Shown in pieces: positions 1 to 64,000 of a stretch of DNA of 64,000 nt. Below the pieces are notes generated by a model. That model was not told the DNA's origin. It worked only from the letters and a program-made list of their open reading frames with translations, and did no database searches. A program made the translations under genes and the position numbers. Position 1 is the stretch's first letter. Each line of letters opens with the position of its first letter. This DNA is from Methanosarcina barkeri 3 (GTDB taxonomy: Archaea; Halobacteriota; Methanosarcinia; Methanosarcinales; Methanosarcinaceae). The DNA lies in NCBI RefSeq assembly GCF_000970305.1, contig NZ_CP009517.1:2108001-2172000 (forward strand), written 5' to 3'.

Positions 1-960
1 ATTAGATGTTTCATGTTATTATATTGGACCATACGTTTTTATATTTTTTGTAATGTGGGAGAGTTTTATTTGGGAGAGTTTTATTTGGAAGAGTTTTATT
101 TTGTTGTGTTTCCGAGATCAATTTTCATTTGTTTGAAATTTTCCTTTAATAGTTCACAAGAAATGTCCTTATTTCTTTGATTCTCATTGGCAGTGTCTAT
201 TATTTGCTGTAAATTTGAATTCAAATTTTTACGTACTATGGAGAAAATTGATATCTTAATATGAAATTTTTACCCAACAGTTCCTGAAATTCATGATATG
301 CAGAAAATCAGCACACTGCCAGCATCTTTGCTACGGCTACACAACTATCTCTTTCCAGGGAAATTTGGATATAAAGCGAGTCACTTTTCTCCTTGATGAA
401 ACGTGAAGAGACTCTTGCCCTGTGTACCTCAAACCTTGAAGTTATTGCTTGCATTACTTGAATCTCAAATTACAAAACTCATTGAACTATTTTTTACTTA
501 TTTTTCCAACTTTAATCTTTGTTACTTAAGACTCTTTCTTCACTACTCAAAAATTTCATTTCTTTCAGCCTTTTTCGGTTCATTCAAACCTCTTCCTTAA
601 GCTGCCATTTTTTTGCCGACTTCAAGTTACTATTTTTGCCGAATTTATATAGTATCGAAAAAGTAAAATAGCTTGCTTTTAACTACTACCTTTCAGAATC
701 GCTAAAAAGCATATCATCAATTAAGCTAAACAGCGTAAAATTCGGATAAGTAATAAGGCCCTTTAGAATATCAGTAAATCAGAAATATGTGCGTCAGTAA
801 ACCAGAGATTACCTAAATTATCTTATGGATCGGCAATTTATGCCTAATCTCATGACCTATGCCTTAATACTGCTCCTTTAATACTATGCCCTAAAGTTAT
901 GCCTTACAATATTATGCTTTAAAATAATTGTTTTAATTTGATTACCAGGTGCATTTAAAA
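1..960. other. Intergenic region upstream of hisS
   Basis: No convincing gene is seen. The stretch is AT-rich. It opens with a short tandem array at 57-101. Just before hisS (about 840-930) there are degenerate copies of a phrase like 'atgccttaatact', again a local repeat. The open frame at 403-600 is Leu/Phe-rich low-complexity translation without a ribosome binding site and is not accepted as a gene. Confidence 0.6.
57..101. repeat. 3 x 15 bp tandem repeat
   Basis: Unit gggagagttttattt occurs three times head to tail (57-71, 72-86, 87-101), the third with one change. Noncoding and of unknown role. Confidence 0.8.
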
Positions 961-2190
961 ATGACAGTTAATAGACCAAGAGGTACCCGGGACTTTTTAC
1001 CTGCCGATACTGCCCGGAGAAGATACGTGGAAAGTGTTATGCGAGACGTTGCCCGCAAATGGGGCTACAGTGAAATCATTACGCCCACGTTTGAACATCT
1101 GGATCTTTTCACCCTGAAGTCAGGGGAAGGGATTATAGGGGAACTCTACAACTTTACGGACAAAGGCGGCAGAGAAATGACTCTCAGGCCTGAGCTTACC
1201 GCTCCTGTCATGCGCCTGTATATAAACGAACTTCAGCCATTTCCAAAACCTTTAAAATTGTTTTATTTTGAGAATTGTTTCCGCTATGAGCGTCCCCAGA
1301 AAGGTCGTTTCAGGGAGTTCTGGCAGTTCGGGGTTGAACTTATTGGAAGCGGAAAACCCGACTCAGATGCCGAGGTTATTGCCCTTGCTGATGCCATGTT
1401 AAAAGCCGTTGGAGTGAAAGGTGACATGAAGCTCGGAAACCTTGCAGTCATACGTACGCTCTTGAGCGGGCTTGAATCAGAAATCGTGAGCAAGGTCATG
1501 CGGCTTGTGGACAAGAAAGAATATGCAGGTCTAGAAGCCCTGCTCGAAGAAATAGGGGCTGAAGAACAGCTCAAATCCGACCTTTTCCACCTGATAAAGC
1601 TTGAAGGCAGGCATATTCTTCCTGAAGTAATAAAAATAGTAGGAAATATTCCTGAGCTTGTGAGCTTTGAAAGGACCCTCAAGCTTCTCGACGCATACGG
1701 AGTGGATTATTCTCTTGATTTCGGGATTGCACGCGGGCTTGACTACTACACGGGCATGGTTTTTGAGGTCTATGCCGAGGGGCTCGGTGCCCAGAAACAG
1801 GTCTGCGGAGGAGGCTCTTACCAGCTTATTCAGCTTTTCGGAGGCGGAGACGTGCCATCAACAGGTTTCGGGATAGGTTTTGACCGGATTATGGAAATCT
1901 GTCCTCTTATCCCTCCTGCCCCTAAAACCATTATGTTGATCTCGAAACCCGATGTCCATCTGGAAGCGATAGATTTTGTAAATGAATTGAGAAAGTACGT
2001 GACAGTCCATGTAGACCTAATGGAACGTAACTTCAAAGCCCAGCTCTCCTATGCAAATACCATCAATGCCGACTACGTGGTTATAGTCGGGGAAAAAGAA
2101 TTAGAAGCAGGGAAGCTTACGCTGAGGGATATGGTTTCAGGAGAACAGGAACTTCTAACGCTGGAAGAGATTATTGAAAAAGTTTGTTAA
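961..2190 (+). CDS. hisS: Histidyl-tRNA synthetase
   Basis: Charges tRNA-His with histidine in the cytoplasm (class II synthetase). The protein is 409 residues, normal for the short archaeal/bacterial form. Visible signatures are the N-terminal [10 protein letters not shown], class II motif 2 as [18 protein letters not shown] (about residues 107-124), the histidine-specific [10 protein letters not shown] near residue 260, and motif 3 as GIGFDRI. The C-terminal hundred residues fit the anticodon-binding domain. A GTG in the same frame at 949 is possible, but AGGTG at 947-951 is well placed as the ribosome binding site for ATG 961, so I start there. It stands alone, with long spacers on both sides. 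Confidence 0.95.
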
Positions 2191-3523
2191 GAACCAAACT
2201 AACAAATTTTTTTCAGGCTGTATCAAAATTCGACGAGTTTTACAAAGCATTGATTTAGCATGAAAATGCTGCCATCAACATGCATTTTCATGTTGTTGTG
2301 CGTGTTATTAAAGAATATCATGTTCATTTCCCCTTAATTCGTTATACATTTATCATGAACTCATCCCACAACGGATGCATTGATAAAATTAACACACTGA
2401 TTTGTTTCAATCCCTAATTTTTATAAAGTTGACTAAAGTGTTAATTGTTAGAGACTTTGGTAATACAGATTATATAGGTGTTTAAAAATTATAATGTTTG
2501 GAATTCAATCAGAGGTGGCATCAAAGATTGGAATCCAAAATCCAGAAGCTCGAACAGTTACTTACAAAAAGACCACTTCCCGCAGATGTACACAAAAATG
2601 CAATCAACTTTCCCAGTATGGCAGTAGATTAAGATTGGCCTATCCTTAAACTAATTATTTTGGGCAATTAGGCAAATAAATTCTACATTTGTGTTCAAGT
2701 GCGGAAAGTGGGATACAAGATCTAGAAAAGTAATTTTGAGCTGATCTTACAACTCCAAAAAATTAAATTAAATTAAATTGAAAGCATAAAGAATTACGAA
2801 TACCCTGACCTCCACAGGCGGTTTCACAGCCGTAGTTAGTGATAAAAATTCCTCCTTTTTTATTTAAAGGCTTCAAGAGACTTATTTTTACGGATCTTTG
2901 CCCTGAATTTGAATCGTCGGACAACTCCTGAAGGACAGGTATTCGTGACTCTCTGCATTCCCGTAGTAATAAACATTATTTTCTTTTTTAAACGTTTTTA
3001 AGTTTTAGAATTATCCTTTTATTGATATTAGCTGGAATTGGACTCTCATTAAAATCTATAAAGCCTTAAAGTTTAGGATTCCTTCAAAACTTATTTTTTA
3101 AAGGGCAATTTCTCTTATTGTGTAATATTCGACTCTCTGAATTGAAGACTAAACTATTAAATATTTTTGAATGTATTTCAGTTATAATCTTCGTTTACTT
3201 AGTAACTGAAGGTTTCAAAAACATTTATCGGAAAATGTTACTTGTCCCCTGGTGGATTTTGTATTTTTAAAATGAACCTATCCCAAAACCAATATAATGT
3301 CAGAATAGGATTATAATATTGGCGGTAATAGTAGATTAGATAATGTTTTGGGATAGGCTCAATAATATTTTATTTAAAATAAAAACATTTTTAAGGGAGA
3401 GCTAGGTTTGGCGGTGTTTTAAGAAGTAAAACGTCATATAACGCGCTATTTCAAAGTACTTCTAAGGCTCTGTGTTCTCCCTGAAGTTTAAAGAAGGTAA
3501 AATGTATTACTGGAGGAGTAGAG
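2191..3523. other. Long AT-rich spacer with a MITE-like inverted repeat
   Basis: About 1.3 kb without an acceptable gene. At 2494-2649 there are short open stretches in two frames (one reads ...QRLESKIQKLEQLLTKRP...), which may be debris of a lost gene but cannot be assigned. The inverted-repeat element at 3273-3361 is listed separately. Confidence 0.5.
3273..3361. repeat. MITE-like 89 bp inverted-repeat element
   Basis: The left arm tgaacctatcccaaaac (3273-3289) and right arm gttttgggataggctca (3345-3361) are inverted repeats matching at 16 of 17 positions around a 55 bp AT-rich centre with no coding capacity. This is the look of a miniature inverted-repeat element or the fused ends of an insertion sequence. 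No clear target duplication is visible, so a simple structured element is also possible. Confidence 0.5.
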
Positions 3524-4027
3524 TTGAATAAACAATATATATCATATTTTATTGCAATTCTGATTGCACTTCTCATAATTGCTCCGAGCATTGCAGGAGC
3601 AGCACCTAAGACTGATTGTGTTGTTCCAGATTATAAGAATATCACAGCTTGTCAAGCTAAAGATATACTGGAAAATAAAAACACATTCCTTTTGGACGTC
3701 CGTACGCCTGCAGAATATAACTATTCTCACATTGAAGGAGCGACATTAATACCATTAAAAAACGTGCCTGCACATGATCCTGTTAATTTGTCCGACGACC
3801 AGTTACTGCCCAATCGAATTAATGAACTACCAAAAAACAAAAACACAAAAATCGTTGTTTATTGCTATACCGGGAAACGAGGCAGCATTGCAAGTCAAAT
3901 GATAGTTGATGCCGGTTATAAGAGAGTATATAATATTCAAGACGGCCTTACAGCATGGGTAAATGAAGGATATCCAGTTGTAATTGATTCTGAAAAATGG
4001 TTAACTAATTATCCTCATTACCTGTAA
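3524..4027 (+). CDS. Secreted rhodanese-domain protein
   Basis: Predicted exported sulfurtransferase-fold protein of 167 residues. Residues 1-27 form a signal peptide (basic start, hydrophobic IAILIALLIIAPSIAGA). One rhodanese domain follows: LLDVRTPAEYNYSHIEGA near residue 57 and the active loop CYTGKRG with Cys114. The TTG start is chosen because GGAGGAG sits 8-12 bases upstream and the signal peptide begins there. Single-domain rhodaneses can move sulfane sulfur or act as persulfide/oxyanion-binding proteins; the substrate is unknown. The gene is isolated, with an IS200 remnant downstream. Confidence 0.85.
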   Translation: MNKQYISYFIAILIALLIIAPSIAGAAPKTDCVVPDYKNITACQAKDILENKNTFLLDVRTPAEYNYSHIEGATLIPLKNVPAHDPVNLSDDQLLPNRINELPKNKNTKIVVYCYTGKRGSIASQMIVDAGYKRVYNIQDGLTAWVNEGYPVVIDSEKWLTNYPHYL

Positions 4028-4195
4028 GGAGATTCATATGACATATCCGGCTTTTGTAGAAACCTTCTGGCTTATGAATTTCCAAATAGATAACTAAAGG
4101 TACAAAGTTAGATTTTAGTGATTGATTAGAGGATTTTACAGAGCCTGAATTCTATACTCGTGACTTATACAGTTGAAATCAAATTGCGTGCAGCC

Positions 4196-4220
4196 ACCCC
4201 ATCCTAAGAAATGATGGGGT
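4196..4220. other. Subterminal hairpin of the IS200-type remnant
   Basis: accccatc and gatggggt form an 8 bp stem around a 9-base loop, just beyond the 3' end of the decayed transposase frame. IS200/IS605 elements have imperfect hairpins near their ends that the transposase recognises, so this is plausibly the old right end. Inference from position and structure. Confidence 0.4.
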
Positions 4221-4285
4221 ATGCCTCGGGCCACCCACCCTGTAGTCTGGCAGTTAGAAATCATCAAGTTTTCTTTGCTCTGATC

Positions 4286-4500
4286 TCACGAACCTATGTA
4301 ATTGAGCCTCTTCACCCGGTTTTCCCTGCGATTTTTAATGTAATGCTTGATTGTATCAGCAGTATTTTTTCCAACGAAGCGATAGAATTTGTCATTTAAC
4401 CATAGACTTCTATTCCAATATTGTTTTAGACCAGGATGGAGCTTGAATAGCTGTAAGAACTGCCTCCCTTCAAATATTGAATTACCTCTGAGAGAGAATT
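4286..4500 (-). pseudogene. IS200/IS605 TnpA C-terminal remnant
   Basis: On the minus strand one frame reads SLRGNSIFEGRQFLQLF, HPGLKQYWNRSLW, NDKFYRFVGKNTADTIKHYI and ends at a stop at 4288-4286. This matches the last third of IS200-family HUH transposases (LKG(N/R)S...LFP.LK..YW...LW...Y....VG....TVK.YIE), including the catalytic-tyrosine segment KHYIK. The N-terminal part and its HUH motif are missing. The upstream side runs into a dispersed repeat at 4516, which may be what truncated it. Confidence 0.6.
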
Positions 4501-4515
4501 ACTTGGATGGAATTC

Positions 4516-4735
4516 ATGCGTCTTCGGTTAAGTGAGAAATCGTGACAAATTCATCAATTTCCTCAATATTTGCCAAATATTTTAAAAATTACGAGATGGA
4601 ACAAACTATAGATTTCATGCAAATAGACCAAAATTTAAAGCCTACCTCTAATGCAAAATCGATAGCTTTCAGACACGAAAATTCTTTAACCGATGACCAA
4701 TGGAAGAGTTTTATAAGTATATAATATGCTCTTAA
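4516..4735. repeat. Dispersed repeat, copy A (pairs with 60130-60365)
   Basis: Shares ordered blocks with 60130-60365: gcgtcttcgg(t/c)taagtgag, a block around 'tcatg.aaa.aggccaaa' (here a related version), and 'tgcaaaatcgatag.tt' followed by 'gaaaa.tc....aacc.atgac.aatg'. The two copies lie 55 kb apart. No intact gene lies in either. Probably debris of a mobile element or of a formerly duplicated gene. Confidence 0.55.
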
Positions 4736-4898
4736 AAAGAAAAGTAAATAGTTTTGTAGAAATGTAGTTCTGAAATATAATTCTGTAAAGCCTTAGATAT
4801 CTTACAATCTTTTTTCAGATAGCTTCGAGCCTATATGAGTTCAGTTTCCTAAGACTTTACAGATTTATGTTAATATGTAATCTTTATGTTATCTTGTG

Positions 4899-5399
4899 TT
4901 AATATGTCACCCGATAAATATAACCATCTTCGTCTGTATATACAGTTACATAATCATGAAATTGTCTGGATAATAGCAACGTTGAATACACTTCTATTTC
5001 TTGGGTATCGTGCGGACACTTAATCCAGAACCAACCTAGTGGATTACCGGAACTATCCTGAAGCATAACACTTGTAAGCCCTGTATCGTCTACTGTGTCT
5101 ATGGTTTGTACCTGTACATCATAATACACGTCTTGTGTATAACCATAACTGGCGACTGTGGCATTAACAGGTGCTTCCGTGACATTTTCAGGCGATGATG
5201 ATAATTTATCCTCTGTCGTTTCCAAAGGTGTAGATACCGATACATTTTCTGACAAGGATTCTCTTGTTTCTAAAGATGTATTATTTGATGTGTTTTTTGG
5301 TGAAGCTCCTTTCTCAGCAATTTGACCAAACACGAGTGGAATTGCCCCCACTATCAAAGAAAGCACTAAAATTGCATATACAAGTTTACTTTTTGACAT
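4899..5399 (-). CDS. Small secreted Ser/Thr-rich protein
   Basis: Unrecognised 166-residue exported protein. The signal peptide is MSKSKLVYAILVLSLIVGAI and continues to about residue 25 (VFG). A low-complexity linker rich in Ser, Thr, Asn and Glu follows (about 30-85) with several N-x-S/T sites that could be glycosylated. The C-terminal 80 residues look like one small beta domain (many Tyr/Val, VYYDVQVQTID, GWFWIKCP). An in-frame TTG 15 bases upstream exists, but GGAGGG sits 5-10 bases before ATG 5399, so that start is used. Transcribed away from the TetR operon across a shared 350-base spacer. Confidence 0.7.
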   Translation of the reverse strand: MSKSKLVYAILVLSLIVGAIPLVFGQIAEKGASPKNTSNNTSLETRESLSENVSVSTPLETTEDKLSSSPENVTEAPVNATVASYGYTQDVYYDVQVQTIDTVDDTGLTSVMLQDSSGNPLGWFWIKCPHDTQEIEVYSTLLLSRQFHDYVTVYTDEDGYIYRVTY

Positions 5400-5582
5400 T
5401 TCATTTCCCTCCAAGTTTAACAGTTAAAGATTCAACGCGGTTTGATGCTATTGATTTTTCAGATAAATCACATGGATTTCATTAGATCCGAATTATAAAT
5501 ATAATAATATAAAAAATGTGTCGAATAAAATTTAAGGAAATAAGTACCATAACAGTTTATATATATTTTAAATAATATGTAA

Positions 5583-5598
5583 TAAAACACGTGTTTTA
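5583..5598. promoter_or_regulatory. 16 bp perfect palindrome between divergent genes
   Basis: taaaacacgtgtttta is a perfect 16 bp palindrome in the spacer between the minus-strand secreted protein and the TetR gene. It could be a second regulator site. Position and symmetry are seen; the role is inferred. The rest of 5400-5751 is AT-rich promoter-like sequence. Confidence 0.35.
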
Positions 5599-5715
5599 GA
5601 ATTTGTATTTTAAAACGGAGATCTCAAAATTCAACTTTACTTTGTTCACAATCGAGTTAAAACAAGCTTCGATGTTTTATGTAGATTAAAAAAAAATTAT
5701 TTAGTATACATAACA

Positions 5716-5727
5716 ATATATTTAAAT
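5716..5727 (+). promoter_or_regulatory. TATA box of the TetR gene
   Basis: atatatttaaat fits an archaeal TATA box. Transcription usually starts about 25 bases downstream, which falls at about 5745-5752, on the start codon itself. There is no ribosome binding site before ATG 5752, so the mRNA is probably leaderless. Confidence 0.5.
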
Positions 5728-5751
5728 GTAAGTAAGTAATTGCTTACTTAC
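5728..5751. promoter_or_regulatory. TetR operator, palindrome touching the start codon
   Basis: gtaagtaagtaa followed by ttgcttacttac is a 24 bp palindrome in which 11 of 12 base pairs match. It fills the gap between the TATA box and ATG 5752. TetR-family proteins bind such palindromes as dimers, so this is very probably the autoregulatory operator; binding would cover the transcription start. Confidence 0.65.
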
Positions 5752-6366
5752 ATGGATGATACAGAACAAAGAATCTTAGACGCAGCTTTGAGAGTATTCG
5801 CTAGTGAAGGATTTACGGGTGCGACTACCCGAAGGATTGCGGAAGAGGCAAAAGTTGCCGAGGTAACTTTGTTCCGAAAATTCAAGTCAAAAAAAAACCT
5901 GCTGAAAGAGGTGTTAATTAACAATCGAACTGTTTTTTCATCACTGGAGGACTTATTCCAATTGTTTCAAAACGAAAAAGATGTAGACCTTGAGACAGAA
6001 CTTCGTATTTTGGGAAAAAATATTGCAAAAGCTATGAGAGATAAAAAGAAGGATAGCAAACGCCGGATGTTTATGTTCATGTTGTTTGAAGAAGGAAGAC
6101 GGAGGCCTGAAGTCTCTGAGGCTCTATCATCTTTTCTTCAAATGAATATCAAGCCTTTGAGCGAATACTTCGATTTGCAAATTAAAAACGGAAAAATGCG
6201 TACTACAAACTCCAGGTCTGCAGCAATAACTTTTGTCAGTTATTTTGTTTATACATCTTTACTAAGAGAAGTATTTGGTGATAGTTTTTTTGGTGAATAT
6301 GATGAGGAAATTGAACGGTTTATTGACATATTCGCTAAAGGTATCCTGAAGGTTGAAGAGAAATGA
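5752..6366 (+). CDS. TetR/AcrR family transcriptional regulator
   Basis: DNA-binding repressor of 204 residues. The N-terminal helix-turn-helix is clear: TEQRILDAALRVFASEGF, then TRRIAEEAKVAEVTLFRKF and KSKKNLLKEVL (residues 3-55). The remaining 150 residues are the helical ligand-binding/dimer domain, whose ligand cannot be told from sequence. An in-frame TTG at 5740 lies inside the operator palindrome, so ATG 5752 is preferred. The gene is followed after 15 bases by an ABC ATPase, its permease and a secreted protein, and it most likely controls this set and itself. Confidence 0.9.
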   Translation: MDDTEQRILDAALRVFASEGFTGATTRRIAEEAKVAEVTLFRKFKSKKNLLKEVLINNRTVFSSLEDLFQLFQNEKDVDLETELRILGKNIAKAMRDKKKDSKRRMFMFMLFEEGRRRPEVSEALSSFLQMNIKPLSEYFDLQIKNGKMRTTNSRSAAITFVSYFVYTSLLREVFGDSFFGEYDEEIERFIDIFAKGILKVEEK

Positions 6367-6381
6367 AAAACAGGTGAGTAA

Positions 6382-7131
6382 ATGGAACCAATTATAGAGG
6401 TTAAAAATCTTGTTAAAGTTTTTCATTCACGAGGAAGGAAAATAACCGCAGTGAACGATGTCAGCTTCGATGTATTCAAAGGAGAAATTTTTGGCATGAT
6501 AGGACCAAACGGAGCTGGCAAATCAACTACATTTTCCATGCTTACCACGTTAATAAAGCCTACAAGTGGCATTATAAAAGTTTCAGGCTTTAACGTTGAC
6601 AAACAGGACGATAAAATAAGACCACTAATAGGTATAGTCCCTCAGAAGCTCAGCCTTTACCCTCTCCTTACGGCCAGGGAAAACCTGGAACTTATGGGCA
6701 ACTTATATAATGTTCCAAAAAATGTCATGGAAGAAAAAATCGACTACTATCTTAAACTTGTAGGGCTCGAAGCGAGTGCCGATCGTTTTACTGGAGGCTT
6801 TTCTGGAGGCATGAAGCAGCGGCTATCAGTAATCGCTGCAGTACTACATGATCCTGAAATTTTATTCTGGGACGAACCTTCAACCGGGCTTGATCCCCAG
6901 ACCAGAAATGTTATTTGGAAACTTGCCAGAAAATTCAACGGCGAGGGAAAAACTCTGGTTTTTACGACTCACTACATGGAGGAGGCAGATAATCTCTGTG
7001 ACAGGGTTGCTGTAATGGACTCAGGCAAATTGGTAGCTCTCGATAACCCGGAGATTTTAAAGGAAAAAACTGGGAGTACAAATCTTGAAGAAGTTTTTGT
7101 ACACTTTACAGGAGAAGAGGTACGTGATTAA
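6382..7131 (+). CDS. ABC-2 type transporter ATP-binding protein
   Basis: ATPase subunit of an exporter, 249 residues. Walker A is GPNGAGKST (about residues 40-48), the signature is SGGMKQRLS, Walker B is ILFWDEPSTGLDP, and the H-loop is FTTHYMEEADNLCDR. These are features of the DrrA/NatA type that works with ABC-2 permeases in drug, lipid or polymer efflux. It ends soon after the core domain with LEEVFVHFTGEE, the usual end of this type. GGTGA precedes the ATG. Its stop codon is immediately followed by the ATG of the permease, so the two are coupled. Confidence 0.93.
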   Translation: MEPIIEVKNLVKVFHSRGRKITAVNDVSFDVFKGEIFGMIGPNGAGKSTTFSMLTTLIKPTSGIIKVSGFNVDKQDDKIRPLIGIVPQKLSLYPLLTARENLELMGNLYNVPKNVMEEKIDYYLKLVGLEASADRFTGGFSGGMKQRLSVIAAVLHDPEILFWDEPSTGLDPQTRNVIWKLARKFNGEGKTLVFTTHYMEEADNLCDRVAVMDSGKLVALDNPEILKEKTGSTNLEEVFVHFTGEEVRD

Positions 7132-8238
7132 ATGACAATAAAAACTGAGCTAATGGATTCCTTAATTGTAGCAAAAAAAGAATTCAAAATACTTTTTAGA
7201 AAAAAAGCGCTCATAATCCCTCTTGTTTTATTCCCCATAATCATGATAGTTTTTTTTGGCTACGGCATGGGTGGGACAGTCAAAGAAGCTCCTATTCTCA
7301 TAGTCAATGATGATACCGGCAGAGCCTCAAGTTCTCTTGTTCAGGAAATTGGAAGCTTTACTGAGAAATACAACGGAGACCCGATGTTCTCTGTAACCTA
7401 CACAAAGGACATGTCACAGTCGGAGGCTGAGAGTAAAATAAATGATGGAATGTATAAAGGCGTTCTAATCATTCCGCCGGAATATAGTGAGAGCGCAACG
7501 AAAAACGAAAGTACGACTTTGACACTCCTTACTGATTCCTCAGACACTACCACAAGTAATATAATTGTAAATTATATGAGACAATTGTTGTCGAAAACAG
7601 GGTCAGTGTCTTTAAACATTCCCAACATTTACGGTAATCTGGAATATCTGGACTTCCTTATACCAGGTGTTATAGCTCTCACCGTTTTTATGGGTTCTGT
7701 AGCAACCACAGGTTCTGCTATTGCAGGAGAAAAAGAAGATGGTACACTTGTTCGTATGTTAATGACGCCTATCAGCAAGAGATCTGTAATTCTCGGGAAA
7801 ACAATATATCAGCTAATACTGCAATTGGGCAGAGCTGTTATCCTGATACTTGCAGCATATCTTCTGTTGGGATTCAATATGAATGGTAGCTGGCTTCTTA
7901 TTTCTCTGGTGCTTATTGTTTTCACTCTTGGTGGCGTAGGGATGGGGATAGTCATGTCTTCAAGGGTAGAAGATATGGAATCTTTCTTTCAGTTAAACAT
8001 GCTGGTTACTATGCCATCAATGTTTGTTACAGGTGTGTTTTTTCCCTTGAGTTCGGTTCCTGACTGGATGCGCTATATAGCTTACTGTTTGCCTCTGACA
8101 TATGCAATAGATGCTATGCGTATTATTATGATCAAGGGTCAGGGTTTGAATGCCATATCTACGGATTTGATAATACTCTCTCTGTTTGCAGTCATTACCT
8201 TTACTTTAGGTGTCCATCTATTCAGGAGGGAAGCATAA
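7132..8238 (+). CDS. ABC-2 type transporter permease
   Basis: Membrane subunit of the exporter, 368 residues. One N-terminal transmembrane helix (KKALIIPLVLFPIIMIVFFGYGMG) is followed by an extracellular domain of about 140 residues (GTVKEAPILIVNDD...), then five more helices in the C-terminal half. This is the ABC2_membrane_3 / YhgE-like layout. The conserved segment around GEKEDGTLVRMLMTPISKRSVILGK is present (split here by function: GE-x-E-x-GT.. and L.TP). It starts directly after the ATPase stop. The exported substrate is unknown. Confidence 0.9.
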   Translation: MTIKTELMDSLIVAKKEFKILFRKKALIIPLVLFPIIMIVFFGYGMGGTVKEAPILIVNDDTGRASSSLVQEIGSFTEKYNGDPMFSVTYTKDMSQSEAESKINDGMYKGVLIIPPEYSESATKNESTTLTLLTDSSDTTTSNIIVNYMRQLLSKTGSVSLNIPNIYGNLEYLDFLIPGVIALTVFMGSVATTGSAIAGEKEDGTLVRMLMTPISKRSVILGKTIYQLILQLGRAVILILAAYLLLGFNMNGSWLLISLVLIVFTLGGVGMGIVMSSRVEDMESFFQLNMLVTMPSMFVTGVFFPLSSVPDWMRYIAYCLPLTYAIDAMRIIMIKGQGLNAISTDLIILSLFAVITFTLGVHLFRREA

Positions 8239-8239
8239 A

Positions 8240-9235
8240 ATGAAAAAAATGATAACATTCTCTTTAATCTCTCTTCTATTGCTTGCTATGATATCATGCG
8301 CAGAAGGCGCTTCCAATTCCCCGGATAATTATAATGTTCCTCAAAGCTTTGATCTTGGAAAAAGTTACTATACTGTAGAGGGCAGTCCTGATCTTAATGC
8401 CAATATTATTGGAAGTAATGAATTTGATAGAGATCAAACGACTACTTTGAATATTAACGTGATGAACAAAGGTAAATTACTAGGTTTCAAGAATGACAAA
8501 ACTCCTTATGATGCGGACGAAATCTATGCTGCTGGGACAGAAATGAAGCTGGAAAGCAGTATAGTGGACGCTACAAACGTAGTAGCTTCTCTTTCAACAG
8601 ATCCGAACAGTCCGATTGAAGTCAAATCGGTAAGTCAGGAAATCGGTTCCGTAAAAAGTGGAGAAAACTCAATAGCACCAGCAAAATTCGATATAAAAAT
8701 AGATAAGAAAGCAAAGGCTGGGGAATACAACCTTTACCTGAACCTTTCCTATGATTACCAGAAAAATGTGCAAATAATGGATCCGGATGCAGTTGCTCAG
8801 ACATATGATGCAAACCGCTGGTATGGAATGATGAACCAGAATCTGACCTTAAAGGTTAAGGTGAATGATCAGGCTGATTTTGAGATCGTAAACACTACAG
8901 GCAGTCTTTCCCCAGGTGGGGAGAATATGATCGATATAACGGTTAAAAACACAGGCGAGGAAGAAGCAAGAAACGTTAAAGCGATAATTAATCCGGCTGA
9001 TCCTTTAAGCACAACCGATAGTGCAGCATTCCTATCTACTATAGCACCTGGCAGTACGGCCGTTGCAAAAATTAAAATTAAGGCAGATAGCGAAGCTGTG
9101 CCCAAAATATATGGAATTGACACGGTTTTAAAATATGAAACTCCGGAAGGTGACATTAAGTATACCGACATCCTTCAGGCTCCGGTAGAAATAAGGGAAG
9201 CAGGATTTTTCGAGAAAATCTTTGGATGGATTTAA
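8240..9235 (+). CDS. Secreted CARDB/S-layer-like protein of the exporter operon
   Basis: Exported protein of 331 residues with a signal peptide (MKKMITFSLISLLLLAMISC, then AEG). A lipid anchor at this Cys is possible but the lipobox is weak. The mature part has two beta-sandwich stretches. The second, around residues 210-320 (LSPGGENMIDITVKNTGEEE, then KIKIKADSEAVP), is the CARDB/COG1361 type found in archaeal envelope proteins. An upstream in-frame ATG at 8210 is inside the permease; AGGAGGG at 8224-8230 selects ATG 8240. Position suggests an extracellular partner of the ABC-2 exporter, as in other archaeal exporter operons; this is inference. Confidence 0.85.
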   Translation: MKKMITFSLISLLLLAMISCAEGASNSPDNYNVPQSFDLGKSYYTVEGSPDLNANIIGSNEFDRDQTTTLNINVMNKGKLLGFKNDKTPYDADEIYAAGTEMKLESSIVDATNVVASLSTDPNSPIEVKSVSQEIGSVKSGENSIAPAKFDIKIDKKAKAGEYNLYLNLSYDYQKNVQIMDPDAVAQTYDANRWYGMMNQNLTLKVKVNDQADFEIVNTTGSLSPGGENMIDITVKNTGEEEARNVKAIINPADPLSTTDSAAFLSTIAPGSTAVAKIKIKADSEAVPKIYGIDTVLKYETPEGDIKYTDILQAPVEIREAGFFEKIFGWI

Positions 9236-9240
9236 TAATG

Positions 9241-9261
9241 AATAGTCCTCTCAGGACTATT
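9241..9261 (+). terminator. Hairpin terminator of the exporter operon
   Basis: aatagtcct and aggactatt form a perfect 9 bp stem around a 3-base loop six bases after the stop codon, followed by cttt. It fits an end-of-operon structure. Confidence 0.6.
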
Positions 9262-10281
9262 CTTTCAATTTGAGTGAACTGATTTAACCTCTAGTTGAGA
9301 GTTTTTGTTTAGTTCTTCATTGACTGAAAATACAAGAACTCCAACTTTCATACGTTTTAGTTTAATTTTTCATTTTTGTACAATAGATAAAAAAGGATAT
9401 AAAAATCTAATTTTATATATCTTCCTTACATAAAAAGTAGAATTTACCTTTTTTACTGGTGCACACCTTTTGTCAAAACTTATGTATTTCTCTAAGCATT
9501 CCCTGCAATTTGCCACTGGAATTAGTGCAAAATAAGCCAGGAACAAAACGTTCCAGGATTCCAGAAAAGCAGCTGCAAAACTGAGATAGAAAGAACTTAT
9601 AAACTTCTCAAAATGCAGTACTTTTCTTTATAAATAACCTAGTCAAGACAATAATTTGAAATTTTTGGTTGATTGTATGCAGAAAAACTTGAGATTTAAT
9701 AGACCTGTTTCCCAATTCACAATCGTTAATAAGAAATAAAATTAAAATATATGACTCGAATTTAAATTTCAGGCGTATAAAGCCTTGTTAACCGAAGGAT
9801 TTTTAAACTGGACTAACCAAGATAATTTGTTTATCACAGATTTGGGCTTCAACCATTGTTTCTGTTCGTTTCATCACCCATTTCTGTGATAAATATCCAG
9901 ACAGAACAGAATTCTTCTTATTATATTTTACTTCTTTGGTTCAGTTATCAATTTCCAGGTCAGAAAATCAAGTTGTTATCATTTAAAAATACTGAACATA
10001 GTATGTATTATTTAGGTGATAAAATAAGTATAAAATCTTTTTCTCTTCATTTTCATCAATCATGGTAATGATAATGCCTAATAAAACTGTAGCTCAAAAA
10101 CTAATTAAAATTGTAGCTCAAAATGGAGTTGGTGACGTTCAGCTGGTTCAGATTTCATTAATGGGTTTTTATCCTGGGGTTTATAGTTAATTGGGTCAAT
10201 AAGTTTATTGAGTGAAATTAATATATCGGCTTTATAGTTAATTGGATTAATAAGTTTTTAGAGTGACCTCAGTAAGTAAGT
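9262..10281. other. Spacer with no recognisable gene
   Basis: About 1 kb of AT-rich sequence. The open stretch at 9856-10068 is Phe/Tyr/Ser-rich without a ribosome binding site and is not accepted. At 10188-10270 the phrase 'tttatagttaattgg.t.aataagttt' occurs twice, a short local duplication. Confidence 0.5.
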
Positions 10282-10462
10282 TGATTTTTTAGTGATTAAT
10301 TAATGATTTTTTAGTGATTTTTTAGTGATTTTTTGTGATTTCTTAGTGGTTTCTTAGTGACTTCTTAGTTACTTCTTAGTGACTTCTTAGTTACTTCTTA
10401 GTGACTTCTTAGTGACTTCTTAGTGACTTCTTAGTGACTTCTTAGTGATTTCTTAGTGATTA
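10282..10462. repeat. Array of 11 bp units (ttcttagtgac)
   Basis: A run of 11 bp units of the type ttcttagtgac, more regular from 10330 to 10460 and degenerate before that (tttttagtgat). It ends 15 bases before the stop codon of the flippase gene on the opposite strand. It may be a slippage-grown 3' spacer; no function is evident. Confidence 0.8.
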
Positions 10463-10476
10463 GCATTAAACAGTGT

Positions 10477-11955
10477 TTAAACCCCAATAATTTTGACTAG
10501 GTTCTTCTTAATTCCAAATAAATATTTTTTTATTAAAGAAAGTTCAAAGTCGTTGAACCCTCCCAACAGAAGCATTCCAAATAGATAGACTAACACACCT
10601 ATTCCCGTCACCTCAAAAATCATATCGATATTTGAAATATCGAAGTAAGAAATAAAGAGGTACATAGTCAACGAAGACAAAATGCTTTTTGCAATATCAT
10701 AGAAATAAAACTCATGTTTAAAATATTTTAAAGACATATGAATGCAGAGAACTGCCATAAAGAAATATGAGAGTAGAGTTGAAAGAGCAGCTCCGACAAT
10801 ACCTATTGAAGGTATGAGTAGAAGATTGATCAACACATTCGAAACTGCCGCAGCAATATTGATATAAGTTTGTGCTTTCGTTTTTTTGACAATTAATAGC
10901 GTATTGATAAAAATTTGAACAACTCCTGCCATAAGGCCAGAAAAAGCAATAACAGGAATCACTAACCAACCCGATATAAAATCTTCAGTTGTAAATATTC
11001 CGAGCAAAGGCTTTGCGAGAGCTGAAAGTCCAAAGACTGCAGGAATGGAAATGAGAAGGAAATATCGCAAAGAATAGGACATATAAATTATTACTTTGTC
11101 AATTTTATTTTCATCAAACAATTTTGCAAGTTCTGGAAGAAGAATAAGCTGAAGAGGACTTACAAGAAATTGTGTAAGGCTACCAATAGAACAGGCTGCC
11201 GAATATACGCCTACGCTTTTTAAACCGAGAAAAAAAGTAACCAAATATCTATCACTTGATTCTGTAACCCATCTGATAAGAGCATTAGGGGTCAGTGGTA
11301 AAGAAAATTGCAGGTATTCCCTTATATAAATAAATTTAGGGATAACAAATCCAATCTGTGATACAATGGTCAGAAAAGCAATTAAAACAATCGCGCTCTG
11401 TACAAGTAATGTGGCTGCTATCAAACCAAGAAGCCCGTATCCCATTTTAAGAAGAACAATAGTAAAAAGCAGTTTTCCGAATACCTCAAAAAGGGTAAGG
11501 TACGAGAATTTCCGGATCTGTTTAAATACTCTAAAATAATAAAGAGACACAGGCTCGAGCACGTTCAAGAGAATCAAAAGTGAGCCTGCTTGAATGAAAT
11601 AAGCTGCCCCAGAGTCCTTGAAACCAAATGCAGCAAGAGGTTCCGCAAACATATATAGCAAAAAAGAGACTAAAAGACCAGACATAGTCACGAAAAAAAG
11701 AATGGAGTAGACAGCTTCCCTTATTTTGTTTATCTCTGTTTCAGAAGACAAGAATCTGACAAGAGCCATTGAAAGACCCATAAGTGCAAATGGAGTAATA
11801 AGGGACGCAGTAATATTGATCTGAGCCCAAATACCATAATAATATGCTCCAAGACTTTTTGTGATTATCGGAAGTAGGAAAAAATTACCCAAGCTTGTAA
11901 GCACTTGAACCGTGCCTATAAAGCCAACATCTCTTGCAAATTTTTGATATGACAT
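10477..11955 (-). CDS. Polysaccharide flippase (Wzx/MATE-like)
   Basis: Integral membrane protein of 492 residues with about 12-14 hydrophobic helices and short loops along its whole length. The N-terminal FARDVGFIGTVQVLTSLGNF, followed by LPIITKSLGAYYYGIWAQI, is typical of the polysaccharide-biosynthesis (Wzx, MVF-superfamily) flippases that move lipid-linked oligosaccharides across the membrane. The segment PLTPNALIRWVTESSDRYLV is the conserved mid-protein motif of this group. No glycosyltransferase lies next to it here; the glycan locus of this window is 40 kb away, so any partnership is speculative. Confidence 0.88.
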   Translation of the reverse strand: MSYQKFARDVGFIGTVQVLTSLGNFFLLPIITKSLGAYYYGIWAQINITASLITPFALMGLSMALVRFLSSETEINKIREAVYSILFFVTMSGLLVSFLLYMFAEPLAAFGFKDSGAAYFIQAGSLLILLNVLEPVSLYYFRVFKQIRKFSYLTLFEVFGKLLFTIVLLKMGYGLLGLIAATLLVQSAIVLIAFLTIVSQIGFVIPKFIYIREYLQFSLPLTPNALIRWVTESSDRYLVTFFLGLKSVGVYSAACSIGSLTQFLVSPLQLILLPELAKLFDENKIDKVIIYMSYSLRYFLLISIPAVFGLSALAKPLLGIFTTEDFISGWLVIPVIAFSGLMAGVVQIFINTLLIVKKTKAQTYINIAAAVSNVLINLLLIPSIGIVGAALSTLLSYFFMAVLCIHMSLKYFKHEFYFYDIAKSILSSLTMYLFISYFDISNIDMIFEVTGIGVLVYLFGMLLLGGFNDFELSLIKKYLFGIKKNLVKIIGV

Positions 11956-12180
11956 TAATTAACCTTGAAAAGAGTTCTGTTTTTAAGATAGATAATGAGT
12001 AAACTCACAAAAATAATATTTCAAAAATGCTCCGGACATTTAACCCGGTTTATAGTTAATATGGTATTTAAACTCTTTTGAACGGCATTCACACATAAGA
12101 AAATTTTTTATACTCTGCTAGACTAAGTTCATTATTTCCGGAATTCCGAATTTCCAGAATTTCGAAGTGGGATATAATTT
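11956..12180. other. Spacer between flippase and repeat array
   Basis: AT-rich promoter region for the minus-strand flippase. The remainder of the 560-base spacer is the 62 bp array listed next. Confidence 0.5.
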
Positions 12181-12488
12181 ACAGCTAACAAAAGTGGCAC
12201 AAAATTCATTGATCAACCTTTCTGTCTAAGAAAGGTTGGCTTACAGCTAACAAAAGTAGCACAAACTTCTTTGATCAACCTTTCTTTCTAAGAAAGGTTG
12301 GCTTACAGCTAACAAAAGTAGCACAAACTTCTTTGATCAACCTTTCTGTCTAAGAAAGGTTGGCTTACAACTAACAAAAGTGGCACAAACTTCTTTGATC
12401 AACCTTTCTGTCTAAGAAAGGTTGGCTTACAGCTAACAAAAGTAGCACAAAATTCTTTGATCAACCTTTCTTTCTAAGAAAGGTTGGG
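12181..12488. repeat. 5 x 62 bp tandem array with internal hairpins
   Basis: Five units begin at 12181, 12243, 12305, 12367 and 12429, each starting acagctaacaaaagt (one acaactaac). Units differ at only a few positions. Each holds aacctttct-(g/t)tcta-agaaaggtt, a perfect 9 bp stem. A diverged sixth copy continues into the start of the next gene (12527-12565: 'ttgatcaagctttctttttaag', then 'aaaagttgaagctaacaaa'; read as two blocks). No spacers, so it is not a CRISPR. Confidence 0.9.
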
Positions 12489-12515
12489 GGGTAGTTTACG
12501 GCAATTAAATCTATA

Positions 12516-13070
12516 ATGGACTTAGTTGATCAAGCTTTCTTTTTAAGAAAAGTTGAAGCTAACAAAGCCCAACACGTAGTCAATTCTCTTGAAATCGACG
12601 AATCCGCAGTTATTTCGCTTCCCTTCAGGCTTACGGTCTCAAGTATCCTTTTTGCTGTGATTTTACTCCTCTCCTTCGTTTACCTTTATGATTTTCTGGA
12701 AGAAGCAAAGGAAAAAGCAGCTATGGATGAGATTTCAAGGCTTACGGCTGCTGCCGAACAACTTTCCATGCGTGGAGAAGGAAGTGAAGTTTCCCTAGAG
12801 CTCAGGCTGTCTGAAGGCGTAAGTGCGGATTTCGGGACTCTTCCTGGTAGGCAAGACAAATGGCCTGAGGATGCGAACGATTACTGTGTCCATACAGGAG
12901 AGAAAATCACTTTCTATTATTCTGATGCCTCTTTCTCAAATCCTGAAATTAATGGGCCTGTGTTCCTTGGTTCAGGAAGACACAGGCTCCTACTCTCAAC
13001 AAAGCTCGAACCAAAGTCAGGAAGGCTATTCGTGCTTATTTCCGAGAACAAAACTCTAGATAAAATCTAA
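12516..13070 (+). CDS. Unrecognised single-anchor envelope protein 1
   Basis: I do not recognise a named family. It is 184 residues with one transmembrane segment (about residues 37-58, RLTVSSILFAVILLLSFVYL), a coiled-coil-like stretch after it (FLEEAKEKAAMDEISRLTAAAEQL) and an extracytoplasmic beta-rich domain. This is the layout of pilin-like or type-IV-filament minor proteins, but no prepilin peptidase site is obvious. The first 20 residues (DLVDQAFFLRKVEANK) are translated from a diverged copy of the upstream 62 bp repeat. The nearest purine-rich stretch (gggggg, 12486-12491) is too far from ATG 12516 to be a normal ribosome binding site, so the start is uncertain. Confidence 0.6.
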   Translation: MDLVDQAFFLRKVEANKAQHVVNSLEIDESAVISLPFRLTVSSILFAVILLLSFVYLYDFLEEAKEKAAMDEISRLTAAAEQLSMRGEGSEVSLELRLSEGVSADFGTLPGRQDKWPEDANDYCVHTGEKITFYYSDASFSNPEINGPVFLGSGRHRLLLSTKLEPKSGRLFVLISENKTLDKI

Positions 13071-13106
13071 CTCTAAATAAAATCCGATACTCAGGAGAAG
13101 ACTGCC

Positions 13107-13859
13107 GTGAGGGATTTTGCTCGCGATGACCTTGCATGGGCCGATTTTCTAATATCAAAATCGGCACTTATTCTTGCAAGTGTTATCTTTTTTGCAGCAC
13201 TCTGTAATCTCATTGCTGGATTTAAGGAACTCGAAACCAGAGAAAAACTTGATTTTCTGGTTCTGGACTTTAAAACCGCAGTAGATGAAGTAGCTTCAGG
13301 CAGTTCAGGATCAAGAAGTTACGTATCAGGCACTTCAGAATCAGATAGTTATGTTTCAGATGACTCAGGACTAAGAGGTTTAGAATCAGACAATTATCAG
13401 GCCAGAGATCAACAGGGATTTCAGGGGGAACTCCAGAGTGGACGTATGGGTGCTCTGAATGAATCTCACGAGTCTTTCTATTGTTTCAGTGAACAGGAAA
13501 TTTTCAGGGATTTACCTTTTACGGAAGATATAAAGGTACGAGTTTCTGGAGAATATGTCTGTCTGGAAGCCGACTTAGGGGAACGTAATTTCAGAGCTGT
13601 AAAACCCTTTGCCTTCAGGGTTCTGCCTCTTAACGAATCTATCCTGCATGAAAAACTCAGTGCAGAATTTGGAGCCCCAGGTAACGAGGAAACTCCTCTT
13701 ACAGCCAATCATTCTGAAATTAAGGTTTTCCTTCAGGCATTGGGGACCGAAGAAGCAGTCCTGGACCCAAGTGAAAATATCTCATTAAAGAAAGAATTAA
13801 TTTATGTGAAAGATGAGGAGGGGATCTCTACTTTTGGATGCGTCCTTGTTTATCAGTAA
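13107..13859 (+). CDS. Unrecognised single-anchor envelope protein 2
   Basis: 250 residues, family not recognised. It begins at GTG behind CAGGAGA. A membrane anchor lies near residues 17-38 (ISKSALILASVIFFAALCNL). A Ser/Gly/Asp-rich low-complexity stretch (about residues 65-110, SGSRSYVSGTSESDSYVSDD) interrupts the chain and looks repeat-grown. A beta-rich C-terminal part follows. The gene lies 36 bases after protein 1 and its last codons and stop are part of an 18 bp tandem repeat that extends into protein 3. Same strand and same architecture suggest that the four genes make one envelope structure. Confidence 0.6.
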   Translation: MRDFARDDLAWADFLISKSALILASVIFFAALCNLIAGFKELETREKLDFLVLDFKTAVDEVASGSSGSRSYVSGTSESDSYVSDDSGLRGLESDNYQARDQQGFQGELQSGRMGALNESHESFYCFSEQEIFRDLPFTEDIKVRVSGEYVCLEADLGERNFRAVKPFAFRVLPLNESILHEKLSAEFGAPGNEETPLTANHSEIKVFLQALGTEEAVLDPSENISLKKELIYVKDEEGISTFGCVLVYQ

Positions 13860-13935
13860 TTCTTTGTTCATCAGTAATTCTTTGTTTATCAGTAATTCTT
13901 TGTTTATCAGTAATTCTATGTTTATTAGTAATCTA
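13846..13935. repeat. 5 x 18 bp repeat across a stop/start junction
   Basis: Units of 18 bp (ttgtttatcagtaattct) begin at 13846, 13864, 13882, 13900 and 13918. The first contains the stop codon of protein 2 (13857-13859). In the frame of protein 3 each unit reads LFISNS and begins with TTG, except the last, which begins with ATG. Each is therefore a possible start codon, and copy-number change keeps the frame. Confidence 0.85.
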
Positions 13936-14517
13936 CTCAAAGTTCTGCTTAAAAAGAGACTCACAGCCACAATTCGGCTCAAAGATGCCTTAAAATCCGT
14001 AAAGAAAACTTGTATGTTAATGTTCAGGGACGATCGCGGAGTACTTGAACCTCATACCGACCTACTCTCCGTAGCCCTTGCAGTGACAGGTTTTATGGTT
14101 TTCGCAGTCCTGATGTCACAAACTTATCTTGGATACGAAGACCGTTCTTTTGCTCTTGAAAATTACGAAACCGCATCTCTTCTTGCCGAAAACCTGGCAG
14201 ATGCTCTTGCTCTGGAAACGGAAAGTTCAGGCTTGATTTCGGCAGCTTCACTTGACACACTTTCGGGACCGGACGGAGTCAGTAAAAGAGCGAGGCTTTT
14301 TGCAGCTTACTCCGGGAATTATCGGTTCCTGGTTGAAGTCCGGACAGGAGACGATCAGTGGCAATGGAGAATCACACCGGACAACATCGATCCTGAAGCC
14401 TTTGCTGACGACCTGGAAAAAGTTGCAGCTTCCGTACCCGTTATAATAGAACTGAATCCTGCAGAATCTATCTCTGGTATGCTTACTGTCGTGATATATA
14501 AAACAGAATGGAACTGA
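13918..14517 (+). CDS. Unrecognised single-anchor envelope protein 3
   Basis: About 199 residues from ATG 13918; family not recognised. After a basic N-terminus comes FRDDRGVLEPHTDLLSVALA with a transmembrane segment (VALAVTGFMVFAVLMSQTYL), then a soluble domain with ENYETASLLAENLADALALE and a C-terminal IIELNPAESISGMLTVVIYK. The start is unclear. The frame is open back to 13813, GAGGAGGGG lies at 13814-13822 inside gene 2, and TTG 13834 plus the TTG codons of the 18 bp repeats could also serve. ATG 14014, just before FRDDRG, is another option. Either way it overlaps or abuts gene 2. Confidence 0.6.
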   Translation: MFISNLLKVLLKKRLTATIRLKDALKSVKKTCMLMFRDDRGVLEPHTDLLSVALAVTGFMVFAVLMSQTYLGYEDRSFALENYETASLLAENLADALALETESSGLISAASLDTLSGPDGVSKRARLFAAYSGNYRFLVEVRTGDDQWQWRITPDNIDPEAFADDLEKVAASVPVIIELNPAESISGMLTVVIYKTEWN

Positions 14518-14702
14518 AAAAGGGAATCAGTAAATGGAAAAAGCTGAATGAAAGTTGGAAAACCAGAACGGAAATTAGAAAAAGTAAATGGAAGCTAGAA
14601 AGCCCTAGAGGAAGTCAAAAAATGTTAAAAGAGATTAGGAGTGCTTGAAAGAAGTTAGAAGAGCTTAAAGGAAATTAGAATGAGTCTGAAAATGAGAAAT
14701 AT

Positions 14703-16043
14703 GTGCACGAAAATGAGAGATTGTATGAAATGAGAGGTTATATGAAAAGTAAGAAAACTGGAGAGCCCATAAAAAGGAGCAGAAAACCAAGACCAGAAGG
14801 ACAGGAGAACGTCAGAAATCCAATAATTTCTGAAACTCTCTGGAAATCCCAAAGGGAAAAAGGTAAGTTGATTGCAGAATGCTCAAGTTATTTCACAGTT
14901 TTTGATGCCCTTTTCTTACTTGTTCTGATTTCACTTGCAGGCATCCTGCTAATGCCTTCCATGCAAACAGAAAAACAATACTATGCGGCCGGATATGTCA
15001 CTTCTTCAGAACTTGATGTTTATCTGCTTGAGTCATTGGTTTCCTGTAAACTTGAAGATTTCGAATATGAGATTTCTCCTCTTGAAGCTCTTAATATATC
15101 AATACCTGAAAAGTCGGTTGTGGAAAATTCTTCTCATACCCTCTTCGGAAAAGAACAGAAACACAGGACTTTTGCTGACCTGGTTGCGGAATATCTTGCC
15201 ATTTCTCTTGCTATCACAAGTAATGATTCTTCGGTTTTCCTTAACCCTTTTACTACAAATTATTCTTCCCGGAATGCAGAAACTATCTCAGCATATCTGG
15301 ACCAAAAAGTTGCAGGAAGGTTCTCCTACAGGTTTGAGGCTTACTGGCATCCAGTGGAAGTTTTTCCTGCACAAAGCGAGCTTATTATTGGGGAAAAGCC
15401 TCCTGCAAATGCAATCCGGCAAAGTACAAAGCTTTCCATGCCTCTTTACGACAGTGCTCCTTCAAAAGCTGCACTGCTTGATTCTGTTAATGACTCTGTG
15501 CTTGAAACTTCCCTAAACTCCTCAGATGAAGAAGCCAGCAAGATACTCTTCCAGGCTTTTAATGCTTCGCTTGACGCAGCAGCTCTGGAAGGTGCAGAGG
15601 TAGTTACCGGGCTGCTCTTCCCATCGGATTATTTCGGATCAGGTTTCGGGGAGGAAAATGAGGAATCTTTTCAGACTCTTCTATATGGAATCTCTGAAAA
15701 TCCTTTAAAGGAAAACTCCGGCGAAGAGATTTTTACGGCATATCTTTCAGATTTAATAAGAACCGGACTTCTAGACAATTCAAGTGTTTTTCCTGAAAAT
15801 GCATCAACAACTAACCTCTCTTTACTTGAAGACCTGATGACAGAATACATAAAAAGTGAAATTCAGTCCGGACTTGAAGCTGAATTTTCAGGTGAGATCA
15901 ACCAAACGGTTTACTCCATTCTTGAAGCTGAAAATCTTACGGAAGCCCGAGCTCTTCGTGATGCACATATCGAGTCCGTTAACAGGCAGATAAATCCCGG
16001 AGGGGCGAGAATAGTTTTGATCTTCTGGAACTCTGCCTCATAA
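14703..16043 (+). CDS. Unrecognised large single-anchor envelope protein 4
   Basis: 446 residues from GTG 14703, or 437 from ATG 14730; the start is uncertain. The N-terminal 60 residues are strongly basic and cytoplasmic. One transmembrane helix (about 64-84, FTVFDALFLLVLISLAGILL) follows. The long outside part has many N-x-S/T sites and several acidic helices (DAHIESVNRQINPGGARIVL at the end). The segment before it (14518-14700) repeats 'gaaattagaa'-like phrases and looks like slippage sequence. Gene order, orientation and the shared one-anchor layout link it with the three preceding genes. No secretion ATPase is found nearby. Confidence 0.6.
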   Translation: MHENERLYEMRGYMKSKKTGEPIKRSRKPRPEGQENVRNPIISETLWKSQREKGKLIAECSSYFTVFDALFLLVLISLAGILLMPSMQTEKQYYAAGYVTSSELDVYLLESLVSCKLEDFEYEISPLEALNISIPEKSVVENSSHTLFGKEQKHRTFADLVAEYLAISLAITSNDSSVFLNPFTTNYSSRNAETISAYLDQKVAGRFSYRFEAYWHPVEVFPAQSELIIGEKPPANAIRQSTKLSMPLYDSAPSKAALLDSVNDSVLETSLNSSDEEASKILFQAFNASLDAAALEGAEVVTGLLFPSDYFGSGFGEENEESFQTLLYGISENPLKENSGEEIFTAYLSDLIRTGLLDNSSVFPENASTTNLSLLEDLMTEYIKSEIQSGLEAEFSGEINQTVYSILEAENLTEARALRDAHIESVNRQINPGGARIVLIFWNSAS

Positions 16044-16162
16044 ACTTGAATATATGCTTATGGAAAACATGCTTATCACTGAAACATATGATTATGGAAA
16101 AGTGCATCACTGAAACGTTTCAATCTGGAAGAAACCAGATGCCTTCCTGTCCCGACACAAAC

Positions 16163-16170
16163 TATATATG
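16163..16170 (+). promoter_or_regulatory. Possible TATA box of rpsO
   Basis: ctatatat within 'acaaactatatatgttatgg' resembles an archaeal TATA box and would give a leader of roughly 180 bases before rpsO. Weak evidence, sequence only. Confidence 0.35.
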
Positions 16171-16239
16171 TTATGGTGCGTTCTCTAGTGATGTTTTTAC
16201 CGAAAAACTCATGCTTTTCCAGGGATTCCTGAAAAGTCA

Positions 16240-16256
16240 CACAGCAGTTTGCTGTG
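16240..16256 (+). promoter_or_regulatory. Leader hairpin before rpsO
   Basis: cacagca-gtt-tgctgtg forms a perfect 7 bp stem in the likely rpsO leader; the outer gtca/tgac can extend it past a small bulge. Bacterial S15 controls its own translation through a leader structure; whether this archaeal leader does so is speculation. Nothing else is recognised in 16044-16370. Confidence 0.35.
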
Positions 16257-16370
16257 ACGGATTAGAATCTCCCGATCGATGTGTTGGTCCGTTATAGTCG
16301 GTAAAGATATAACTTCAGCCCGGAAGAGCTCTCTTCAGGGCATCGATCAATTGATATCAGGAGAAATATT

Positions 16371-16829
16371 ATGGCAAAAATGCATACTAAAAGAAAAGGC
16401 AAGTCCGCTTCATCCAGGCCCAACAGAACCGAATCGCCTGAGTGGTGCAAGATCAGCGCAGAAGAAGTTACTTCAATTACCCTTGACCTCTGGAAACAGG
16501 GTGTATCTACTTCTGAAATAGGAATGACCTTAAGGGACCGTTATGGGGTTCCTGATGCAAAGCTCATCACAGGCAAGAAGATCACAACTATTCTTAAGGA
16601 AAACAACGTTGCTATGAACGTTCCCGAAGACCTTACAAATCTGATTGTAAAGGCCCTGAGGCTCAGAAAGCACCTTTCTATTAACAAGAAAGATGTCCAC
16701 AACAAGCGTGCTCTTAACCTTACTGAATCCAAGATCAGAAGGCTTGTTAAATACTACAAGCAGGAAAAAGTACTCCCAAGAGACTGGTTCTACAAGCCTG
16801 AAACTGCAGAAATGATGATTACCAGGTAA
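16371..16829 (+). CDS. rpsO: 30S ribosomal protein S15 (archaeal S15p/S13e)
   Basis: Small-subunit ribosomal protein of 152 residues, the length of the archaeal/eukaryal form, with its N-terminal extension ([17 protein letters not shown]). The S15 core is at the C-terminal end: [20 protein letters not shown] then [20 protein letters not shown]. It binds 16S rRNA in the platform. ATG 16371 follows caggaga at a normal distance. It stands alone here, without other ribosomal genes. Confidence 0.96.
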
Positions 16830-17040
16830 AACTTGGAAATCCCTTCAGGTCGGTTTTGCCTATTCTGCAAAACCACCGAAACTTACTTTTTAAAAATCAC
16901 CGTACTTCTTCTTTTACTCTAACGGATCATCCACTATTTCATGATTTTTTATCGCCAAGATTTCACTTCTATGGGTGTATTTGCTTCTACGAGTACATTT
17001 TTATTGCGTTTAATGGCGGAGAAACGGTTATATTATTCCG

Positions 17041-17148
17041 GAAATGTTATTTTGAGTGGCTTTGTTAGTTTTAAGCGAAATGTTATTTTGAGTAGTTTCG
17101 TTAATTTTAAGCGAAATGTTATTTTGAGTAGTTTTGTTAATTTTAAGC
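17041..17148. repeat. 3 x 36 bp tandem repeat
   Basis: Units begin at 17041, 17077 and 17113 (gaaatgttattttgagtag then ttttgttaattttaagc). The 36 bp length keeps a frame open (NVILSSFVNFK), which explains the spurious open frames here. The rest of 16830-17233 shows no gene. Confidence 0.85.
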
Positions 17149-17233
17149 TACTTTATGATCTGGAGAATTAGATCTTTTTTGTAAGCGCTAGTCTGGGATC
17201 AATCTGACTCTGTTAATCCTTTGAAGTTATCTG

Positions 17234-17716
17234 TTATTCTTCTGCTAATAAACCAAAATCCAAATCTAAATCCACAAGAATGTTGTCTATGTTTATAAAA
17301 TTCCAGATGGTAGTATAAGCAAGATAGGCTGTGTGTTCCTGAATTTCACAGTTCTTCAATTCAATAGCGAATTTTTTCCATTCAGCTTCATGCTGATCCC
17401 GAAGTTCTCGATAGTAATGGGTGGATAATCCGACCGCAGCGCAGACTTTTGATTGAGACATTCCCATTTCTGTTATGTAATAATAGCAGAATGCTCCTTT
17501 TAATTCTACGTCTTCATTTTCAAGATAGTGATGTAAATCCTTTAAGATGTTTTCGTCAATGGCCTTGTACATTCTCAGAACACTGGACTTGAAATCTGGA
17601 TTTTCGACAAGCTCATCAATCTCATTATCAAGCTTAAAATCAAACTCGGCTTTAACTTTAGTAAGTGTATTAATCTCCTCATTAAAAGGTTTTAGATTTA
17701 AAATGTCAAAACTCAT
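17234..17716 (-). CDS. Hypothetical protein with a helix-turn-helix-like segment
   Basis: 160 residues, no family recognised. It is acidic and mostly helical, without signal peptide or membrane segment. Residues about 90-112 (MSQSKVCAAVGLSTHYYREL) have the spacing of a helix-turn-helix, so a DNA-binding or phage/transposon-linked role is possible. ATG 17716 follows aaggaac. The neighbours are unrelated and the flanks are AT-rich. Confidence 0.55.
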   Translation of the reverse strand: MSFDILNLKPFNEEINTLTKVKAEFDFKLDNEIDELVENPDFKSSVLRMYKAIDENILKDLHHYLENEDVELKGAFCYYYITEMGMSQSKVCAAVGLSTHYYRELRDQHEAEWKKFAIELKNCEIQEHTAYLAYTTIWNFINIDNILVDLDLDFGLLAEE

Positions 17717-18579
17717 ATTTTCAGTTCCTTAGTTCTCTCTCGGAAATTTTTTTCTGAAATATTTCATGTTCTTATTATTCTTTAGAGATTGTACAAGATT
17801 GAGTATTTTTCTCATGTGTTGTTGTTCTCTATCATGGAGATCCGTTAGGCTGATTTTTTATTTAATCATTGCTATTGATTATGTTTTTTGTTTTTCGTCG
17901 TTAGCCCCCAGATATCTATTATTGTCAAAATCAGTATCAATAAGCTAGTTTTTGTAGGCTAAACTATATTTGATCATTAATTTTTCCCCTACGATCTTAT
18001 TTTTAATCTAATATATAATCATTTGTGTTATTATCAAATTTTTAATGTAATTTTTGCATTATACACCAACTTTACTGACTGCGAGCTATTGATTACCATT
18101 ATTGACGTAATTATTTACATTTGTCTTTACATTTGTCTTTACCTTGTCTTTAGATCTTTAAAAAAAGTACTGGTAGAAAAAGGAGAATTAACTTAAAACT
18201 CGTAACAACAGAGGGCAAAAATATGAAAAAATATATCCATAAACAAGTTCTCTTGAGCGAAGCAAAAAGAACTGCTTACTGTTGCAATTACACTGCAACC
18301 TTTAGAAAATCTCCGATTTCCTGTGATTTCTAGACACAATTCGGGGAAAATTTTTGTGGACTGTTACACTTTCAGTGGTTCGTTTCTCTATTTGGATTAG
18401 TGAACAGAATTAAGGGAATTATTATGTCATATCGTAATCAAGAGGTAAGTTTTAAAGTCTGGATTTATAAACATGCTTGAAATAGGGGTACTTGTTTTAA
18501 AATTTGGTAGTACTCCAAATTATTTGGTGTCACCACAAATTTATAAAACTGCACTATCTGTTCTCTTTAAATTATACAT
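17717..18579. other. AT-rich spacer
   Basis: About 860 bases with no acceptable gene. Two very short frames with plausible starts (ATG 18223, KKYIHKQVLLSEAKRTAYC; ATG 18424, SYRNQEVSFKVWIYKHA) may be 5' fragments of lost genes, but I cannot assign them. Confidence 0.45.
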
Positions 18580-19383
18580 TTATATTGGTCTAGCTTTTTG
18601 TGACTGGTTGCGTGTACAGTCCCATTCCGGGCTACCAGGGACAACACACCTCATGCCTGCAACTTCTCCAATAATTACTGGTAGGCCGTAAACCTCTTCG
18701 ATTACTCTGGAAGTGATTACCTCAACTCCTCCATGGGCATGAATTCTTCCTCCCTTAAGCAGAATGAACCGGTCTGCATACCTGAGAGCCTGGTTGAGGT
18801 CGTGCATGGTCATTACAGCCACAATTCTATGCTCTAAAACAATCTGTCGGATAATGGCAAGGATCTCAACCTGATTTTTCATATCAAGGCTGCTTGTAGG
18901 TTCGTCAAGGAGAAGGACTTTAGGTTCCTGTACGAGTGAACGTGCAATTGCGACCTTCTGGAGTTCCCCTCCGCTCATTTCATCGATATATGCAAGGCGG
19001 AGTTTTTCCATGGAAAGTAACTTGAAGATCGAATCGACTATTTGAAGGTCTTTTTCGGTAACATCCCATTTGATATGGGGTCTTCTTCCGAGTAAGACTG
19101 CATCAAAAGCTGTCAGTCTCCCGGTTTCTACCCGCTGGGGAACATACCCGACAAGGCGTGCGATCTCCATTGTTCCAAGGTTAAAAAGGTTATTTCCATC
19201 AAGATGAACTGCTCCTCCTTTAGGGCGAAGAATTTTGTTAAGACACTTTAAGAGCGTAGTCTTGCCAACCCCATTGGGTCCAAGGATTGCTACAATTTCT
19301 CCTTCCTCGATAGAAAAAGCTACTTTATGGAGAATTTTACGGTTGCGATACAAGAATTCAAGTTCTTCTACTGAGAGAATCAT
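18580..19383 (-). CDS. Iron/cobalamin-type ABC transporter ATPase (FecE/BtuD-like)
   Basis: Energises import of a metal chelate; 267 residues. Walker A GPNGVGKTT, signature SGGELQKVAIARSL, Walker B VLLLDEPTSSLD and the MTMHDLNQALRYADRFILL switch region are all intact. FecE/BtuD-type subunits import ferric siderophores, haem or corrinoids; the substrate cannot be decided here. The ATG overlaps the permease stop (atga), so they are co-translated. The last 45 residues are closely copied at the front of the acetyltransferase chimera at 23868-24701. Confidence 0.93.
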   Translation of the reverse strand: MILSVEELEFLYRNRKILHKVAFSIEEGEIVAILGPNGVGKTTLLKCLNKILRPKGGAVHLDGNNLFNLGTMEIARLVGYVPQRVETGRLTAFDAVLLGRRPHIKWDVTEKDLQIVDSIFKLLSMEKLRLAYIDEMSGGELQKVAIARSLVQEPKVLLLDEPTSSLDMKNQVEILAIIRQIVLEHRIVAVMTMHDLNQALRYADRFILLKGGRIHAHGGVEVITSRVIEEVYGLPVIIGEVAGMRCVVPGSPEWDCTRNQSQKARPI

Positions 19384-20450
19384 CGTTTATACCCCTTAAG
19401 AAGTAAGTATATGAAAACAGGCGCTCCCATGAAAGCAGTAAGGATAGATACGGGAAGCACATACGGTGATATTATGAGCCTTGCAGCAGTGTCTGATGCC
19501 AGAAGCAGAATTCCCCCAAACAGGGCAGAACCGGGTATCAGGTACCGCTGGTCGTCCCCTATCACTCTTCTGACCATATGAGGACAGACCAGCCCTACAA
19601 ACCCTATAACCCCAAGAAATGCAACAAGTACTGCAGAAACAAAGGCTGCGATTACCATGCCTGTTAACCTTATCCTTTCAACATTGACACCGAGTCCCTT
19701 TGCAGTTTCATCTCCGGCATCTATAGCATTGTAGTTCCAGCAATTGGCAATGAAGTATATAATTGAAAGCAGAACAACGCCTGACATTATCTTAAGTTCC
19801 AGCCAGTTCACTCTTCCTACATCGCCAAAAGTCCAGAAGACTACTGCTGCAAGCTGGGTATCGTCAGCAAAGTACTGGAGGAATGCCGTACCTGCGGTAA
19901 AGATGGAAGAAAGCGCAACTCCTGCAAGTACCATTACCTCGGGGGAAGCACCCCGTATACTCGAGATTAGCAGGATCACTCCTGTTGCAAGGAGACAAAA
20001 GAAAAGGGCTACTATTGTTGTCAGATAAGGGTTATTGATTATCACGGCATTTGCAACTGTGGACTGTACTTTCCCTGTGCCAAGAACTACAACGGACACT
20101 GCAGCTCCAAAAGCCCCTGCATTTGAGATCCCAAGCGTGAAAGGAGATGCAATAGGATTACGCAGGATAGACTGCATCGCGACTCCTGCAACTGAGAGTC
20201 CGGCTCCTGCGACTATTGCAGCCAGGGATTGAGGGAGACGGATGTTCCAGATTATTGAGTCCCATTTTGTAGAAACACTGTGCCCTGTTATGGTTTGAAG
20301 CACTTCGTAAGGCGGTATTGTTACCGCTCCTACCGAAATTGAGTAAATAAGCATAATGAAGAGGAATAGAATCCCCCCCATTATCCAGAAGTATTTTCTG
20401 CGTATGTATGCAAGATAATCTTCCGGAACTGCTCCTTTGGCGAAATGCAC
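19380..20450 (-). CDS. FecCD-family ABC transporter permease
   Basis: Membrane subunit of the metal-chelate importer, 356 residues with about ten transmembrane helices. FecCD hallmarks are present: IRLPQSLAAIVAGAGLSVAG, then MQSILRNPIASPFTLGISNA, and GFVGLVCPHMVRRVIGDDQR near the C-terminus. The start is GTG behind aacaggtg, which is somewhat uncertain. It lies 21 bases after the binding-protein gene and overlaps the ATPase start, so binding protein 1, permease and ATPase form one operon. Confidence 0.93.
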   Translation of the reverse strand: MHFAKGAVPEDYLAYIRRKYFWIMGGILFLFIMLIYSISVGAVTIPPYEVLQTITGHSVSTKWDSIIWNIRLPQSLAAIVAGAGLSVAGVAMQSILRNPIASPFTLGISNAGAFGAAVSVVVLGTGKVQSTVANAVIINNPYLTTIVALFFCLLATGVILLISSIRGASPEVMVLAGVALSSIFTAGTAFLQYFADDTQLAAVVFWTFGDVGRVNWLELKIMSGVVLLSIIYFIANCWNYNAIDAGDETAKGLGVNVERIRLTGMVIAAFVSAVLVAFLGVIGFVGLVCPHMVRRVIGDDQRYLIPGSALFGGILLLASDTAARLIISPYVLPVSILTAFMGAPVFIYLLLKGYKR

Positions 20451-20471
20451 CTGTTAGTACCCTCCATCTTA

Positions 20472-21680
20472 TTACAGAATTTGCTTAAAGCCCGTATTAT
20501 TGTATTGTCCGTTCAGGTCTGAGAACACAGGTTTACCAACAAAGAAAGTGTATATCTCGTTGGCTTTTGCTTCCGGATCGATATCTTTAAACCTGTCAGG
20601 ATAGAGCACTTTTCCAATAAAGTAAGCATTTGCAAGTACGGACTCATAGTTGGTGCTGTAGAAATTATAAGGGATTACTCCATAGACTTTTTTGTTTTTT
20701 ACAGCCGAGAGCCCTGCGAGGGACGTATCATTCTTTAGCTCGCCAACTGCACCTTCATTACCAAGCTGGAGGGTTCCAACATCAACAAATATATATTCTG
20801 GATCCCAGTCTACGAGTGCCTCCTTGGCAATATCCGCATGATCTGTGCCCATTCCGGCTGCGACATTCTTTGCATTCACCCAGAGGAATGGCGCATAAGC
20901 AGGTTCTGTAGAGATTATTCCATGAGCCCCAGATAATCCAACCCCACCGATATAGACAGTTTTTCTTTCGGATTCAGGAATGTCCGCAGTCCTGTTTTCA
21001 AGGTCTTTCATCGTAGCATTGATGTAATCGATTACTTCCTCTGCTCTTTCCTGTTTGCCTACTACCTTGCCCATTACCCGGAGTGAATTGTACATTTCAG
21101 CTTTCTGTGTCTCATTATTCAAAGAACCGTAAGGGAATGAGACCACAGGGATATCGGTTTTGTCCTGAAGAGCGTCGGCTTCAGTAGCAGTAGGTGCTGC
21201 TAACTGTCCAATCATACTGGCTTTCAGGATAACCTGGGGGTTAATCTCGATGATTTTCTCAGGATCATCTTTACCCCTGGCCTCTCCAATCAGGGGATAA
21301 TTTTTGAGCTGGGGATTCGCATATACATAAGGGCGTCCATCGAGTTCGTTTTTCTTTTGATCCATGCTATCAACCCCTACTACATGGTCCTGGGCCTGCA
21401 AGTATACGAGATAGCGCAGGCACCCGGCTCCTGAGCAAACAACCCGTTCTACACTTTCAGGTATAGTGACTTCTCTACCAAACCCGTCCGCGATTGTAAG
21501 CTCTCCGGATTCTACTGCCTTATCAGCACCCGAAACTTCTGAGGCTTCTGATGGAGACGATCCTTCCTGATTCTTGTCAGATGCGGACTTGTCCGCACAT
21601 CCTGAAACTACTACCAGGGCAGCAATGAGAACTCCTATAAAAATAATTTTATATAATTTGTTATTATAATTAACTTTCAT
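20472..21680 (-). CDS. Metal-chelate binding lipoprotein 1
   Basis: Extracytoplasmic substrate-binding protein of 402 residues. The signal peptide ends in the lipobox VVSGC (about residue 27), so it is probably lipid-anchored. A Ser/Glu-rich linker is followed by a TroA/FepB-type two-lobed domain: TIADGFGREVTIPESVERVV at its start, then GCLRYLVYLQAQDHVVGVDS, and the C-terminal YSTNYESVLANAYFIGKVLY. An in-frame upstream start exists, but GAGGG lies just before ATG 21680. First gene of the importer operon. It is nearly identical to binding protein 2 over most of its length. Confidence 0.9.
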   Translation of the reverse strand: MKVNYNNKLYKIIFIGVLIAALVVVSGCADKSASDKNQEGSSPSEASEVSGADKAVESGELTIADGFGREVTIPESVERVVCSGAGCLRYLVYLQAQDHVVGVDSMDQKKNELDGRPYVYANPQLKNYPLIGEARGKDDPEKIIEINPQVILKASMIGQLAAPTATEADALQDKTDIPVVSFPYGSLNNETQKAEMYNSLRVMGKVVGKQERAEEVIDYINATMKDLENRTADIPESERKTVYIGGVGLSGAHGIISTEPAYAPFLWVNAKNVAAGMGTDHADIAKEALVDWDPEYIFVDVGTLQLGNEGAVGELKNDTSLAGLSAVKNKKVYGVIPYNFYSTNYESVLANAYFIGKVLYPDRFKDIDPEAKANEIYTFFVGKPVFSDLNGQYNNTGFKQIL

Positions 21681-21722
21681 GTTACATCCCTCTATGATCA
21701 AAGAGTAAAAGTATTACATAAA

Positions 21723-21746
21723 ATTAACTAAATTACCTTAGTTAAT
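21723..21746. promoter_or_regulatory. Inverted repeat upstream of binding protein 1
   Basis: attaactaa-attacc-ttagttaat is a perfect 9 bp inverted repeat 43-66 bases before ATG 21680. A related ttaactaa half-site with 'tattacata' beside it lies before binding protein 2 (about 23400-23420) and before the decayed copy (25014-25033). It resembles the AT-rich inverted repeats bound by DtxR-type metal regulators; this link is inferred. Confidence 0.45.
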
Positions 21747-22048
21747 ATCCAATCTAATGAATTTTTTAAAATTGATGAACTATTGTGATTTTTAAAACCA
21801 GATAAGAATAAACTTATGGTGTAACCTTAACCGACTTGTTTTTAATTGTTGAAAATGAAAACCCAGGGTAGTGACTGTTCTTTGGAAGATTAATGCTTTT
21901 AAAAGTTAACTCCGTGAAAAATTAATCCTGTGAAAATGAAACAAAAAAGGAAGTAAAATTAAAAAAACGAGATAAAAACATAACTAAACCAGAGTAAAAA
22001 TAATAAAAAGCAGATAAAAACTACGCGAAGCAATTGAGTTCTGGACCT

Positions 22049-22088
22049 GAAGTAATTTTAACTTATGGAGTTCACTCAAAATTACTTC
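22049..22088 (-). terminator. Hairpin after binding protein 2
   Basis: gaagtaatttt and aaaattacttc form a perfect 11 bp stem with an 18-base loop, 68 bases beyond the stop of binding protein 2. It probably ends that transcript and separates it from the importer operon. The rest of 21747-22155 shows only AT-rich sequence. Confidence 0.5.
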
Positions 22089-22155
22089 ACGTAATCTTTG
22101 GAAATACTAAACTGAGGAACTACTAAATTGGCATAATATACTTTTTATACGCTGA

Positions 22156-23367
22156 TCATATAGGAATCGCTTTGAACCCAAGGTTGCCATACTGTCCGTT
22201 TATCTCGGAGTATAAAGGTTTACCCAGGAAGAAGGTATAGATTTCGTCGGCTTTTGCTTCCGGATCGATATCTTTAAACCTGTCCGGATAGAGCACTTTT
22301 CCGATAAAATAAGCATTTGCAAGCACGGATTCATAGTTGGTGCTGTAGTAGTTGTAAGGAATCACTCCATAGACCTTTTTATTCTTTACAGCCGAGAGTC
22401 CTGCGAGAGACGTATCATTCTTTAGCTCGCCAATTGCTCCTTCATTACCAAGTTGGAGGGTTCCAACATCAATGAATATATACTCCGGATCCCAGTCTAC
22501 GAGTGCCTCCTTGGCAATATCGGCATGATCTGTGCCCATTCCGGCTGCGACATTCTTTGCGTTCACCCAGAGGAATGGCGCATAAGCAGGTTCTGTAGAA
22601 ATTATTCCATGAGCTCCTGCACTGCTCACTCCTCCAACATAAACAGTTTTTCTTTCGGATTCAGGAATGTCCGCAGTCCTGTTTTCAAGGTCTTTCATCG
22701 TAGCATTGATATAATTGACTATCTCTTCTGCTCTTTCCTGTTTGTCTACTACCTTACCCATTATCCGAAGTGAATTATACATTTGAGCTTTCTGCTCTTC
22801 ATTCTTTAAAGACCCGTAAGGGAACATGACAACAGGAATGCCTGTTTTATTCTGAAGCGCATCGGCATCAGCACTATTGGTTGCTGTCGGCTGGCCGTTT
22901 GTGCCTGTTTTCAGGATGACCTGAGGGTTGATGGCAATTATTTTTTCAGGATCATCCTTGCCTCTGAATTCTCCAATCAAGGGATAGTTTTTGAGCTGCG
23001 GATTTGCAAGGGCATAAGGGCGTCCTTCGAATTCGCTTTTCTCTTTCTCTATACTATCAACCCCTACCACATAGTCCTGAGCCTGCAGGTATATAAGATA
23101 GCGTAGACATCCGGCTCCTGAGCAGACTACCTTTTCTGTATTCTCAGGTACGGTAACTTCTCTTCCGAAACCATCAGTTATTGCAATTCCGGCGGACTCT
23201 TCCAATCCACCACTCACTGTTGCCTCGGAAGATTCTGCCGGAGCCGCATCTTTTACCTCACCTGAAGATTCGGAATTGTCCGTGCACCCGGAGCTAGCAA
23301 GCAGGACAGCAACGAGCAGTCCTATGAGTATAACTTTATTAAGTTTAATACTAGAGAATATTTTCAT
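22156..23367 (-). CDS. Metal-chelate binding lipoprotein 2 (paralog)
   Basis: Second substrate-binding protein, 403 residues, with a lipobox ASSGC near residue 28. From about residue 60 to the end it closely follows binding protein 1 (for example ENRTADIPESERKTVYVGGV and STEPAYAPFLWVNAKNVAAG). The N-terminal signal and linker and the last 20 residues differ more. It has its own promoter region and a hairpin behind it, so it may be expressed separately and feed the same permease. Closest differences cluster at 150-175 and 235-245, where ligand contacts could vary. Confidence 0.9.
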   Translation of the reverse strand: MKIFSSIKLNKVILIGLLVAVLLASSGCTDNSESSGEVKDAAPAESSEATVSGGLEESAGIAITDGFGREVTVPENTEKVVCSGAGCLRYLIYLQAQDYVVGVDSIEKEKSEFEGRPYALANPQLKNYPLIGEFRGKDDPEKIIAINPQVILKTGTNGQPTATNSADADALQNKTGIPVVMFPYGSLKNEEQKAQMYNSLRIMGKVVDKQERAEEIVNYINATMKDLENRTADIPESERKTVYVGGVSSAGAHGIISTEPAYAPFLWVNAKNVAAGMGTDHADIAKEALVDWDPEYIFIDVGTLQLGNEGAIGELKNDTSLAGLSAVKNKKVYGVIPYNYYSTNYESVLANAYFIGKVLYPDRFKDIDPEAKADEIYTFFLGKPLYSEINGQYGNLGFKAIPI

Positions 23368-23867
23368 GTTACTTTCCTCTAACTTGATACTGGAAAAGTA
23401 TTACATAAAAGTAACTAAATTTTCCCATTGATTCATATATTTTCAATAATTTTTTGTAAACGGTGTTATCTATTATGATTTATTGATTAAATTATGGATA
23501 AAATTAGCCGAAGGTGGAGTTTAAATTGCTGGCATGAATTTATTGTCCTTGTTATCGTGACTGCAATATGTCCAGCTGCTGAACTCTTTTGATTGATACA
23601 GTTTTAGTCTATACCTTCCACTAGAAGAAGAAAAATGAGAGCTGACCAGAGTAAACACCAAAAATCTGTGGATACTCTCCTTCGTATCCAACTATGCTTT
23701 TGGAGATGTACCCTTGCCCTACGGAACCTGTAATTATGTGTAAAATAAAAGAAGTATTTGTAAAATAAAATAAGCCTTTATGAAATAAAAACAACTTTTC
23801 TACTTGTCCGCACCGTTCCTTTTTATATGCAAAGTATAAAATGCTCAACCTTTAGCTCAACGGCAGT
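23368..23867. other. Spacer upstream of binding protein 2
   Basis: 500 bases. It holds the promoter of binding protein 2, with 'aaaagtattacataaaagta' like those of the other copies, and short local repeats around 'gtaaaataaaa' (23738-23785). No gene is accepted. Confidence 0.5.
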
Positions 23868-24701
23868 TTACTTTATTCTATACCAATATCGATATGCTTC
23901 CTTAAATCCTAAGTTCTCATATAACCGCACTGCAGGTATGTTTGCTGCAACCACCTGAAGATAAGCCTTCCTGGCACCTCTCTCATATGCGTATTTCAGC
24001 ATGTTCAGCATAAGTTGTCTACCATAGCCTTTTCTTCTTAACTCCGGATCTATAGTTATCTCATATATACCTGCAAAACCGTCTTCAATGACGCCCATCC
24101 CACAGCCGATAACTTTTCCGTTCTGTCTTAAAAGCAACAGGTACTTTTCAGGGATTATGATGTTGATCATATCCTGTAGAATCAACCTGTTCTTTTCGCT
24201 GACCTTTAAGAGTTGGCAGAAGGCATCAAGCCACTGCTTCGTCAGAATGTTTCTGATTTCTACGTCCTTCATTACAGGCTCCTGGAAATCCAGTAATTCT
24301 ATTACCTTGACAATTGTTTCATCCTTTCTTTCATAGCCTTTTTCTTCCAGAAGTCTATCCAGATTTTCCGGTCGGGTATAGGCGGTCAGCTTGTACACCA
24401 CATCAATACTCAATGAACGAAATTGTGCTTCACATTTCTCAATTTTTTTGTTTATACTAAGGGTGGATGGATAGATTGGATTGATACTGTTGGCTCGCTT
24501 TGTATATCCCTTTGAATAGCGCAGTACCCATCCGTCATACAACATGGTTTGCAAGGCAGGCCACGCATTCATGGATAACTCTTCGATTACTTGAGGAGTG
24601 ATGACTTCCCCTCCTCCGTGAGTATGATCCCTTCCTCCCTTCAAGGGAATTAATCTATCTGCATGCCCGAGAGCTTGGTTGAGATTATGTATTCTCATCA
24701 C
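23868..24701 (-). CDS. GNAT acetyltransferase with an ABC-ATPase tail fused in front
   Basis: 277 residues in two unrelated parts. Residues 1-43 (RIHNLNQALGHADRLIPLKG, then GGGEVITPQVIEE) are a copy of the C-terminal part of the FecE-like ATPase at 18580-19383, without any Walker motif. From about residue 44 (SMNAWPALQTMLYDGWVLRY) to the end it is a GNAT N-acetyltransferase, with the acetyl-CoA loop ITIDPELRRKGYGRQLM near residue 215 and ANIPAVRLYENLGFKEAYRY. The tail is debris of a decayed ABC cassette. The working enzyme could start at ATG 24572 (NAWPALQ...), giving 234 residues. Its substrate is unknown. Confidence 0.8.
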   Translation of the reverse strand: MMRIHNLNQALGHADRLIPLKGGRDHTHGGGEVITPQVIEELSMNAWPALQTMLYDGWVLRYSKGYTKRANSINPIYPSTLSINKKIEKCEAQFRSLSIDVVYKLTAYTRPENLDRLLEEKGYERKDETIVKVIELLDFQEPVMKDVEIRNILTKQWLDAFCQLLKVSEKNRLILQDMINIIIPEKYLLLLRQNGKVIGCGMGVIEDGFAGIYEITIDPELRRKGYGRQLMLNMLKYAYERGARKAYLQVVAANIPAVRLYENLGFKEAYRYWYRIK

Positions 24702-24745
24702 ATCCTAACACTTTGTTCGAGGACAAGCTAGTGCATCCAGTTCCA
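24573..24745 (-). pseudogene. Remnant 3' end of a FecE-like ATPase gene
   Basis: DNA and protein similarity to the live ATPase gene begins near 24745 (ctcgaacaaagtgttaggat on the minus strand against the LEHRIVAVMT codons) and runs through DLNQALRYAD... to VIEE. The similarity ends exactly where the acetyltransferase begins. The frame is broken near its front (a stop just before the MMRIHNL start). Confidence 0.65.
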
Positions 24746-24867
24746 ATGGGTTTAGAGATTATGGAGCCCAATATTCATCTTATTGTATAGGCGAGTTCAT
24801 GAGTATAGGCGAATTTGTGGGAATCTTACGATTAAAATTGAGAACTGAAATTCTTTTACAGAAAAAA

Positions 24868-25012
24868 TTATGCTGTACCTGCTGAGGATTCACTTATATG
24901 TTCTGATGCTGCGATCAGGACAAAGGCAAGCACTCATACAAAATAATTTATATTTAATTTAACACTTGGGGTGTTTTCTTATGTTACTTCTCTCTATTTA
25001 CTAAGAATAAAA
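24868..25012 (-). pseudogene. Remnant 5' end of a binding-lipoprotein gene
   Basis: On the minus strand 'agagaagtaacataagaaaa' parallels 'agaggaaagtaacatgaaaa' of binding protein 2, with the start ATG now ATA. The next 60 bases (ataaattattttgtatgag, then tgcttgcctttgtcctgatc) follow the signal-peptide codons of binding protein 1. The similarity then stops. Together with the ATPase tail at 24573-24745 it marks the two ends of a collapsed copy of the importer cassette. Confidence 0.55.
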
Positions 25013-25145
25013 TATTACATATAGTTAACTAATTTTTCGATTACTTCTTAAATACCAATAATTTTCTGGAAAATAGTATGGCTAATTGTGATTTCTAAAA
25101 CACTAAATATAAATAAAATTTTAAAAATTAAAAAAGGAGTAGCTT

Positions 25146-25991
25146 TTATATGTCGAGATTGACAATTTCCAGACTCATATCTATCCATCTTGATCTATGA
25201 ATAAGGGAGCCCATAGATATGACATCTACCCCTGCTTTTGCATAATTTTCAAGGTTTTCCCGGGAAATTCCTCCAGACGCTTCCACAATAACTGAGTCTC
25301 TAAGCCCTTTTCCTTCAAGTATTTTGAGGGTTTCTTGGATAGTATTGGGCTGCATATTATCAAGCATTATAATATCGGCTCCCAGTTTTGCAGCAAGCAC
25401 TGCGTTTTCTGAAGATTCGACCTCGACTTCAATTTTCCTGGTGAAGCTGGTTTTTTTTGCAGCCTCAATTGCGGCTTCTATTCCCATCAGTTTAATGTGA
25501 TTATCTTTAATCATAACAGAGTCCGAGAGATTGAACCTGTGAGTATCTCCTCCACCTGAAGCTACAGCCAGCTTTTCGAACTTCCTTATTCCTGGAGTGG
25601 TTTTTCTGGTGCAGGCAACTCTTGTAGTTTCGGAATATTTTCTTACCGTATCCACGCAGGCACGTGTAAGGGTAGCAATCCCGCTCAGGTGTCCGAGGAA
25701 GTTCAGAGCCAGTCGCTCTGCCCTGAGAATAGATACTGCTCCTCCGTTTAGCCTGAAAATTATTTCCCCTTCTTTGAGGCGATCCCCGTCTTTAAGAGTG
25801 GTTTCAGCCTGAATCCCAAGATAGCAAAAAATTGATCCGGCTTCTTTAATCCCTGCAACAGTACAGTCTTCTTTTGTGAAGATAACAGCTTCTGCAGGTC
25901 TGTCAGGCACAATAGTGCACGAGACATCATCGTATCCCAGATCTTCTTCTATAAAGCTTTCAACCTCTTTTATAAGCATAATTTTTACCAT
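25146..25991 (-). CDS. nadC: Nicotinate-nucleotide pyrophosphorylase (quinolinate phosphoribosyltransferase)
   Basis: Converts quinolinate and PRPP to nicotinate mononucleotide, CO2 and pyrophosphate, the third step of de novo NAD synthesis. 281 residues, normal length. Visible motifs are LNFLGHLSGIATLT, ACTRKTTPGIRKFEKLAVAS with GGGDTHRFNL (PRPP/quinolinate site), MIKDNH, and the C-terminal VIVEASGGISRENLENYAKAG then GVDVISMGSL. ATG 25979 (LIKEVESF) is an alternative start; neither has a ribosome binding site. It is divergent from nadX across a 325-base spacer. Confidence 0.95.
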   Translation of the reverse strand: MVKIMLIKEVESFIEEDLGYDDVSCTIVPDRPAEAVIFTKEDCTVAGIKEAGSIFCYLGIQAETTLKDGDRLKEGEIIFRLNGGAVSILRAERLALNFLGHLSGIATLTRACVDTVRKYSETTRVACTRKTTPGIRKFEKLAVASGGGDTHRFNLSDSVMIKDNHIKLMGIEAAIEAAKKTSFTRKIEVEVESSENAVLAAKLGADIIMLDNMQPNTIQETLKILEGKGLRDSVIVEASGGISRENLENYAKAGVDVISMGSLIHRSRWIDMSLEIVNLDI

Positions 25992-26145
25992 GCTATTTTA
26001 TGTTGCCACAATTTATAAGAGATACGGACATTTTGGGGTTTCCCCATTAAGAAAAAATCTCAATAGTCTCAACAGAAGGCTTTAAAAGAGGGAAAGAAAT
26101 ACAGTACCTGGTCCTCAGGCTTTTAAAGCCGGGTGCTAAAATCTA

Positions 26146-26300
26146 AAGATCAAGGTTTATTGGTTAGATCAAGATTTACTGATTAGACCAAGGTTTATTG
26201 GTTAGATCAAGATTTACTGATTAGACCAAGGTTTATTGGTTAGATCAAGATTTACTGATTAGACCAAGGTTTATTGGTTAGATCAAGGTTTATTGATTAT
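26146..26300. repeat. 38 bp tandem repeat before nadX
   Basis: About four units of 38 bp, each made of two similar halves (aggtttattggttagatca and agatttactgattagacca). The array ends 15 bases before ATG 26316, so it occupies the likely promoter/leader of nadX. The remaining spacer 25992-26145 is nadC promoter sequence. Confidence 0.85.
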
Positions 26301-26315
26301 TTACAGGAGCCTGAA

Positions 26316-27131
26316 ATGCTGAAAATAGGAGTTATTGGTTGCGGATTTATTGGCGGACAGATTTGCAAGGCTATTGATAAAGGAATTATTGATGCAGAGT
26401 TGTATGCCCTCTGTGACTCTTCTGAGAGTAGAGTCCAGGAACTTACAGCCTCCCTGAAAAAGTATAGTCCGACCTCAATGACAATTGAAGAACTATTGCA
26501 AAATGTAGATCTTGTTATAGAATGTGCCTCTCAAAAAGCTGTCAGGTTAATAGTACCGCAAGCTCTTGAAGCTGGACGTAATGTGATGGTTATGAGTGTA
26601 GGCGCTCTTGCGGACGAAGAACTCAGAGAAAGGCTCTTCACACTTGCAAAGCAGAATAACTGCAAGCTCTATTTCCCTTCAGGTGCAGTTGCTGGCATTG
26701 ATGGAATAAACTCCGCCTCAGCAGCGGAAATCTCATCAGTTACCCTTACTACCAGAAAACCACCTATGGGCCTCGCTGGAGCTCCCCATGTTAAAGCTCT
26801 GGGAATTAAGCTCGAAACAATAGAAAAAGAAACCCTGCTTTTTGAAGGACCTGCCGCGGAAGCAGTCAAAGCCTTCCCTGCAAATGTCAATGTTGCAGCT
26901 ACAATAAGCCTGGCAGGCATAGGTTTTGAACGGACGAAAGTAAGAGTAATCGCTGACCCTGCCTTGTCCAGAAACGTACATGAGATAACTGTAGAAGGCG
27001 AATTTGGCAAACTTTCTACAAGAGTTGAAAACCTCCCCTCCCCGGAAAACCCGAAAACCAGTTATCTTGCCGCCCTTTCTGCAATTTCCACCCTGAAAAA
27101 GATCCTGAGTCCGGTCCAGATCGGCACCTGA
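26316..27131 (+). CDS. nadX: L-aspartate dehydrogenase
   Basis: NAD(P)-dependent oxidation of aspartate to iminoaspartate, the oxygen-independent first step of NAD synthesis. 271 residues. The Rossmann motif is GVIGCGFIGGQ (residues 4-14). The conserved ECASQKAVR, VMSVGALAD, FPSGAVAGIDGI and the catalytic-histidine segment SRNVHEI match the A. fulgidus-type enzyme. An in-frame ATG at 26274 falls in the repeat array; caggagc sits 5-10 bases before ATG 26316, so that start is chosen. It precedes nadA. Confidence 0.93.
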   Translation: MLKIGVIGCGFIGGQICKAIDKGIIDAELYALCDSSESRVQELTASLKKYSPTSMTIEELLQNVDLVIECASQKAVRLIVPQALEAGRNVMVMSVGALADEELRERLFTLAKQNNCKLYFPSGAVAGIDGINSASAAEISSVTLTTRKPPMGLAGAPHVKALGIKLETIEKETLLFEGPAAEAVKAFPANVNVAATISLAGIGFERTKVRVIADPALSRNVHEITVEGEFGKLSTRVENLPSPENPKTSYLAALSAISTLKKILSPVQIGT

Positions 27132-27254
27132 ATAGACAAAGCTTTTTTCAAAAAGTTTGTGGGCAAGCCTTTTTGAAAAAGCTTGAAGGTAAGCCACTTT
27201 TTGAAATGGAGTGTGGGACTCGGACGGCGATTAGGAAAGTTCACAAAAAATATT

Positions 27255-27358
27255 ATTCACAAATGATATTCACAAATGATATTCACAAATGATATTCACA
27301 AATGATATTCACAAATGATATTCACAAATGATATTCACAAATGATATTCACAAATATT
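27255..27358. repeat. 8 x 13 bp tandem repeat between nadX and nadA
   Basis: Eight units of attcacaaatgat, the last ending in att. The spacer also holds an inverted phrase 'caaagcttttttcaaaaag'/'ctttttgaaaaagcttg' near 27138-27185 that could end nadX transcription. No gene is seen in 27132-27571. Confidence 0.9.
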
Positions 27359-27571
27359 ATATAGTGCGGGAGAGTTAAGACGTAAGCTCTCAGAAGTAAA
27401 TGGCATCGTGCAAAAAGAGCGCGCTGGATGGAGTTCCATTACATTGCACTCCTTTTTACGTTTATTCGCCTGTTAAAACCTATTATATAAACTGATTATT
27501 TTAAGCTTGATCTTCAGTATCAGACCGGATCCTTGTTTCCGGATTCTACTTTAAAAACATACGGTGGTCCC

Positions 27572-28486
27572 ATGCAGCAAGCAGAGCTAATAGAAAGGAT
27601 CAAAGAACTCAAAATAAAACGAAATGCAGTTATTCTTGCTCATTACTATTCCCGTCCTGAGGTTCAGGATATTGCAGATTTTGTAGGAGACTCTCTTGGG
27701 CTTAGCCAGGAGGCTGTCCGTCAGACTGCTGATATAATCGTCTTTTGTGGCGTTCATTTCATGGGAGAAAGCGCTGCAATTCTCTGTCCTGAAAAAACAG
27801 TAATCTTGCCCGAAATCGATGCTACTTGCCCCATGGCAGACATGGTGAACATTGAAGGTCTTAAAAGAGAAAAAGAAAAGCACCCCGATGCTCTGGTGGT
27901 CTGTTATGTTAATAGTTCGGCTGCCATCAAGGCTGAGTCTTACATCTGCTGTACGTCTGCAAATGCCGTAGAGGTAGTAAATTCTCTGGAAGCTGATGAG
28001 ATAATTTTTGTGCCTGATAAAAACCTGGCTGCCTATGTTGAAGCCCGGACTGACAAAAAAATAATTCCCTGGGAGGGGCACTGCCCAACGCACCATCAGA
28101 TCCTGAGAGAGGATGTCCTGAAAATGAAGGAAAAGCATCCTGAAGCAAAGTTTATTGCACACCCCGAATGCCGCCCCGAGGTTCTGGAGCTTGCAGACCA
28201 TATAGCAAGCACGCGAGGGATGATAATATATGCAAAAAACTCTCCTGCAAAAGAGTTCATCATAGGTACGGAATGCGGACTCCTCCACGGGCTACATAAG
28301 GCAGCTCCCGAAAAGAAATACTACTGCATTTCGGAATTTGCCTGTTGCCCGAGCATGAAAATGGTAAATCTTGAGAAAATCCTGATATCGCTTGAAAAAC
28401 TCCAGCATATAGTCACTGTCCCATATGATGTGAGAATCAGGGCAAAAGAAGCACTTGACCGGATGCTCGCGGTAAAAATTCGATGA
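27572..28486 (+). CDS. nadA: Quinolinate synthase
   Basis: Condenses iminoaspartate with dihydroxyacetone phosphate to quinolinate using a [4Fe-4S] cluster. 304 residues, the archaeal-type length. Motifs include [20 protein letters not shown], the three cluster cysteines in [21 protein letters not shown] and [13 protein letters not shown], and [20 protein letters not shown]. The in-frame start at 27533 is rejected because ggtgg lies before ATG 27572 and the family begins [12 protein letters not shown]. Together with nadX and nadC it completes de novo NAD synthesis. Confidence 0.95.
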
Positions 28487-28587
28487 GCATCTGGCGTTTA
28501 AAATCTTGTATGTGAGATCCACTTAATTTCAATGATGGGAAAAGTAGTAAGAAGCAGGTGAGAAATCTCACATACTTCATCTAACGT

Positions 28588-28680
28588 ACGTTTTTCTCAG
28601 ATCTGTACGTTTTTCTTAGATCTTTTTCTATCTGTACGTTTTTCTCAGATCTGTACGTTTTTCTCATATCTTTTTCTTAA
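28588..28680. repeat. Tandem repeat of gtacgtttttctcagatct
   Basis: Four to five copies of a unit near 19-21 bp, sometimes separated by tttttcta. It runs up to and slightly into the 3' end of the surface-protein gene that is read from the other strand. Confidence 0.8.
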
Positions 28681-30622
28681 ATATGCCATATCCAACAAGA
28701 ATCATGAAGAGCGGTAAGGAAATTGCCATAAATATCCTGGCTGTTCCCATTGGATTCTTTATTTTACTATTTCCATTTCCTGCATTTCCATAAAGAGCTG
28801 CTTTTCCTTCGCTTCCAAGATTTCTCAGGGTTTCCTGTATTTTTCCTGCCCCACTAACTTTCATTATATTTTGCCCTGTGTATTCCGTTATTGCGAAGAA
28901 GGAATAGCCAGGAGTTTCCGATTTAAAGTAAATGTAATTTTCGTCTTCTCTAACTTTTTCCGTGTAAAGAGGCTGCCAATTGCTATCATACCTTTGCAGG
29001 ACTACCTGAGCCTTACTGATATTATTATCTTTGATCCATTCCTTTTCAACCTTGAACTCTACAAATCCGCTTTTAATAGAAGTAGGAAGCCCTGCTCCAC
29101 TATCTCCTACCCAGATATTCACATATTTATATACTGTACCTTCAGGAGAAGTCGGGACAAGAGTGGATCTGTTTTTAAGTTCTTCTACAACTGTTGTTGT
29201 TTTTCGGAATGTTTTCTTCGGATTAAATTCAATATTTACAATGCACGTGGCATTTTTTGTAAAATCGAACTGGATAGGATAATCACTCACGATACTCCTG
29301 GTTGAAAGTTCCTTAACAGCAATATTGGTTGCAGGCTCGCTGGAAACAAGATTCATACCTGAATCATCAGAAGAATTCGAATCCTCATTTCCAGTATCGG
29401 AACTGCTATTATCTGCACTTTCGGTATCCGAACTTGTGTTACCTGAACTTTTGGTGTCTGAACTTGTGTTATCTGAACTATGAGTATCAGAGTTTCCACT
29501 GTTCAAGCTTACGATATCCGAGCTTTTAGTGCCTGAGTTTCCAGTATCCGTACTTGTACCTGAACTTACGGTGTCTGAGTTTCCAGTATCCGATTTTTTG
29601 TTATCTGAACTTCCGCTGCCTGAGTCTGAATCTCCTTTACCAGAATCTCCGTCATCCGAATCAGTAGAGGAACTTTTATCATCCGGGTTAGTATCTGAAC
29701 TACCACCGTCTAAACCGGAGTCCGAATTCCCATCATCCGGATTAGTGCCTGAATTGCCATCGTCTAAACCGGAATCCGAATTCCCATTATCCGGGTTAGT
29801 GCCAGTGCCTGAGTTATCATCGCTCGAACCGGGATCTGTATTTTTATCATTTGAGCCGGAATCCGAACTACCATCATTTGAGCCGGAATCTGAGCTTCCG
29901 TCACTTGAGCCGGAATCCGAGTTTTTATCACTTGAGCCAGAATCCGAACTACCATCATTTGAGCCGGAATCTGAGCTTCCGTCACTTGAGCCGGAATCCG
30001 AGTTTTTATCACTTGAGCCAGAATCCGAACTGCCATCACTTGAGCCAGAATCCGAACTACCATCATTTGAGCCGGAGTCTGAGTTTTTATCATTTGAGCC
30101 GGAATCTGAGCTTCCGTCACTTGAGCCAGAATCTGAACTACCATCACTTGAACCAGAATCCGAACTACCATCATTTGAGCCGGAATCCGAGTTTTTATCA
30201 CTTGAGCCGGAATCCGAACTACCATCGTTTGAGCCTGAATCTAAGCTACCGTCACTTGAGCCGGAACCTGAATTTTTGTCATTTGAACCAGAGTCTGAAC
30301 TTCCGTCACTTGAGCCAGAATCCGAACTACCATCACTTGAGCCTGAATCCACTTTGTTTGTGTCTGAATCTTCAGTATTCGTGTCTAAATTTCCACTGTT
30401 TGAAACTGAATCTCTTGCATCTGAACTTCCGCTATCTGAGACTGAATCTCCTGTATCTGAACTCCCACTATCTGAGACTGAATCTCCTGTATCTGAACTT
30501 CCACTATCTGAGACTGAGCTTCCGTTATTTCCTAGAGCATGGACCATACCGGGAGCCATTCCAAGGATTACTAGCGTTATCAATAGTATATAAAATAATG
30601 AATTACAAAAACCGGCTTTCAT
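28664..30622 (-). CDS. Ser-Asp repeat surface protein
   Basis: Exported cell-surface protein of 652 residues. A signal peptide (1-30) is followed by about 390 residues of Ser/Asp/Gly/Asn repeats (units such as SGSSDGSSDSGSNDKNSD), an extended stalk like that of SD-repeat adhesins. The C-terminal folded domain (about 440-600) contains ELSTRSIVSDYPIQFDF, WIKDNNISKAQVVLQRY and SETPGYSFFAITEYTG, which resembles the archaeal PGF-pre-PGF domain. A C-terminal helix (ARIFMAISLPLFMILVGYGI) plus KKK anchors it. There is no PGF motif before this helix. The opposite strand of the repeat is also open by chance. Confidence 0.8.
   Translation of the reverse strand: MKAGFCNSLFYILLITLVILGMAPGMVHALGNNGSSVSDSGSSDTGDSVSDSGSSDTGDSVSDSGSSDARDSVSNSGNLDTNTEDSDTNKVDSGSSDGSSDSGSSDGSSDSGSNDKNSGSGSSDGSLDSGSNDGSSDSGSSDKNSDSGSNDGSSDSGSSDGSSDSGSSDGSSDSGSNDKNSDSGSNDGSSDSGSSDGSSDSGSSDKNSDSGSSDGSSDSGSNDGSSDSGSSDKNSDSGSSDGSSDSGSNDGSSDSGSNDKNTDPGSSDDNSGTGTNPDNGNSDSGLDDGNSGTNPDDGNSDSGLDGGSSDTNPDDKSSSTDSDDGDSGKGDSDSGSGSSDNKKSDTGNSDTVSSGTSTDTGNSGTKSSDIVSLNSGNSDTHSSDNTSSDTKSSGNTSSDTESADNSSSDTGNEDSNSSDDSGMNLVSSEPATNIAVKELSTRSIVSDYPIQFDFTKNATCIVNIEFNPKKTFRKTTTVVEELKNRSTLVPTSPEGTVYKYVNIWVGDSGAGLPTSIKSGFVEFKVEKEWIKDNNISKAQVVLQRYDSNWQPLYTEKVREDENYIYFKSETPGYSFFAITEYTGQNIMKVSGAGKIQETLRNLGSEGKAALYGNAGNGNSKIKNPMGTARIFMAISLPLFMILVGYGIFKKKI
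29815..30345. repeat. Repeat block encoding the Ser-Asp stalk
   Basis: In-frame DNA repeat of 30 and 60 bp periodicities (variants of 'tgagccggaatccgaactac' and 'catcacttgagccagaatcc' on the plus strand). Units are nearly identical, so expansion or contraction by recombination is likely. Confidence 0.85.
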
Positions 30623-31267
30623 TTTTTATTTGCCTCCTCCCACAGTCTGTAAACAGAAACATCTGTACACCAGTAAATTATTGATAAATGATCATCTAAT
30701 TTACAGAAACAATATCCAGTGGTTTAATTCAGTAGGTTTTCTCCAATAAGCTGTTAGTCTAAGACATACTCTTTGTTCCAAGCCAATTTTTCTAGTCTGG
30801 TAGTGACAGAAGCAGAACCTGATTAAAGGGTCAAGGATCACTAACTATATCTGCCTGCCTCTTTGAAACTGGTCAACCTTTAACAGATATCAAAGGGAAG
30901 AACGGCAAGACATAAAACTTTGTTTTACTTAATATTATCCTTTCAGTAAATATACTCTTTAAATTATATAGTATATAATATATAAATTGAGTAATCTTTC
31001 CAAAAAAGAATGGATCAGATCACATCAACTCATATTAAATCACACCAACTCACATTAAATCACACCAATATTAAATCACATCAACTCATATCAAATTATA
31101 TCAGATCAAATCATATCAAATCAAATCAAATCATATCAAATCATATCAAATCATATCAGCAATCTTGAGTGAACGAAGTGAACGAAAAGTACACCAGAGT
31201 CTACCGAAGCAGAACCCGGGAAAGAAAATCCGATACCTTTAATACTTTATAACACTGCTTTGTTGTG
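30623..31267. other. Spacer with a 10 bp (atcaaatcat) repeat tract
   Basis: The minus-strand surface-protein promoter is at the left. From about 31019 to 31159 there is a tract of 10 bp and 20 bp units (catatcaaat, cacaccaactcacattaaat). No gene is seen. Confidence 0.7.
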
Positions 31268-32137
31268 ATGTCCGCAGGCATACGCACATATATGGAGATT
31301 ATAAGATACGGAAACTGCCTCATGGCAGGTTTTGCAGCCGTAATCGGAACATTGATAGCTTTTAATATCCTGGCTTCCAATGACCCCGGTTTTTATAGCC
31401 CTGAAAAATTTCCTTTCTTTTTTTCAGGTCTTGTGTTTATGGTCGTATTTTTGGTTGCAGGCGCAGGAAATGCCATTAATGACTATTTTGATGTCAGGAT
31501 AGACTCAATCAATCGTCCAGATAGGCCTATTCCATCAGGCAGGATGAAGTTAAAAGAAGCACTTTATTTTTCTTATATCCTGTTTACCCTCGGGACTCTT
31601 CTGGCTTTCTCAATCAACCCAATTTGCGGGTTAATTGCACTATTTAATTCCCTTCTACTCATCTTCTACGCAAAAACTCTCAAAGGCACTCCTCTATTAG
31701 GAAACCTGAGCATAGGCTACCTTACCGGCTCAAGCTTTTTATTCGGAGCCTCGGTTTTTGGGCTTGAAGGACTCAAAGACCTTTTTATACTCTTCCTGCT
31801 TGCAGCCCTTGCGATTACTGCCAGGGAAATTGTAAAGGATATTGAGGACATGGAAGGGGATAAAATTGAAGGAGCAGATACTCTGCCTCTTCGAGTAGGA
31901 GCAAAAAAAGCAAGCTACCTTGCAGTGCTTATAGGGTTTCTGGCAGTATTTTTGAGCCCTCTCCCTTATGTTCTGTCAGTACTTGGCCTGCGTTATCTTT
32001 ACCTTATCCTTCTGGCAGATCTGGGGTTTCTTGCAGCAATCTACCAGCTTCTTGCTCGCAACAATCCTACCAGATCTTCAAAAATGTTCAAGATTGCAAT
32101 GTTCTTTGCGCTTATTGCTTTTATCGCCGGGGTATAA
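31268..32137 (+). CDS. UbiA prenyltransferase, probable digeranylgeranylglyceryl phosphate synthase
   Basis: Membrane enzyme that would add the second geranylgeranyl chain to geranylgeranylglyceryl phosphate in archaeal ether-lipid synthesis. 289 residues, about eight or nine transmembrane helices. Both aspartate motifs of the UbiA family are present: [20 protein letters not shown] (about residues 65-84) and [20 protein letters not shown] (about 190-210). The length and the IPSGRM segment fit the archaeal DGGGP synthase group. GTG 31265 directly before the ATG could also start it. It converges on the SAM synthetase gene. Confidence 0.88.
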
Positions 32138-32159
32138 ATTTCTCCGGAAAAACCTCTTT

Positions 32160-33392
32160 TCAACATACAGGACATTTTCCTGCAACAAGTTCCATGGAGA
32201 AGGCCTGTATATTCTCAAGCTCTTTTTCCATTACCTCAGCCACTTCTTTTTCAACCTCACTCGCAGACCCTTTCTTCATTATAAGCTGGGCAGTTGCAAT
32301 CTGAGGCTGGTCGATTGGAGTTCCTATTTCACTCAAAAGCCAGACATAAACTTCGGAAATGTCAGGCACCTCGCTGTAGATATGCGCTGCGATCCTGTGG
32401 GAAAGAAGGTTGTAAACTTTTCCTGTATGGCTTACAGGGTTTTTACCTGCGGCAGCTTCACTGCTAACAGGACGGTTTAATGGAATTATTCCGTTTACCC
32501 GGTTTCCACGCCCTACCTGTCCACCATCTGCATCCTCAGCAGAAGTGCCGGTTACAGTGGTATAAATCCCTTGCAGCCCCCTACCCGGAACGTCAAGAGT
32601 GTTCAAGGAGACTGTAGGTTTAAGACACATACAGGACTCAAGTTCAGCCCTTGCTTTTTCTGCAAATCCGGCAGTAAACTCTTCAATACGGTTATGCAGC
32701 TCGATTTTCTTCTTAAAGTATGCTTCTTCTGATTCAACAAACCTATCCACAAGCGGCATTGCAACAGTCAGATGTATGTCTTCCCTGTGCCTGAGCCCCA
32801 TAACTTTTACATCTTCTCCGGATTCAGGATATTCCTTTTTGAACTTTCTCGAGTTCAGGTATCGCTCGCATTCGAAAACAAGCTTCTCGGTAGGACTGAG
32901 AGGAGCATATCCAACTGCTGCAGAAGTGTCATTTGCACCGAGAATTTCTTCTCCTCTGCTAAAGATATCCGTAAGTTCTGCAGAGCCTCTTTTTAGTTCA
33001 ATCTGATAGATGAGATTTTCAGGGTCCACAAAGCGGAGGTTATCCTGGATCCATTGCTGTGAAGTACCGACTGCAAGCTCGGGAACGTCGATTTCTATCC
33101 CCTGAGCTTCAAAAGTGGCCCTATCCCCTATAATAAGTTTCATAGGGCTTACAACTCTACCTCCTCCCAATTTTCCTTCCACTTCCCCTGCAACGAGCAT
33201 GCCTTTATCTATATTATAGTGCAGGATACTCCCGAAAGTCTCAAGGTACTTCCGGCTCAGATTTACTGAAATTTGTTCCATTATGGCATCACAAATATAG
33301 TCCGGATGTCCTAGACCTTTTCGTTCTACAACCTCAACCCTCTGGCGGTAAACTTCGGGTGCTTTTAATTCTTCTATAACTATATTTCTCAA
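32160..33392 (-). CDS. mat: S-adenosylmethionine synthetase, archaeal type
   Basis: Makes S-adenosylmethionine from methionine and ATP. 410 residues, the usual size of the archaeal MAT, which differs strongly from the bacterial MetK. Visible signatures are [20 protein letters not shown] near residue 23, [20 protein letters not shown], and [20 protein letters not shown] with [18 protein letters not shown]. It starts at TTG 33392 behind gggggt. Convergent with the prenyltransferase, with 22 bases between stops. Confidence 0.95.
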
Positions 33393-33410
33393 ACTCTTAC
33401 CCCCAATTCT

Positions 33411-33762
33411 TTAAAAGGCACAGTCCCCTTAAATGGCGTCTCCTAAAGTACAGTTACCCTTAAGGTATATTCTCCTTAAAAGCACGTTTAAAGGTACATT
33501 TTCTCTAAAAAGTACTATTAAAAGGCATGTTTTTTTAAAGGACACTATTAAAAGCACGATTCCTTAAAGGCATAAGTACTTTAAGGCTTGATAATAACCG
33601 ATGTCTTATACTCCTCACTGAGACTTATAGTTCAATAGCACATCCTGAAGCTAATTCCCCTGATTTAACCTCAAGCCTTTTGCCTGACTAATCTCAAGCC
33701 TTTTGCCTGACTAATCTCAGCCTTTTGCCTGACTAATCTCAAGCCTCTGATCTGACTAATCT
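33411..33762. repeat. Two degenerate repeat tracts upstream of mat
   Basis: 33411-33600 holds diverged copies of a roughly 25-base phrase around 'ccttaaaggcac.att'. 33670-33762 has four copies of a 22-23 bp unit (ctcaagccttttgcctgactaat). No gene is seen in 33393-33862. Confidence 0.7.
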
Positions 33763-33862
33763 CAACCTTCTTGTCCGGTTAAGTGTCCAGAATTTACTAT
33801 TGCTCAGGTTTTAATTTTGATTGTAATTTTTGATTGTAATAAAGGATTGAAAATTGAAGTTG

Positions 33863-34612
33863 TTAAATGAATTCAATTTCTCCCGATGGTCCTTCTTTAC
33901 TTTTGTCTTTGTTTCCTGACTCTGGCTCATTTTCGTTTTCCGGAAGATGTTTCAGGTACTCCTGTATCATCATGGGAAAAACGTTTGCAGGTACAAAACG
34001 GACTCCAAGCTGTTCGGCCCACTTTTCAATCCCGTAATCACTTGCGATTACTGCAGCATCAAGCTCCTTGGCAAGAATGAGAACATCAATATCAGGAGCG
34101 CTATCAAGAATTCCATATCTAAGGGCAGCTCGATATTTATTTCGGAATTTGCCAATGATCCCCCCGATTACTTCCCTCTCAACCTCTTCCTTATACTCTT
34201 TTTTCTTATTTTGAGGATTTTCCATAAAGAGACATTCAGTAGCTGCCTCCCATATCGCATCCTCTGCTACTCCCATTCCCCGGTTAATTCTCTCCCGCAT
34301 GTAAGCAACATACTCATGAAAGATCTGAGAAGTTACGCTAACTCTATACCTGTCAGGAGATTTTTTTACAAGCCAGGTATCTATTTTAGCCACAACCTCC
34401 CTGTCACAGCCGTTGCGGCTTGCAAATTCGTACATCTCTTTGTATACTGACGGATAAGGTACGTAACAGCTTATCCCGAAATGCAGACGAGCATCGGCTA
34501 TCAGGTCAAGAATCGCTTTCATTCCCTCGCAAAGGGAAGCATAGCCCATAACCTCACGCGTCTGCAGGTCCGTTAATGCAGTAGTATCCAGCACAAATCT
34601 CTGCTTAAGCAT
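33863..34612 (-). CDS. RNA ligase partner protein (PIN-like, MJ1548/UPF0278 family)
   Basis: 249 residues. It has the start [16 protein letters not shown], the central [17 protein letters not shown], and the PIN-type acidic end [20 protein letters not shown] with [15 protein letters not shown]. These fit the archaeal family annotated as RNA ligase partner, a PIN-fold protein that usually sits beside the Pab1020-type RNA ligase gene. That ligase is not adjacent here. A charged low-complexity tail ([17 protein letters not shown]) ends it. Four acidic residues needed for a PIN nuclease centre seem present, but activity is not established. Confidence 0.85.
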
Positions 34613-35082
34613 TTTTTCGAACCCTTTTGAGTAATCTTCTTTATCGTCTTATGTATTGATCAAAGATGAATAAAGTTCTTTGTTTTATTCTCTTTATTTA
34701 CCTGTATCTTAGTTTATTAGGAGAGCGACTTTTATTCTATTTGTTTAAACGACCTGCATTCTATTTACGTGACAATTTAGTTTTGATCACTTCTAACTTT
34801 CTTAGGATAATTAGTTATTTTCTTTCAGAGTATTTACTGTTTCTTTATTTCTCTACTGTTTTTGTGATCTACTTATTACACTTAGAAGAACATGTATTTT
34901 TTGATCAAAATCAATAACTGTATATAGTTTCAAGACCTATATTTCCATAGGGAAGTTTAAAACCAGAGACTAGAAAGCGGTTTAAAACGTATTTTGTAAA
35001 GTGTCTTCTAATGTTGTTTCGACTCAAATGCGAAAAGTATTTTCGGAACCACGTTGTAAAAAATATTTGCGTGTAATTTATA
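34613..35082. other. AT-rich spacer
   Basis: No acceptable gene. An open frame at 34666-34917 is Leu/Phe/Tyr-rich chance translation with no ribosome binding site. Confidence 0.5.
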
Positions 35083-35220
35083 TTATTTGCTTTTCCAGCT
35101 CTGGACCAATCTTCTCAGGTTGATATGCTGGTAAGCCAACGCCAGCAGGCAAAACGCAACTTAACAGTGTGAAGGACTGTGCCGAATTGGACATCTAAAA
35201 ATAAAACGATTCGGTATGAG
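35083..35220 (-). pseudogene. Possible transposase C-terminal remnant
   Basis: On the minus strand one frame reads VAFCLLALAYQHINLRRLVQ then SWKSK and a stop at 35085-35083. A neighbouring frame supplies the preceding QFGTVLHTVKLRF. Joined by a one- or two-base shift this gives a peptide that looks like the end of a DDE transposase. No ends or target duplication are seen, so the assignment is tentative. Confidence 0.4.
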
Positions 35221-35340
35221 AATGGGTAATAAGCTGAAACTGGGGAATATGATTTGAGTGCAAACACGGAGACAGTGAAGCCTTGTGTATGCTCAGCACA
35301 AGGTTTGGTGAGAAACCCTCTGGACATAGGAGGCAGCACA

Positions 35341-35688
35341 ATGAAAGAGTATTGTAACATTTGTGGCCGGGAACTTCTGGAAGATGTACTGGTTGTAGAC
35401 ACCAGCCTGGATATGAAACCAATAAAGTTCAAAGATGTTCAAGGGGATAAGTCCGATCTGATATGCATTGAGTGTGCAATTGACTCGGTTGAGAACCCAC
35501 CTTTCGTATGTTCGAGATGCGGCCAGCCAATCGAATTTAACGAAAAGTTCTATGTGTTCAGGGAGGCAACTGCAAAACCGGGAGGCCCAAAAGTTGACTT
35601 TAAAGAAACATGTCTCGAGGATAAATACGTCTGCAGCACATGTTTTTGTGAGGTCATGAACCCTGAGGGTGAAGGCAAAAAAGTCTAA
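35341..35688 (+). CDS. Small zinc-ribbon-like protein
   Basis: 115-residue cytoplasmic protein with ten cysteines, mostly in C-x2-C pairs: C5/C8, C42/C45, C57/C60, C98/C101 plus C91 and C103. It probably binds two zinc ions (or an iron-sulfur centre is possible). The central VCSRCGQPIEFNEKFYVFRE resembles a LIM/treble-clef half. ATG 35341 follows aggaggc at good distance, so the longer in-frame start at 35254 is rejected. Function unknown. Confidence 0.8.
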   Translation: MKEYCNICGRELLEDVLVVDTSLDMKPIKFKDVQGDKSDLICIECAIDSVENPPFVCSRCGQPIEFNEKFYVFREATAKPGGPKVDFKETCLEDKYVCSTCFCEVMNPEGEGKKV

Positions 35689-35836
35689 ACGGAAAAACCC
35701 TATAAACTTCATTCCTCTTTAGAAACTTTTGAATCCTTGAACAAGGACGGGGTTCGGTTCCTGGAAAAATCTCGCCAAGATAACACAGAACTGAAGAACC
35801 AGTTCTGTCACCCACTTTTTAATTTTTCTTTACTTT

Positions 35837-35924
35837 ATTGTCTTTCCTCTTTACTTCTATCGTCTTTCCTCTCTACTTCTATTGTCTTTCCTCTCTACTT
35901 CCATTGCCTTTCCCCTTTATTCCT
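35837..35924. repeat. 4 x 22 bp polypyrimidine tandem repeat
   Basis: Units att(g/c)tctttcctctctacttct begin at 35837, 35859, 35881 and 35903. The plus strand is almost pure pyrimidine here. It follows the zinc-ribbon gene; 35925-36192 is AT-rich with no gene and holds the promoter of the thioredoxin gene. Confidence 0.85.
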
Positions 35925-36192
35925 TTTGTATTTCTTCTTTACTTGTTTAGAACTTCCCGCTTAGAACTTCTGGATAAAGAAGCGATTTAAGAGGCTTTTT
36001 AAGGGATTTTCTAAAGCAGCGTAAACTTTAATTTTACAAAGCATAAATATTAATCTTATAAAAATAGATAATATTGACATAATAAAAGCAATCTCATATA
36101 CAAAATGCAATGAACTGAATAACTGATTTCGATAGGCCTTAAACTTGATTAATTTATTCTGTTAACTTGTTCATAACTTTGGGGGTAATTAA

Positions 36193-36585
36193 TTGAACGG
36201 AAGCAATGTTATGGAAATTGGAGATATGACATGGGGAGAAGTAGTAGAAAGCTCTAAAAAGCCGGTTATTATAATGTTCTACAGCCCTACCTGCCCTTAC
36301 TGCAAAGCTATGGAACCTTATTTTATGAACTATGCAAACGAATTCAAGAGTTCAGCCGTTTTTGCCCGCATGAACATTGAAACGAATCCCTGGACTGTTG
36401 AAAGGTTTGGAGTTCAGGGCACGCCTACTTTTAAGTTTTTCTGCCATGGAAGACCTGTATGGGAGCAAGTAGGCCAGGTTTATCCTTCCATATTGAAAAC
36501 TGCGGTTGAAGATATGATTAACTCCGGGGAAGAGTGCATAAGAAAAAGCACTCCAATTGGCCAGGATATCACAGGATATGCTTAA
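36193..36585 (+). CDS. Thioredoxin-family protein
   Basis: Thiol-disulfide oxidoreductase of 130 residues. The active site is CPYC in MFYSPTCPYCKAMEPYF (Cys near residues 34 and 37), and the cis-proline segment is GVQGTPTFKFF. CPYC is the glutaredoxin-type dithiol, but the length and fold features are thioredoxin-like. There is no signal peptide. It starts at TTG behind gggggt, as several genes here do. A C-terminal extra cysteine (EECIRKS) is present. Confidence 0.9.
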   Translation: MNGSNVMEIGDMTWGEVVESSKKPVIIMFYSPTCPYCKAMEPYFMNYANEFKSSAVFARMNIETNPWTVERFGVQGTPTFKFFCHGRPVWEQVGQVYPSILKTAVEDMINSGEECIRKSTPIGQDITGYA

Positions 36586-36983
36586 ATCAACCTGATTGAA
36601 AAATGAGATATTATTCACCCTTTTGCATTCTAGCAGATATTTTTTAACCTTTTGAACCCTCAAGTGAGGGTTCTCAAGCTTTTGAATTTTCCAGTCATAA
36701 CTTTTCAGGATTTTTACTCATATAGCTTTTTATTTACAGGTCCATATTCATCAAAGGCTGTCCTGACTGGATTCTAGCTTGATGCTTTCAGTTACTAGTC
36801 CGATATCAAACGAGTAATGGTTTTCAAGAGTGTGTAATAATTTTCAGGCAAGATTGTGCTCTAAGTCAATACTCTAAGTATTTTACGTGCACTTAAAGAA
36901 AGAACATGTAAAGAGAAAGTTTATCATATACTATGTATTTTCAGGTAACTCAATATCAGCTCAAAATAATCTAGAATTGATAA

Positions 36984-37037
36984 TTTTCAAAGAGATAGTT
37001 CCCAAAGAGATAGTTTTCAAAGAGATAATTCTCAAAA
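36984..37037. repeat. 15 bp tandem repeat before the deoxyhypusine synthase gene
   Basis: Three and a half units of tttcaaagagatagt. It lies about 40 bases before ATG 37074. The rest of 36586-36983 shows no gene. Confidence 0.8.
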
Positions 37038-37073
37038 GTAGGTCCTATCATACCTTTTCATGAGGGAAATCGA

Positions 37074-38027
37074 ATGGATTGTAATACTCCAAACAAAAAA
37101 CTTTCGACCCCAATCAAAGCTGCAAAGATCAGTCCCGACATGAGTGTTGACGAGCTTGTCAGGGAATACAAAGGCTGCGCCTTTGGAGCAGGCAGGCTGG
37201 CTGAGGCCGTAGATATTTATTATGAAATGCTGGCTTCCGAAAAAACCACTAAATTCTTCGGACTTGCAGGTGCCATGACTCCTGCAGGCATGAGAAACAT
37301 TGTTGCAGATTTAATACGCGACGGCTACATCGACGTGCTTGTCACGACAGGAGCTAATATGGTGCACGACACTGTCGAGGCTCTGGGCCTTCACCATTAT
37401 AAGGGCACGGACTGTACAAACGATATTCAGCTACGGAATGAATGTATTGACAGGATTTATGATGTTTATCTTCCGGACCAGCACTTTACAGATCTTGAGG
37501 AATTTTTACAGGGCGTTTACTCAGGTCTTCCTCAGGAAAAACTCTCTATCAGGCAGGTGCTTACCGAGATTGGAAAAAATCTTGATGATGATTCCTCTAT
37601 CCTGAAAACCGCAGCAGAAGTAGGAGTGCCTGTATATTGCCCTGCCCTCCAGGACTCGGTAATAGGGCTTCAGGCCTGGCTGTACAAAGAAGGAAACCCT
37701 CTGCATGTGGATGCATTTGCTGATATGCATGAGTTTATGGAAATCTGCTATGCGGCTGAGAGTGCAGGTGCCCTGCTGCTTGGAGGAGGAGTTCCTAAAA
37801 ATTATATTCTCCAGTCCATGCTTGTGACTCCTAAGTCCTTTGACTATGCAATTCAATTAACAATGGATCACCCTGAGACCGGAGGCCTGAGCGGGGCGAC
37901 TCTTGACGAAGCCCAGTCCTGGGGAAAGGTAGGAGAAAACGCAAAATCAGTAACCGTGTATGCAGATGCTACTATTACTCTCCCGCTCATGGTTGCAGCT
38001 GTGCGTACACGCCTTCCAAAGAGGTGA
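37074..38027 (+). CDS. dys: Deoxyhypusine synthase
   Basis: Transfers the aminobutyl group of spermidine to a lysine of translation factor aIF5A, using NAD. 317 residues. The N-terminal [35 protein letters not shown] and [20 protein letters not shown] are DHS hallmarks. The catalytic lysine segment is kept as [20 protein letters not shown] with K in SWGKV. Glycines for NAD binding ([13 protein letters not shown]) are intact. The start has no strong ribosome binding site (catgaggga is nearest). Its stop is 4 bases before the pyrF ATG. Confidence 0.93.
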
Positions 38028-38031
38028 TTTT

Positions 38032-38697
38032 ATGGAAAAGAAAAGCTGTATGATCCTTGCACTTGATGTTTCCGATAGGGAAGAAGCGCTCAAAATTGCA
38101 GAAGATGTCTCGGAATTCGTGGACGCTGTAAAGGTAGGCTACCCTCTAGTACTTGCTACCGGACTTGGAATTATCAGGGAACTTTCCGAGTTTGCTCCCA
38201 TAATAGCCGATTTCAAGGTTGCCGATATTCCAAATACCAACCGCCTTATCTGCGAGCAGGTCTTTGAGGCAGGAGCCGATGCAGTTATTGTCCAGGGCTT
38301 TACAGGTCGGGACAGCCTTGATGCCTGTATTGAGGTCGCTTCCGAGTACGGGAAAGATGTGTTCGTGGTAAGCGAAATGAGCCACCCAGGAGGAGCCGAA
38401 TTCCTCCAGCCCGTCGGAGAAACGATTGCAAGGATGGCAGCCCAAGCAGGAGCTTTCGGCCTTGTTGCCCCTGCAACCAGACCGGAAAGAGTGAAGGCGA
38501 TAAGAGAAATTATAGGTGACAAACTCACCATCATCTCGCCTGGAGTCGGCGCCCAGGGAGGAAAAGCGTCTGATGTTATTGCCGCAGGCGCAGACTGGGT
38601 AATTGTAGGAAGAAGCATTTATAGAGCAGACTCCCCAAGAGAAGCTGCCAGGGAAATTGCTGCTGAGATCGAGGCCGGACCCAACGGAGAAAACTGA
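38032..38697 (+). CDS. pyrF: Orotidine 5'-phosphate decarboxylase
   Basis: Last step of UMP synthesis. 221 residues, the archaeal length. The catalytic motif [11 protein letters not shown] (about residues 62-72, with K and both D) and the earlier [15 protein letters not shown] are present, as is the C-terminal phosphate site [20 protein letters not shown] then IVGRSIYRA. agaggtgat precedes ATG 38032 and overlaps the dys stop codon, so the two genes are translationally coupled. An in-frame start at 37960 lies inside dys and is rejected. Confidence 0.95.
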
Positions 38698-38798
38698 AAA
38701 ACGTTTTTAAGGATATTTCAGGACATGTTTTATATTTAAAATGTTTTCTTTTTTCTGAAAGATATTTCTTATACTAACCGCATATATTATATGAATAT

Positions 38799-38890
38799 CA
38801 ATTGAGTGCCTGTGATGAAAAATTTCGCTGATTTCATGATGAGCCCTATGAGTTCTGAGGCACTAAAACTTAAGTTCAGTCCACACACTC
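38799..38890. repeat. Dispersed repeat, pairs with 44805-44880
   Basis: 'ctatgagttctgaggcacta' and the following aaaa recur at 44829-44857 as 'cttatgagttctgaggcacg' plus aaaa. Nearby 'caattgagtgcctg' is the inverse of 'gaggcactcaattt' at 44810. The two spacers therefore share the same small element. Otherwise 38698-39007 has no gene. Confidence 0.5.
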
Positions 38891-39007
38891 GTGAGAGGTG
38901 TGATTCAAATGCACGGGTTCCGATCTGCGCTCATCTATGTTTATCCATGGCTTATTTATGATATATGGAATCGATACACACTTTTTGTACTATCCAATTT
39001 TTCGTAA

Positions 39008-39364
39008 TCAAGATCTCTTTAATTTGGAGTTCAGATACTCCTTTAAAACTACGGCGTTATTAAAATCTTCATTTTTTGCGGCGTAGAGCAGGGTCAGGTC
39101 AGTTTCTTTCGCTTTATCTATGAGTTTCTGTACATACTCTTCTTTTAGCTCCAGTTCTTCAAGATAGCATTTCCTGAACTCTTCCCATTTCTCAGGATTA
39201 TGTGAAAACAGTTTTCTAAGCTCGTCCCTAGGAGCTATCTCCTTTAACCACAGATCAATCCTGACTTCATTTTTTCGAAGCCCTCTGGGCCAAAGCCTGT
39301 CAACAAGTACCCTGAATCCGTCCTGGTCTGATGACTGTTCGTAAATCCTTTTCAGTCGAATCAA
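39008..39364 (-). CDS. DUF488 family protein
   Basis: 118-residue protein of the YeaO/DUF488 type, widely found and of unknown function. The conserved features are RIYEQSSDQDGFRVLVDRLW with PRG just after, WLKEIAPRDELRKLFSHNPE, and the C-terminal LTLLYAAKNEDFNNAVVLKE. No membrane segment. Neighbours give no clue. Confidence 0.88.
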   Translation of the reverse strand: MIRLKRIYEQSSDQDGFRVLVDRLWPRGLRKNEVRIDLWLKEIAPRDELRKLFSHNPEKWEEFRKCYLEELELKEEYVQKLIDKAKETDLTLLYAAKNEDFNNAVVLKEYLNSKLKRS

Positions 39365-39471
39365 CTACTTCCCCCCTTTTAATTATTAAAACATTTTATG
39401 AGTTCATTTATTCCTTTACTCATTTTTGACTTTCTGGATGGGCTCTAAGAGAAACATCAGCTTCTTGAGTT

Positions 39472-40647
39472 TCAAAAACTGGATTTGTGCTTTTCAACCA
39501 ATTTCTCATATACTTCCAACGTTTTTTCCGCTATGGTTTTCCAGTTGTATTTCTGTTTAAGAAGATCGTTCCCTTTTTCTCCCATCCTGTTACGACCAAG
39601 CCCTTCAAGAATATAATTTAGACCCCAGGCAATAGAAGAGGGTTCTTTATAAGCAATAATGCCTGTTTTGAAGTTTTCCACAAGGGTAACTGCATCACTT
39701 GCGACTATCGGTTTACTTGCGTCCCAGGCTTCAAGTACGACAATTCCGAAAGGCTCGTTCCTACTAGGAATGCAAACAAGGTCACAGGCATTAAACCAGT
39801 CTATCACAGTATTATCCGGGGCATACCCAAGAAAGTTACAGGAATTACCGATCCCAAGTTTATGAGCTTGATATTCACAATGGGCGCGCATTTCCCCTTC
39901 TCCTATGAGTACAAACTGTGCATTCTTTTTTTTCAGAACCCTTGCCGCAGCTTCTATTAGCAGGTCAGGCCCTTTCTGATATGCCATCCTCCCAGTAAAA
40001 AGCACAACTGGAAGACACGGATGAATGCCATAATGCTTTTTTATATTCCCTGGATCGACTTCTCTTTTGATCTTTCCCACATTTATGCCGTTAGGAATTT
40101 TCCAGAGTTTGTAATCGGGAATTTTGTAAATTTGCTGAATTTCTTTTTTCAACATTGTCGAAGTAGTGATCACATCGGAGCATTCGTACCCTCCGAGCCA
40201 TTCCCTACGCGAGATTTCCTTTGCCTCCCACCAGTCTCCATAACGATTTCCATTACGTCCCCATTCAGTGCTGTGAAAAGTCAGAACAAAGGGCAGCCCG
40301 AACTCGGCTTTTATTCTACAGAGAACATTTACAGGATGCCAGTCGTGCCCATGCAAGACGTCAAATTCACCTGCTTTCTCTCTTACATTCAGGAACCGAT
40401 TGTACATATTTTCGCACATCATGTTCATCTGTTCCACTATCCCCCCAATTTGATCACAGGTAACTCTGTGATAGTGGACGCCAGTAATTATCTCATCATT
40501 ATTTTCGTGGCCCCGTGTAAAAAGGTGAACTTCGTGTCCCTCAGCTGCAAGAGCTTCTGAAAGTTCGGATACATGGGGGGCAATTCCCCCAACACGTATG
40601 GAATACAAACTTTCCCAGGAAAACATTCCTATTCTAATTTTTTTCAT
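39472..40647 (-). CDS. Glycosyltransferase family 4 (glycogen-synthase-like)
   Basis: 391-residue GT-B fold glycosyltransferase that moves a sugar from a nucleotide donor. The N-terminal glycine loop is in YSIRVGGIAPHVSELSEAL, followed by DVLHGHDWHPVNVLCRIKAE, as in archaeal glycogen/starch-synthase-like enzymes. The C-terminal domain has FTGRMAYQKGPDLLIEAA and the E-x7-E motif EPFGIVVLE. Cytosolic, no signal peptide. No glycogen branching or debranching gene is next to it, so the product (glycogen, trehalose or an envelope sugar) remains open. Confidence 0.88.
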   Translation of the reverse strand: MKKIRIGMFSWESLYSIRVGGIAPHVSELSEALAAEGHEVHLFTRGHENNDEIITGVHYHRVTCDQIGGIVEQMNMMCENMYNRFLNVREKAGEFDVLHGHDWHPVNVLCRIKAEFGLPFVLTFHSTEWGRNGNRYGDWWEAKEISRREWLGGYECSDVITTSTMLKKEIQQIYKIPDYKLWKIPNGINVGKIKREVDPGNIKKHYGIHPCLPVVLFTGRMAYQKGPDLLIEAAARVLKKKNAQFVLIGEGEMRAHCEYQAHKLGIGNSCNFLGYAPDNTVIDWFNACDLVCIPSRNEPFGIVVLEAWDASKPIVASDAVTLVENFKTGIIAYKEPSSIAWGLNYILEGLGRNRMGEKGNDLLKQKYNWKTIAEKTLEVYEKLVEKHKSSF

Positions 40648-40725
40648 AGGCTCACTTATCCCTTTTTGTCAAGGTGAGAGTCGAGGAACTAAATACCAAG
40701 CAGGATACTGTGTGCCTGGTGGAGT

Positions 40726-41154
40726 TTAACCCTGGCTCCCAGGTGAAGAAAAATTCCTTAACTGTTGCATCAGGCCGAGAAGGTTAGCCTCACCCCACAA
40801 CTCGACAATCTTACCATCCTTAATACGGAAGACCTCTATACCAGTCATAGTTATTGGTTTTCCTGTGATTGGCAGACCCATAAAATCGCCTTTATGTATA
40901 CCATGGGCTGTGAAGCGAGCAGCCACATTATCTCCTTCGGCAATCATATCTTCTATTGTAACATTAAGATGCTCGAAGGCTGCTCTGCATGAGGTGATTA
41001 CTTCTTTTATTCCATTGATTCCTGAAGATACAGGAAGAGGAACATGAAGAGTGAAATCAGATGATAGCAGTTCATCAGCAATATTTAGATTTCCTTTAGA
41101 GGGCCCTTCCTCAAAGAATCGACGGACTATTGCTTTATTCTCTTCTGTAGACAT
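40726..41154 (-). CDS. SnoaL-like ester cyclase family protein
   Basis: 142 residues with the small cone-shaped NTF2/SnoaL fold pattern. The segments AIVRRFFEEGPSKGNLNIAD, EDMIAEGDNVAARFTAHGIH and FRIKDGKIVELWGEAN are typical of predicted ester cyclases. Its substrate is unknown. It follows a cupin gene by 45 bases on the same strand and may form an operon with it. Confidence 0.85.
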   Translation of the reverse strand: MSTEENKAIVRRFFEEGPSKGNLNIADELLSSDFTLHVPLPVSSGINGIKEVITSCRAAFEHLNVTIEDMIAEGDNVAARFTAHGIHKGDFMGLPITGKPITMTGIEVFRIKDGKIVELWGEANLLGLMQQLRNFSSPGSQG

Positions 41155-41199
41155 ATTTCTCCTCTATTGTTTTATTTATCCTGTTAGTGTGATTAAATC

Positions 41200-41538
41200 T
41201 TACAGCAAACGTGTGGATTCAGTTTGCCTCGGGACTTTAACAACAAGTACTCTAAAGACTCCATCTCCGGGATTCAAAAGGCGGTGGGGAACTTTTGCAG
41301 GACTTTCAATTAACGTATCCCTAATGACCTCCTGTTGTTCATCCCCAATCTCAACAATACCTTTTCCCTCAAGAATATAGAAAAAGACATCTGTTGGAGT
41401 GATATGCTTTTTTAAGGTTTCTCCTGGCTTGAGTTCTATGTGTACTGCTTGGGCATGTTCTGTATCATAAAGAGTCCGAACGCTTACATTGTGAGGATTT
41501 GGTTTTTCAGGTGAAGATTTCATCTCAACGACTTTCAC
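41200..41538 (-). CDS. Cupin-domain protein
   Basis: 112-residue single cupin barrel. The motif 1 region is IELKPGETLKKHITPTDVFF with YILEGKG, and motif 2 is PAKVPHRLLNPG. One of the usual motif-1 histidine pair is replaced (KKHITPTD), so metal binding may be weak or different. Likely in a two-gene unit with the downstream SnoaL-like gene. Function unknown. Confidence 0.85.
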   Translation of the reverse strand: MKVVEMKSSPEKPNPHNVSVRTLYDTEHAQAVHIELKPGETLKKHITPTDVFFYILEGKGIVEIGDEQQEVIRDTLIESPAKVPHRLLNPGDGVFRVLVVKVPRQTESTRLL

Positions 41539-41600
41539 TTTATTCCCTCTTTTTAACCATAATTTTTATGTTTTTCAGCATATTTTGATAATTTATGCTA

Positions 41601-41630
41601 GTGTTGCATCAATGTTTGTTGACGCAACAC
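41601..41630 (-). terminator. Hairpin downstream of hcp
   Basis: gtgttgcatcaa and ttgacgcaacac pair at 11 of 12 positions around a 6-base loop, 18 bases beyond the hcp stop and between hcp and the cupin promoter. It is probably the end of the hcp transcript. Confidence 0.5.
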
Positions 41631-41647
41631 CAGGTTTTTTCTGAAGC

Positions 41648-43276
41648 TCACGCTTGATTCAGAAGCACTTTCATATCTGCTTCAACGGTTGTGTTTGCTC
41701 TGATATTGAAATTATCAACCAGCACTTTAAGAACGTTTGGAGATACACAAGCCGGAAGTGTTGGGCCTAGGGTGATGTTCTTTACTCCAAGACTCAGAAG
41801 GGCAAGCAGAACAAGCACGGCTTTTTGCTCATACCATGCTATATTGTAGGAAACAGGGAGATCATTTATGTCCTTGAGACCGAAAGCTTCTGCAAGTTTC
41901 TGGGCTATTACTACAAGAGAGTATGAGTCATTACACTGACCTGCATCGATTACTCTTGGGATTCCTCCTATATCTCCAAGATCCAGTTTGTTGTAGCGGT
42001 ATTTTGCACAGCCGGCTGTCAGGATTACTGTGTCTTTTGGCAGGGCTTTTGCAAAATCTGTATAGTAAGCTCTTTCCTTATGTCTGCCGTCACAGCCTGC
42101 CATAACTATAAACCTGCTGATTGCTCCACTTTTTACGGCATCTATTATCTTATCTGCAACAGAAAGGGCTGCTTCATGTGCGAAACCTCCAACTATTGTT
42201 CCACTTTCCAGTTGCTCGGGAGGATTGCTCATTTTTGCCTGTTCTATAAGAGGAGTAAAGTCCTTTGTGCCATCTTCTTTTTCGTATATATGGGTAAGCC
42301 CTTCAAAGCCAACTACTCCTGTAGTATAGATCCTGTTTCTGTATGACTCTCTTGGAGGGATTATGCAGTTTGTTGTTAGCAGGATGGGGCCGTTGAACTT
42401 TTCGAACTCTTCATTTTGCCTCCACCAGGCATTTCCGTAATTACCTACAAAATTGTCATATTTCTTAAAGGCAGGATAAGAGTTTGCAGGCAGCATCTCG
42501 CCGTGGGTATAAATATCAATTCCTGTGCCTTTCGTTTGTTCAAGGAGCTGTTCGAGATCTCGCAGGTCGTGCCCACTGATAAGGATTCCTGGCCGGTCTC
42601 TTACGCCTATGTTAACTACTGTTGGTTCAGGGTTTCCATATGTTTCTGTATTTGCTTTGTCAAGTAGAGCAAGAGTTAAGACACCTTTCTGGCCACACTC
42701 CAGGACAAGGCCTGTGAGAGCTTCTACTCCTAAGCTATCGTCTGTTGTTGCAACCAGTCCTTTTTCTATAAACTCAAAGATTGCTTCATCTTTATATCCC
42801 AGAATATAGGCATGGTGTGCATAAGCGGCCATTCCCTTCATTCCATAGGTCAGAAGTTCTCTAAGGGATCGGATATCTTCATCTGCAGTTGAGTGAACAG
42901 CAACATCCAAACTTCCTATGTTTTCAGGGGTAACTGTAGCCACTGCAGGCAGGTCTTTTTCGGCATCTGTTATTCCTGAAGGAAGCTTTGTCTTAATGCT
43001 GTCTCTGAGCTCAAATCCTTTCTTTATATAGGATTCTATTTCCTTCTTGTCAAAATTAGTGTTAGTGAGAGTGGCAAAGAAGCCGTCAAGAATAAAACGA
43101 TCTGTTGCTTCTTCATTTAGACCTGCATCCCTTGCTTTAAGATTATAAAAAGAGATGCTTTTGAGAACATAGATTAATCTGTCCTGAAGATCTGCAACTT
43201 CCCCTTTCTTGCCGCATACTCCATTTTTCGTGCAACCTATTGACTTAAAAGTTTCTTGACATTGATTACAAAACAT
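41648..43276 (-). CDS. hcp: Hybrid-cluster protein (hydroxylamine reductase)
   Basis: Fe-S-O hybrid cluster enzyme of 542 residues, thought to reduce hydroxylamine or nitric oxide and help against nitrosative stress. The N-terminal cysteines C3, C6, C15 and C21 (C-x2-C-x8-C-x5-C) match the class I form of strict anaerobes. Hybrid-cluster ligand regions are visible: [65 protein letters not shown] and [12 protein letters not shown]. ggtgat precedes the ATG. It is divergent from the sulfite-reductase-like gene across 490 bases. Confidence 0.94.
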
Positions 43277-43767
43277 ATTTTATCACCTTTAAAACTGTTA
43301 TTCAGTTTACTCCCAGTTTTTTCATCCTGTCATATATGACGATTCAGTTTCTTAATCATTGAGGTGTAGTGTAATATAGTTGTAGAATGTATCTGTAAAA
43401 AATACAATAGGGAACTATTTTCTATACGATAGTGGCTCATATATAGGAGACAGTTTCGATATGGGTACCTTAATAATAAAAATTCAATTTCACAAGGTAG
43501 AGCTGGGATTTTGTTTTCTAGGCTGCAAACAGTAGAGATTTTTCTTTTTGTTGACACTTCATTCCGTCTTCAACAGTTTCCCTTATGACATTCGATCTTG
43601 TGCAGGATAGTAGCCCCGGGTAAAGGATATTTCCCCGAGCAGTCGGTACAGGGATAGAAATTCCACGTTTCGGGTTCGGATTACAAATAACAATCTATAA
43701 GGAAAACCGAATCATTAACAATTTTTATATACATCAATAATAATGCCTTTTCAACAAGTGACCTTAT
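43277..43767. other. Divergent spacer between hcp and the Dsr-like gene
   Basis: 490 bases with no accepted gene (43330-43557 is chance translation). It must hold both promoters; 'tttttatatacatc' at 43721-43734 is a candidate TATA for the rightward gene. A moderately GC-rich patch at 43590-43670 stands out from the AT-rich flanks, but I see no clear structure in it. Confidence 0.45.
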
Positions 43768-44625
43768 ATGAGTGAGAAAAAAATAGATGAGTCTTTACTC
43801 AAAAGTAAAGGATTTCTGCCTCAGAGGCAGGAAAACATGGTTTCAATGCGGGTTAGAGCTACTGGTGGCAGGATTGACGCAGAAAAGCTGCGTGCAATTG
43901 CTGATGCTGCCGAGAAATACGGACATGGATATATCCACATAACTTCAAGGCAGGGAATTGAGATTCCTTTTGTCAAACTCGAAGAGGCTGAAGAAGCAAG
44001 TTCTGAACTTGAGAAGAAGGGAGTTTTGAGAGGCTCGTCTGGAAAGCGAGTAAGAGCAGTAGTTGCCTGCCAGGGAAATGAGGTTTGCAGGTTTGGGTTG
44101 ATCGACTGCCAGCAAATAGCAAACAGGATAACTGAAAAATATGTAGGAGAAACTGTTCCCAAAAAACTCAAGATTGCAGTAACTGGCTGTCCATCGGCTT
44201 GCGTAAAACCCCAGGATACCGATTTTGGAGTAATGGGTACGACAAAACCACAACTTATCTCAGAAAACTGTGTTGGCTGCAAGCGCTGTGAAAAAGCATG
44301 TAAAATGGAAGCAATAAAGGTTCTCGATGATAAAGCCAGCATAGATAGGGAAAAGTGCATCCTTTGCGGGTTATGTATAGCAGCCTGCAGGAAAGATGCG
44401 CTGAGGGCGGAAAAAACCGGATGCACAATCTTTGTCGGAGGTAAGCTGGGAAGGAAGCCTGGGCATGGGACAAAGCTTCTTGAACTTGCTGACGAGGGGC
44501 AGCTATTTTCGATTCTAGAAAAAACCTTTGAGTATTACAGGAGAGAAGGCCTTGACGGAGAAAGGTTAGGAGATCTCTTTGACAGGCTGGGATTTGAAAA
44601 ATACAGGAAAGAAGTTCTTCCCTGA
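43768..44625 (+). CDS. Dissimilatory sulfite reductase-like protein with ferredoxin domain
   Basis: 285-residue member of the small methanogen sirohaem-protein group (Dsr-LP). The N-terminal half has the ferredoxin-like fold RVRATGGRIDAEKLRAIADA and HITSRQGIEIPF. The sirohaem/[4Fe-4S] ligands are ACQGNEVCRFG (C-x5-C) and TGCPSACVKP (C-x3-C). Residues about 168-215 add two [4Fe-4S] sites, CVGCKRCEKACKMEA and CILCGLCIAACRKDA. It may reduce sulfite or nitrite, or a different small molecule; the true substrate of this short group is not settled. Divergent from hcp. Confidence 0.88.
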   Translation: MSEKKIDESLLKSKGFLPQRQENMVSMRVRATGGRIDAEKLRAIADAAEKYGHGYIHITSRQGIEIPFVKLEEAEEASSELEKKGVLRGSSGKRVRAVVACQGNEVCRFGLIDCQQIANRITEKYVGETVPKKLKIAVTGCPSACVKPQDTDFGVMGTTKPQLISENCVGCKRCEKACKMEAIKVLDDKASIDREKCILCGLCIAACRKDALRAEKTGCTIFVGGKLGRKPGHGTKLLELADEGQLFSILEKTFEYYRREGLDGERLGDLFDRLGFEKYRKEVLP

Positions 44626-45400
44626 AATTTCTGAGGTTTTTCCGGTAGCACTGATGAACTTATAATACTCCACCAGAGTATTGACTTTGATTCTGTAAAT
44701 ATTAAATTATTTTCAATGTATGTCGAGAATTTCAGTCATTATTTGACTTTTTGGGTATACTCTGAACCATAAATTAACCTACATCTGTATTAAAATAATT
44801 AGATGTTTGAGGCACTCAATTTCCGTTTCTTATGAGTTCTGAGGCACGAAAATTATCCCACTTATGATTGAGGGTAAAAACTAAGAGATGTTTAGAAGAA
44901 GTAGTGCCTGAATTCCTGAGCTATCAAAGAAAAGATCAAAACATGTGCAATTATATACTAAAACTTTATAGCTATTTATGGGGATTCGCTCACCCCCATA
45001 ACACCCCACATACAAGCTCAAAGAGAGTCTTTCCAGACCGTTACTCTCCCATGAGTAACTTTTAATTTCCATTTAAAAAACGGAAATTTTTTAACGTTGG
45101 ATCCATTTTTGATTTTTATATCATCCCTTTCTGGACGCAGTTAGGTCTCTATCATTACTCTATATAATCTTCTTAATCTTCTGGATTCCATTCTGTCTCT
45201 TTTTTCTACTTTTGTAATTTCTACTTTTCTTGTTTCCATTTTTTGTATTTTATATTTTTTGTTTTCACCTCTATTTCTTTTTTCTAATTTTTCTTTTTTC
45301 CCTCCGTTCTCTCTCCTTTCACTACTATTGAGGCAAGAAAATGTTTAAAGGAAGTGTTTTTAATTCAGCATGATAAATTACTGAGACAGGTGAACTGGAT
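44626..45400. other. Spacer with dispersed repeat, hairpin and polypyrimidine tract
   Basis: 44805-44880 is the partner of the repeat at 38799-38890. At 44976-45001 ttatgggg and ccccataa form an 8 bp stem around a 10-base loop. 45120-45330 is a long T/C-rich stretch on the plus strand. No gene is accepted. Confidence 0.55.
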
Positions 45401-46201
45401 ATGAAAATAGCAGTGTGCGGAAAAGGAGGAAGCGGAAAGAGTACGATTTCGGCGCTCCTGGCAAAGGAAATGGCAAAAAATAAAAACGTGCTTGTGCTCG
45501 ATACTGATGAGTCCAATTACGGGCTGCACAGCCAGCTAGGAATGGCAGCTCCCAAGGACCTTATGGAGTACTTCGGAGGAAAAACAGGCTTTAAGGAAAA
45601 ACAAAGGGCTGCTCCTAAAAAAACTCAGTTCTGGGGGCTTGCAGCTAATGGGAGTACTTCAGGTCAGCCAGCGCAGCAGTCACGCTTTTTTAATAAGAGA
45701 TGGAGTTTTTCCGACCTTCCACCGGAGTTTGTGGAGGAAAAAGCCGGAGTCAAGCTGATGGCAGTTGGTAAAATTCATAATTTCGGAGAGGGCTGCGCCT
45801 GTCCAATGGGAATTTTGACAAGGGAATTTCTTGAAAACCTTGACCTGGGTAAAAATGATATCGTAATCGTGGATACGGAAGCGGGTACCGAGCATTTTGG
45901 GCGTGGAGTTGATAAAGACTTCGACCTGATTCTCGTTGTTATTGATCCTTCCTATGAGTCACTCAGGCTTTCAAAAAAATTTGATGAATTTGGTTCTCAG
46001 TGCGGATGCAGGGTTTACTTTGTGCTTAATAAGGTTGAACCGGATATAAAGGAAGAGATGCTGGCGTCGGTAAATTGCGTGAATGTCGTAGCTGAAATTC
46101 CGGAAAGAAGAGAAATATTTAAAGCGTCCCTTAAAGGCGAAGAACTTGATTTCGAGCTGGACGAAATCAAAAAGCTTGCGGACTTTCTTGAAAAAAGTTA
46201 A
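45401..46201 (+). CDS. CooC-like nickel-insertion ATPase
   Basis: 266-residue P-loop protein of the MinD/CooC group, which load nickel into carbon monoxide dehydrogenase or acetyl-CoA synthase. The deviant Walker A is GKGGSGKST (residues 7-15), LVLDTDESN carries the A' region, and IVIVDTEAGTEHFGRG is the Walker B region. The C-x-C metal site C132-A-C134 in GEGCACPMG matches CooC1. A low-complexity insert (about 60-100) makes it longer than the classic protein. No CODH gene lies nearby. Confidence 0.85.
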   Translation: MKIAVCGKGGSGKSTISALLAKEMAKNKNVLVLDTDESNYGLHSQLGMAAPKDLMEYFGGKTGFKEKQRAAPKKTQFWGLAANGSTSGQPAQQSRFFNKRWSFSDLPPEFVEEKAGVKLMAVGKIHNFGEGCACPMGILTREFLENLDLGKNDIVIVDTEAGTEHFGRGVDKDFDLILVVIDPSYESLRLSKKFDEFGSQCGCRVYFVLNKVEPDIKEEMLASVNCVNVVAEIPERREIFKASLKGEELDFELDEIKKLADFLEKS

Positions 46202-46569
46202 ATTGTTTTTCATGAGCTGGGTAGTACCGGGCAGTGAGCGAACTTTTACCAGCTTTTAAATCTAGTTTTTGTTCTATCAAAAACTGTAAACTTTCATCGT
46301 TTCTCTTTTTTCTGCAGGTTAACTGATCGTACAAGAGGAGAACTTCAGGTCACTTATCCGAAAGTATATTATTGATCGTGTTATTTGATAATGTAAAAGT
46401 CCTGGTTTCGGACAGCAGATAAGGTTTGCCTGGTTGTCTTTATGAAACCTCAGATTTACTGTCATCAATCGATTAGATTGTCTAAGTTTGCTTATACGAA
46501 TCAATAAGAATATATTTAATCTGTTATCGTAACGTTATTTTTCCTGTTTAAATACTGGAGACAATAATT
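46202..46569 (+). promoter_or_regulatory. iorA promoter region
   Basis: atatatttaa at 46510-46519 is a good archaeal TATA box, predicting a start near 46540 and a short leader; ctggaga lies before ATG 46570. Nothing else is recognised in the spacer. Confidence 0.5.
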
Positions 46570-48372
46570 ATGACAATGCGTGAGTACATGCTTGGAAACG
46601 TAGCAATTGCCCGCGGGCTTCTTGAAGGCGGCGTGCAGGTTGTTGCAGGCTATCCCGGAACTCCGTCTTCGGAAATTATAGATACGCTTGCAGCCCGAAA
46701 GGACCTGGATTACCATATTGAATGGTCGGTTAATGAAAAGGTTGCAATGGAGGTTGCAGTCGGAGCTGCCTGGACAGGCGTTCGTTCTGTGGTGACAATG
46801 AAACATGTCGGGCTAAACGTTGCAGCCGATCCTTTTATGACTCTTGCGTATGCAGGAACAAAGGGCGGATTGATTGCAATTGTTGCTGATGACCCATCAT
46901 GCCACTCCTCCCAGAATGAGCAGGATACAAGGCGTTATGCCCAGTTTGCCCTTGTGCCCTGTTTTGATCCCTCAACCCCACAGGAAGCAAAGGACATGCT
47001 TCCCTATGCTTTTGAGTTTTCCGAAAAGTTTGAAGTTCCTGTGATCTTCAGGCCTACAACCCGGATTTCACATGGAAAGTCAGATATTGAGCTTGGAGAG
47101 ATGCCCGTAGAAAAAACGGCTCCTAATTTTGAAAAACTTCTGGACCGCTGGGTCATGCTTCCAAAAAATGCACGTCTGCGCCATACTCATCTCCTTTCTA
47201 TCCAGCAGCCAATTGAGGACGCACTCGCCGAATCTCCCTGGAATTCACTTGAGCTGAAACCCGATGCAAAATTCGGAGTAATAGGTGCAGGTATCGCTTC
47301 AGTGTATGCAAAAGAAGCACTTGTAGAGCTCGGACTTGAAGTTTCTTACCTTAAAATCGGAACGTATCCGGTACCGAGAAAACTGATTCTGGAGCTACTT
47401 GAAACCGTAGATACCGTACTTGTTTTCGAGGAACTTGAGCCTATTGTGGAAGAACAGGTAAAGATGATTGCACAGGAAGCCGGGCTTGAAGTTTCGGTGC
47501 TTGGGAAAACTAACGGTTTTGTGCCAAGGGAAGGTGAACTGGATGTGAGTGCCTTCCTTGAGGCTCTTAAGAAAACCTTCGACCTTGAGACCGAAACTGA
47601 AACATCAGGCACAGCTCTTGAGCTTGCTCCTCGCCCGCCTGCTCTCTGTGCAGGTTGTTCTCACAGGGCAACTTTCTATTCAATGAAAAAGGTCTTTGGA
47701 AAGGATGCAATTTACCCCAGCGACATTGGTTGTTACACCCTCGGAATCCAGAACGGGACTGTTGAGACCACACTCTGCATGGGTTCAAGCATCAGTGTTG
47801 CCTCAGGGCTTTACCATGCAGGGGAAAAAAGACCGATCTGCTGTTCCATAGGGGATTCAACCTTTTTCCACTCAGGCATGAACTCACTCCTGAATGCAAT
47901 TGTCAATAAAGCAAATATCACGGTCACTATTCTTGACAACCGCATTACAGCCATGACCGGACACCAGCCAAATCCCGGCGTTGGGTATACGGCAACAGGA
48001 GAGCCAACCGTACAGGTATCACTTGAAGAGCTCTGCAAAGCAATGGGTGCAGAATTCGTATCGGTTGTCGATCCTTACCGGCTTGAAGAAACCCAGGAAG
48101 CTTTTAAGGCAGCAAAGGAATTCGAAGGCGTAGCTGTGGTCATTACCAGACAGCCCTGCGTAATTTCAGGAAAAAGAGTTGGTATACGTCGGACTCCATA
48201 TCTTGTTGACCCTGAAAAGTGTGAAGGCTGCAAGCAGTGTGTTAAGTTCGGCTGTCCTGCAATTGAGTTCAATGAGAAAAACAAATGTGCCGTAATTACG
48301 TCCCTTTGCAGCGGGTGCGGGGTCTGTGCCCAGATCTGCAAGTTTGATGCTATTTTGGAGGTGAAGCGATGA
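46570..48372 (+). CDS. iorA: Indolepyruvate:ferredoxin oxidoreductase, alpha subunit
   Basis: Oxidises aryl pyruvates to aryl-acetyl-CoA, or works in reverse to make aromatic amino acids; thiamine diphosphate dependent, reduces ferredoxin. 600 residues. GNVAIARGLLEGGVQVVAGY and PGTPSSEI open the pyrimidine-binding domain. The ThDP motif is GDSTFFHSGMNSLLNAIVNK then ANITVTILDN. Two [4Fe-4S] motifs end the chain (CEGCKQCVKFGCP and CSGCGVCAQICK). The stop overlaps the start of iorB by 4 bases. Confidence 0.95.
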   Translation: MTMREYMLGNVAIARGLLEGGVQVVAGYPGTPSSEIIDTLAARKDLDYHIEWSVNEKVAMEVAVGAAWTGVRSVVTMKHVGLNVAADPFMTLAYAGTKGGLIAIVADDPSCHSSQNEQDTRRYAQFALVPCFDPSTPQEAKDMLPYAFEFSEKFEVPVIFRPTTRISHGKSDIELGEMPVEKTAPNFEKLLDRWVMLPKNARLRHTHLLSIQQPIEDALAESPWNSLELKPDAKFGVIGAGIASVYAKEALVELGLEVSYLKIGTYPVPRKLILELLETVDTVLVFEELEPIVEEQVKMIAQEAGLEVSVLGKTNGFVPREGELDVSAFLEALKKTFDLETETETSGTALELAPRPPALCAGCSHRATFYSMKKVFGKDAIYPSDIGCYTLGIQNGTVETTLCMGSSISVASGLYHAGEKRPICCSIGDSTFFHSGMNSLLNAIVNKANITVTILDNRITAMTGHQPNPGVGYTATGEPTVQVSLEELCKAMGAEFVSVVDPYRLEETQEAFKAAKEFEGVAVVITRQPCVISGKRVGIRRTPYLVDPEKCEGCKQCVKFGCPAIEFNEKNKCAVITSLCSGCGVCAQICKFDAILEVKR

Positions 48373-48968
48373 GCCAGGCTGAGCAAAAGAAATTAGACCT
48401 CCTTATTACAGGAGTCGGAGGGCAGGGTGCAATTCTTGCTTCGGATATTATAGGAAAAGCCGCAGTTACTACCGGGATACCTATCCGGGCTGCGGAAACC
48501 CACGGAATGGCCCAGCGAGGAGGTTCGGTTGTAAACCATATTCGGATTGGAAATGACTACGGTTCCATGATCCCGAAAAAAGGTGCAGACCTTCTGCTTG
48601 CCCTTGAGCCGATGGAAGCGGTCAGGTACCTGGATTTCCTGAAGGATGGTGGAGTTGTTATAGTGAATACGCAACCTATAATTCCTGTAACTGTTACTTC
48701 AGGCCTTACGAAATATCCGGAAGTCCCGGACATTCTTGAATTTCTTTCCGAAAAGTATATTGTTAAAGCCTTCAATGCTGATGAACTGGCATACGAAGCC
48801 GGAAGCAGGCTTGCAATGAATGTCGTGATGGTTGGAGCAGTTTCAGGCTATCTGCCGATTCCGAAAGAAATTATGCTTGAGAGTGTTAAAGCCCTTGTGC
48901 CGCAGAAAACAATTGAAGTGAATCTCAGGGCTTTTGAAGCGGGAAGGCAAAAAGTAGAGGAAAGCTAA
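48369..48968 (+). CDS. iorB: Indolepyruvate:ferredoxin oxidoreductase, beta subunit
   Basis: Gamma-type domain partner of IorA, 199 residues. The N-terminal LLITGVGGQGAILASDIIGK and ETHGMAQRGGSVVNHIRIG are the classic 2-oxoacid oxidoreductase gamma-domain motifs. ATG 48369 lies within the end of iorA (gaggtgaagcgatga), with gaggtg as ribosome binding site, so the subunits are made together. Confidence 0.95.
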   Translation: MSQAEQKKLDLLITGVGGQGAILASDIIGKAAVTTGIPIRAAETHGMAQRGGSVVNHIRIGNDYGSMIPKKGADLLLALEPMEAVRYLDFLKDGGVVIVNTQPIIPVTVTSGLTKYPEVPDILEFLSEKYIVKAFNADELAYEAGSRLAMNVVMVGAVSGYLPIPKEIMLESVKALVPQKTIEVNLRAFEAGRQKVEES

Positions 48969-49390
48969 ATCTTTCCTTTTACTCTTTGCAGCGAAGGGCT
49001 TTTACTTATATAAAGTGAAAAAATCGCTTATATCGTATTTTATGTCACCAGGCAGGTATGTTAATTGAACAGACATTCCTTTCTAAAGGTCCCTTATACC
49101 AAAATATGTGTATAGTGAAAAACAATAATATGCCAGTGTAAAACCAAATAATACGCCAATATAGCAATTTTTGGAAAATTCTGACAACTGATATTGTAAA
49201 GGAGAAAAATGATTGTCTGACCTTAATAGATATATTTTAAGACAAAACTTTTTTATACTATTATAGTATTGTATTTTTGAACATAATATTATTTTTATGA
49301 TTTCATAGCGTTTGTAATCAGATATCTTTACATTTCGAAACAGATATCTTTACATTTCGAAAAAGGACTTAATCAGTAGAGGGTGTTAGT
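48969..49390. other. Spacer with a 2 x 22 bp direct repeat
   Basis: cagatatctttacatttcga plus aa is repeated exactly at 49319-49340 and 49341-49362, 29 bases before the next gene and in its likely leader. 'ttttatactattatagtattg' at about 49250 may be its promoter. No other gene is seen. Confidence 0.6.
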
Positions 49391-49663
49391 ATGTTACTTA
49401 GTAGTATTTCATCCAGTATGGTTTCTAGTATGGTTTCCTCAAGTGCTGCTTCAAGTGCAATTTCTATGGTGACAACTCCCGGACTTCCACATTATGGGGC
49501 TGTAGTAATTATTGGGCTTATATCTCTCCTTTCTCTAAAAGAAATTACTTCAGCATCTGAAAAATGGAATAAGAATCTTAACATTTCTTTTAATCAAGCA
49601 ATTATTCCTTTGTTTCTATGCTTTATGGGAATTGTCTATTTCAAGATTAATGCGATTGTCTGA
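49391..49663 (+). CDS. Small membrane protein, Ser-rich N-terminus
   Basis: 90 residues, unrecognised. The first 26 residues are almost all Ser, Ala, Val and Met (SSISSSMVSSMVSSSAASSA), then two likely transmembrane segments (YGAVVIIGLISLLSLKE and AIIPLFLCFMGIVYFKI). gagggtg lies before the ATG. The codons after the Ser-rich start look normal for the region. It could be a small membrane regulator; nothing in the context decides it. Confidence 0.6.
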   Translation: MLLSSISSSMVSSMVSSSAASSAISMVTTPGLPHYGAVVIIGLISLLSLKEITSASEKWNKNLNISFNQAIIPLFLCFMGIVYFKINAIV

Positions 49664-50095
49664 CTGCACGTTTTACAGAACATATTCTGAGTGTTCTGTT
49701 CATGCACTAATTTTAAAAAAGTTTCTACTTTTTTGTTTTTACTTTTCCTGAGAACTTGATTCAACTTAAGTTTAAAATACAATTTTTGTTTTTCCAGATG
49801 ACCTAATGCTTCAAATTTGCGTGAAAAAAGTTATAAATTTAAAATCTTAACTCAGAAATTTTAACCCAATTTCTACAGTAAAATTTCAAATTTCATAATA
49901 ATCGTTATCAGGAAAAATACTGACTTCACATATACGGAAAATCATATATGCTCCTAAAAAGTGGAAGCCAGGTTAAAGTAAGTGATAATTTAAAAGTAAT
50001 ACGCTTAATCCGGCTCCTGGAAGTTGTGATAGTACTAAAAAATATGACACGTAGAAGGGTGCCTGAAAATTGATTTTTAATCAACTTTAATAATT
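49664..50095. other. Spacer without recognised feature
   Basis: AT-rich region between the small membrane protein and the convergent protease gene. No gene, repeat array or clear hairpin is seen. Confidence 0.5.
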
Positions 50096-51283
50096 TCAGA
50101 ACCCTTTCCAACCACTCAGGTAATAGGGCAGAAATCCGAAAAGGAAGATATTAATAAAGCCGTGCATAACTGCGACAAATGGCAGACTCCTTGTTTTATA
50201 GAACATAAAACCTATGACAAGTCCTACAAAACTTGTGTATAAAATTTCATAGAAGGTACCGTATCCCGAGTGCATGGAACCGAAAAGAAAAGCTGTAATT
50301 ACAAGTGCCACTCTGATATCGAACGCCTCTTCAAGTCTTGTTTGGAGGAATGACCTGAAAATAAGTTCTTCGGTTAAGCCCACAAAAAAGACCATTATAA
50401 TGGTGAGTTTAAGCAGGTTTTCGGTAGAAAGGTCAGGGATCAGGTAGCCTGGTTTGATGACCAGGTATTCTGCGAGCCCAAACAAAAAACCAAGTGGGAT
50501 AGAAAGAGTAACATAAGCTAGCAGGTTATTTGAAGTAAGTCCGATCTTATCAAGGGACTGCCGTTGATGCATTACTATAATTGCAAGAGGGACTAGAAGA
50601 GGACCATAGACAAAAACGAAGGCATAAAGGGTAGTTGAAAAAAACACAGGCATAGAAAGATTTACCAACCTCAGAATCGGAAGAAGCATTAATGCCTCAT
50701 AAATTCGGTATACTTTGAGATCCTTTATAACTAAATTGGAAAGAGAAAATGCGATCAAAATTACGACATGCATCCCTATTCCAAGCTCTACTCGGCCCAA
50801 AAAGATAAGAAGTTCGGCAACGACTATGCACACGACAGGTATTGCAGTAAAAAGCCTGATTCTTGTGGCCTCGTACTCATCCTGGTATAATTTTCCAAGC
50901 CCCAATTTTTTCCAGACATTATGAGAATAGGGAGCTTGCGGAGGCCTTTCCATCATTTCTTGCTCTTTTGAAGCCATACGGCGGTACATCAAAAGAATCA
51001 GAAGTGCAGCCCCGAACCCTCCTAAAATATAACCAAGATCGACATATTGTTCGATTCTCTGGAAAGGACCTGAACTCTCATTAGATAAAACAAATTTAAA
51101 AAATCCCGGTTCTCCAGTGTTGCTAGGTACCAGTTTCAAAACAGGCTCTGTCTGTGATGAGGAGGAATTATTCAAGTCACTACAATATGCAGGAGAAACT
51201 GCCAGTAAAGCCAGACTCAGCAATGAAATAATTATTATAAAATTCAGCTTTTTTTGTTTTGTATGAATAATTGTGTTTTTCAT
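50096..51283 (-). CDS. CPBP-family (CAAX/Abi) membrane protease
   Basis: 395 residues with a signal-like first helix (IIIISLLSLALLAVSPAYC), a short outside loop, and about eight further helices. The C-terminal third holds the CPBP glutamic-type protease motifs: GLTEELIFRSFLQTRLEE (EE-x3-R), FGSMHSGYG, and AVMHGFINIFLFGF. Family members process prenylated proteins in eukaryotes; in prokaryotes roles include peptide maturation and self-immunity. ATG 51283 has aaggag close before it, so the in-frame ATG at 51301 is not used. No small precursor peptide is evident beside it. Confidence 0.88.
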   Translation of the reverse strand: MKNTIIHTKQKKLNFIIIISLLSLALLAVSPAYCSDLNNSSSSQTEPVLKLVPSNTGEPGFFKFVLSNESSGPFQRIEQYVDLGYILGGFGAALLILLMYRRMASKEQEMMERPPQAPYSHNVWKKLGLGKLYQDEYEATRIRLFTAIPVVCIVVAELLIFLGRVELGIGMHVVILIAFSLSNLVIKDLKVYRIYEALMLLPILRLVNLSMPVFFSTTLYAFVFVYGPLLVPLAIIVMHQRQSLDKIGLTSNNLLAYVTLSIPLGFLFGLAEYLVIKPGYLIPDLSTENLLKLTIIMVFFVGLTEELIFRSFLQTRLEEAFDIRVALVITAFLFGSMHSGYGTFYEILYTSFVGLVIGFMFYKTRSLPFVAVMHGFINIFLFGFLPYYLSGWKGF

Positions 51284-52515
51284 TGAAACTCCTTCTTTCA
51301 TTCAGGGCCACTTCACATCTGTTTGCAGATCTGTCTAATCTTCCACAATATCTTATTGTGAATAATATATAAAGTTTCGTATATAGTTTATTACTTTAGA
51401 TGAAGACACTAATTTTTTGAAATAAATTTTAAACGCTTAAACAGGCTTAGATTATTTAAAACAAGCATTATATACTTAAATCAAAAAACTGAAAAAATTA
51501 AACTTAAAGACCCCATCCACATTGAGAAAGCTGTCCAATTATTACTACAAATAAGAAACAAGTTATTTCTTTTTCAATATAAAGGTGTTAAATGATTCCT
51601 TTTCGTACTTTTTTGACCCTCAATATAAAAATGTTAAATGATTCCTTTTCTTAATCTTTTGACCCTCAATATAAAGATGTTAAATGATTCCTTTTCTTAA
51701 TCTTTTGACCCTGAAACTGATAACCGAACATCCTTAAAGGATTGAGTATGCATTAGGCGTTACGTAGTTTAGTTTTTTCAATAGAGATTCTATGGGATCG
51801 GCAGATAGGTTACATTTCTCGAGTTAATTTTTCCAGGAGTATTTTTTCATCCTTTCCTGTAAGAGATATAGAGAGCTAAAAAGGAAATCACGATACAAGT
51901 CTAATTACTCAGGTCTACTAAGAAACTCAGGATAAAATATAGATGCCTGCAGACTGAATACAGAATCAATTAGTTCTAATGATCTTGTTTTCATAATTAT
52001 GATCTTGTTTTCTGAAATTCTCATATTACTTATCCTGGATGCAGGGTACTTTTAAAATATACAATTAAATAATAAAATTATATTTAACTCAATGCCATTT
52101 TATTATCAGTTTATTTCTTTTTATTAACACATATTTATATTAACTCACTAACTTTATATATAATCAACTAGTTTAGTATATTTATTAAATAAGATTAAAT
52201 AACTTATATAATTATTCCCCATAGTTTACGAGTAAAGTAGTTAAGTTTAGACTTATCTGCCGACCTAAACGAAGAAATACCTTACTGATTAGATATTTTT
52301 GTTCCACTTCAGGCAATAGGGGGCTAAATATCGTTTAATTATAAAAATAATTAATATATTTGGTTTATAATTAGCATATTTAAATTATAGTTGAATCGTA
52401 AGTATTTGCCAGTGTGGATTGGAAATTCCATAGTGCTTAAGATAAACTTACGAAGTCCTCCATCTAAAAGATATAAAAAAATATAAAAGTGGTTTTAAGA
52501 AAGGGGTAATAATAA
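51284..52515. other. 1.2 kb AT-rich spacer upstream of the glycan locus
   Basis: It contains the 3 x 46 bp array listed separately and, from about 52040 to 52500, very AT-rich sequence with many TATA-like words. A long leader for the GT2 gene is possible. No gene is accepted. Confidence 0.55.
51575..51712. repeat. 3 x 46 bp tandem repeat
   Basis: Units begin at 51575, 51621 and 51667 (caatataaa.atgttaaatg then attccttttcttaatctttt and gaccct). The last two units are almost identical. Confidence 0.9.
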
Positions 52516-54099
52516 ATGAGTAATGAGCTGCAGATGGGCAACAGTTTGCAGGACGTAACCCAAAACAAAAATCTGCGCGCTAAAGACACGGAACCCCCAA
52601 ACGTAACCGTGATTCTTCCTGCATACAATGAAGAAATTTCTATAGGAAGCGTTGTCCTACGGACAAAAAAGTATTCTCATAGAGTTATTGTTGTAGACGA
52701 TGCAAGTTCTGACCACACGGTTGATGTTGCCGAAATGGCAGGGGCACAGGTAATCCGCAACCCCACTGCCAAAAGGAATGAACTTTCCTTGAAGAAAGGA
52801 ATTGAAGCAGCATCAGACTCTGATATTATAGTAATGATGAACCTTGGAGTTTGTCATGACCCAGGTCTTATACCAAGGATGATTGCCCCTATAAAAGATG
52901 GAGATTTTGAGCTCTCAGTAGGAGTTTGTTTTTCCAAACTACAGAGTTCGGAAAATGTACTTAAACTCAATAACAAAAACACAGAATCCAGACCCATTGG
53001 TTTTGTTGCTTTTTCAAAAAACTGCCTCTCAAAAATAGACATTTCTCAGATTTCCCTTTTCTCTATGCGTTCTCTCATAAATAGCGCTCAAAGATGCGAC
53101 GTAAAAGTACTGCATATCGATATTCAGGAAGAACACGAAGCTTCCCTCTTCAGAGCTTATAAAATCGGAGTTGTAGTACCTGCCTATAATGAAGAACGCC
53201 TTATCCAGGAAACAATTGACAACATTCCTGCCTACGTGGATAAAATCTACGTCATTAACGACGGAAGCACTGACCGTACAGCCGAGATCATTAATAGCAT
53301 GACTGACCCTCGCGTAGTCCCAATTCATCACGAAGTAAACAAAGGCGTAGGAGCAGCCATCATAAACGGCTACAAACAAGCCCTTGCCGATGAAATGGAC
53401 CTGGTCGCAGTCATGGCAGGGGACAACCAGATGGACCCTTACCAGCTCCCCAAACTCATAATGCCCATCATTGAAGGCAAAGCCGACTATGCAAAAGGCA
53501 ACCGCCTCCTTTCCAGAGAAATGCGACAAGGAATGTCCCCCTGGCGAGCCTTCGGAAACGGAATGCTGTCCATGCTAACCAAGATCGGCAGCGGCTACTG
53601 GAACATAGCCGACCCCCAGAACGGATATACCGTAATCTCAAAGTATGCCCTGGAAACCATAGACCTCGATTCAATTTATACCTATTACGGCTACTGCAAC
53701 GATATACTGCTCAAAATGAACGCCTTTGGCATGAGAGTAGTCGATGTAACAATGCCAGCCCGCTACGGAAGCGAAAAATCAAAAATAAGGTACGGCAAGT
53801 ACATCCGAAAAGTAGCCCCCATGCTCTTCAAAGGCTTCTTATGGCGCCTGAGGATGAAGTATATGGTACTCGACTTCCATCCTCTCGTGCTCTTTTACTT
53901 TGCAAGCATGATACTTGTCCCTCTGGGTTTGATTTTTGGATTATGGATCGTCCTGGAAAAGCTAATTTTCCACGGGCCAGTTTCCCAGAACTATCCCCTG
54001 CTATTCGTGTTTACTTTCCTGGTAGGTATGCAGCTTCTATTCTTTGCAATGATCTTTGACATGCAGGCAAATAAGTCAAATTATTCAAAAATGGCATGA
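52516..54099 (+). CDS. Tandem-domain GT2 glycosyltransferase
   Basis: 527 residues with two successive GT2 (GT-A fold) domains and two C-terminal transmembrane helices. Domain 1 (28-205) starts VTVILPAYNEEISIGS and VVDDASSDHT, but the metal-binding aspartate block is replaced by MMNLGVCHDP (107-116). Domain 2 (216-440) is normal: GVVVPAYNEERLIQETIDNI, INDGSTDRT and VMAGDNQMDP (299-308), as in dolichyl-phosphate-sugar synthases. Domain 1 therefore looks regulatory or structural and domain 2 catalytic. It opens the glycan locus and has normal GC content, unlike the genes from 55.2 kb on. Confidence 0.9.
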   Translation: MSNELQMGNSLQDVTQNKNLRAKDTEPPNVTVILPAYNEEISIGSVVLRTKKYSHRVIVVDDASSDHTVDVAEMAGAQVIRNPTAKRNELSLKKGIEAASDSDIIVMMNLGVCHDPGLIPRMIAPIKDGDFELSVGVCFSKLQSSENVLKLNNKNTESRPIGFVAFSKNCLSKIDISQISLFSMRSLINSAQRCDVKVLHIDIQEEHEASLFRAYKIGVVVPAYNEERLIQETIDNIPAYVDKIYVINDGSTDRTAEIINSMTDPRVVPIHHEVNKGVGAAIINGYKQALADEMDLVAVMAGDNQMDPYQLPKLIMPIIEGKADYAKGNRLLSREMRQGMSPWRAFGNGMLSMLTKIGSGYWNIADPQNGYTVISKYALETIDLDSIYTYYGYCNDILLKMNAFGMRVVDVTMPARYGSEKSKIRYGKYIRKVAPMLFKGFLWRLRMKYMVLDFHPLVLFYFASMILVPLGLIFGLWIVLEKLIFHGPVSQNYPLLFVFTFLVGMQLLFFAMIFDMQANKSNYSKMA

Positions 54100-54217
54100 A
54101 AGTTAATTTTTAGGCGGAGAGCTGTGAGAATTTGTGACGAAAAATAGATGACAGTCAAGTAGATTTTAGAACCTTAAACTCATCAATTACTCTAAATCTC
54201 TTCCCCCGGTGATTTAC

Positions 54218-54991
54218 ATGTTTAATTTTAAGGAATTAGACTTCACAATTCCCGAATTCTGGGATTTATCCAGTTCGCTGGCAAGGAACTATAAATCAAT
54301 TACAATGGCAGAATATTTTAGCTCAGAACACCTGCCGAAAAGATTTGCCATAATCCGTCATGATGTGGATAGGATGCCTGGCAACTCCCTTGAAACTGCC
54401 AGAATAGAGTCAGAACTCGGAATAAAGGCTACCTATTACTTCCGAGCCACAAAAAAGGTCTTCATCCCCAAAATAATAAAAGAAATTGCAGATTTGGGCC
54501 ATGAAATCGGCTACCATTACGAAGTCCTTAGCGATACTGGAGGTGATTACTCAAAAGCTATAAAACTCTTTGAACATCACCTCTCAGAATTCCGCAAGAT
54601 CTGCGACATCAAGACGATTTCCATGCATGGCCGTCCTCTCTCTAAATTTGATAACCGGGACCTCTGGAAAGTCCACGATTTCCGCAAATTTGGCATCCTT
54701 GGCGAAGCCTACCTCTCTACAGGTCATGAACTTAACTACCTCTCAGATACAGGCAGGAGCTGGAGCACAAAAAACTGTGTAAGAGACTTCATCCCAGGAA
54801 AAACCGAAAATTTCTCGGTTGATACCACTTCCGAACTTATTAATCTGGTTGAGAGCAGAGAGTTAGACAATTTATACCTCCTGAGCCATCCCGAAAGATG
54901 GTCAAGTTCAATGATCGACTGGGGACTTTATTTTGGCATGGATTTTGCAGTTAATTTTGTAAAAAAAGGGTTAATGGCGGTCAGGAAATGA
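54218..54991 (+). CDS. Polysaccharide deacetylase-like protein
   Basis: 257 residues. It has a NodB-homology type start, FAIIRHDVDRMPGNSLETAR (RHDVD aspartates), followed by ATYYFRATKKVF, LGHEIGYHYEV and ISMHGRPLSKFD. This is the fold of carbohydrate de-N-acetylases, in the variant group seen in surface polysaccharide loci. The His/Asp metal ligands seem present, but the usual H-x3-H spacing is altered to GYHYE. ggtgat precedes ATG 54218, so an in-frame GTG at 54209 is rejected. Likely modifies N-acetylated sugars of the locus. Confidence 0.8.
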   Translation: MFNFKELDFTIPEFWDLSSSLARNYKSITMAEYFSSEHLPKRFAIIRHDVDRMPGNSLETARIESELGIKATYYFRATKKVFIPKIIKEIADLGHEIGYHYEVLSDTGGDYSKAIKLFEHHLSEFRKICDIKTISMHGRPLSKFDNRDLWKVHDFRKFGILGEAYLSTGHELNYLSDTGRSWSTKNCVRDFIPGKTENFSVDTTSELINLVESRELDNLYLLSHPERWSSSMIDWGLYFGMDFAVNFVKKGLMAVRK

Positions 54992-55059
54992 AATTAAGTA
55001 CTCGCGACGAAATAACATGCGTGTCTTCCCCAATTGGACATAATGTTTTTGGCATCATC

Positions 55060-55110
55060 CAGACTAATCGAAATTTATTATAAATTACAAATTACACAGG
55101 TTCGCTGCGA
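55060..55110. repeat. Dispersed repeat, pairs with 61700-61756
   Basis: 'ataaattacaaattacacag' followed by gtt and a cgct..gag.c phrase recurs at about 61716-61750 as 'atgaattacaaattacacag' plus gtt. Both lie in spacers that flank glycan genes. Part of the repeat set shared by this locus. Confidence 0.6.
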
Positions 55111-55228
55111 GCCTAAAAAAATCGTATGATCATAATTGAAAGTTAGTAGTACAGTTAGAAATTATTTACAACTAAAACTTCAGTTCAAATGTATTTTTGT
55201 AGTATGAAAAAAGTAAAGGACCAACAGT

Positions 55229-56278
55229 ATGAAGATATTGATCAATATCGGGCACCCAGCACACGTTCATTTGTTTAAAAACCTCATATGGAAACTTCAA
55301 AATAAAGGTCATATTATAAAAATAGTTGCAAGAAACAAAGAGGTTAGTTGCAAGCTTTTAGATAAATATGGTTTTGAATACGTATTTATAAGTGATGCCC
55401 AAAGTGGATTATTTGGTTTATCTATGGAAATGGTTCAAAGAGTGCTAAAATTCTTTCCAATTTTGAAACAATTTGATCCTGATATAGTGCTTTCTTTGAT
55501 GGACCCTTCCTTAGCAATTACTGCAAAAGTATTGAGGAAAAAATCTATATATTTAGAAGATGCAGAAAACGCAAAAATTACTTCAAAACTAACTTTACCA
55601 CTTACTGACTATATTCTGACTTCAACCAGTTACAAAAAAGATTATGGGAGTAATCATATAAAGCATATGAGTTATCATCAATTAGCATATCTACATCCCA
55701 ATTATTTTACCCCGGACCCTCAAATACTAAGAAATATTGGATTAAATGAAAACGAAACTTTTATAGTTTTAAGGTTTGTCTCATGGGGTTCAAATCATGA
55801 TATCGGACACAAAGGTTTGACTTTGAATGATAAAATAATGATAGTAGAATCTTTCAAAAAATATGGAAAAGTATTTATATCTTCTGAAAATATGCTACCG
55901 CTAGAGCTGGAGAGTTATAAAATATCACTTTCTCCTGAGAAAATTCATCACTTGTTGTACTACGCAACTTTACTTTATAGTGAGAGTGGAACGATGGCTT
56001 CTGAAGCTGCAGTTCTTGGTACTCATGCAATATTTTGTGATTACGCAGGACGTGGATATACCGACGAACAGGAGGAAAAATATAATCTTGTTTTTAATTT
56101 CCATGATGAAAAGACAATGGGTCAGAAATCCTTAGAAAAAGCATTAAAATTACTTGAAAATCAAAATTTAAAGTTAGAAGGTAAGGAAAAAAGGATAAAA
56201 CTATTAAATGAAAAAATTGATTTAACTCAATTTATGGTTGATTTTATAGAGCAAATAGACAAGCAGCAAATTCGATAA
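55229..56278 (+). CDS. DUF354-family glycosyltransferase-like protein
   Basis: 349 residues. The N-terminus MKILINIGHPAHVHLFKNLI is the hallmark of DUF354 proteins, which share the GT-B/UDP-GlcNAc 2-epimerase-like fold. Other family segments are LSLMDPSLAITAKVL, IYLEDAENAKI and the C-terminal YSESGTMASEAAVLGTHAIF. Probably binds or transfers a nucleotide sugar. Codons are distinctly AT-rich. It is the first of the AT-rich block. Confidence 0.85.
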   Translation: MKILINIGHPAHVHLFKNLIWKLQNKGHIIKIVARNKEVSCKLLDKYGFEYVFISDAQSGLFGLSMEMVQRVLKFFPILKQFDPDIVLSLMDPSLAITAKVLRKKSIYLEDAENAKITSKLTLPLTDYILTSTSYKKDYGSNHIKHMSYHQLAYLHPNYFTPDPQILRNIGLNENETFIVLRFVSWGSNHDIGHKGLTLNDKIMIVESFKKYGKVFISSENMLPLELESYKISLSPEKIHHLLYYATLLYSESGTMASEAAVLGTHAIFCDYAGRGYTDEQEEKYNLVFNFHDEKTMGQKSLEKALKLLENQNLKLEGKEKRIKLLNEKIDLTQFMVDFIEQIDKQQIR

Positions 56279-56768
56279 TATCACAAATTCATATTTTCAG
56301 CTTTGATACAACTAGTAGGATTAATATTGCACAGAGTATACGATTGTTTAAGAGACTATCGCTTCTTTGTGTGCGTTCTCAAAAAGTATGGTTTTAATTG
56401 AAACCATCTTCATGTATCATCGGTTAAGTAATATGTTAATGTTAAAATGACTACAATAATGTCTGTACATCTTGACTTACATTTAGAGGTTTACACAAAC
56501 AGCAACAAAAATAACACATTTCGTATAGACTGCATCTTAAACGAAAACGCTGAAAACATCTTAGAATCTATCCGAAAAAGTCGATAATGGATGCTATAAA
56601 AGTTACAGTATAGTAAGAGCAAAGAGGCTAAATAATGAAACAATTAAGTGAGATACAAAGCGGTTTTTCGTGCAGCAGTTATGGACGTGACGATAGGTTA
56701 CAACACTTTTCGGATAGACTTTTAATGCTATCGTATATCCTAATTATGGCATTCTCAAGAGGCTAAAA
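56279..56768. other. Spacer with gene-start-like debris
   Basis: At 56388-56407 atggttt and aaaccat form a 7 bp stem, possibly ending the DUF354 transcript. 56620-56665 (gaggctaaataatgaaacaa, then ttaagtgagatacaa) matches 60056-60092 and looks like a ribosome-binding-site/start codon of a lost gene. No intact gene. Confidence 0.55.
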
Positions 56769-58754
56769 ATGATTCACAGGAGACAATTAACTAAAATATT
56801 CTCTGTTCTAAAGATTTTTTTTGAAAATCGTGACATATTAATTTGTTTCATTTTTCTATTTGGTGGATTTTCTATAATTTATCTTTCCTACTTTTCAGGG
56901 ATTGGCCAATATGGAATGGGATTTGCGTTTTTTCTTGGTGCTGTTATCTATTTGTGCCTCAAAAAGTTTAAAATAAACTTCATTGAGTTTAAAGAGGGTC
57001 TTTATAGTTATAGAAAAAGAAAGCTACTTCTCTTAAACATTTTATTTTTTACCTGTATTTCATTGTCAAATATCATCTTATATAATTCACTTTACTTTAG
57101 GCCTGCAGCTTATTTTGTTTTAATAACCATCGGATTCTCTACAATATTTATTGAAATATTTCTTATTAAAGGTAGCTATTTTAATTGGTTAATCATTGGT
57201 AAGATTTTATTGCTTTCACTTATGTTTAGAGCTAGCAGATTTTTTACATTTCCCATAATACCGGGGTATGACACACAATTCCATATTAGTGTTGCAAAAT
57301 ATATAATAAATACGGGATATGTTCCTGGATATGATATTGCACTTAAGTACACAAGCACTCCTTTATGGCACATATTCGAAGCGCAAAGTGGCATTATTTT
57401 AGCCACTAATTTTCAAACTTTGCTCTTCTACACAGTAGCGGCTCCATTTATCATAATATTAAGTTTATTCTTATTTATTTTGGTAAAGGAAACCTATCAT
57501 GAAAAAGTAGGACTTATTTCAGTAATATTGTTAAACCTTGCAAACATGATTTTTGTTCGAGGAGTCACAAGTATTTATACATGTTCACTTGTGCATTGTT
57601 TTTTCATTATAATGTTATATAGTTTGATCAAAGAAAAAAAAGAGCCTTTTCCATTTATAACCTTAGTTGTAATATATGCTATGATATTGACACATCAATT
57701 GACTACTTTCTTTGTTTTTTTGATTTTTATTGGTTTGTTATTGGGCAGATACTTTTTTGCTCTCTATAATGTTAATCCCTTGAAATATTCAACTGTAAAA
57801 AGTGGGGCTACAAATATAAGTTTAAATACAATACTCTTATTCTTTGTATCACTTATAACTCAATGGTCATTTACCGGTCTGAGTGGAGACAATCTTAGTT
57901 TTTTTGACAAAGTAACTTATCGTCTAGTACATACCTTGACCCGAATGTATATAGAGTATACATCTCAAAGTGATGTATTGGCAACATCATATGGAAACTA
58001 TTTTTCCCAATATAGTATCTTGTCAAATCTGCTTTATAGTGCTGGTAACTCTATTCTTACGGCTTTTGCGGTCATTGGACTTCTTCTTATTATTTCTAAT
58101 AAAAATAAGTTTACAGTTTCATTTTCATACATCTGTGCAACAGCAATATTGTTTACATTTATATATATTTTTACTTATTTTGGACTTGATCAAGTTTTCA
58201 TCCCTCATCGTGTTCTCTCATTTTACGAATTATTTTTAGTAATTTTTGCTTCCTATTCAATATATGTAATATACACGGCCCTAAATAAAGCAAAATGGCA
58301 GCAGATTATGTTTATTTTGGTGTTCACATCTTTTATATTCCTAATGCTCACAACTCCTTTCATTAATAGAAATGATCCTTTGTACTGTTCAGACAGAGAT
58401 TATCGAACAGAACTAACTTTATCAGAGCTATCTGCAATAGGATGGAGTTCAACATTTCAAAATAATGAAGTATTATATGTAGATCCATTAATAAATCGTT
58501 TGCAGGTTTCCAACGTAGAAATCTTAAATGTTTCAGATGCTAACCTGCAGAGTTTTCAATATAATCTCAATACAGAAAATCCCAATTCTAATATCTTGGT
58601 CAGGAATTATTTCCTTGATAACCAAAACTTTATTTTATGTAGTACGTTTGGTATTTCTGAAGAATATTCCTTTAATAAATACGTTGATTCAGTTATTAAT
58701 TATGATAATTTAATTTATTCAGTGAACTCTGCAAGAATATACGTAAAGACGTAG
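56769..58754 (+). CDS. GT-C-like multispanning membrane protein
   Basis: 661 residues with about 12-13 transmembrane helices and a soluble C-terminal part of about 130 residues. The first large loop holds IIPGYDTQFHISVAKYIINT (D168, H172), which resembles the acidic catalytic loop of GT-C glycosyltransferases using lipid-linked sugars. TSTPLWHIFEAQSGIIL continues the loop. It could be the polymerase (Wzy-like) or a lipid-sugar dependent transferase of this locus. AT-rich codons. aagaggctaaaaatg gives the start. Confidence 0.75.
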   Translation: MIHRRQLTKIFSVLKIFFENRDILICFIFLFGGFSIIYLSYFSGIGQYGMGFAFFLGAVIYLCLKKFKINFIEFKEGLYSYRKRKLLLLNILFFTCISLSNIILYNSLYFRPAAYFVLITIGFSTIFIEIFLIKGSYFNWLIIGKILLLSLMFRASRFFTFPIIPGYDTQFHISVAKYIINTGYVPGYDIALKYTSTPLWHIFEAQSGIILATNFQTLLFYTVAAPFIIILSLFLFILVKETYHEKVGLISVILLNLANMIFVRGVTSIYTCSLVHCFFIIMLYSLIKEKKEPFPFITLVVIYAMILTHQLTTFFVFLIFIGLLLGRYFFALYNVNPLKYSTVKSGATNISLNTILLFFVSLITQWSFTGLSGDNLSFFDKVTYRLVHTLTRMYIEYTSQSDVLATSYGNYFSQYSILSNLLYSAGNSILTAFAVIGLLLIISNKNKFTVSFSYICATAILFTFIYIFTYFGLDQVFIPHRVLSFYELFLVIFASYSIYVIYTALNKAKWQQIMFILVFTSFIFLMLTTPFINRNDPLYCSDRDYRTELTLSELSAIGWSSTFQNNEVLYVDPLINRLQVSNVEILNVSDANLQSFQYNLNTENPNSNILVRNYFLDNQNFILCSTFGISEEYSFNKYVDSVINYDNLIYSVNSARIYVKT

Positions 58755-58815
58755 TATTCATGTATTTGTTTACTTTATTTGAGGATATCTCTTTTATTAT
58801 TTAGAGGTTTTTAAA

Positions 58816-59763
58816 ATGTCAAAAGAATCAAAGGCAATTGTAACTGGTGGTGCAGGATTTATCGGATCGCATCTCATAGAAAAGTTGTTGAGTAAAGGGT
58901 ATGAGGTAATATGTCTTGATAATTTTGATCCGTATTATTCTACGCAAACTAAAAAAAGAAACGTTGAACTTTATTTGAAAAATGACAATTTTACATTAGT
59001 GAAAGGTGATATTAGAGACATCGTTTTATTGAAGGATCTTTTTTGTGGAGTTGATTATATTTTTCATCAAGCTGCACAAGCGGGAGTTAGAACTTCCGTG
59101 GATAATCCTATGAAACCACATGAAGTTAATGCTACAGGAACTTTAAATTTATTAAAAACTGCACTTGATTTTGATATTAAGAAATTCATATTTGCTTCTT
59201 CTTCTTCAGTTTATGGACAAATAAGCTATTTGCCGTTTGATGAACAGCATCCAACTTTTCCAGTATCCCCTTATGGTGTATCTAAACTAATGGCCGAACA
59301 TTACTGTAGAGTTTTTTCTGAATTATATGGTTTGAAAACTATATCTTTAAGATATTTCACAGTTTATGGGCCAAGGATGAGACCTGATCTTGCTATTAGT
59401 ATTTTTACGAAGGCTGCTCTGCAAAACAGTTCTATTACAATATTTGGGGATGGAAGTAAAACTAGAGATTTTACATATGTTGATGATATTGTTGACGCAA
59501 ACATGATTGCTATGCATAAAGGTAAAGGTGAATATAATATCGGAGGAGGACACTCAATTTCCATAATGGATCTTGCTGACACGATAATTTCTGTCACTGG
59601 TAGTACTTCAGACATAGTTTTCAAGGAATGTATTAAAGGAGACGCTGAACACACATTGGCTAACAATGAAAAAGCTAAAAGAGAATTAGATTGGAAACCT
59701 ATGGTAACAATTAATGACGGAATAAGAAAGTATGTCGATTGGATGATCTCACAGAATAAATGA
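58816..59763 (+). CDS. NAD-dependent nucleotide-sugar epimerase
   Basis: 315-residue extended SDR enzyme. The NAD motif is GGAGFIGSH near residue 12, the active site is SSSSVYG and Y-x3-K in SPYGVSKLMAEHY, and GDGSKTRDFTYVDDIVDANM is the usual C-terminal motif. QAAQAGVRTSVDNPMKPHEV is typical of UDP-glucose/UDP-glucuronate 4-epimerases. It probably supplies UDP-galactose, UDP-galacturonate or an N-acetyl form. agaggtt before ATG 58816. The exact sugar cannot be told. Confidence 0.92.
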   Translation: MSKESKAIVTGGAGFIGSHLIEKLLSKGYEVICLDNFDPYYSTQTKKRNVELYLKNDNFTLVKGDIRDIVLLKDLFCGVDYIFHQAAQAGVRTSVDNPMKPHEVNATGTLNLLKTALDFDIKKFIFASSSSVYGQISYLPFDEQHPTFPVSPYGVSKLMAEHYCRVFSELYGLKTISLRYFTVYGPRMRPDLAISIFTKAALQNSSITIFGDGSKTRDFTYVDDIVDANMIAMHKGKGEYNIGGGHSISIMDLADTIISVTGSTSDIVFKECIKGDAEHTLANNEKAKRELDWKPMVTINDGIRKYVDWMISQNK

Positions 59764-60432
59764 TATATCCAACTTTCCGCAGCAAATTTTCGTAAATCAA
59801 CAATTTTCCCGCTATCGGTTTTCAACTAGACGTGGATTTATTGGACTTTCACGCAGTAGGCAAAAGCACCTAAGTAGTTTATTTAGAGGCTAGAAAATGA
59901 TATCAATCAATTTTCACAACTTTCTGCAAATAGTTGAAATTAATCAAGTCTGTTGCGAAAACGCTATCAAGAAAAGTATTGATTTTCGAAAAAATACTGC
60001 AGAATGTGGGGTATATCAAATATTTTATCTCAATTGTAGAATTAAATATATGTCATGAGGCGAAATAATGCAACTACTCAAACGAGATACAAGATTTGTT
60101 GCAACAATTACAGGCATAACTGTTGAAGCTAAATCCACGCGTCTTCGGCTAAGTGAGGGCTCTTAACAAATGCCTCCATTTACACAAAAATCGTTATAAA
60201 TTTTAATATATTGAAGACTGGAACGAGATATCGATTTCATGTAAAAAGGCCAAAGGTTAAATCAGACTGAAGGTGCAAAATCGATAGTTTACAGCCAAGA
60301 AAACTCCTAAACCAATGACTAATGAAGCTAAATCTTGGAAATCAATTTATAAAAGTGTATGAAAATTCATAAGTAGTGAGTTAAAGAGAAGTGCTTATAG
60401 GCGATTGTATTATACTTATCTAAGGAGCTGGT
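59764..60432. other. Spacer full of repeat debris
   Basis: 670 bases without an intact gene. It holds a second gene-start-like phrase (tatttagaggctagaaaatg, 59879-59898), the phrase matching 56620-56665 at 60056-60092, and the dispersed repeat copy B. It may be a graveyard of replaced glycan genes or elements. Confidence 0.55.
60130..60365. repeat. Dispersed repeat, copy B (pairs with 4516-4735)
   Basis: Ordered similarity blocks with 4516-4735 listed above, at about 60137-60157, 60227-60250 and 60275-60330. Point changes and small indels separate the copies, so the shared ancestor is not recent. Confidence 0.55.
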
Positions 60433-61626
60433 GTGTTGACTGCGGAAAAATTACTTGTTTTTGTAGAATATACTTATTATAACGGACGCGGTAACTGGGA
60501 TAGGGAGTTGATGAAGAGACTTGCAGAAAAAGGTTGGAAAATTGAAGCAATTTGTTGTCCTTTTTCAGAACAATATAAGAATGAAGAAAAAGCGCTGAGA
60601 AGTTTAGGTGTTAATTTTAATTATGTTCCTTTCAACAAAATAGGTTTTGTGACATATAGTGTAATTAAGCTTTTTAACATATTGAATAAAAATAATGCGA
60701 TATTATATACTCCTTCAAGAAGGTTAATTCCATTTTATTATCCAGTAACTAAAATTTATGGTGCGCCAATAGTTTTTTCTGTGCAAGGAGGCGCTCTCAA
60801 AGAATTGGACATAATGCCTGAATTCAAAAGTGTGAGGGATAATAAAATCCATTACCATATGAAAAAAAATATTATAAAGATTCAATCAAAGATTTGCTCT
60901 AAAATATCTGATAGAATTATTGTGATTTCAAAAACTATTGAAAATGAACTTTTAGATTTAAATGTCTCAAATGATAAAATAGAGTTAATCTACTATTCAG
61001 TAGATGTAAATTCATTTAGTAATGATTCTGCTTGCCGTAGAACTATTCGCTCAAAATATGGCATTTCTGATAATGATGTACTCATTTGTTTCGTTGGGAG
61101 GTTATCTAAAAAAGTTCCAACAAGATTATGGTCAGTTGAAAAACTCCTTGAAGTGGTATCCAAAATTAACAATAATAACGTAAAAGTAATGATTGTAGGT
61201 GATGGAGATTATATATATAATATGGAAAGTAAATGTAAAAAACTTGGGTTAAGTAACAAAACTGTTTTTACAGGATTTATTTCTCATGATCAGATTCCAT
61301 TTTTCCTTTCAGCAGCTGATTTTTTTTGGTTTGTAATGAAAGATCCACTTCCAACTTATGGAATGGCACTACAAGAAGCTATGAGTTGTGAAAATATAGT
61401 AATAACGAACAACTCCGGTTCAATGAAAGAAATTGTTTCCAATGGTGTAAATGGTTTTCTCTTGGATCCTGAGTCTGAAAATTTGGATGAACAATTGATT
61501 GAAATATTCAATACTGATGTGAAAAAACTTAATATGATTAAAAAACATGCAAGAAAAGATATGGTTGATAAGTGCAGTTGGGATACCATTATTCATGAAA
61601 TTGAATCTGTATTGCGCAGTTTATAA
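60433..61626 (+). CDS. Glycosyltransferase family 4
   Basis: 397-residue GT-B retaining glycosyltransferase. The first domain has the glycine-rich acceptor side YYNGRGNWDRELMKRLAEKG. The donor domain starts at about 200, with ICFVGRLSKKVPTRLWSVEK, VMIVGDGDYIYNMESKCKKL and TVFTGFISHDQIPFFLSAAD. The E-x7-E region is TYGMALQEAMSCENIVITNN. GTG 60433 follows aaggag. AT-rich codons. It lies after a 670-base debris spacer. Confidence 0.88.
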   Translation: MLTAEKLLVFVEYTYYNGRGNWDRELMKRLAEKGWKIEAICCPFSEQYKNEEKALRSLGVNFNYVPFNKIGFVTYSVIKLFNILNKNNAILYTPSRRLIPFYYPVTKIYGAPIVFSVQGGALKELDIMPEFKSVRDNKIHYHMKKNIIKIQSKICSKISDRIIVISKTIENELLDLNVSNDKIELIYYSVDVNSFSNDSACRRTIRSKYGISDNDVLICFVGRLSKKVPTRLWSVEKLLEVVSKINNNNVKVMIVGDGDYIYNMESKCKKLGLSNKTVFTGFISHDQIPFFLSAADFFWFVMKDPLPTYGMALQEAMSCENIVITNNSGSMKEIVSNGVNGFLLDPESENLDEQLIEIFNTDVKKLNMIKKHARKDMVDKCSWDTIIHEIESVLRSL

Positions 61627-61699
61627 TGTATGCTTATTTCCATGTATTTCAGAGAGCTTATATCAGTTTTCAAATTGGACCTGATTCTTTAGATATCAA

Positions 61700-61756
61700 T
61701 TGATAAATCGAAAATCGCTATGAATTACAAATTACACAGGTTGTCTCGCTACGGGC
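61700..61756. repeat. Dispersed repeat, pairs with 55060-55110
   Basis: See 55060-55110. Here the shared phrase is followed by tgtctcgctacggg, a weaker version of the cgctgcgag end. Confidence 0.55.
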
Positions 61757-61893
61757 CCTTATTGATCGACGCGACACTAGTTGATTTTTGAAAGTGAAGT
61801 GGTTCGTGCATTCTTTGCGTCTATAGTTAAATTATGATACTCTATAACGCAAATGAAGTCATCTATAACAGAAGTCTCGATTAGGGTGATTGT

Positions 61894-63156
61894 ATGAAAA
61901 AAGCTTTGATAGTTGCTTGCTACTTCCCTCCTGAAGGTGGGCCAGGAGTTCAAAGGACTGCAAAATTTGTGAAATATTTGGATCATTTTGGTTGGGATCC
62001 TATAGTGCTTACTTCAAAGAAAAAACTACTTCCTACACACGATCCTTCACTTTTAGAAGATCTCCCTTCTAGTATAAAGATAACTCGAACATTCACTTTG
62101 CAACCTAGAATGAAATCAAAAAAAAGCATTATTAGATATCTAATATTTGTATTAGTATATTCTATTTCGATACCTGATTTAAGCGTTTGGTGGATTCCTT
62201 TTGCCTTATATGAGGGTTTTCTTTTGATTAAAAAAGAGAAAATTGATATTATTTATGTGACTGGAGACCCTTTCTCAAGTTACATTATTGGAATATTTTT
62301 AAAACTATTAACAGGAAAACCGTTAATTCTTGATTTTAGAGATGCATGGATATTGGATCCACGGAGACCAATTAAAAAGGTATTAAAATGGAAGCTCCCT
62401 ATTGAGAATTTCATGTTCAATATTTGCGTGAAGTATGCAGATAAAGTTGTACTCGCTACAAACTCCATGAAAAGTGATTTTATTACACAATTCCACAAAT
62501 ACAAATCTCCCGATGATTTTATAGCTATTACCAATGGTTTTGATGTTCAAGATCTAAAGAATATATCTCTTGTGGAAAAAGATTCAAAAACATTTAATTT
62601 AGTATATTGTGGCTCGTTAAATGATATTTCTAGAGATCCTATTTACTTATTTAAAGCATTAAGTATAATGAAACGTGAGCAGCCAGATATATATTACCAA
62701 ATAAAACTATATTTAGTTGGAAATATACATAATAATTATGTGGAAAATATATATAAATATTGCATCAATGATTGTGTCATTTTAAAAGGGTATCAGCCTC
62801 ACAGTAAAAGTCTTGGATATCTTGAAATGGCGGATGTTCTTGTATTTATTATGGAGACAGGAAAAAATGTCCGCCAAATTACAAGTGGAAAAGTGTTTGA
62901 ATACATTGCTTTTGGAAAACCAATACTTGCTTTGGCACCAAAAGACTCAGATGCTGCAGACATAATTAAAGAATCAAAATTAGGTATATTTGCAAACCCA
63001 ACAGATGAGTATAGTATTTATAACACTCTATTATATTTATTTGATTCATGGAAAAACAATAAGGAAATAATTGATTGTTCATCTAGTCTTATATCTAAAT
63101 ACAGTAGAGAAAATTTAACTAAAGAACTAGCATTTGTATTTAATGTATGTAGTTGA
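61894..63156 (+). CDS. Glycosyltransferase family 4 (WbuB-like)
   Basis: 420 residues. The N-terminal ACYFPPEGGPGVQRTAKFVK is the signature of a GT4 subgroup found in O-antigen and capsule loci. KIDIIYVTGDPFSSYIIG and LILDFRDAWILDPRRP follow. The C-terminal donor domain has VYCGSLNDISRDPIYLFKAL and ITSGKVFEYIAFGKPILALA (E-x7 region with conserved E). gggtgat precedes the ATG. AT-rich codons. wecB starts 5 bases after its stop. Confidence 0.88.
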   Translation: MKKALIVACYFPPEGGPGVQRTAKFVKYLDHFGWDPIVLTSKKKLLPTHDPSLLEDLPSSIKITRTFTLQPRMKSKKSIIRYLIFVLVYSISIPDLSVWWIPFALYEGFLLIKKEKIDIIYVTGDPFSSYIIGIFLKLLTGKPLILDFRDAWILDPRRPIKKVLKWKLPIENFMFNICVKYADKVVLATNSMKSDFITQFHKYKSPDDFIAITNGFDVQDLKNISLVEKDSKTFNLVYCGSLNDISRDPIYLFKALSIMKREQPDIYYQIKLYLVGNIHNNYVENIYKYCINDCVILKGYQPHSKSLGYLEMADVLVFIMETGKNVRQITSGKVFEYIAFGKPILALAPKDSDAADIIKESKLGIFANPTDEYSIYNTLLYLFDSWKNNKEIIDCSSSLISKYSRENLTKELAFVFNVCS

Positions 63157-63161
63157 TCAAT

Positions 63162-64000
63162 ATGAAGATTCTATCAATTGTAGGCGCTCGTCCCCAATTT
63201 ATTAAATGCGCCCCTCTCTCCCGCGCAATCCGTAAAGAGCATACAGAAATCCTTGTGCACACTGGCCAGCACTATGACCCCGAAATGTCCGACATATTCT
63301 TCAAAGAATTACAGATCCCTGAACCTGACTACAATCTTGGTGTAGGCTCAACTAGCCACGGTGAACAAACAGGAAAAATGCTTATTGAAATCGAAAAGAT
63401 TCTTCTCAAAGAGAAACCGGATCTTGTCATAGTATATGGAGACACCAACTCCACAGTTGCGGGGGCTCTGGCCGCCTCCAAACTTTACATCAAAGTTGCC
63501 CATGTAGAAGCCGGCCTTCGTTCTTTTGACAGAAGTATGCCAGAAGAGATCAATAGAATACTCACAGATCATATCTCTGATTTACTCTTCTGCCCCACTG
63601 AGACAGCCGTTTTAAACCTCAAAAATGAGGGAATCACAACTGGAGTGTACAATGTAGGAGATGTGATGCTTGATGCTCTTGAACACAATATTAAAATCGC
63701 AGAAGGAAAATCCACGGTTTTGGAAAATATGGGACTCAGTTCAAAAGAATATCTGATTGCAACTGTGCACAGGGCTTCTAATACCGACAGCTTTAGCAAC
63801 CTTTCATCTATAGTTAATGCATTCTGTGACGTTGATATTCCTATTGTGTTTCCGGTACACCCAAGAACTGAGAAATACCTGAAGCATTATGGATTATGGG
63901 ACAAATTATGTGAAAAAGTAAGGGTCATTCCTCCTCTTGGATATCTAGAGATGTTAAAACTCATGGCTCATTCAAGAAAGATCCTTACAGACTCTGGAGG
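63162..64000 (+). CDS. wecB: UDP-N-acetylglucosamine 2-epimerase (partial, cut by window end)
   Basis: Converts UDP-GlcNAc to UDP-ManNAc for surface glycans. The visible 279 residues start MKILSIVGARPQFIKCAPLS and include HTGQHYDPEMSDIFF, VYGDTNSTVAGALAASKL, HVEAGLRSFDRSMPEEINRI (catalytic E and D), TVHRASNTDS and VFPVHPRTEKYL. The end at TDSGG is where the family continues with GG-x-Q-E-E, so about 80-90 residues lie beyond the window. GC content is clearly higher than in the preceding genes, as in the GT2 gene at 52.5 kb. Confidence 0.95.
   Translation, partial: MKILSIVGARPQFIKCAPLSRAIRKEHTEILVHTGQHYDPEMSDIFFKELQIPEPDYNLGVGSTSHGEQTGKMLIEIEKILLKEKPDLVIVYGDTNSTVAGALAASKLYIKVAHVEAGLRSFDRSMPEEINRILTDHISDLLFCPTETAVLNLKNEGITTGVYNVGDVMLDALEHNIKIAEGKSTVLENMGLSSKEYLIATVHRASNTDSFSNLSSIVNAFCDVDIPIVFPVHPRTEKYLKHYGLWDKLCEKVRVIPPLGYLEMLKLMAHSRKILTDSG

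Follow-up and report, generated by a model that had tools for sequence, protein, structure and literature searches.

An 18-bp tandem repeat across a gene junction in Methanosarcina most likely lies downstream of a conserved TTG start and encodes part of a variable leader

What does a tandem repeat do when it begins over the stop codon of one gene and runs on into the front of the next? At such a junction in the 64-kb window (the whole stretch of DNA analysed here), the initial annotation saw a ladder of alternative start codons for the downstream gene, in which a change in unit number would lengthen or shorten the N-terminus or alter the coupling of the two genes. The question is thus where the downstream gene starts, and whether the number of units can matter to its expression. 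The features concerned are the following.

13107-13859, plus strand: gene 2, a 250-aa predicted membrane protein
13816-13825, plus strand: putative Shine-Dalgarno sequence of gene 3, AGGAGGGGAT, inside the gene 2 coding sequence
13834-13836, plus strand: putative gene 3 start codon TTG, overlapping gene 2 by 26 nt and lying 23 nt upstream of the gene 2 stop codon
13834-14517, plus strand: gene 3 (putative extent), a 227-aa predicted single-pass membrane protein, distant relative of haloarchaeal DUF7285 (PF23956)
13846-13935, plus strand: tandem array of five 18-bp units, within the N-terminal leader of gene 3
13846-13863, 13864-13881, 13882-13899, 13900-13917 and 13918-13935, plus strand: repeat units 1 to 5
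13857-13859, plus strand: gene 2 stop codon TAA, within repeat unit 1
13936-14025, plus strand: remainder of the variable, positively charged gene 3 leader, as defined by alignment
14026-14124, plus strand: start of the conserved gene 3 core, RDDRGVLEPHTD and then the hydrophobic segment LLSVALAVTGFMVFAVLMSQT

The array itself is real and much as first described. Five units span the gene 2 stop and the front of gene 3, and read in the gene 3 frame all five open with TTG or ATG. The span originally quoted began at 13814; it took in the strong sequence ahead of the units, a purine run (GAGGAGGGG) at 13815-13823, but the repeat proper begins only at 13846. The unit is TTG TTT ATC AGT AAT TCT, with variants TTC, ATT and ATG...CTA, and in the gene 3 frame the array encodes LFISNS four times followed by MFISNL. 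Tandem Repeats Finder gives it a score of 153 (18 bp x 4.8, 94% matches), while the highest-scoring array among 30 Markov-shuffled versions of the window reached 61; thus, the array is not due to chance. Within its own genome the unit is unique to this junction: a search allowing up to two mismatches matched four of the five units and, elsewhere, a single chance site with two mismatches. A dispersed or mobile element was considered and rejected, since the unit occurs in its own genome only at the junction and in the genus only in two sister species, apart from a look-alike in genome G027. That look-alike (L061:1312-1395) is an unrelated 18-bp array of similar unit, TTTATCAGAGATTCTATG, lying just 5' of the likely start of a dihydrolipoamide-dehydrogenase-like gene.

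Tandem arrays are common in the window, where 36 non-overlapping ones, a frequency that had been overlooked, suggest a high general rate. Periods divisible by three are found in 7 of the 8 arrays inside open reading frames vs 9 of the 28 outside them, and the single exception within an open reading frame extends over the first codons of gene 4, which are doubtful. A minus-strand open reading frame of about 650 codons (28664-30622) consists mostly of tandem repeats with periods of 27/108, 30, 36, 42 and 54 bp, every one divisible by three. Gene 2 contains a second in-frame array (13296-13359, 30 bp x 2.1) in a stretch that also varies in length among species. Directly upstream of gene 1 lie five 62-bp repeats (12179-12487), each with a perfect hairpin, AACCTTTCTxTCTAAGAAAGGTT, which a search of the genome found nowhere else; a sixth, degenerate copy seems to encode the proposed N-terminus of gene 1, MDLVDQAFFLRKVEAN.

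Of 31 Methanosarcina genomes, 24 yielded a gene 3 ortholog, and 23 of these could be read across the junction; one genome per species was used, and repeat variation is thus seen between species. Just one in-frame codon, TTG 13834, is a start in every one of the 23; it went unremarked in the initial annotation and sits between the purine run and unit 1, upstream of the entire array. Other in-frame positions hold a start codon in fewer species (13846 in 16, 13840 in 11, 13816 in 10 and 13813 in 9). The Shine-Dalgarno sequence before TTG 13834 pairs with the 3' end of the 16S rRNA of the same genome (AUCACCUCCU; CACCUCCU) at -11.5 kcal/mol with a spacer of 8 nt, and its equivalents in all 23 species pair at -9.6 to -11.5 kcal/mol with spacings of 6-11 nt. 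By comparison, pairing is -3.1 kcal/mol before TTG 13846, absent before the unit starts at 13864-13918, and -0.3 kcal/mol before the ATG codons at 14014 and 14020.

Since the same DNA encodes the conserved C-terminus of gene 2 (DEEGxSAFGCVLVYQ*) and carries the putative ribosome-binding site and start of gene 3, part of this conservation could follow from the gene 2 protein itself. Several details are not obviously explained by that protein alone. The gene 2 Phe codon over TTG 13834, where TTC would destroy the gene 3 start, is TTT in 22 of 22 cases (elsewhere in gene 2, 64% TTT and 36% TTC), and the Glu codon within the Shine-Dalgarno sequence is GAG in 19 of 19 (elsewhere GAA is twice as common), both being counts that ignore shared ancestry. 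The residue after the Phe varies among G, E, V and A while the first base of its codon is always G, and the Shine-Dalgarno sequence keeps its position even though the gene 2 residues that it encodes differ between species. An overall test of synonymous sites in the overlap is only weakly positive, constraint being moderately raised (mean difference 0.31 vs 0.40, with 14 of 166 other windows as low). It counts against this codon that TTG is a weak start and that a 26-nt overlap is unusual; in M. mazei, about 20% of the small open reading frames newly found are reported to start with TTG (PMC11456600). Taken together, the comparisons point to TTG 13834 as most likely the start of gene 3.

The length of the leader gives a second line of evidence. 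Across the 23 species the distance from the gene 2 stop to the gene 3 core ranges from 40 to 211 nt and takes 16 distinct values, all of them 1 mod 3. At least 14 length changes are needed on a tree of 21 species, and the chance that 14 random changes would all keep the frame is about (1/3)^14 = 2e-7; in the control gap between gene 3 and gene 4 of the same genomes, all three residues mod 3 occur. Given this strict rule, translation very probably covers the whole leader with its array, and hence begins upstream of it. Unit number differs among three sisters whose flanks are 95-97% identical (five here, eight in M. spelaei and four in UBA11020), so the claim that a change in unit number alters the N-terminal length without breaking the frame holds between species. 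The array of the M. barkeri-like group amounts to roughly two degenerate units, the second opening with TTA or CTG; the frame is also kept in several species that have only one unit or lack the repeat, and in those without an array the leader is about 25 aa. Unrelated arrays occupy the same leader in other species, with periods of 24 bp (L013 and L016), 9/27 bp (L011) and 12 bp (L023), and the 24-bp array likewise takes in the region of the gene 2 stop codon.

We therefore favor, with good though not complete confidence, a gene 3 that starts at TTG 13834 and has the repeats downstream of its start, as a coding (LFISNS)n leader that is weakly constrained and turns over in frame. Initiation would occur inside the end of gene 2, by means of a Shine-Dalgarno sequence that belongs to the gene 2 coding sequence, and the five repeats would encode a repetitive stretch of a cytoplasm-side leader ahead of the membrane-spanning segment. 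Most likely, the 18 bp around the gene 2 stop were copied to their 3' side by replication slippage or unequal exchange. Because such copies would be placed downstream of both the gene 2 stop and the gene 3 start, each would leave the gene 2 protein, the Shine-Dalgarno sequence and gene 3 initiation untouched and would add six residues (LFISNS) to the leader. Units of any sequence could then be gained or lost with only multiples of three surviving, as might be expected if leader length is weakly constrained; we infer from its variability that the leader is nearly neutral and its length of little functional weight. Copy number should also not affect the coupling of the two genes, since both the predicted start and its ribosome-binding site precede the array, and to that extent the proposed effect of unit number on coupling is not borne out.

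One alternative gives leader length more weight, as a selected, reversible tuner in which slippage within populations affects how the membrane protein is inserted or assembled. The rapid turnover of units between sisters and the recurrence of independent arrays in the same leader would fit such tuning, but some species lack an array altogether, the repeat sequences are unrelated between species, the window's many arrays suggest that turnover may simply be frequent, and every change is in frame and so has no known on/off outcome; we regard this tuning as unlikely. A bolder form of the idea seems to us slightly less probable again, namely that the junction is a built-in expansion site at which copying of the stop region grows and trims the leader (from about 25 to 82 residues), that leader length in turn tunes how a pilin-like protein is inserted into the membrane or processed, and that unit number varies within populations.

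The ladder of starts itself, in which ribosomes terminating gene 2 would start again at the TTG or ATG of a unit and unit number would tune coupling or N-terminal length, appears quite improbable. A start codon opens every unit here and in two sisters, and the gene 2 stop is no more than 11 nt away from TTG 13846 and from TTG 13864, a range in which archaeal re-initiation works (PMC10666635). However, re-initiation in Haloferax is near zero beyond about 22 nt, which puts units 3-5 out of reach (PMC10666635); 16S pairing before the unit codons is weak at the first and lacking at the rest; these codons are not conserved (13846 is no start in 7 of 23 species, and the second unit opens with TTA or CTG in the M. 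barkeri-like sisters); and the frame is kept even where there is one unit or none. Given a TTG upstream that is conserved in all 23 species, with a normally spaced Shine-Dalgarno sequence, the ladder most likely consists of Leu and Met codons that happen to read TTG and ATG.

A start ahead of the Shine-Dalgarno sequence, at ATG 13813 (GTG 13816 in relatives), fares a little worse. The longest open reading frame here opens with ATG 13813, but neither codon is conserved (L007, L011, L015 and L023 have neither), the sole pairing ahead of 13813 (-3.7 kcal/mol) leaves a spacer of 2 nt, and the conserved Shine-Dalgarno sequence would fall inside the gene, without purpose. Finally, a start at ATG 14014, named in the initial annotation as an alternative, or at ATG 14020, which would leave the array untranslated, can be all but dismissed: both are ATG here and 14020 is also ATG in several relatives, but they lack a Shine-Dalgarno sequence, ATG is missing there in many species (for example L012-L017), and the 1 mod 3 rule upstream would be left unexplained.

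The proposal that the product belongs to the envelope is plausible, as gene 3 has one hydrophobic stretch. Gene 2 matched no Pfam family (weak chance matches only), and genes 1-4 matched no NCBIfam family. The DUF7285 profile matches 22 of 22 complete gene 3 orthologs (E up to 0.01, best 6.5e-7), although the protein of the window scores 23.7 bits, below the curated Pfam cut-off of 27. Both groups have the R-x-x-E-P plus hydrophobic layout and the overlap with gene 2, whereas the leader here is far longer and repetitive; we found no paper on DUF7285 in the literature searched. The leader is rich in Lys and Arg ahead of the hydrophobic segment and so would be expected to stay cytoplasmic. An RG-VLEP motif preceding that segment is only suggestive of a class III signal and a type IV pilin-like protein; should the gene 3 product be pilin-like, its leader could be cleaved off by a prepilin peptidase and the tolerance would then be explained, and we offer this as a lead only. 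An AlphaFold2 model built from four sequences was too poor for a fold search (pLDDT 36.6).

The wider family, DUF7285, also occurs in haloarchaea. Of 10 loci from other families that were checked, 6 (L032, L034, L037, L038, L042 and L044) have a plausible start for gene 3 at 17-20 nt upstream of the gene 2 stop. In all six the start falls within the last codons of the upstream gene, its frame relative to that gene matching the one in Methanosarcina, where the distance is 23 nt; a short leader comes next, ahead of R-x-x-E-P and the hydrophobic segment. The position of the start inside gene 2 thus looks ancestral, and the long leader looks like an addition made in Methanosarcina. That the window itself comes from a Methanosarcina genome is shown by its archaeal ribosomal protein S15 gene at 16371 and by its relatives, every one of which falls within one genus, the nearest named ones being Methanosarcina spelaei and Methanosarcina MAGs. 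Seven other Methanosarcina genomes, some of them incomplete, gave no gene 3 match, and in genome G024 (L024:1501-1740) a gene 3 relative is broken by stops and seems frame-shifted; some lineages may thus be able to do without gene 3.

The general phenomenon, tandem repeats that are coding and whose unit length is a multiple of three, is already known. Those of Borg elements lie inside archaeal open reading frames, have unit lengths divisible by three, evolve fast, arose independently, and often fall in membrane or extracellular proteins (PMC9879509). The present array shares their setting and a unit length divisible by three, but Borg repeats are extrachromosomal and nearly perfect, whereas this is one chromosomal Methanosarcina leader that begins over the stop of the upstream gene. 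Its neighborhood resembles the overlapping pairs coupled by termination-reinitiation (PMC6728339, PMC10666635) in being co-directional and in having the downstream Shine-Dalgarno sequence inside the upstream gene, but at 26 nt its overlap differs from the 4, 1 or 8 nt that are common. With the contingency loci of simple-repeat phase variation it has in common short tandem repeats at the front of a membrane-protein gene. There, however, a change in unit number shifts the frame or the promoter or ribosome-binding spacing, whereas an 18-bp unit keeps the frame, all lengths are 1 mod 3, and the Shine-Dalgarno sequence and putative start lie upstream; on/off switching is thus not expected, and on the tests available this is not a contingency locus. 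The array lies in an open reading frame and its length changes keep the frame, from which its translation is inferred, and we judge it to be an in-frame coding tandem repeat of the ordinary kind, though unusual in its location.

For the family as a whole, these comparisons would correct the gene start, which a longest-open-reading-frame rule places at ATG 13813 and other rules at a unit start or at 14014. For Methanosarcina, the junction would be a clean natural record of how the leader of an overlapping gene can tolerate growing in frame time and again, with the start signal within the upstream gene staying fixed.
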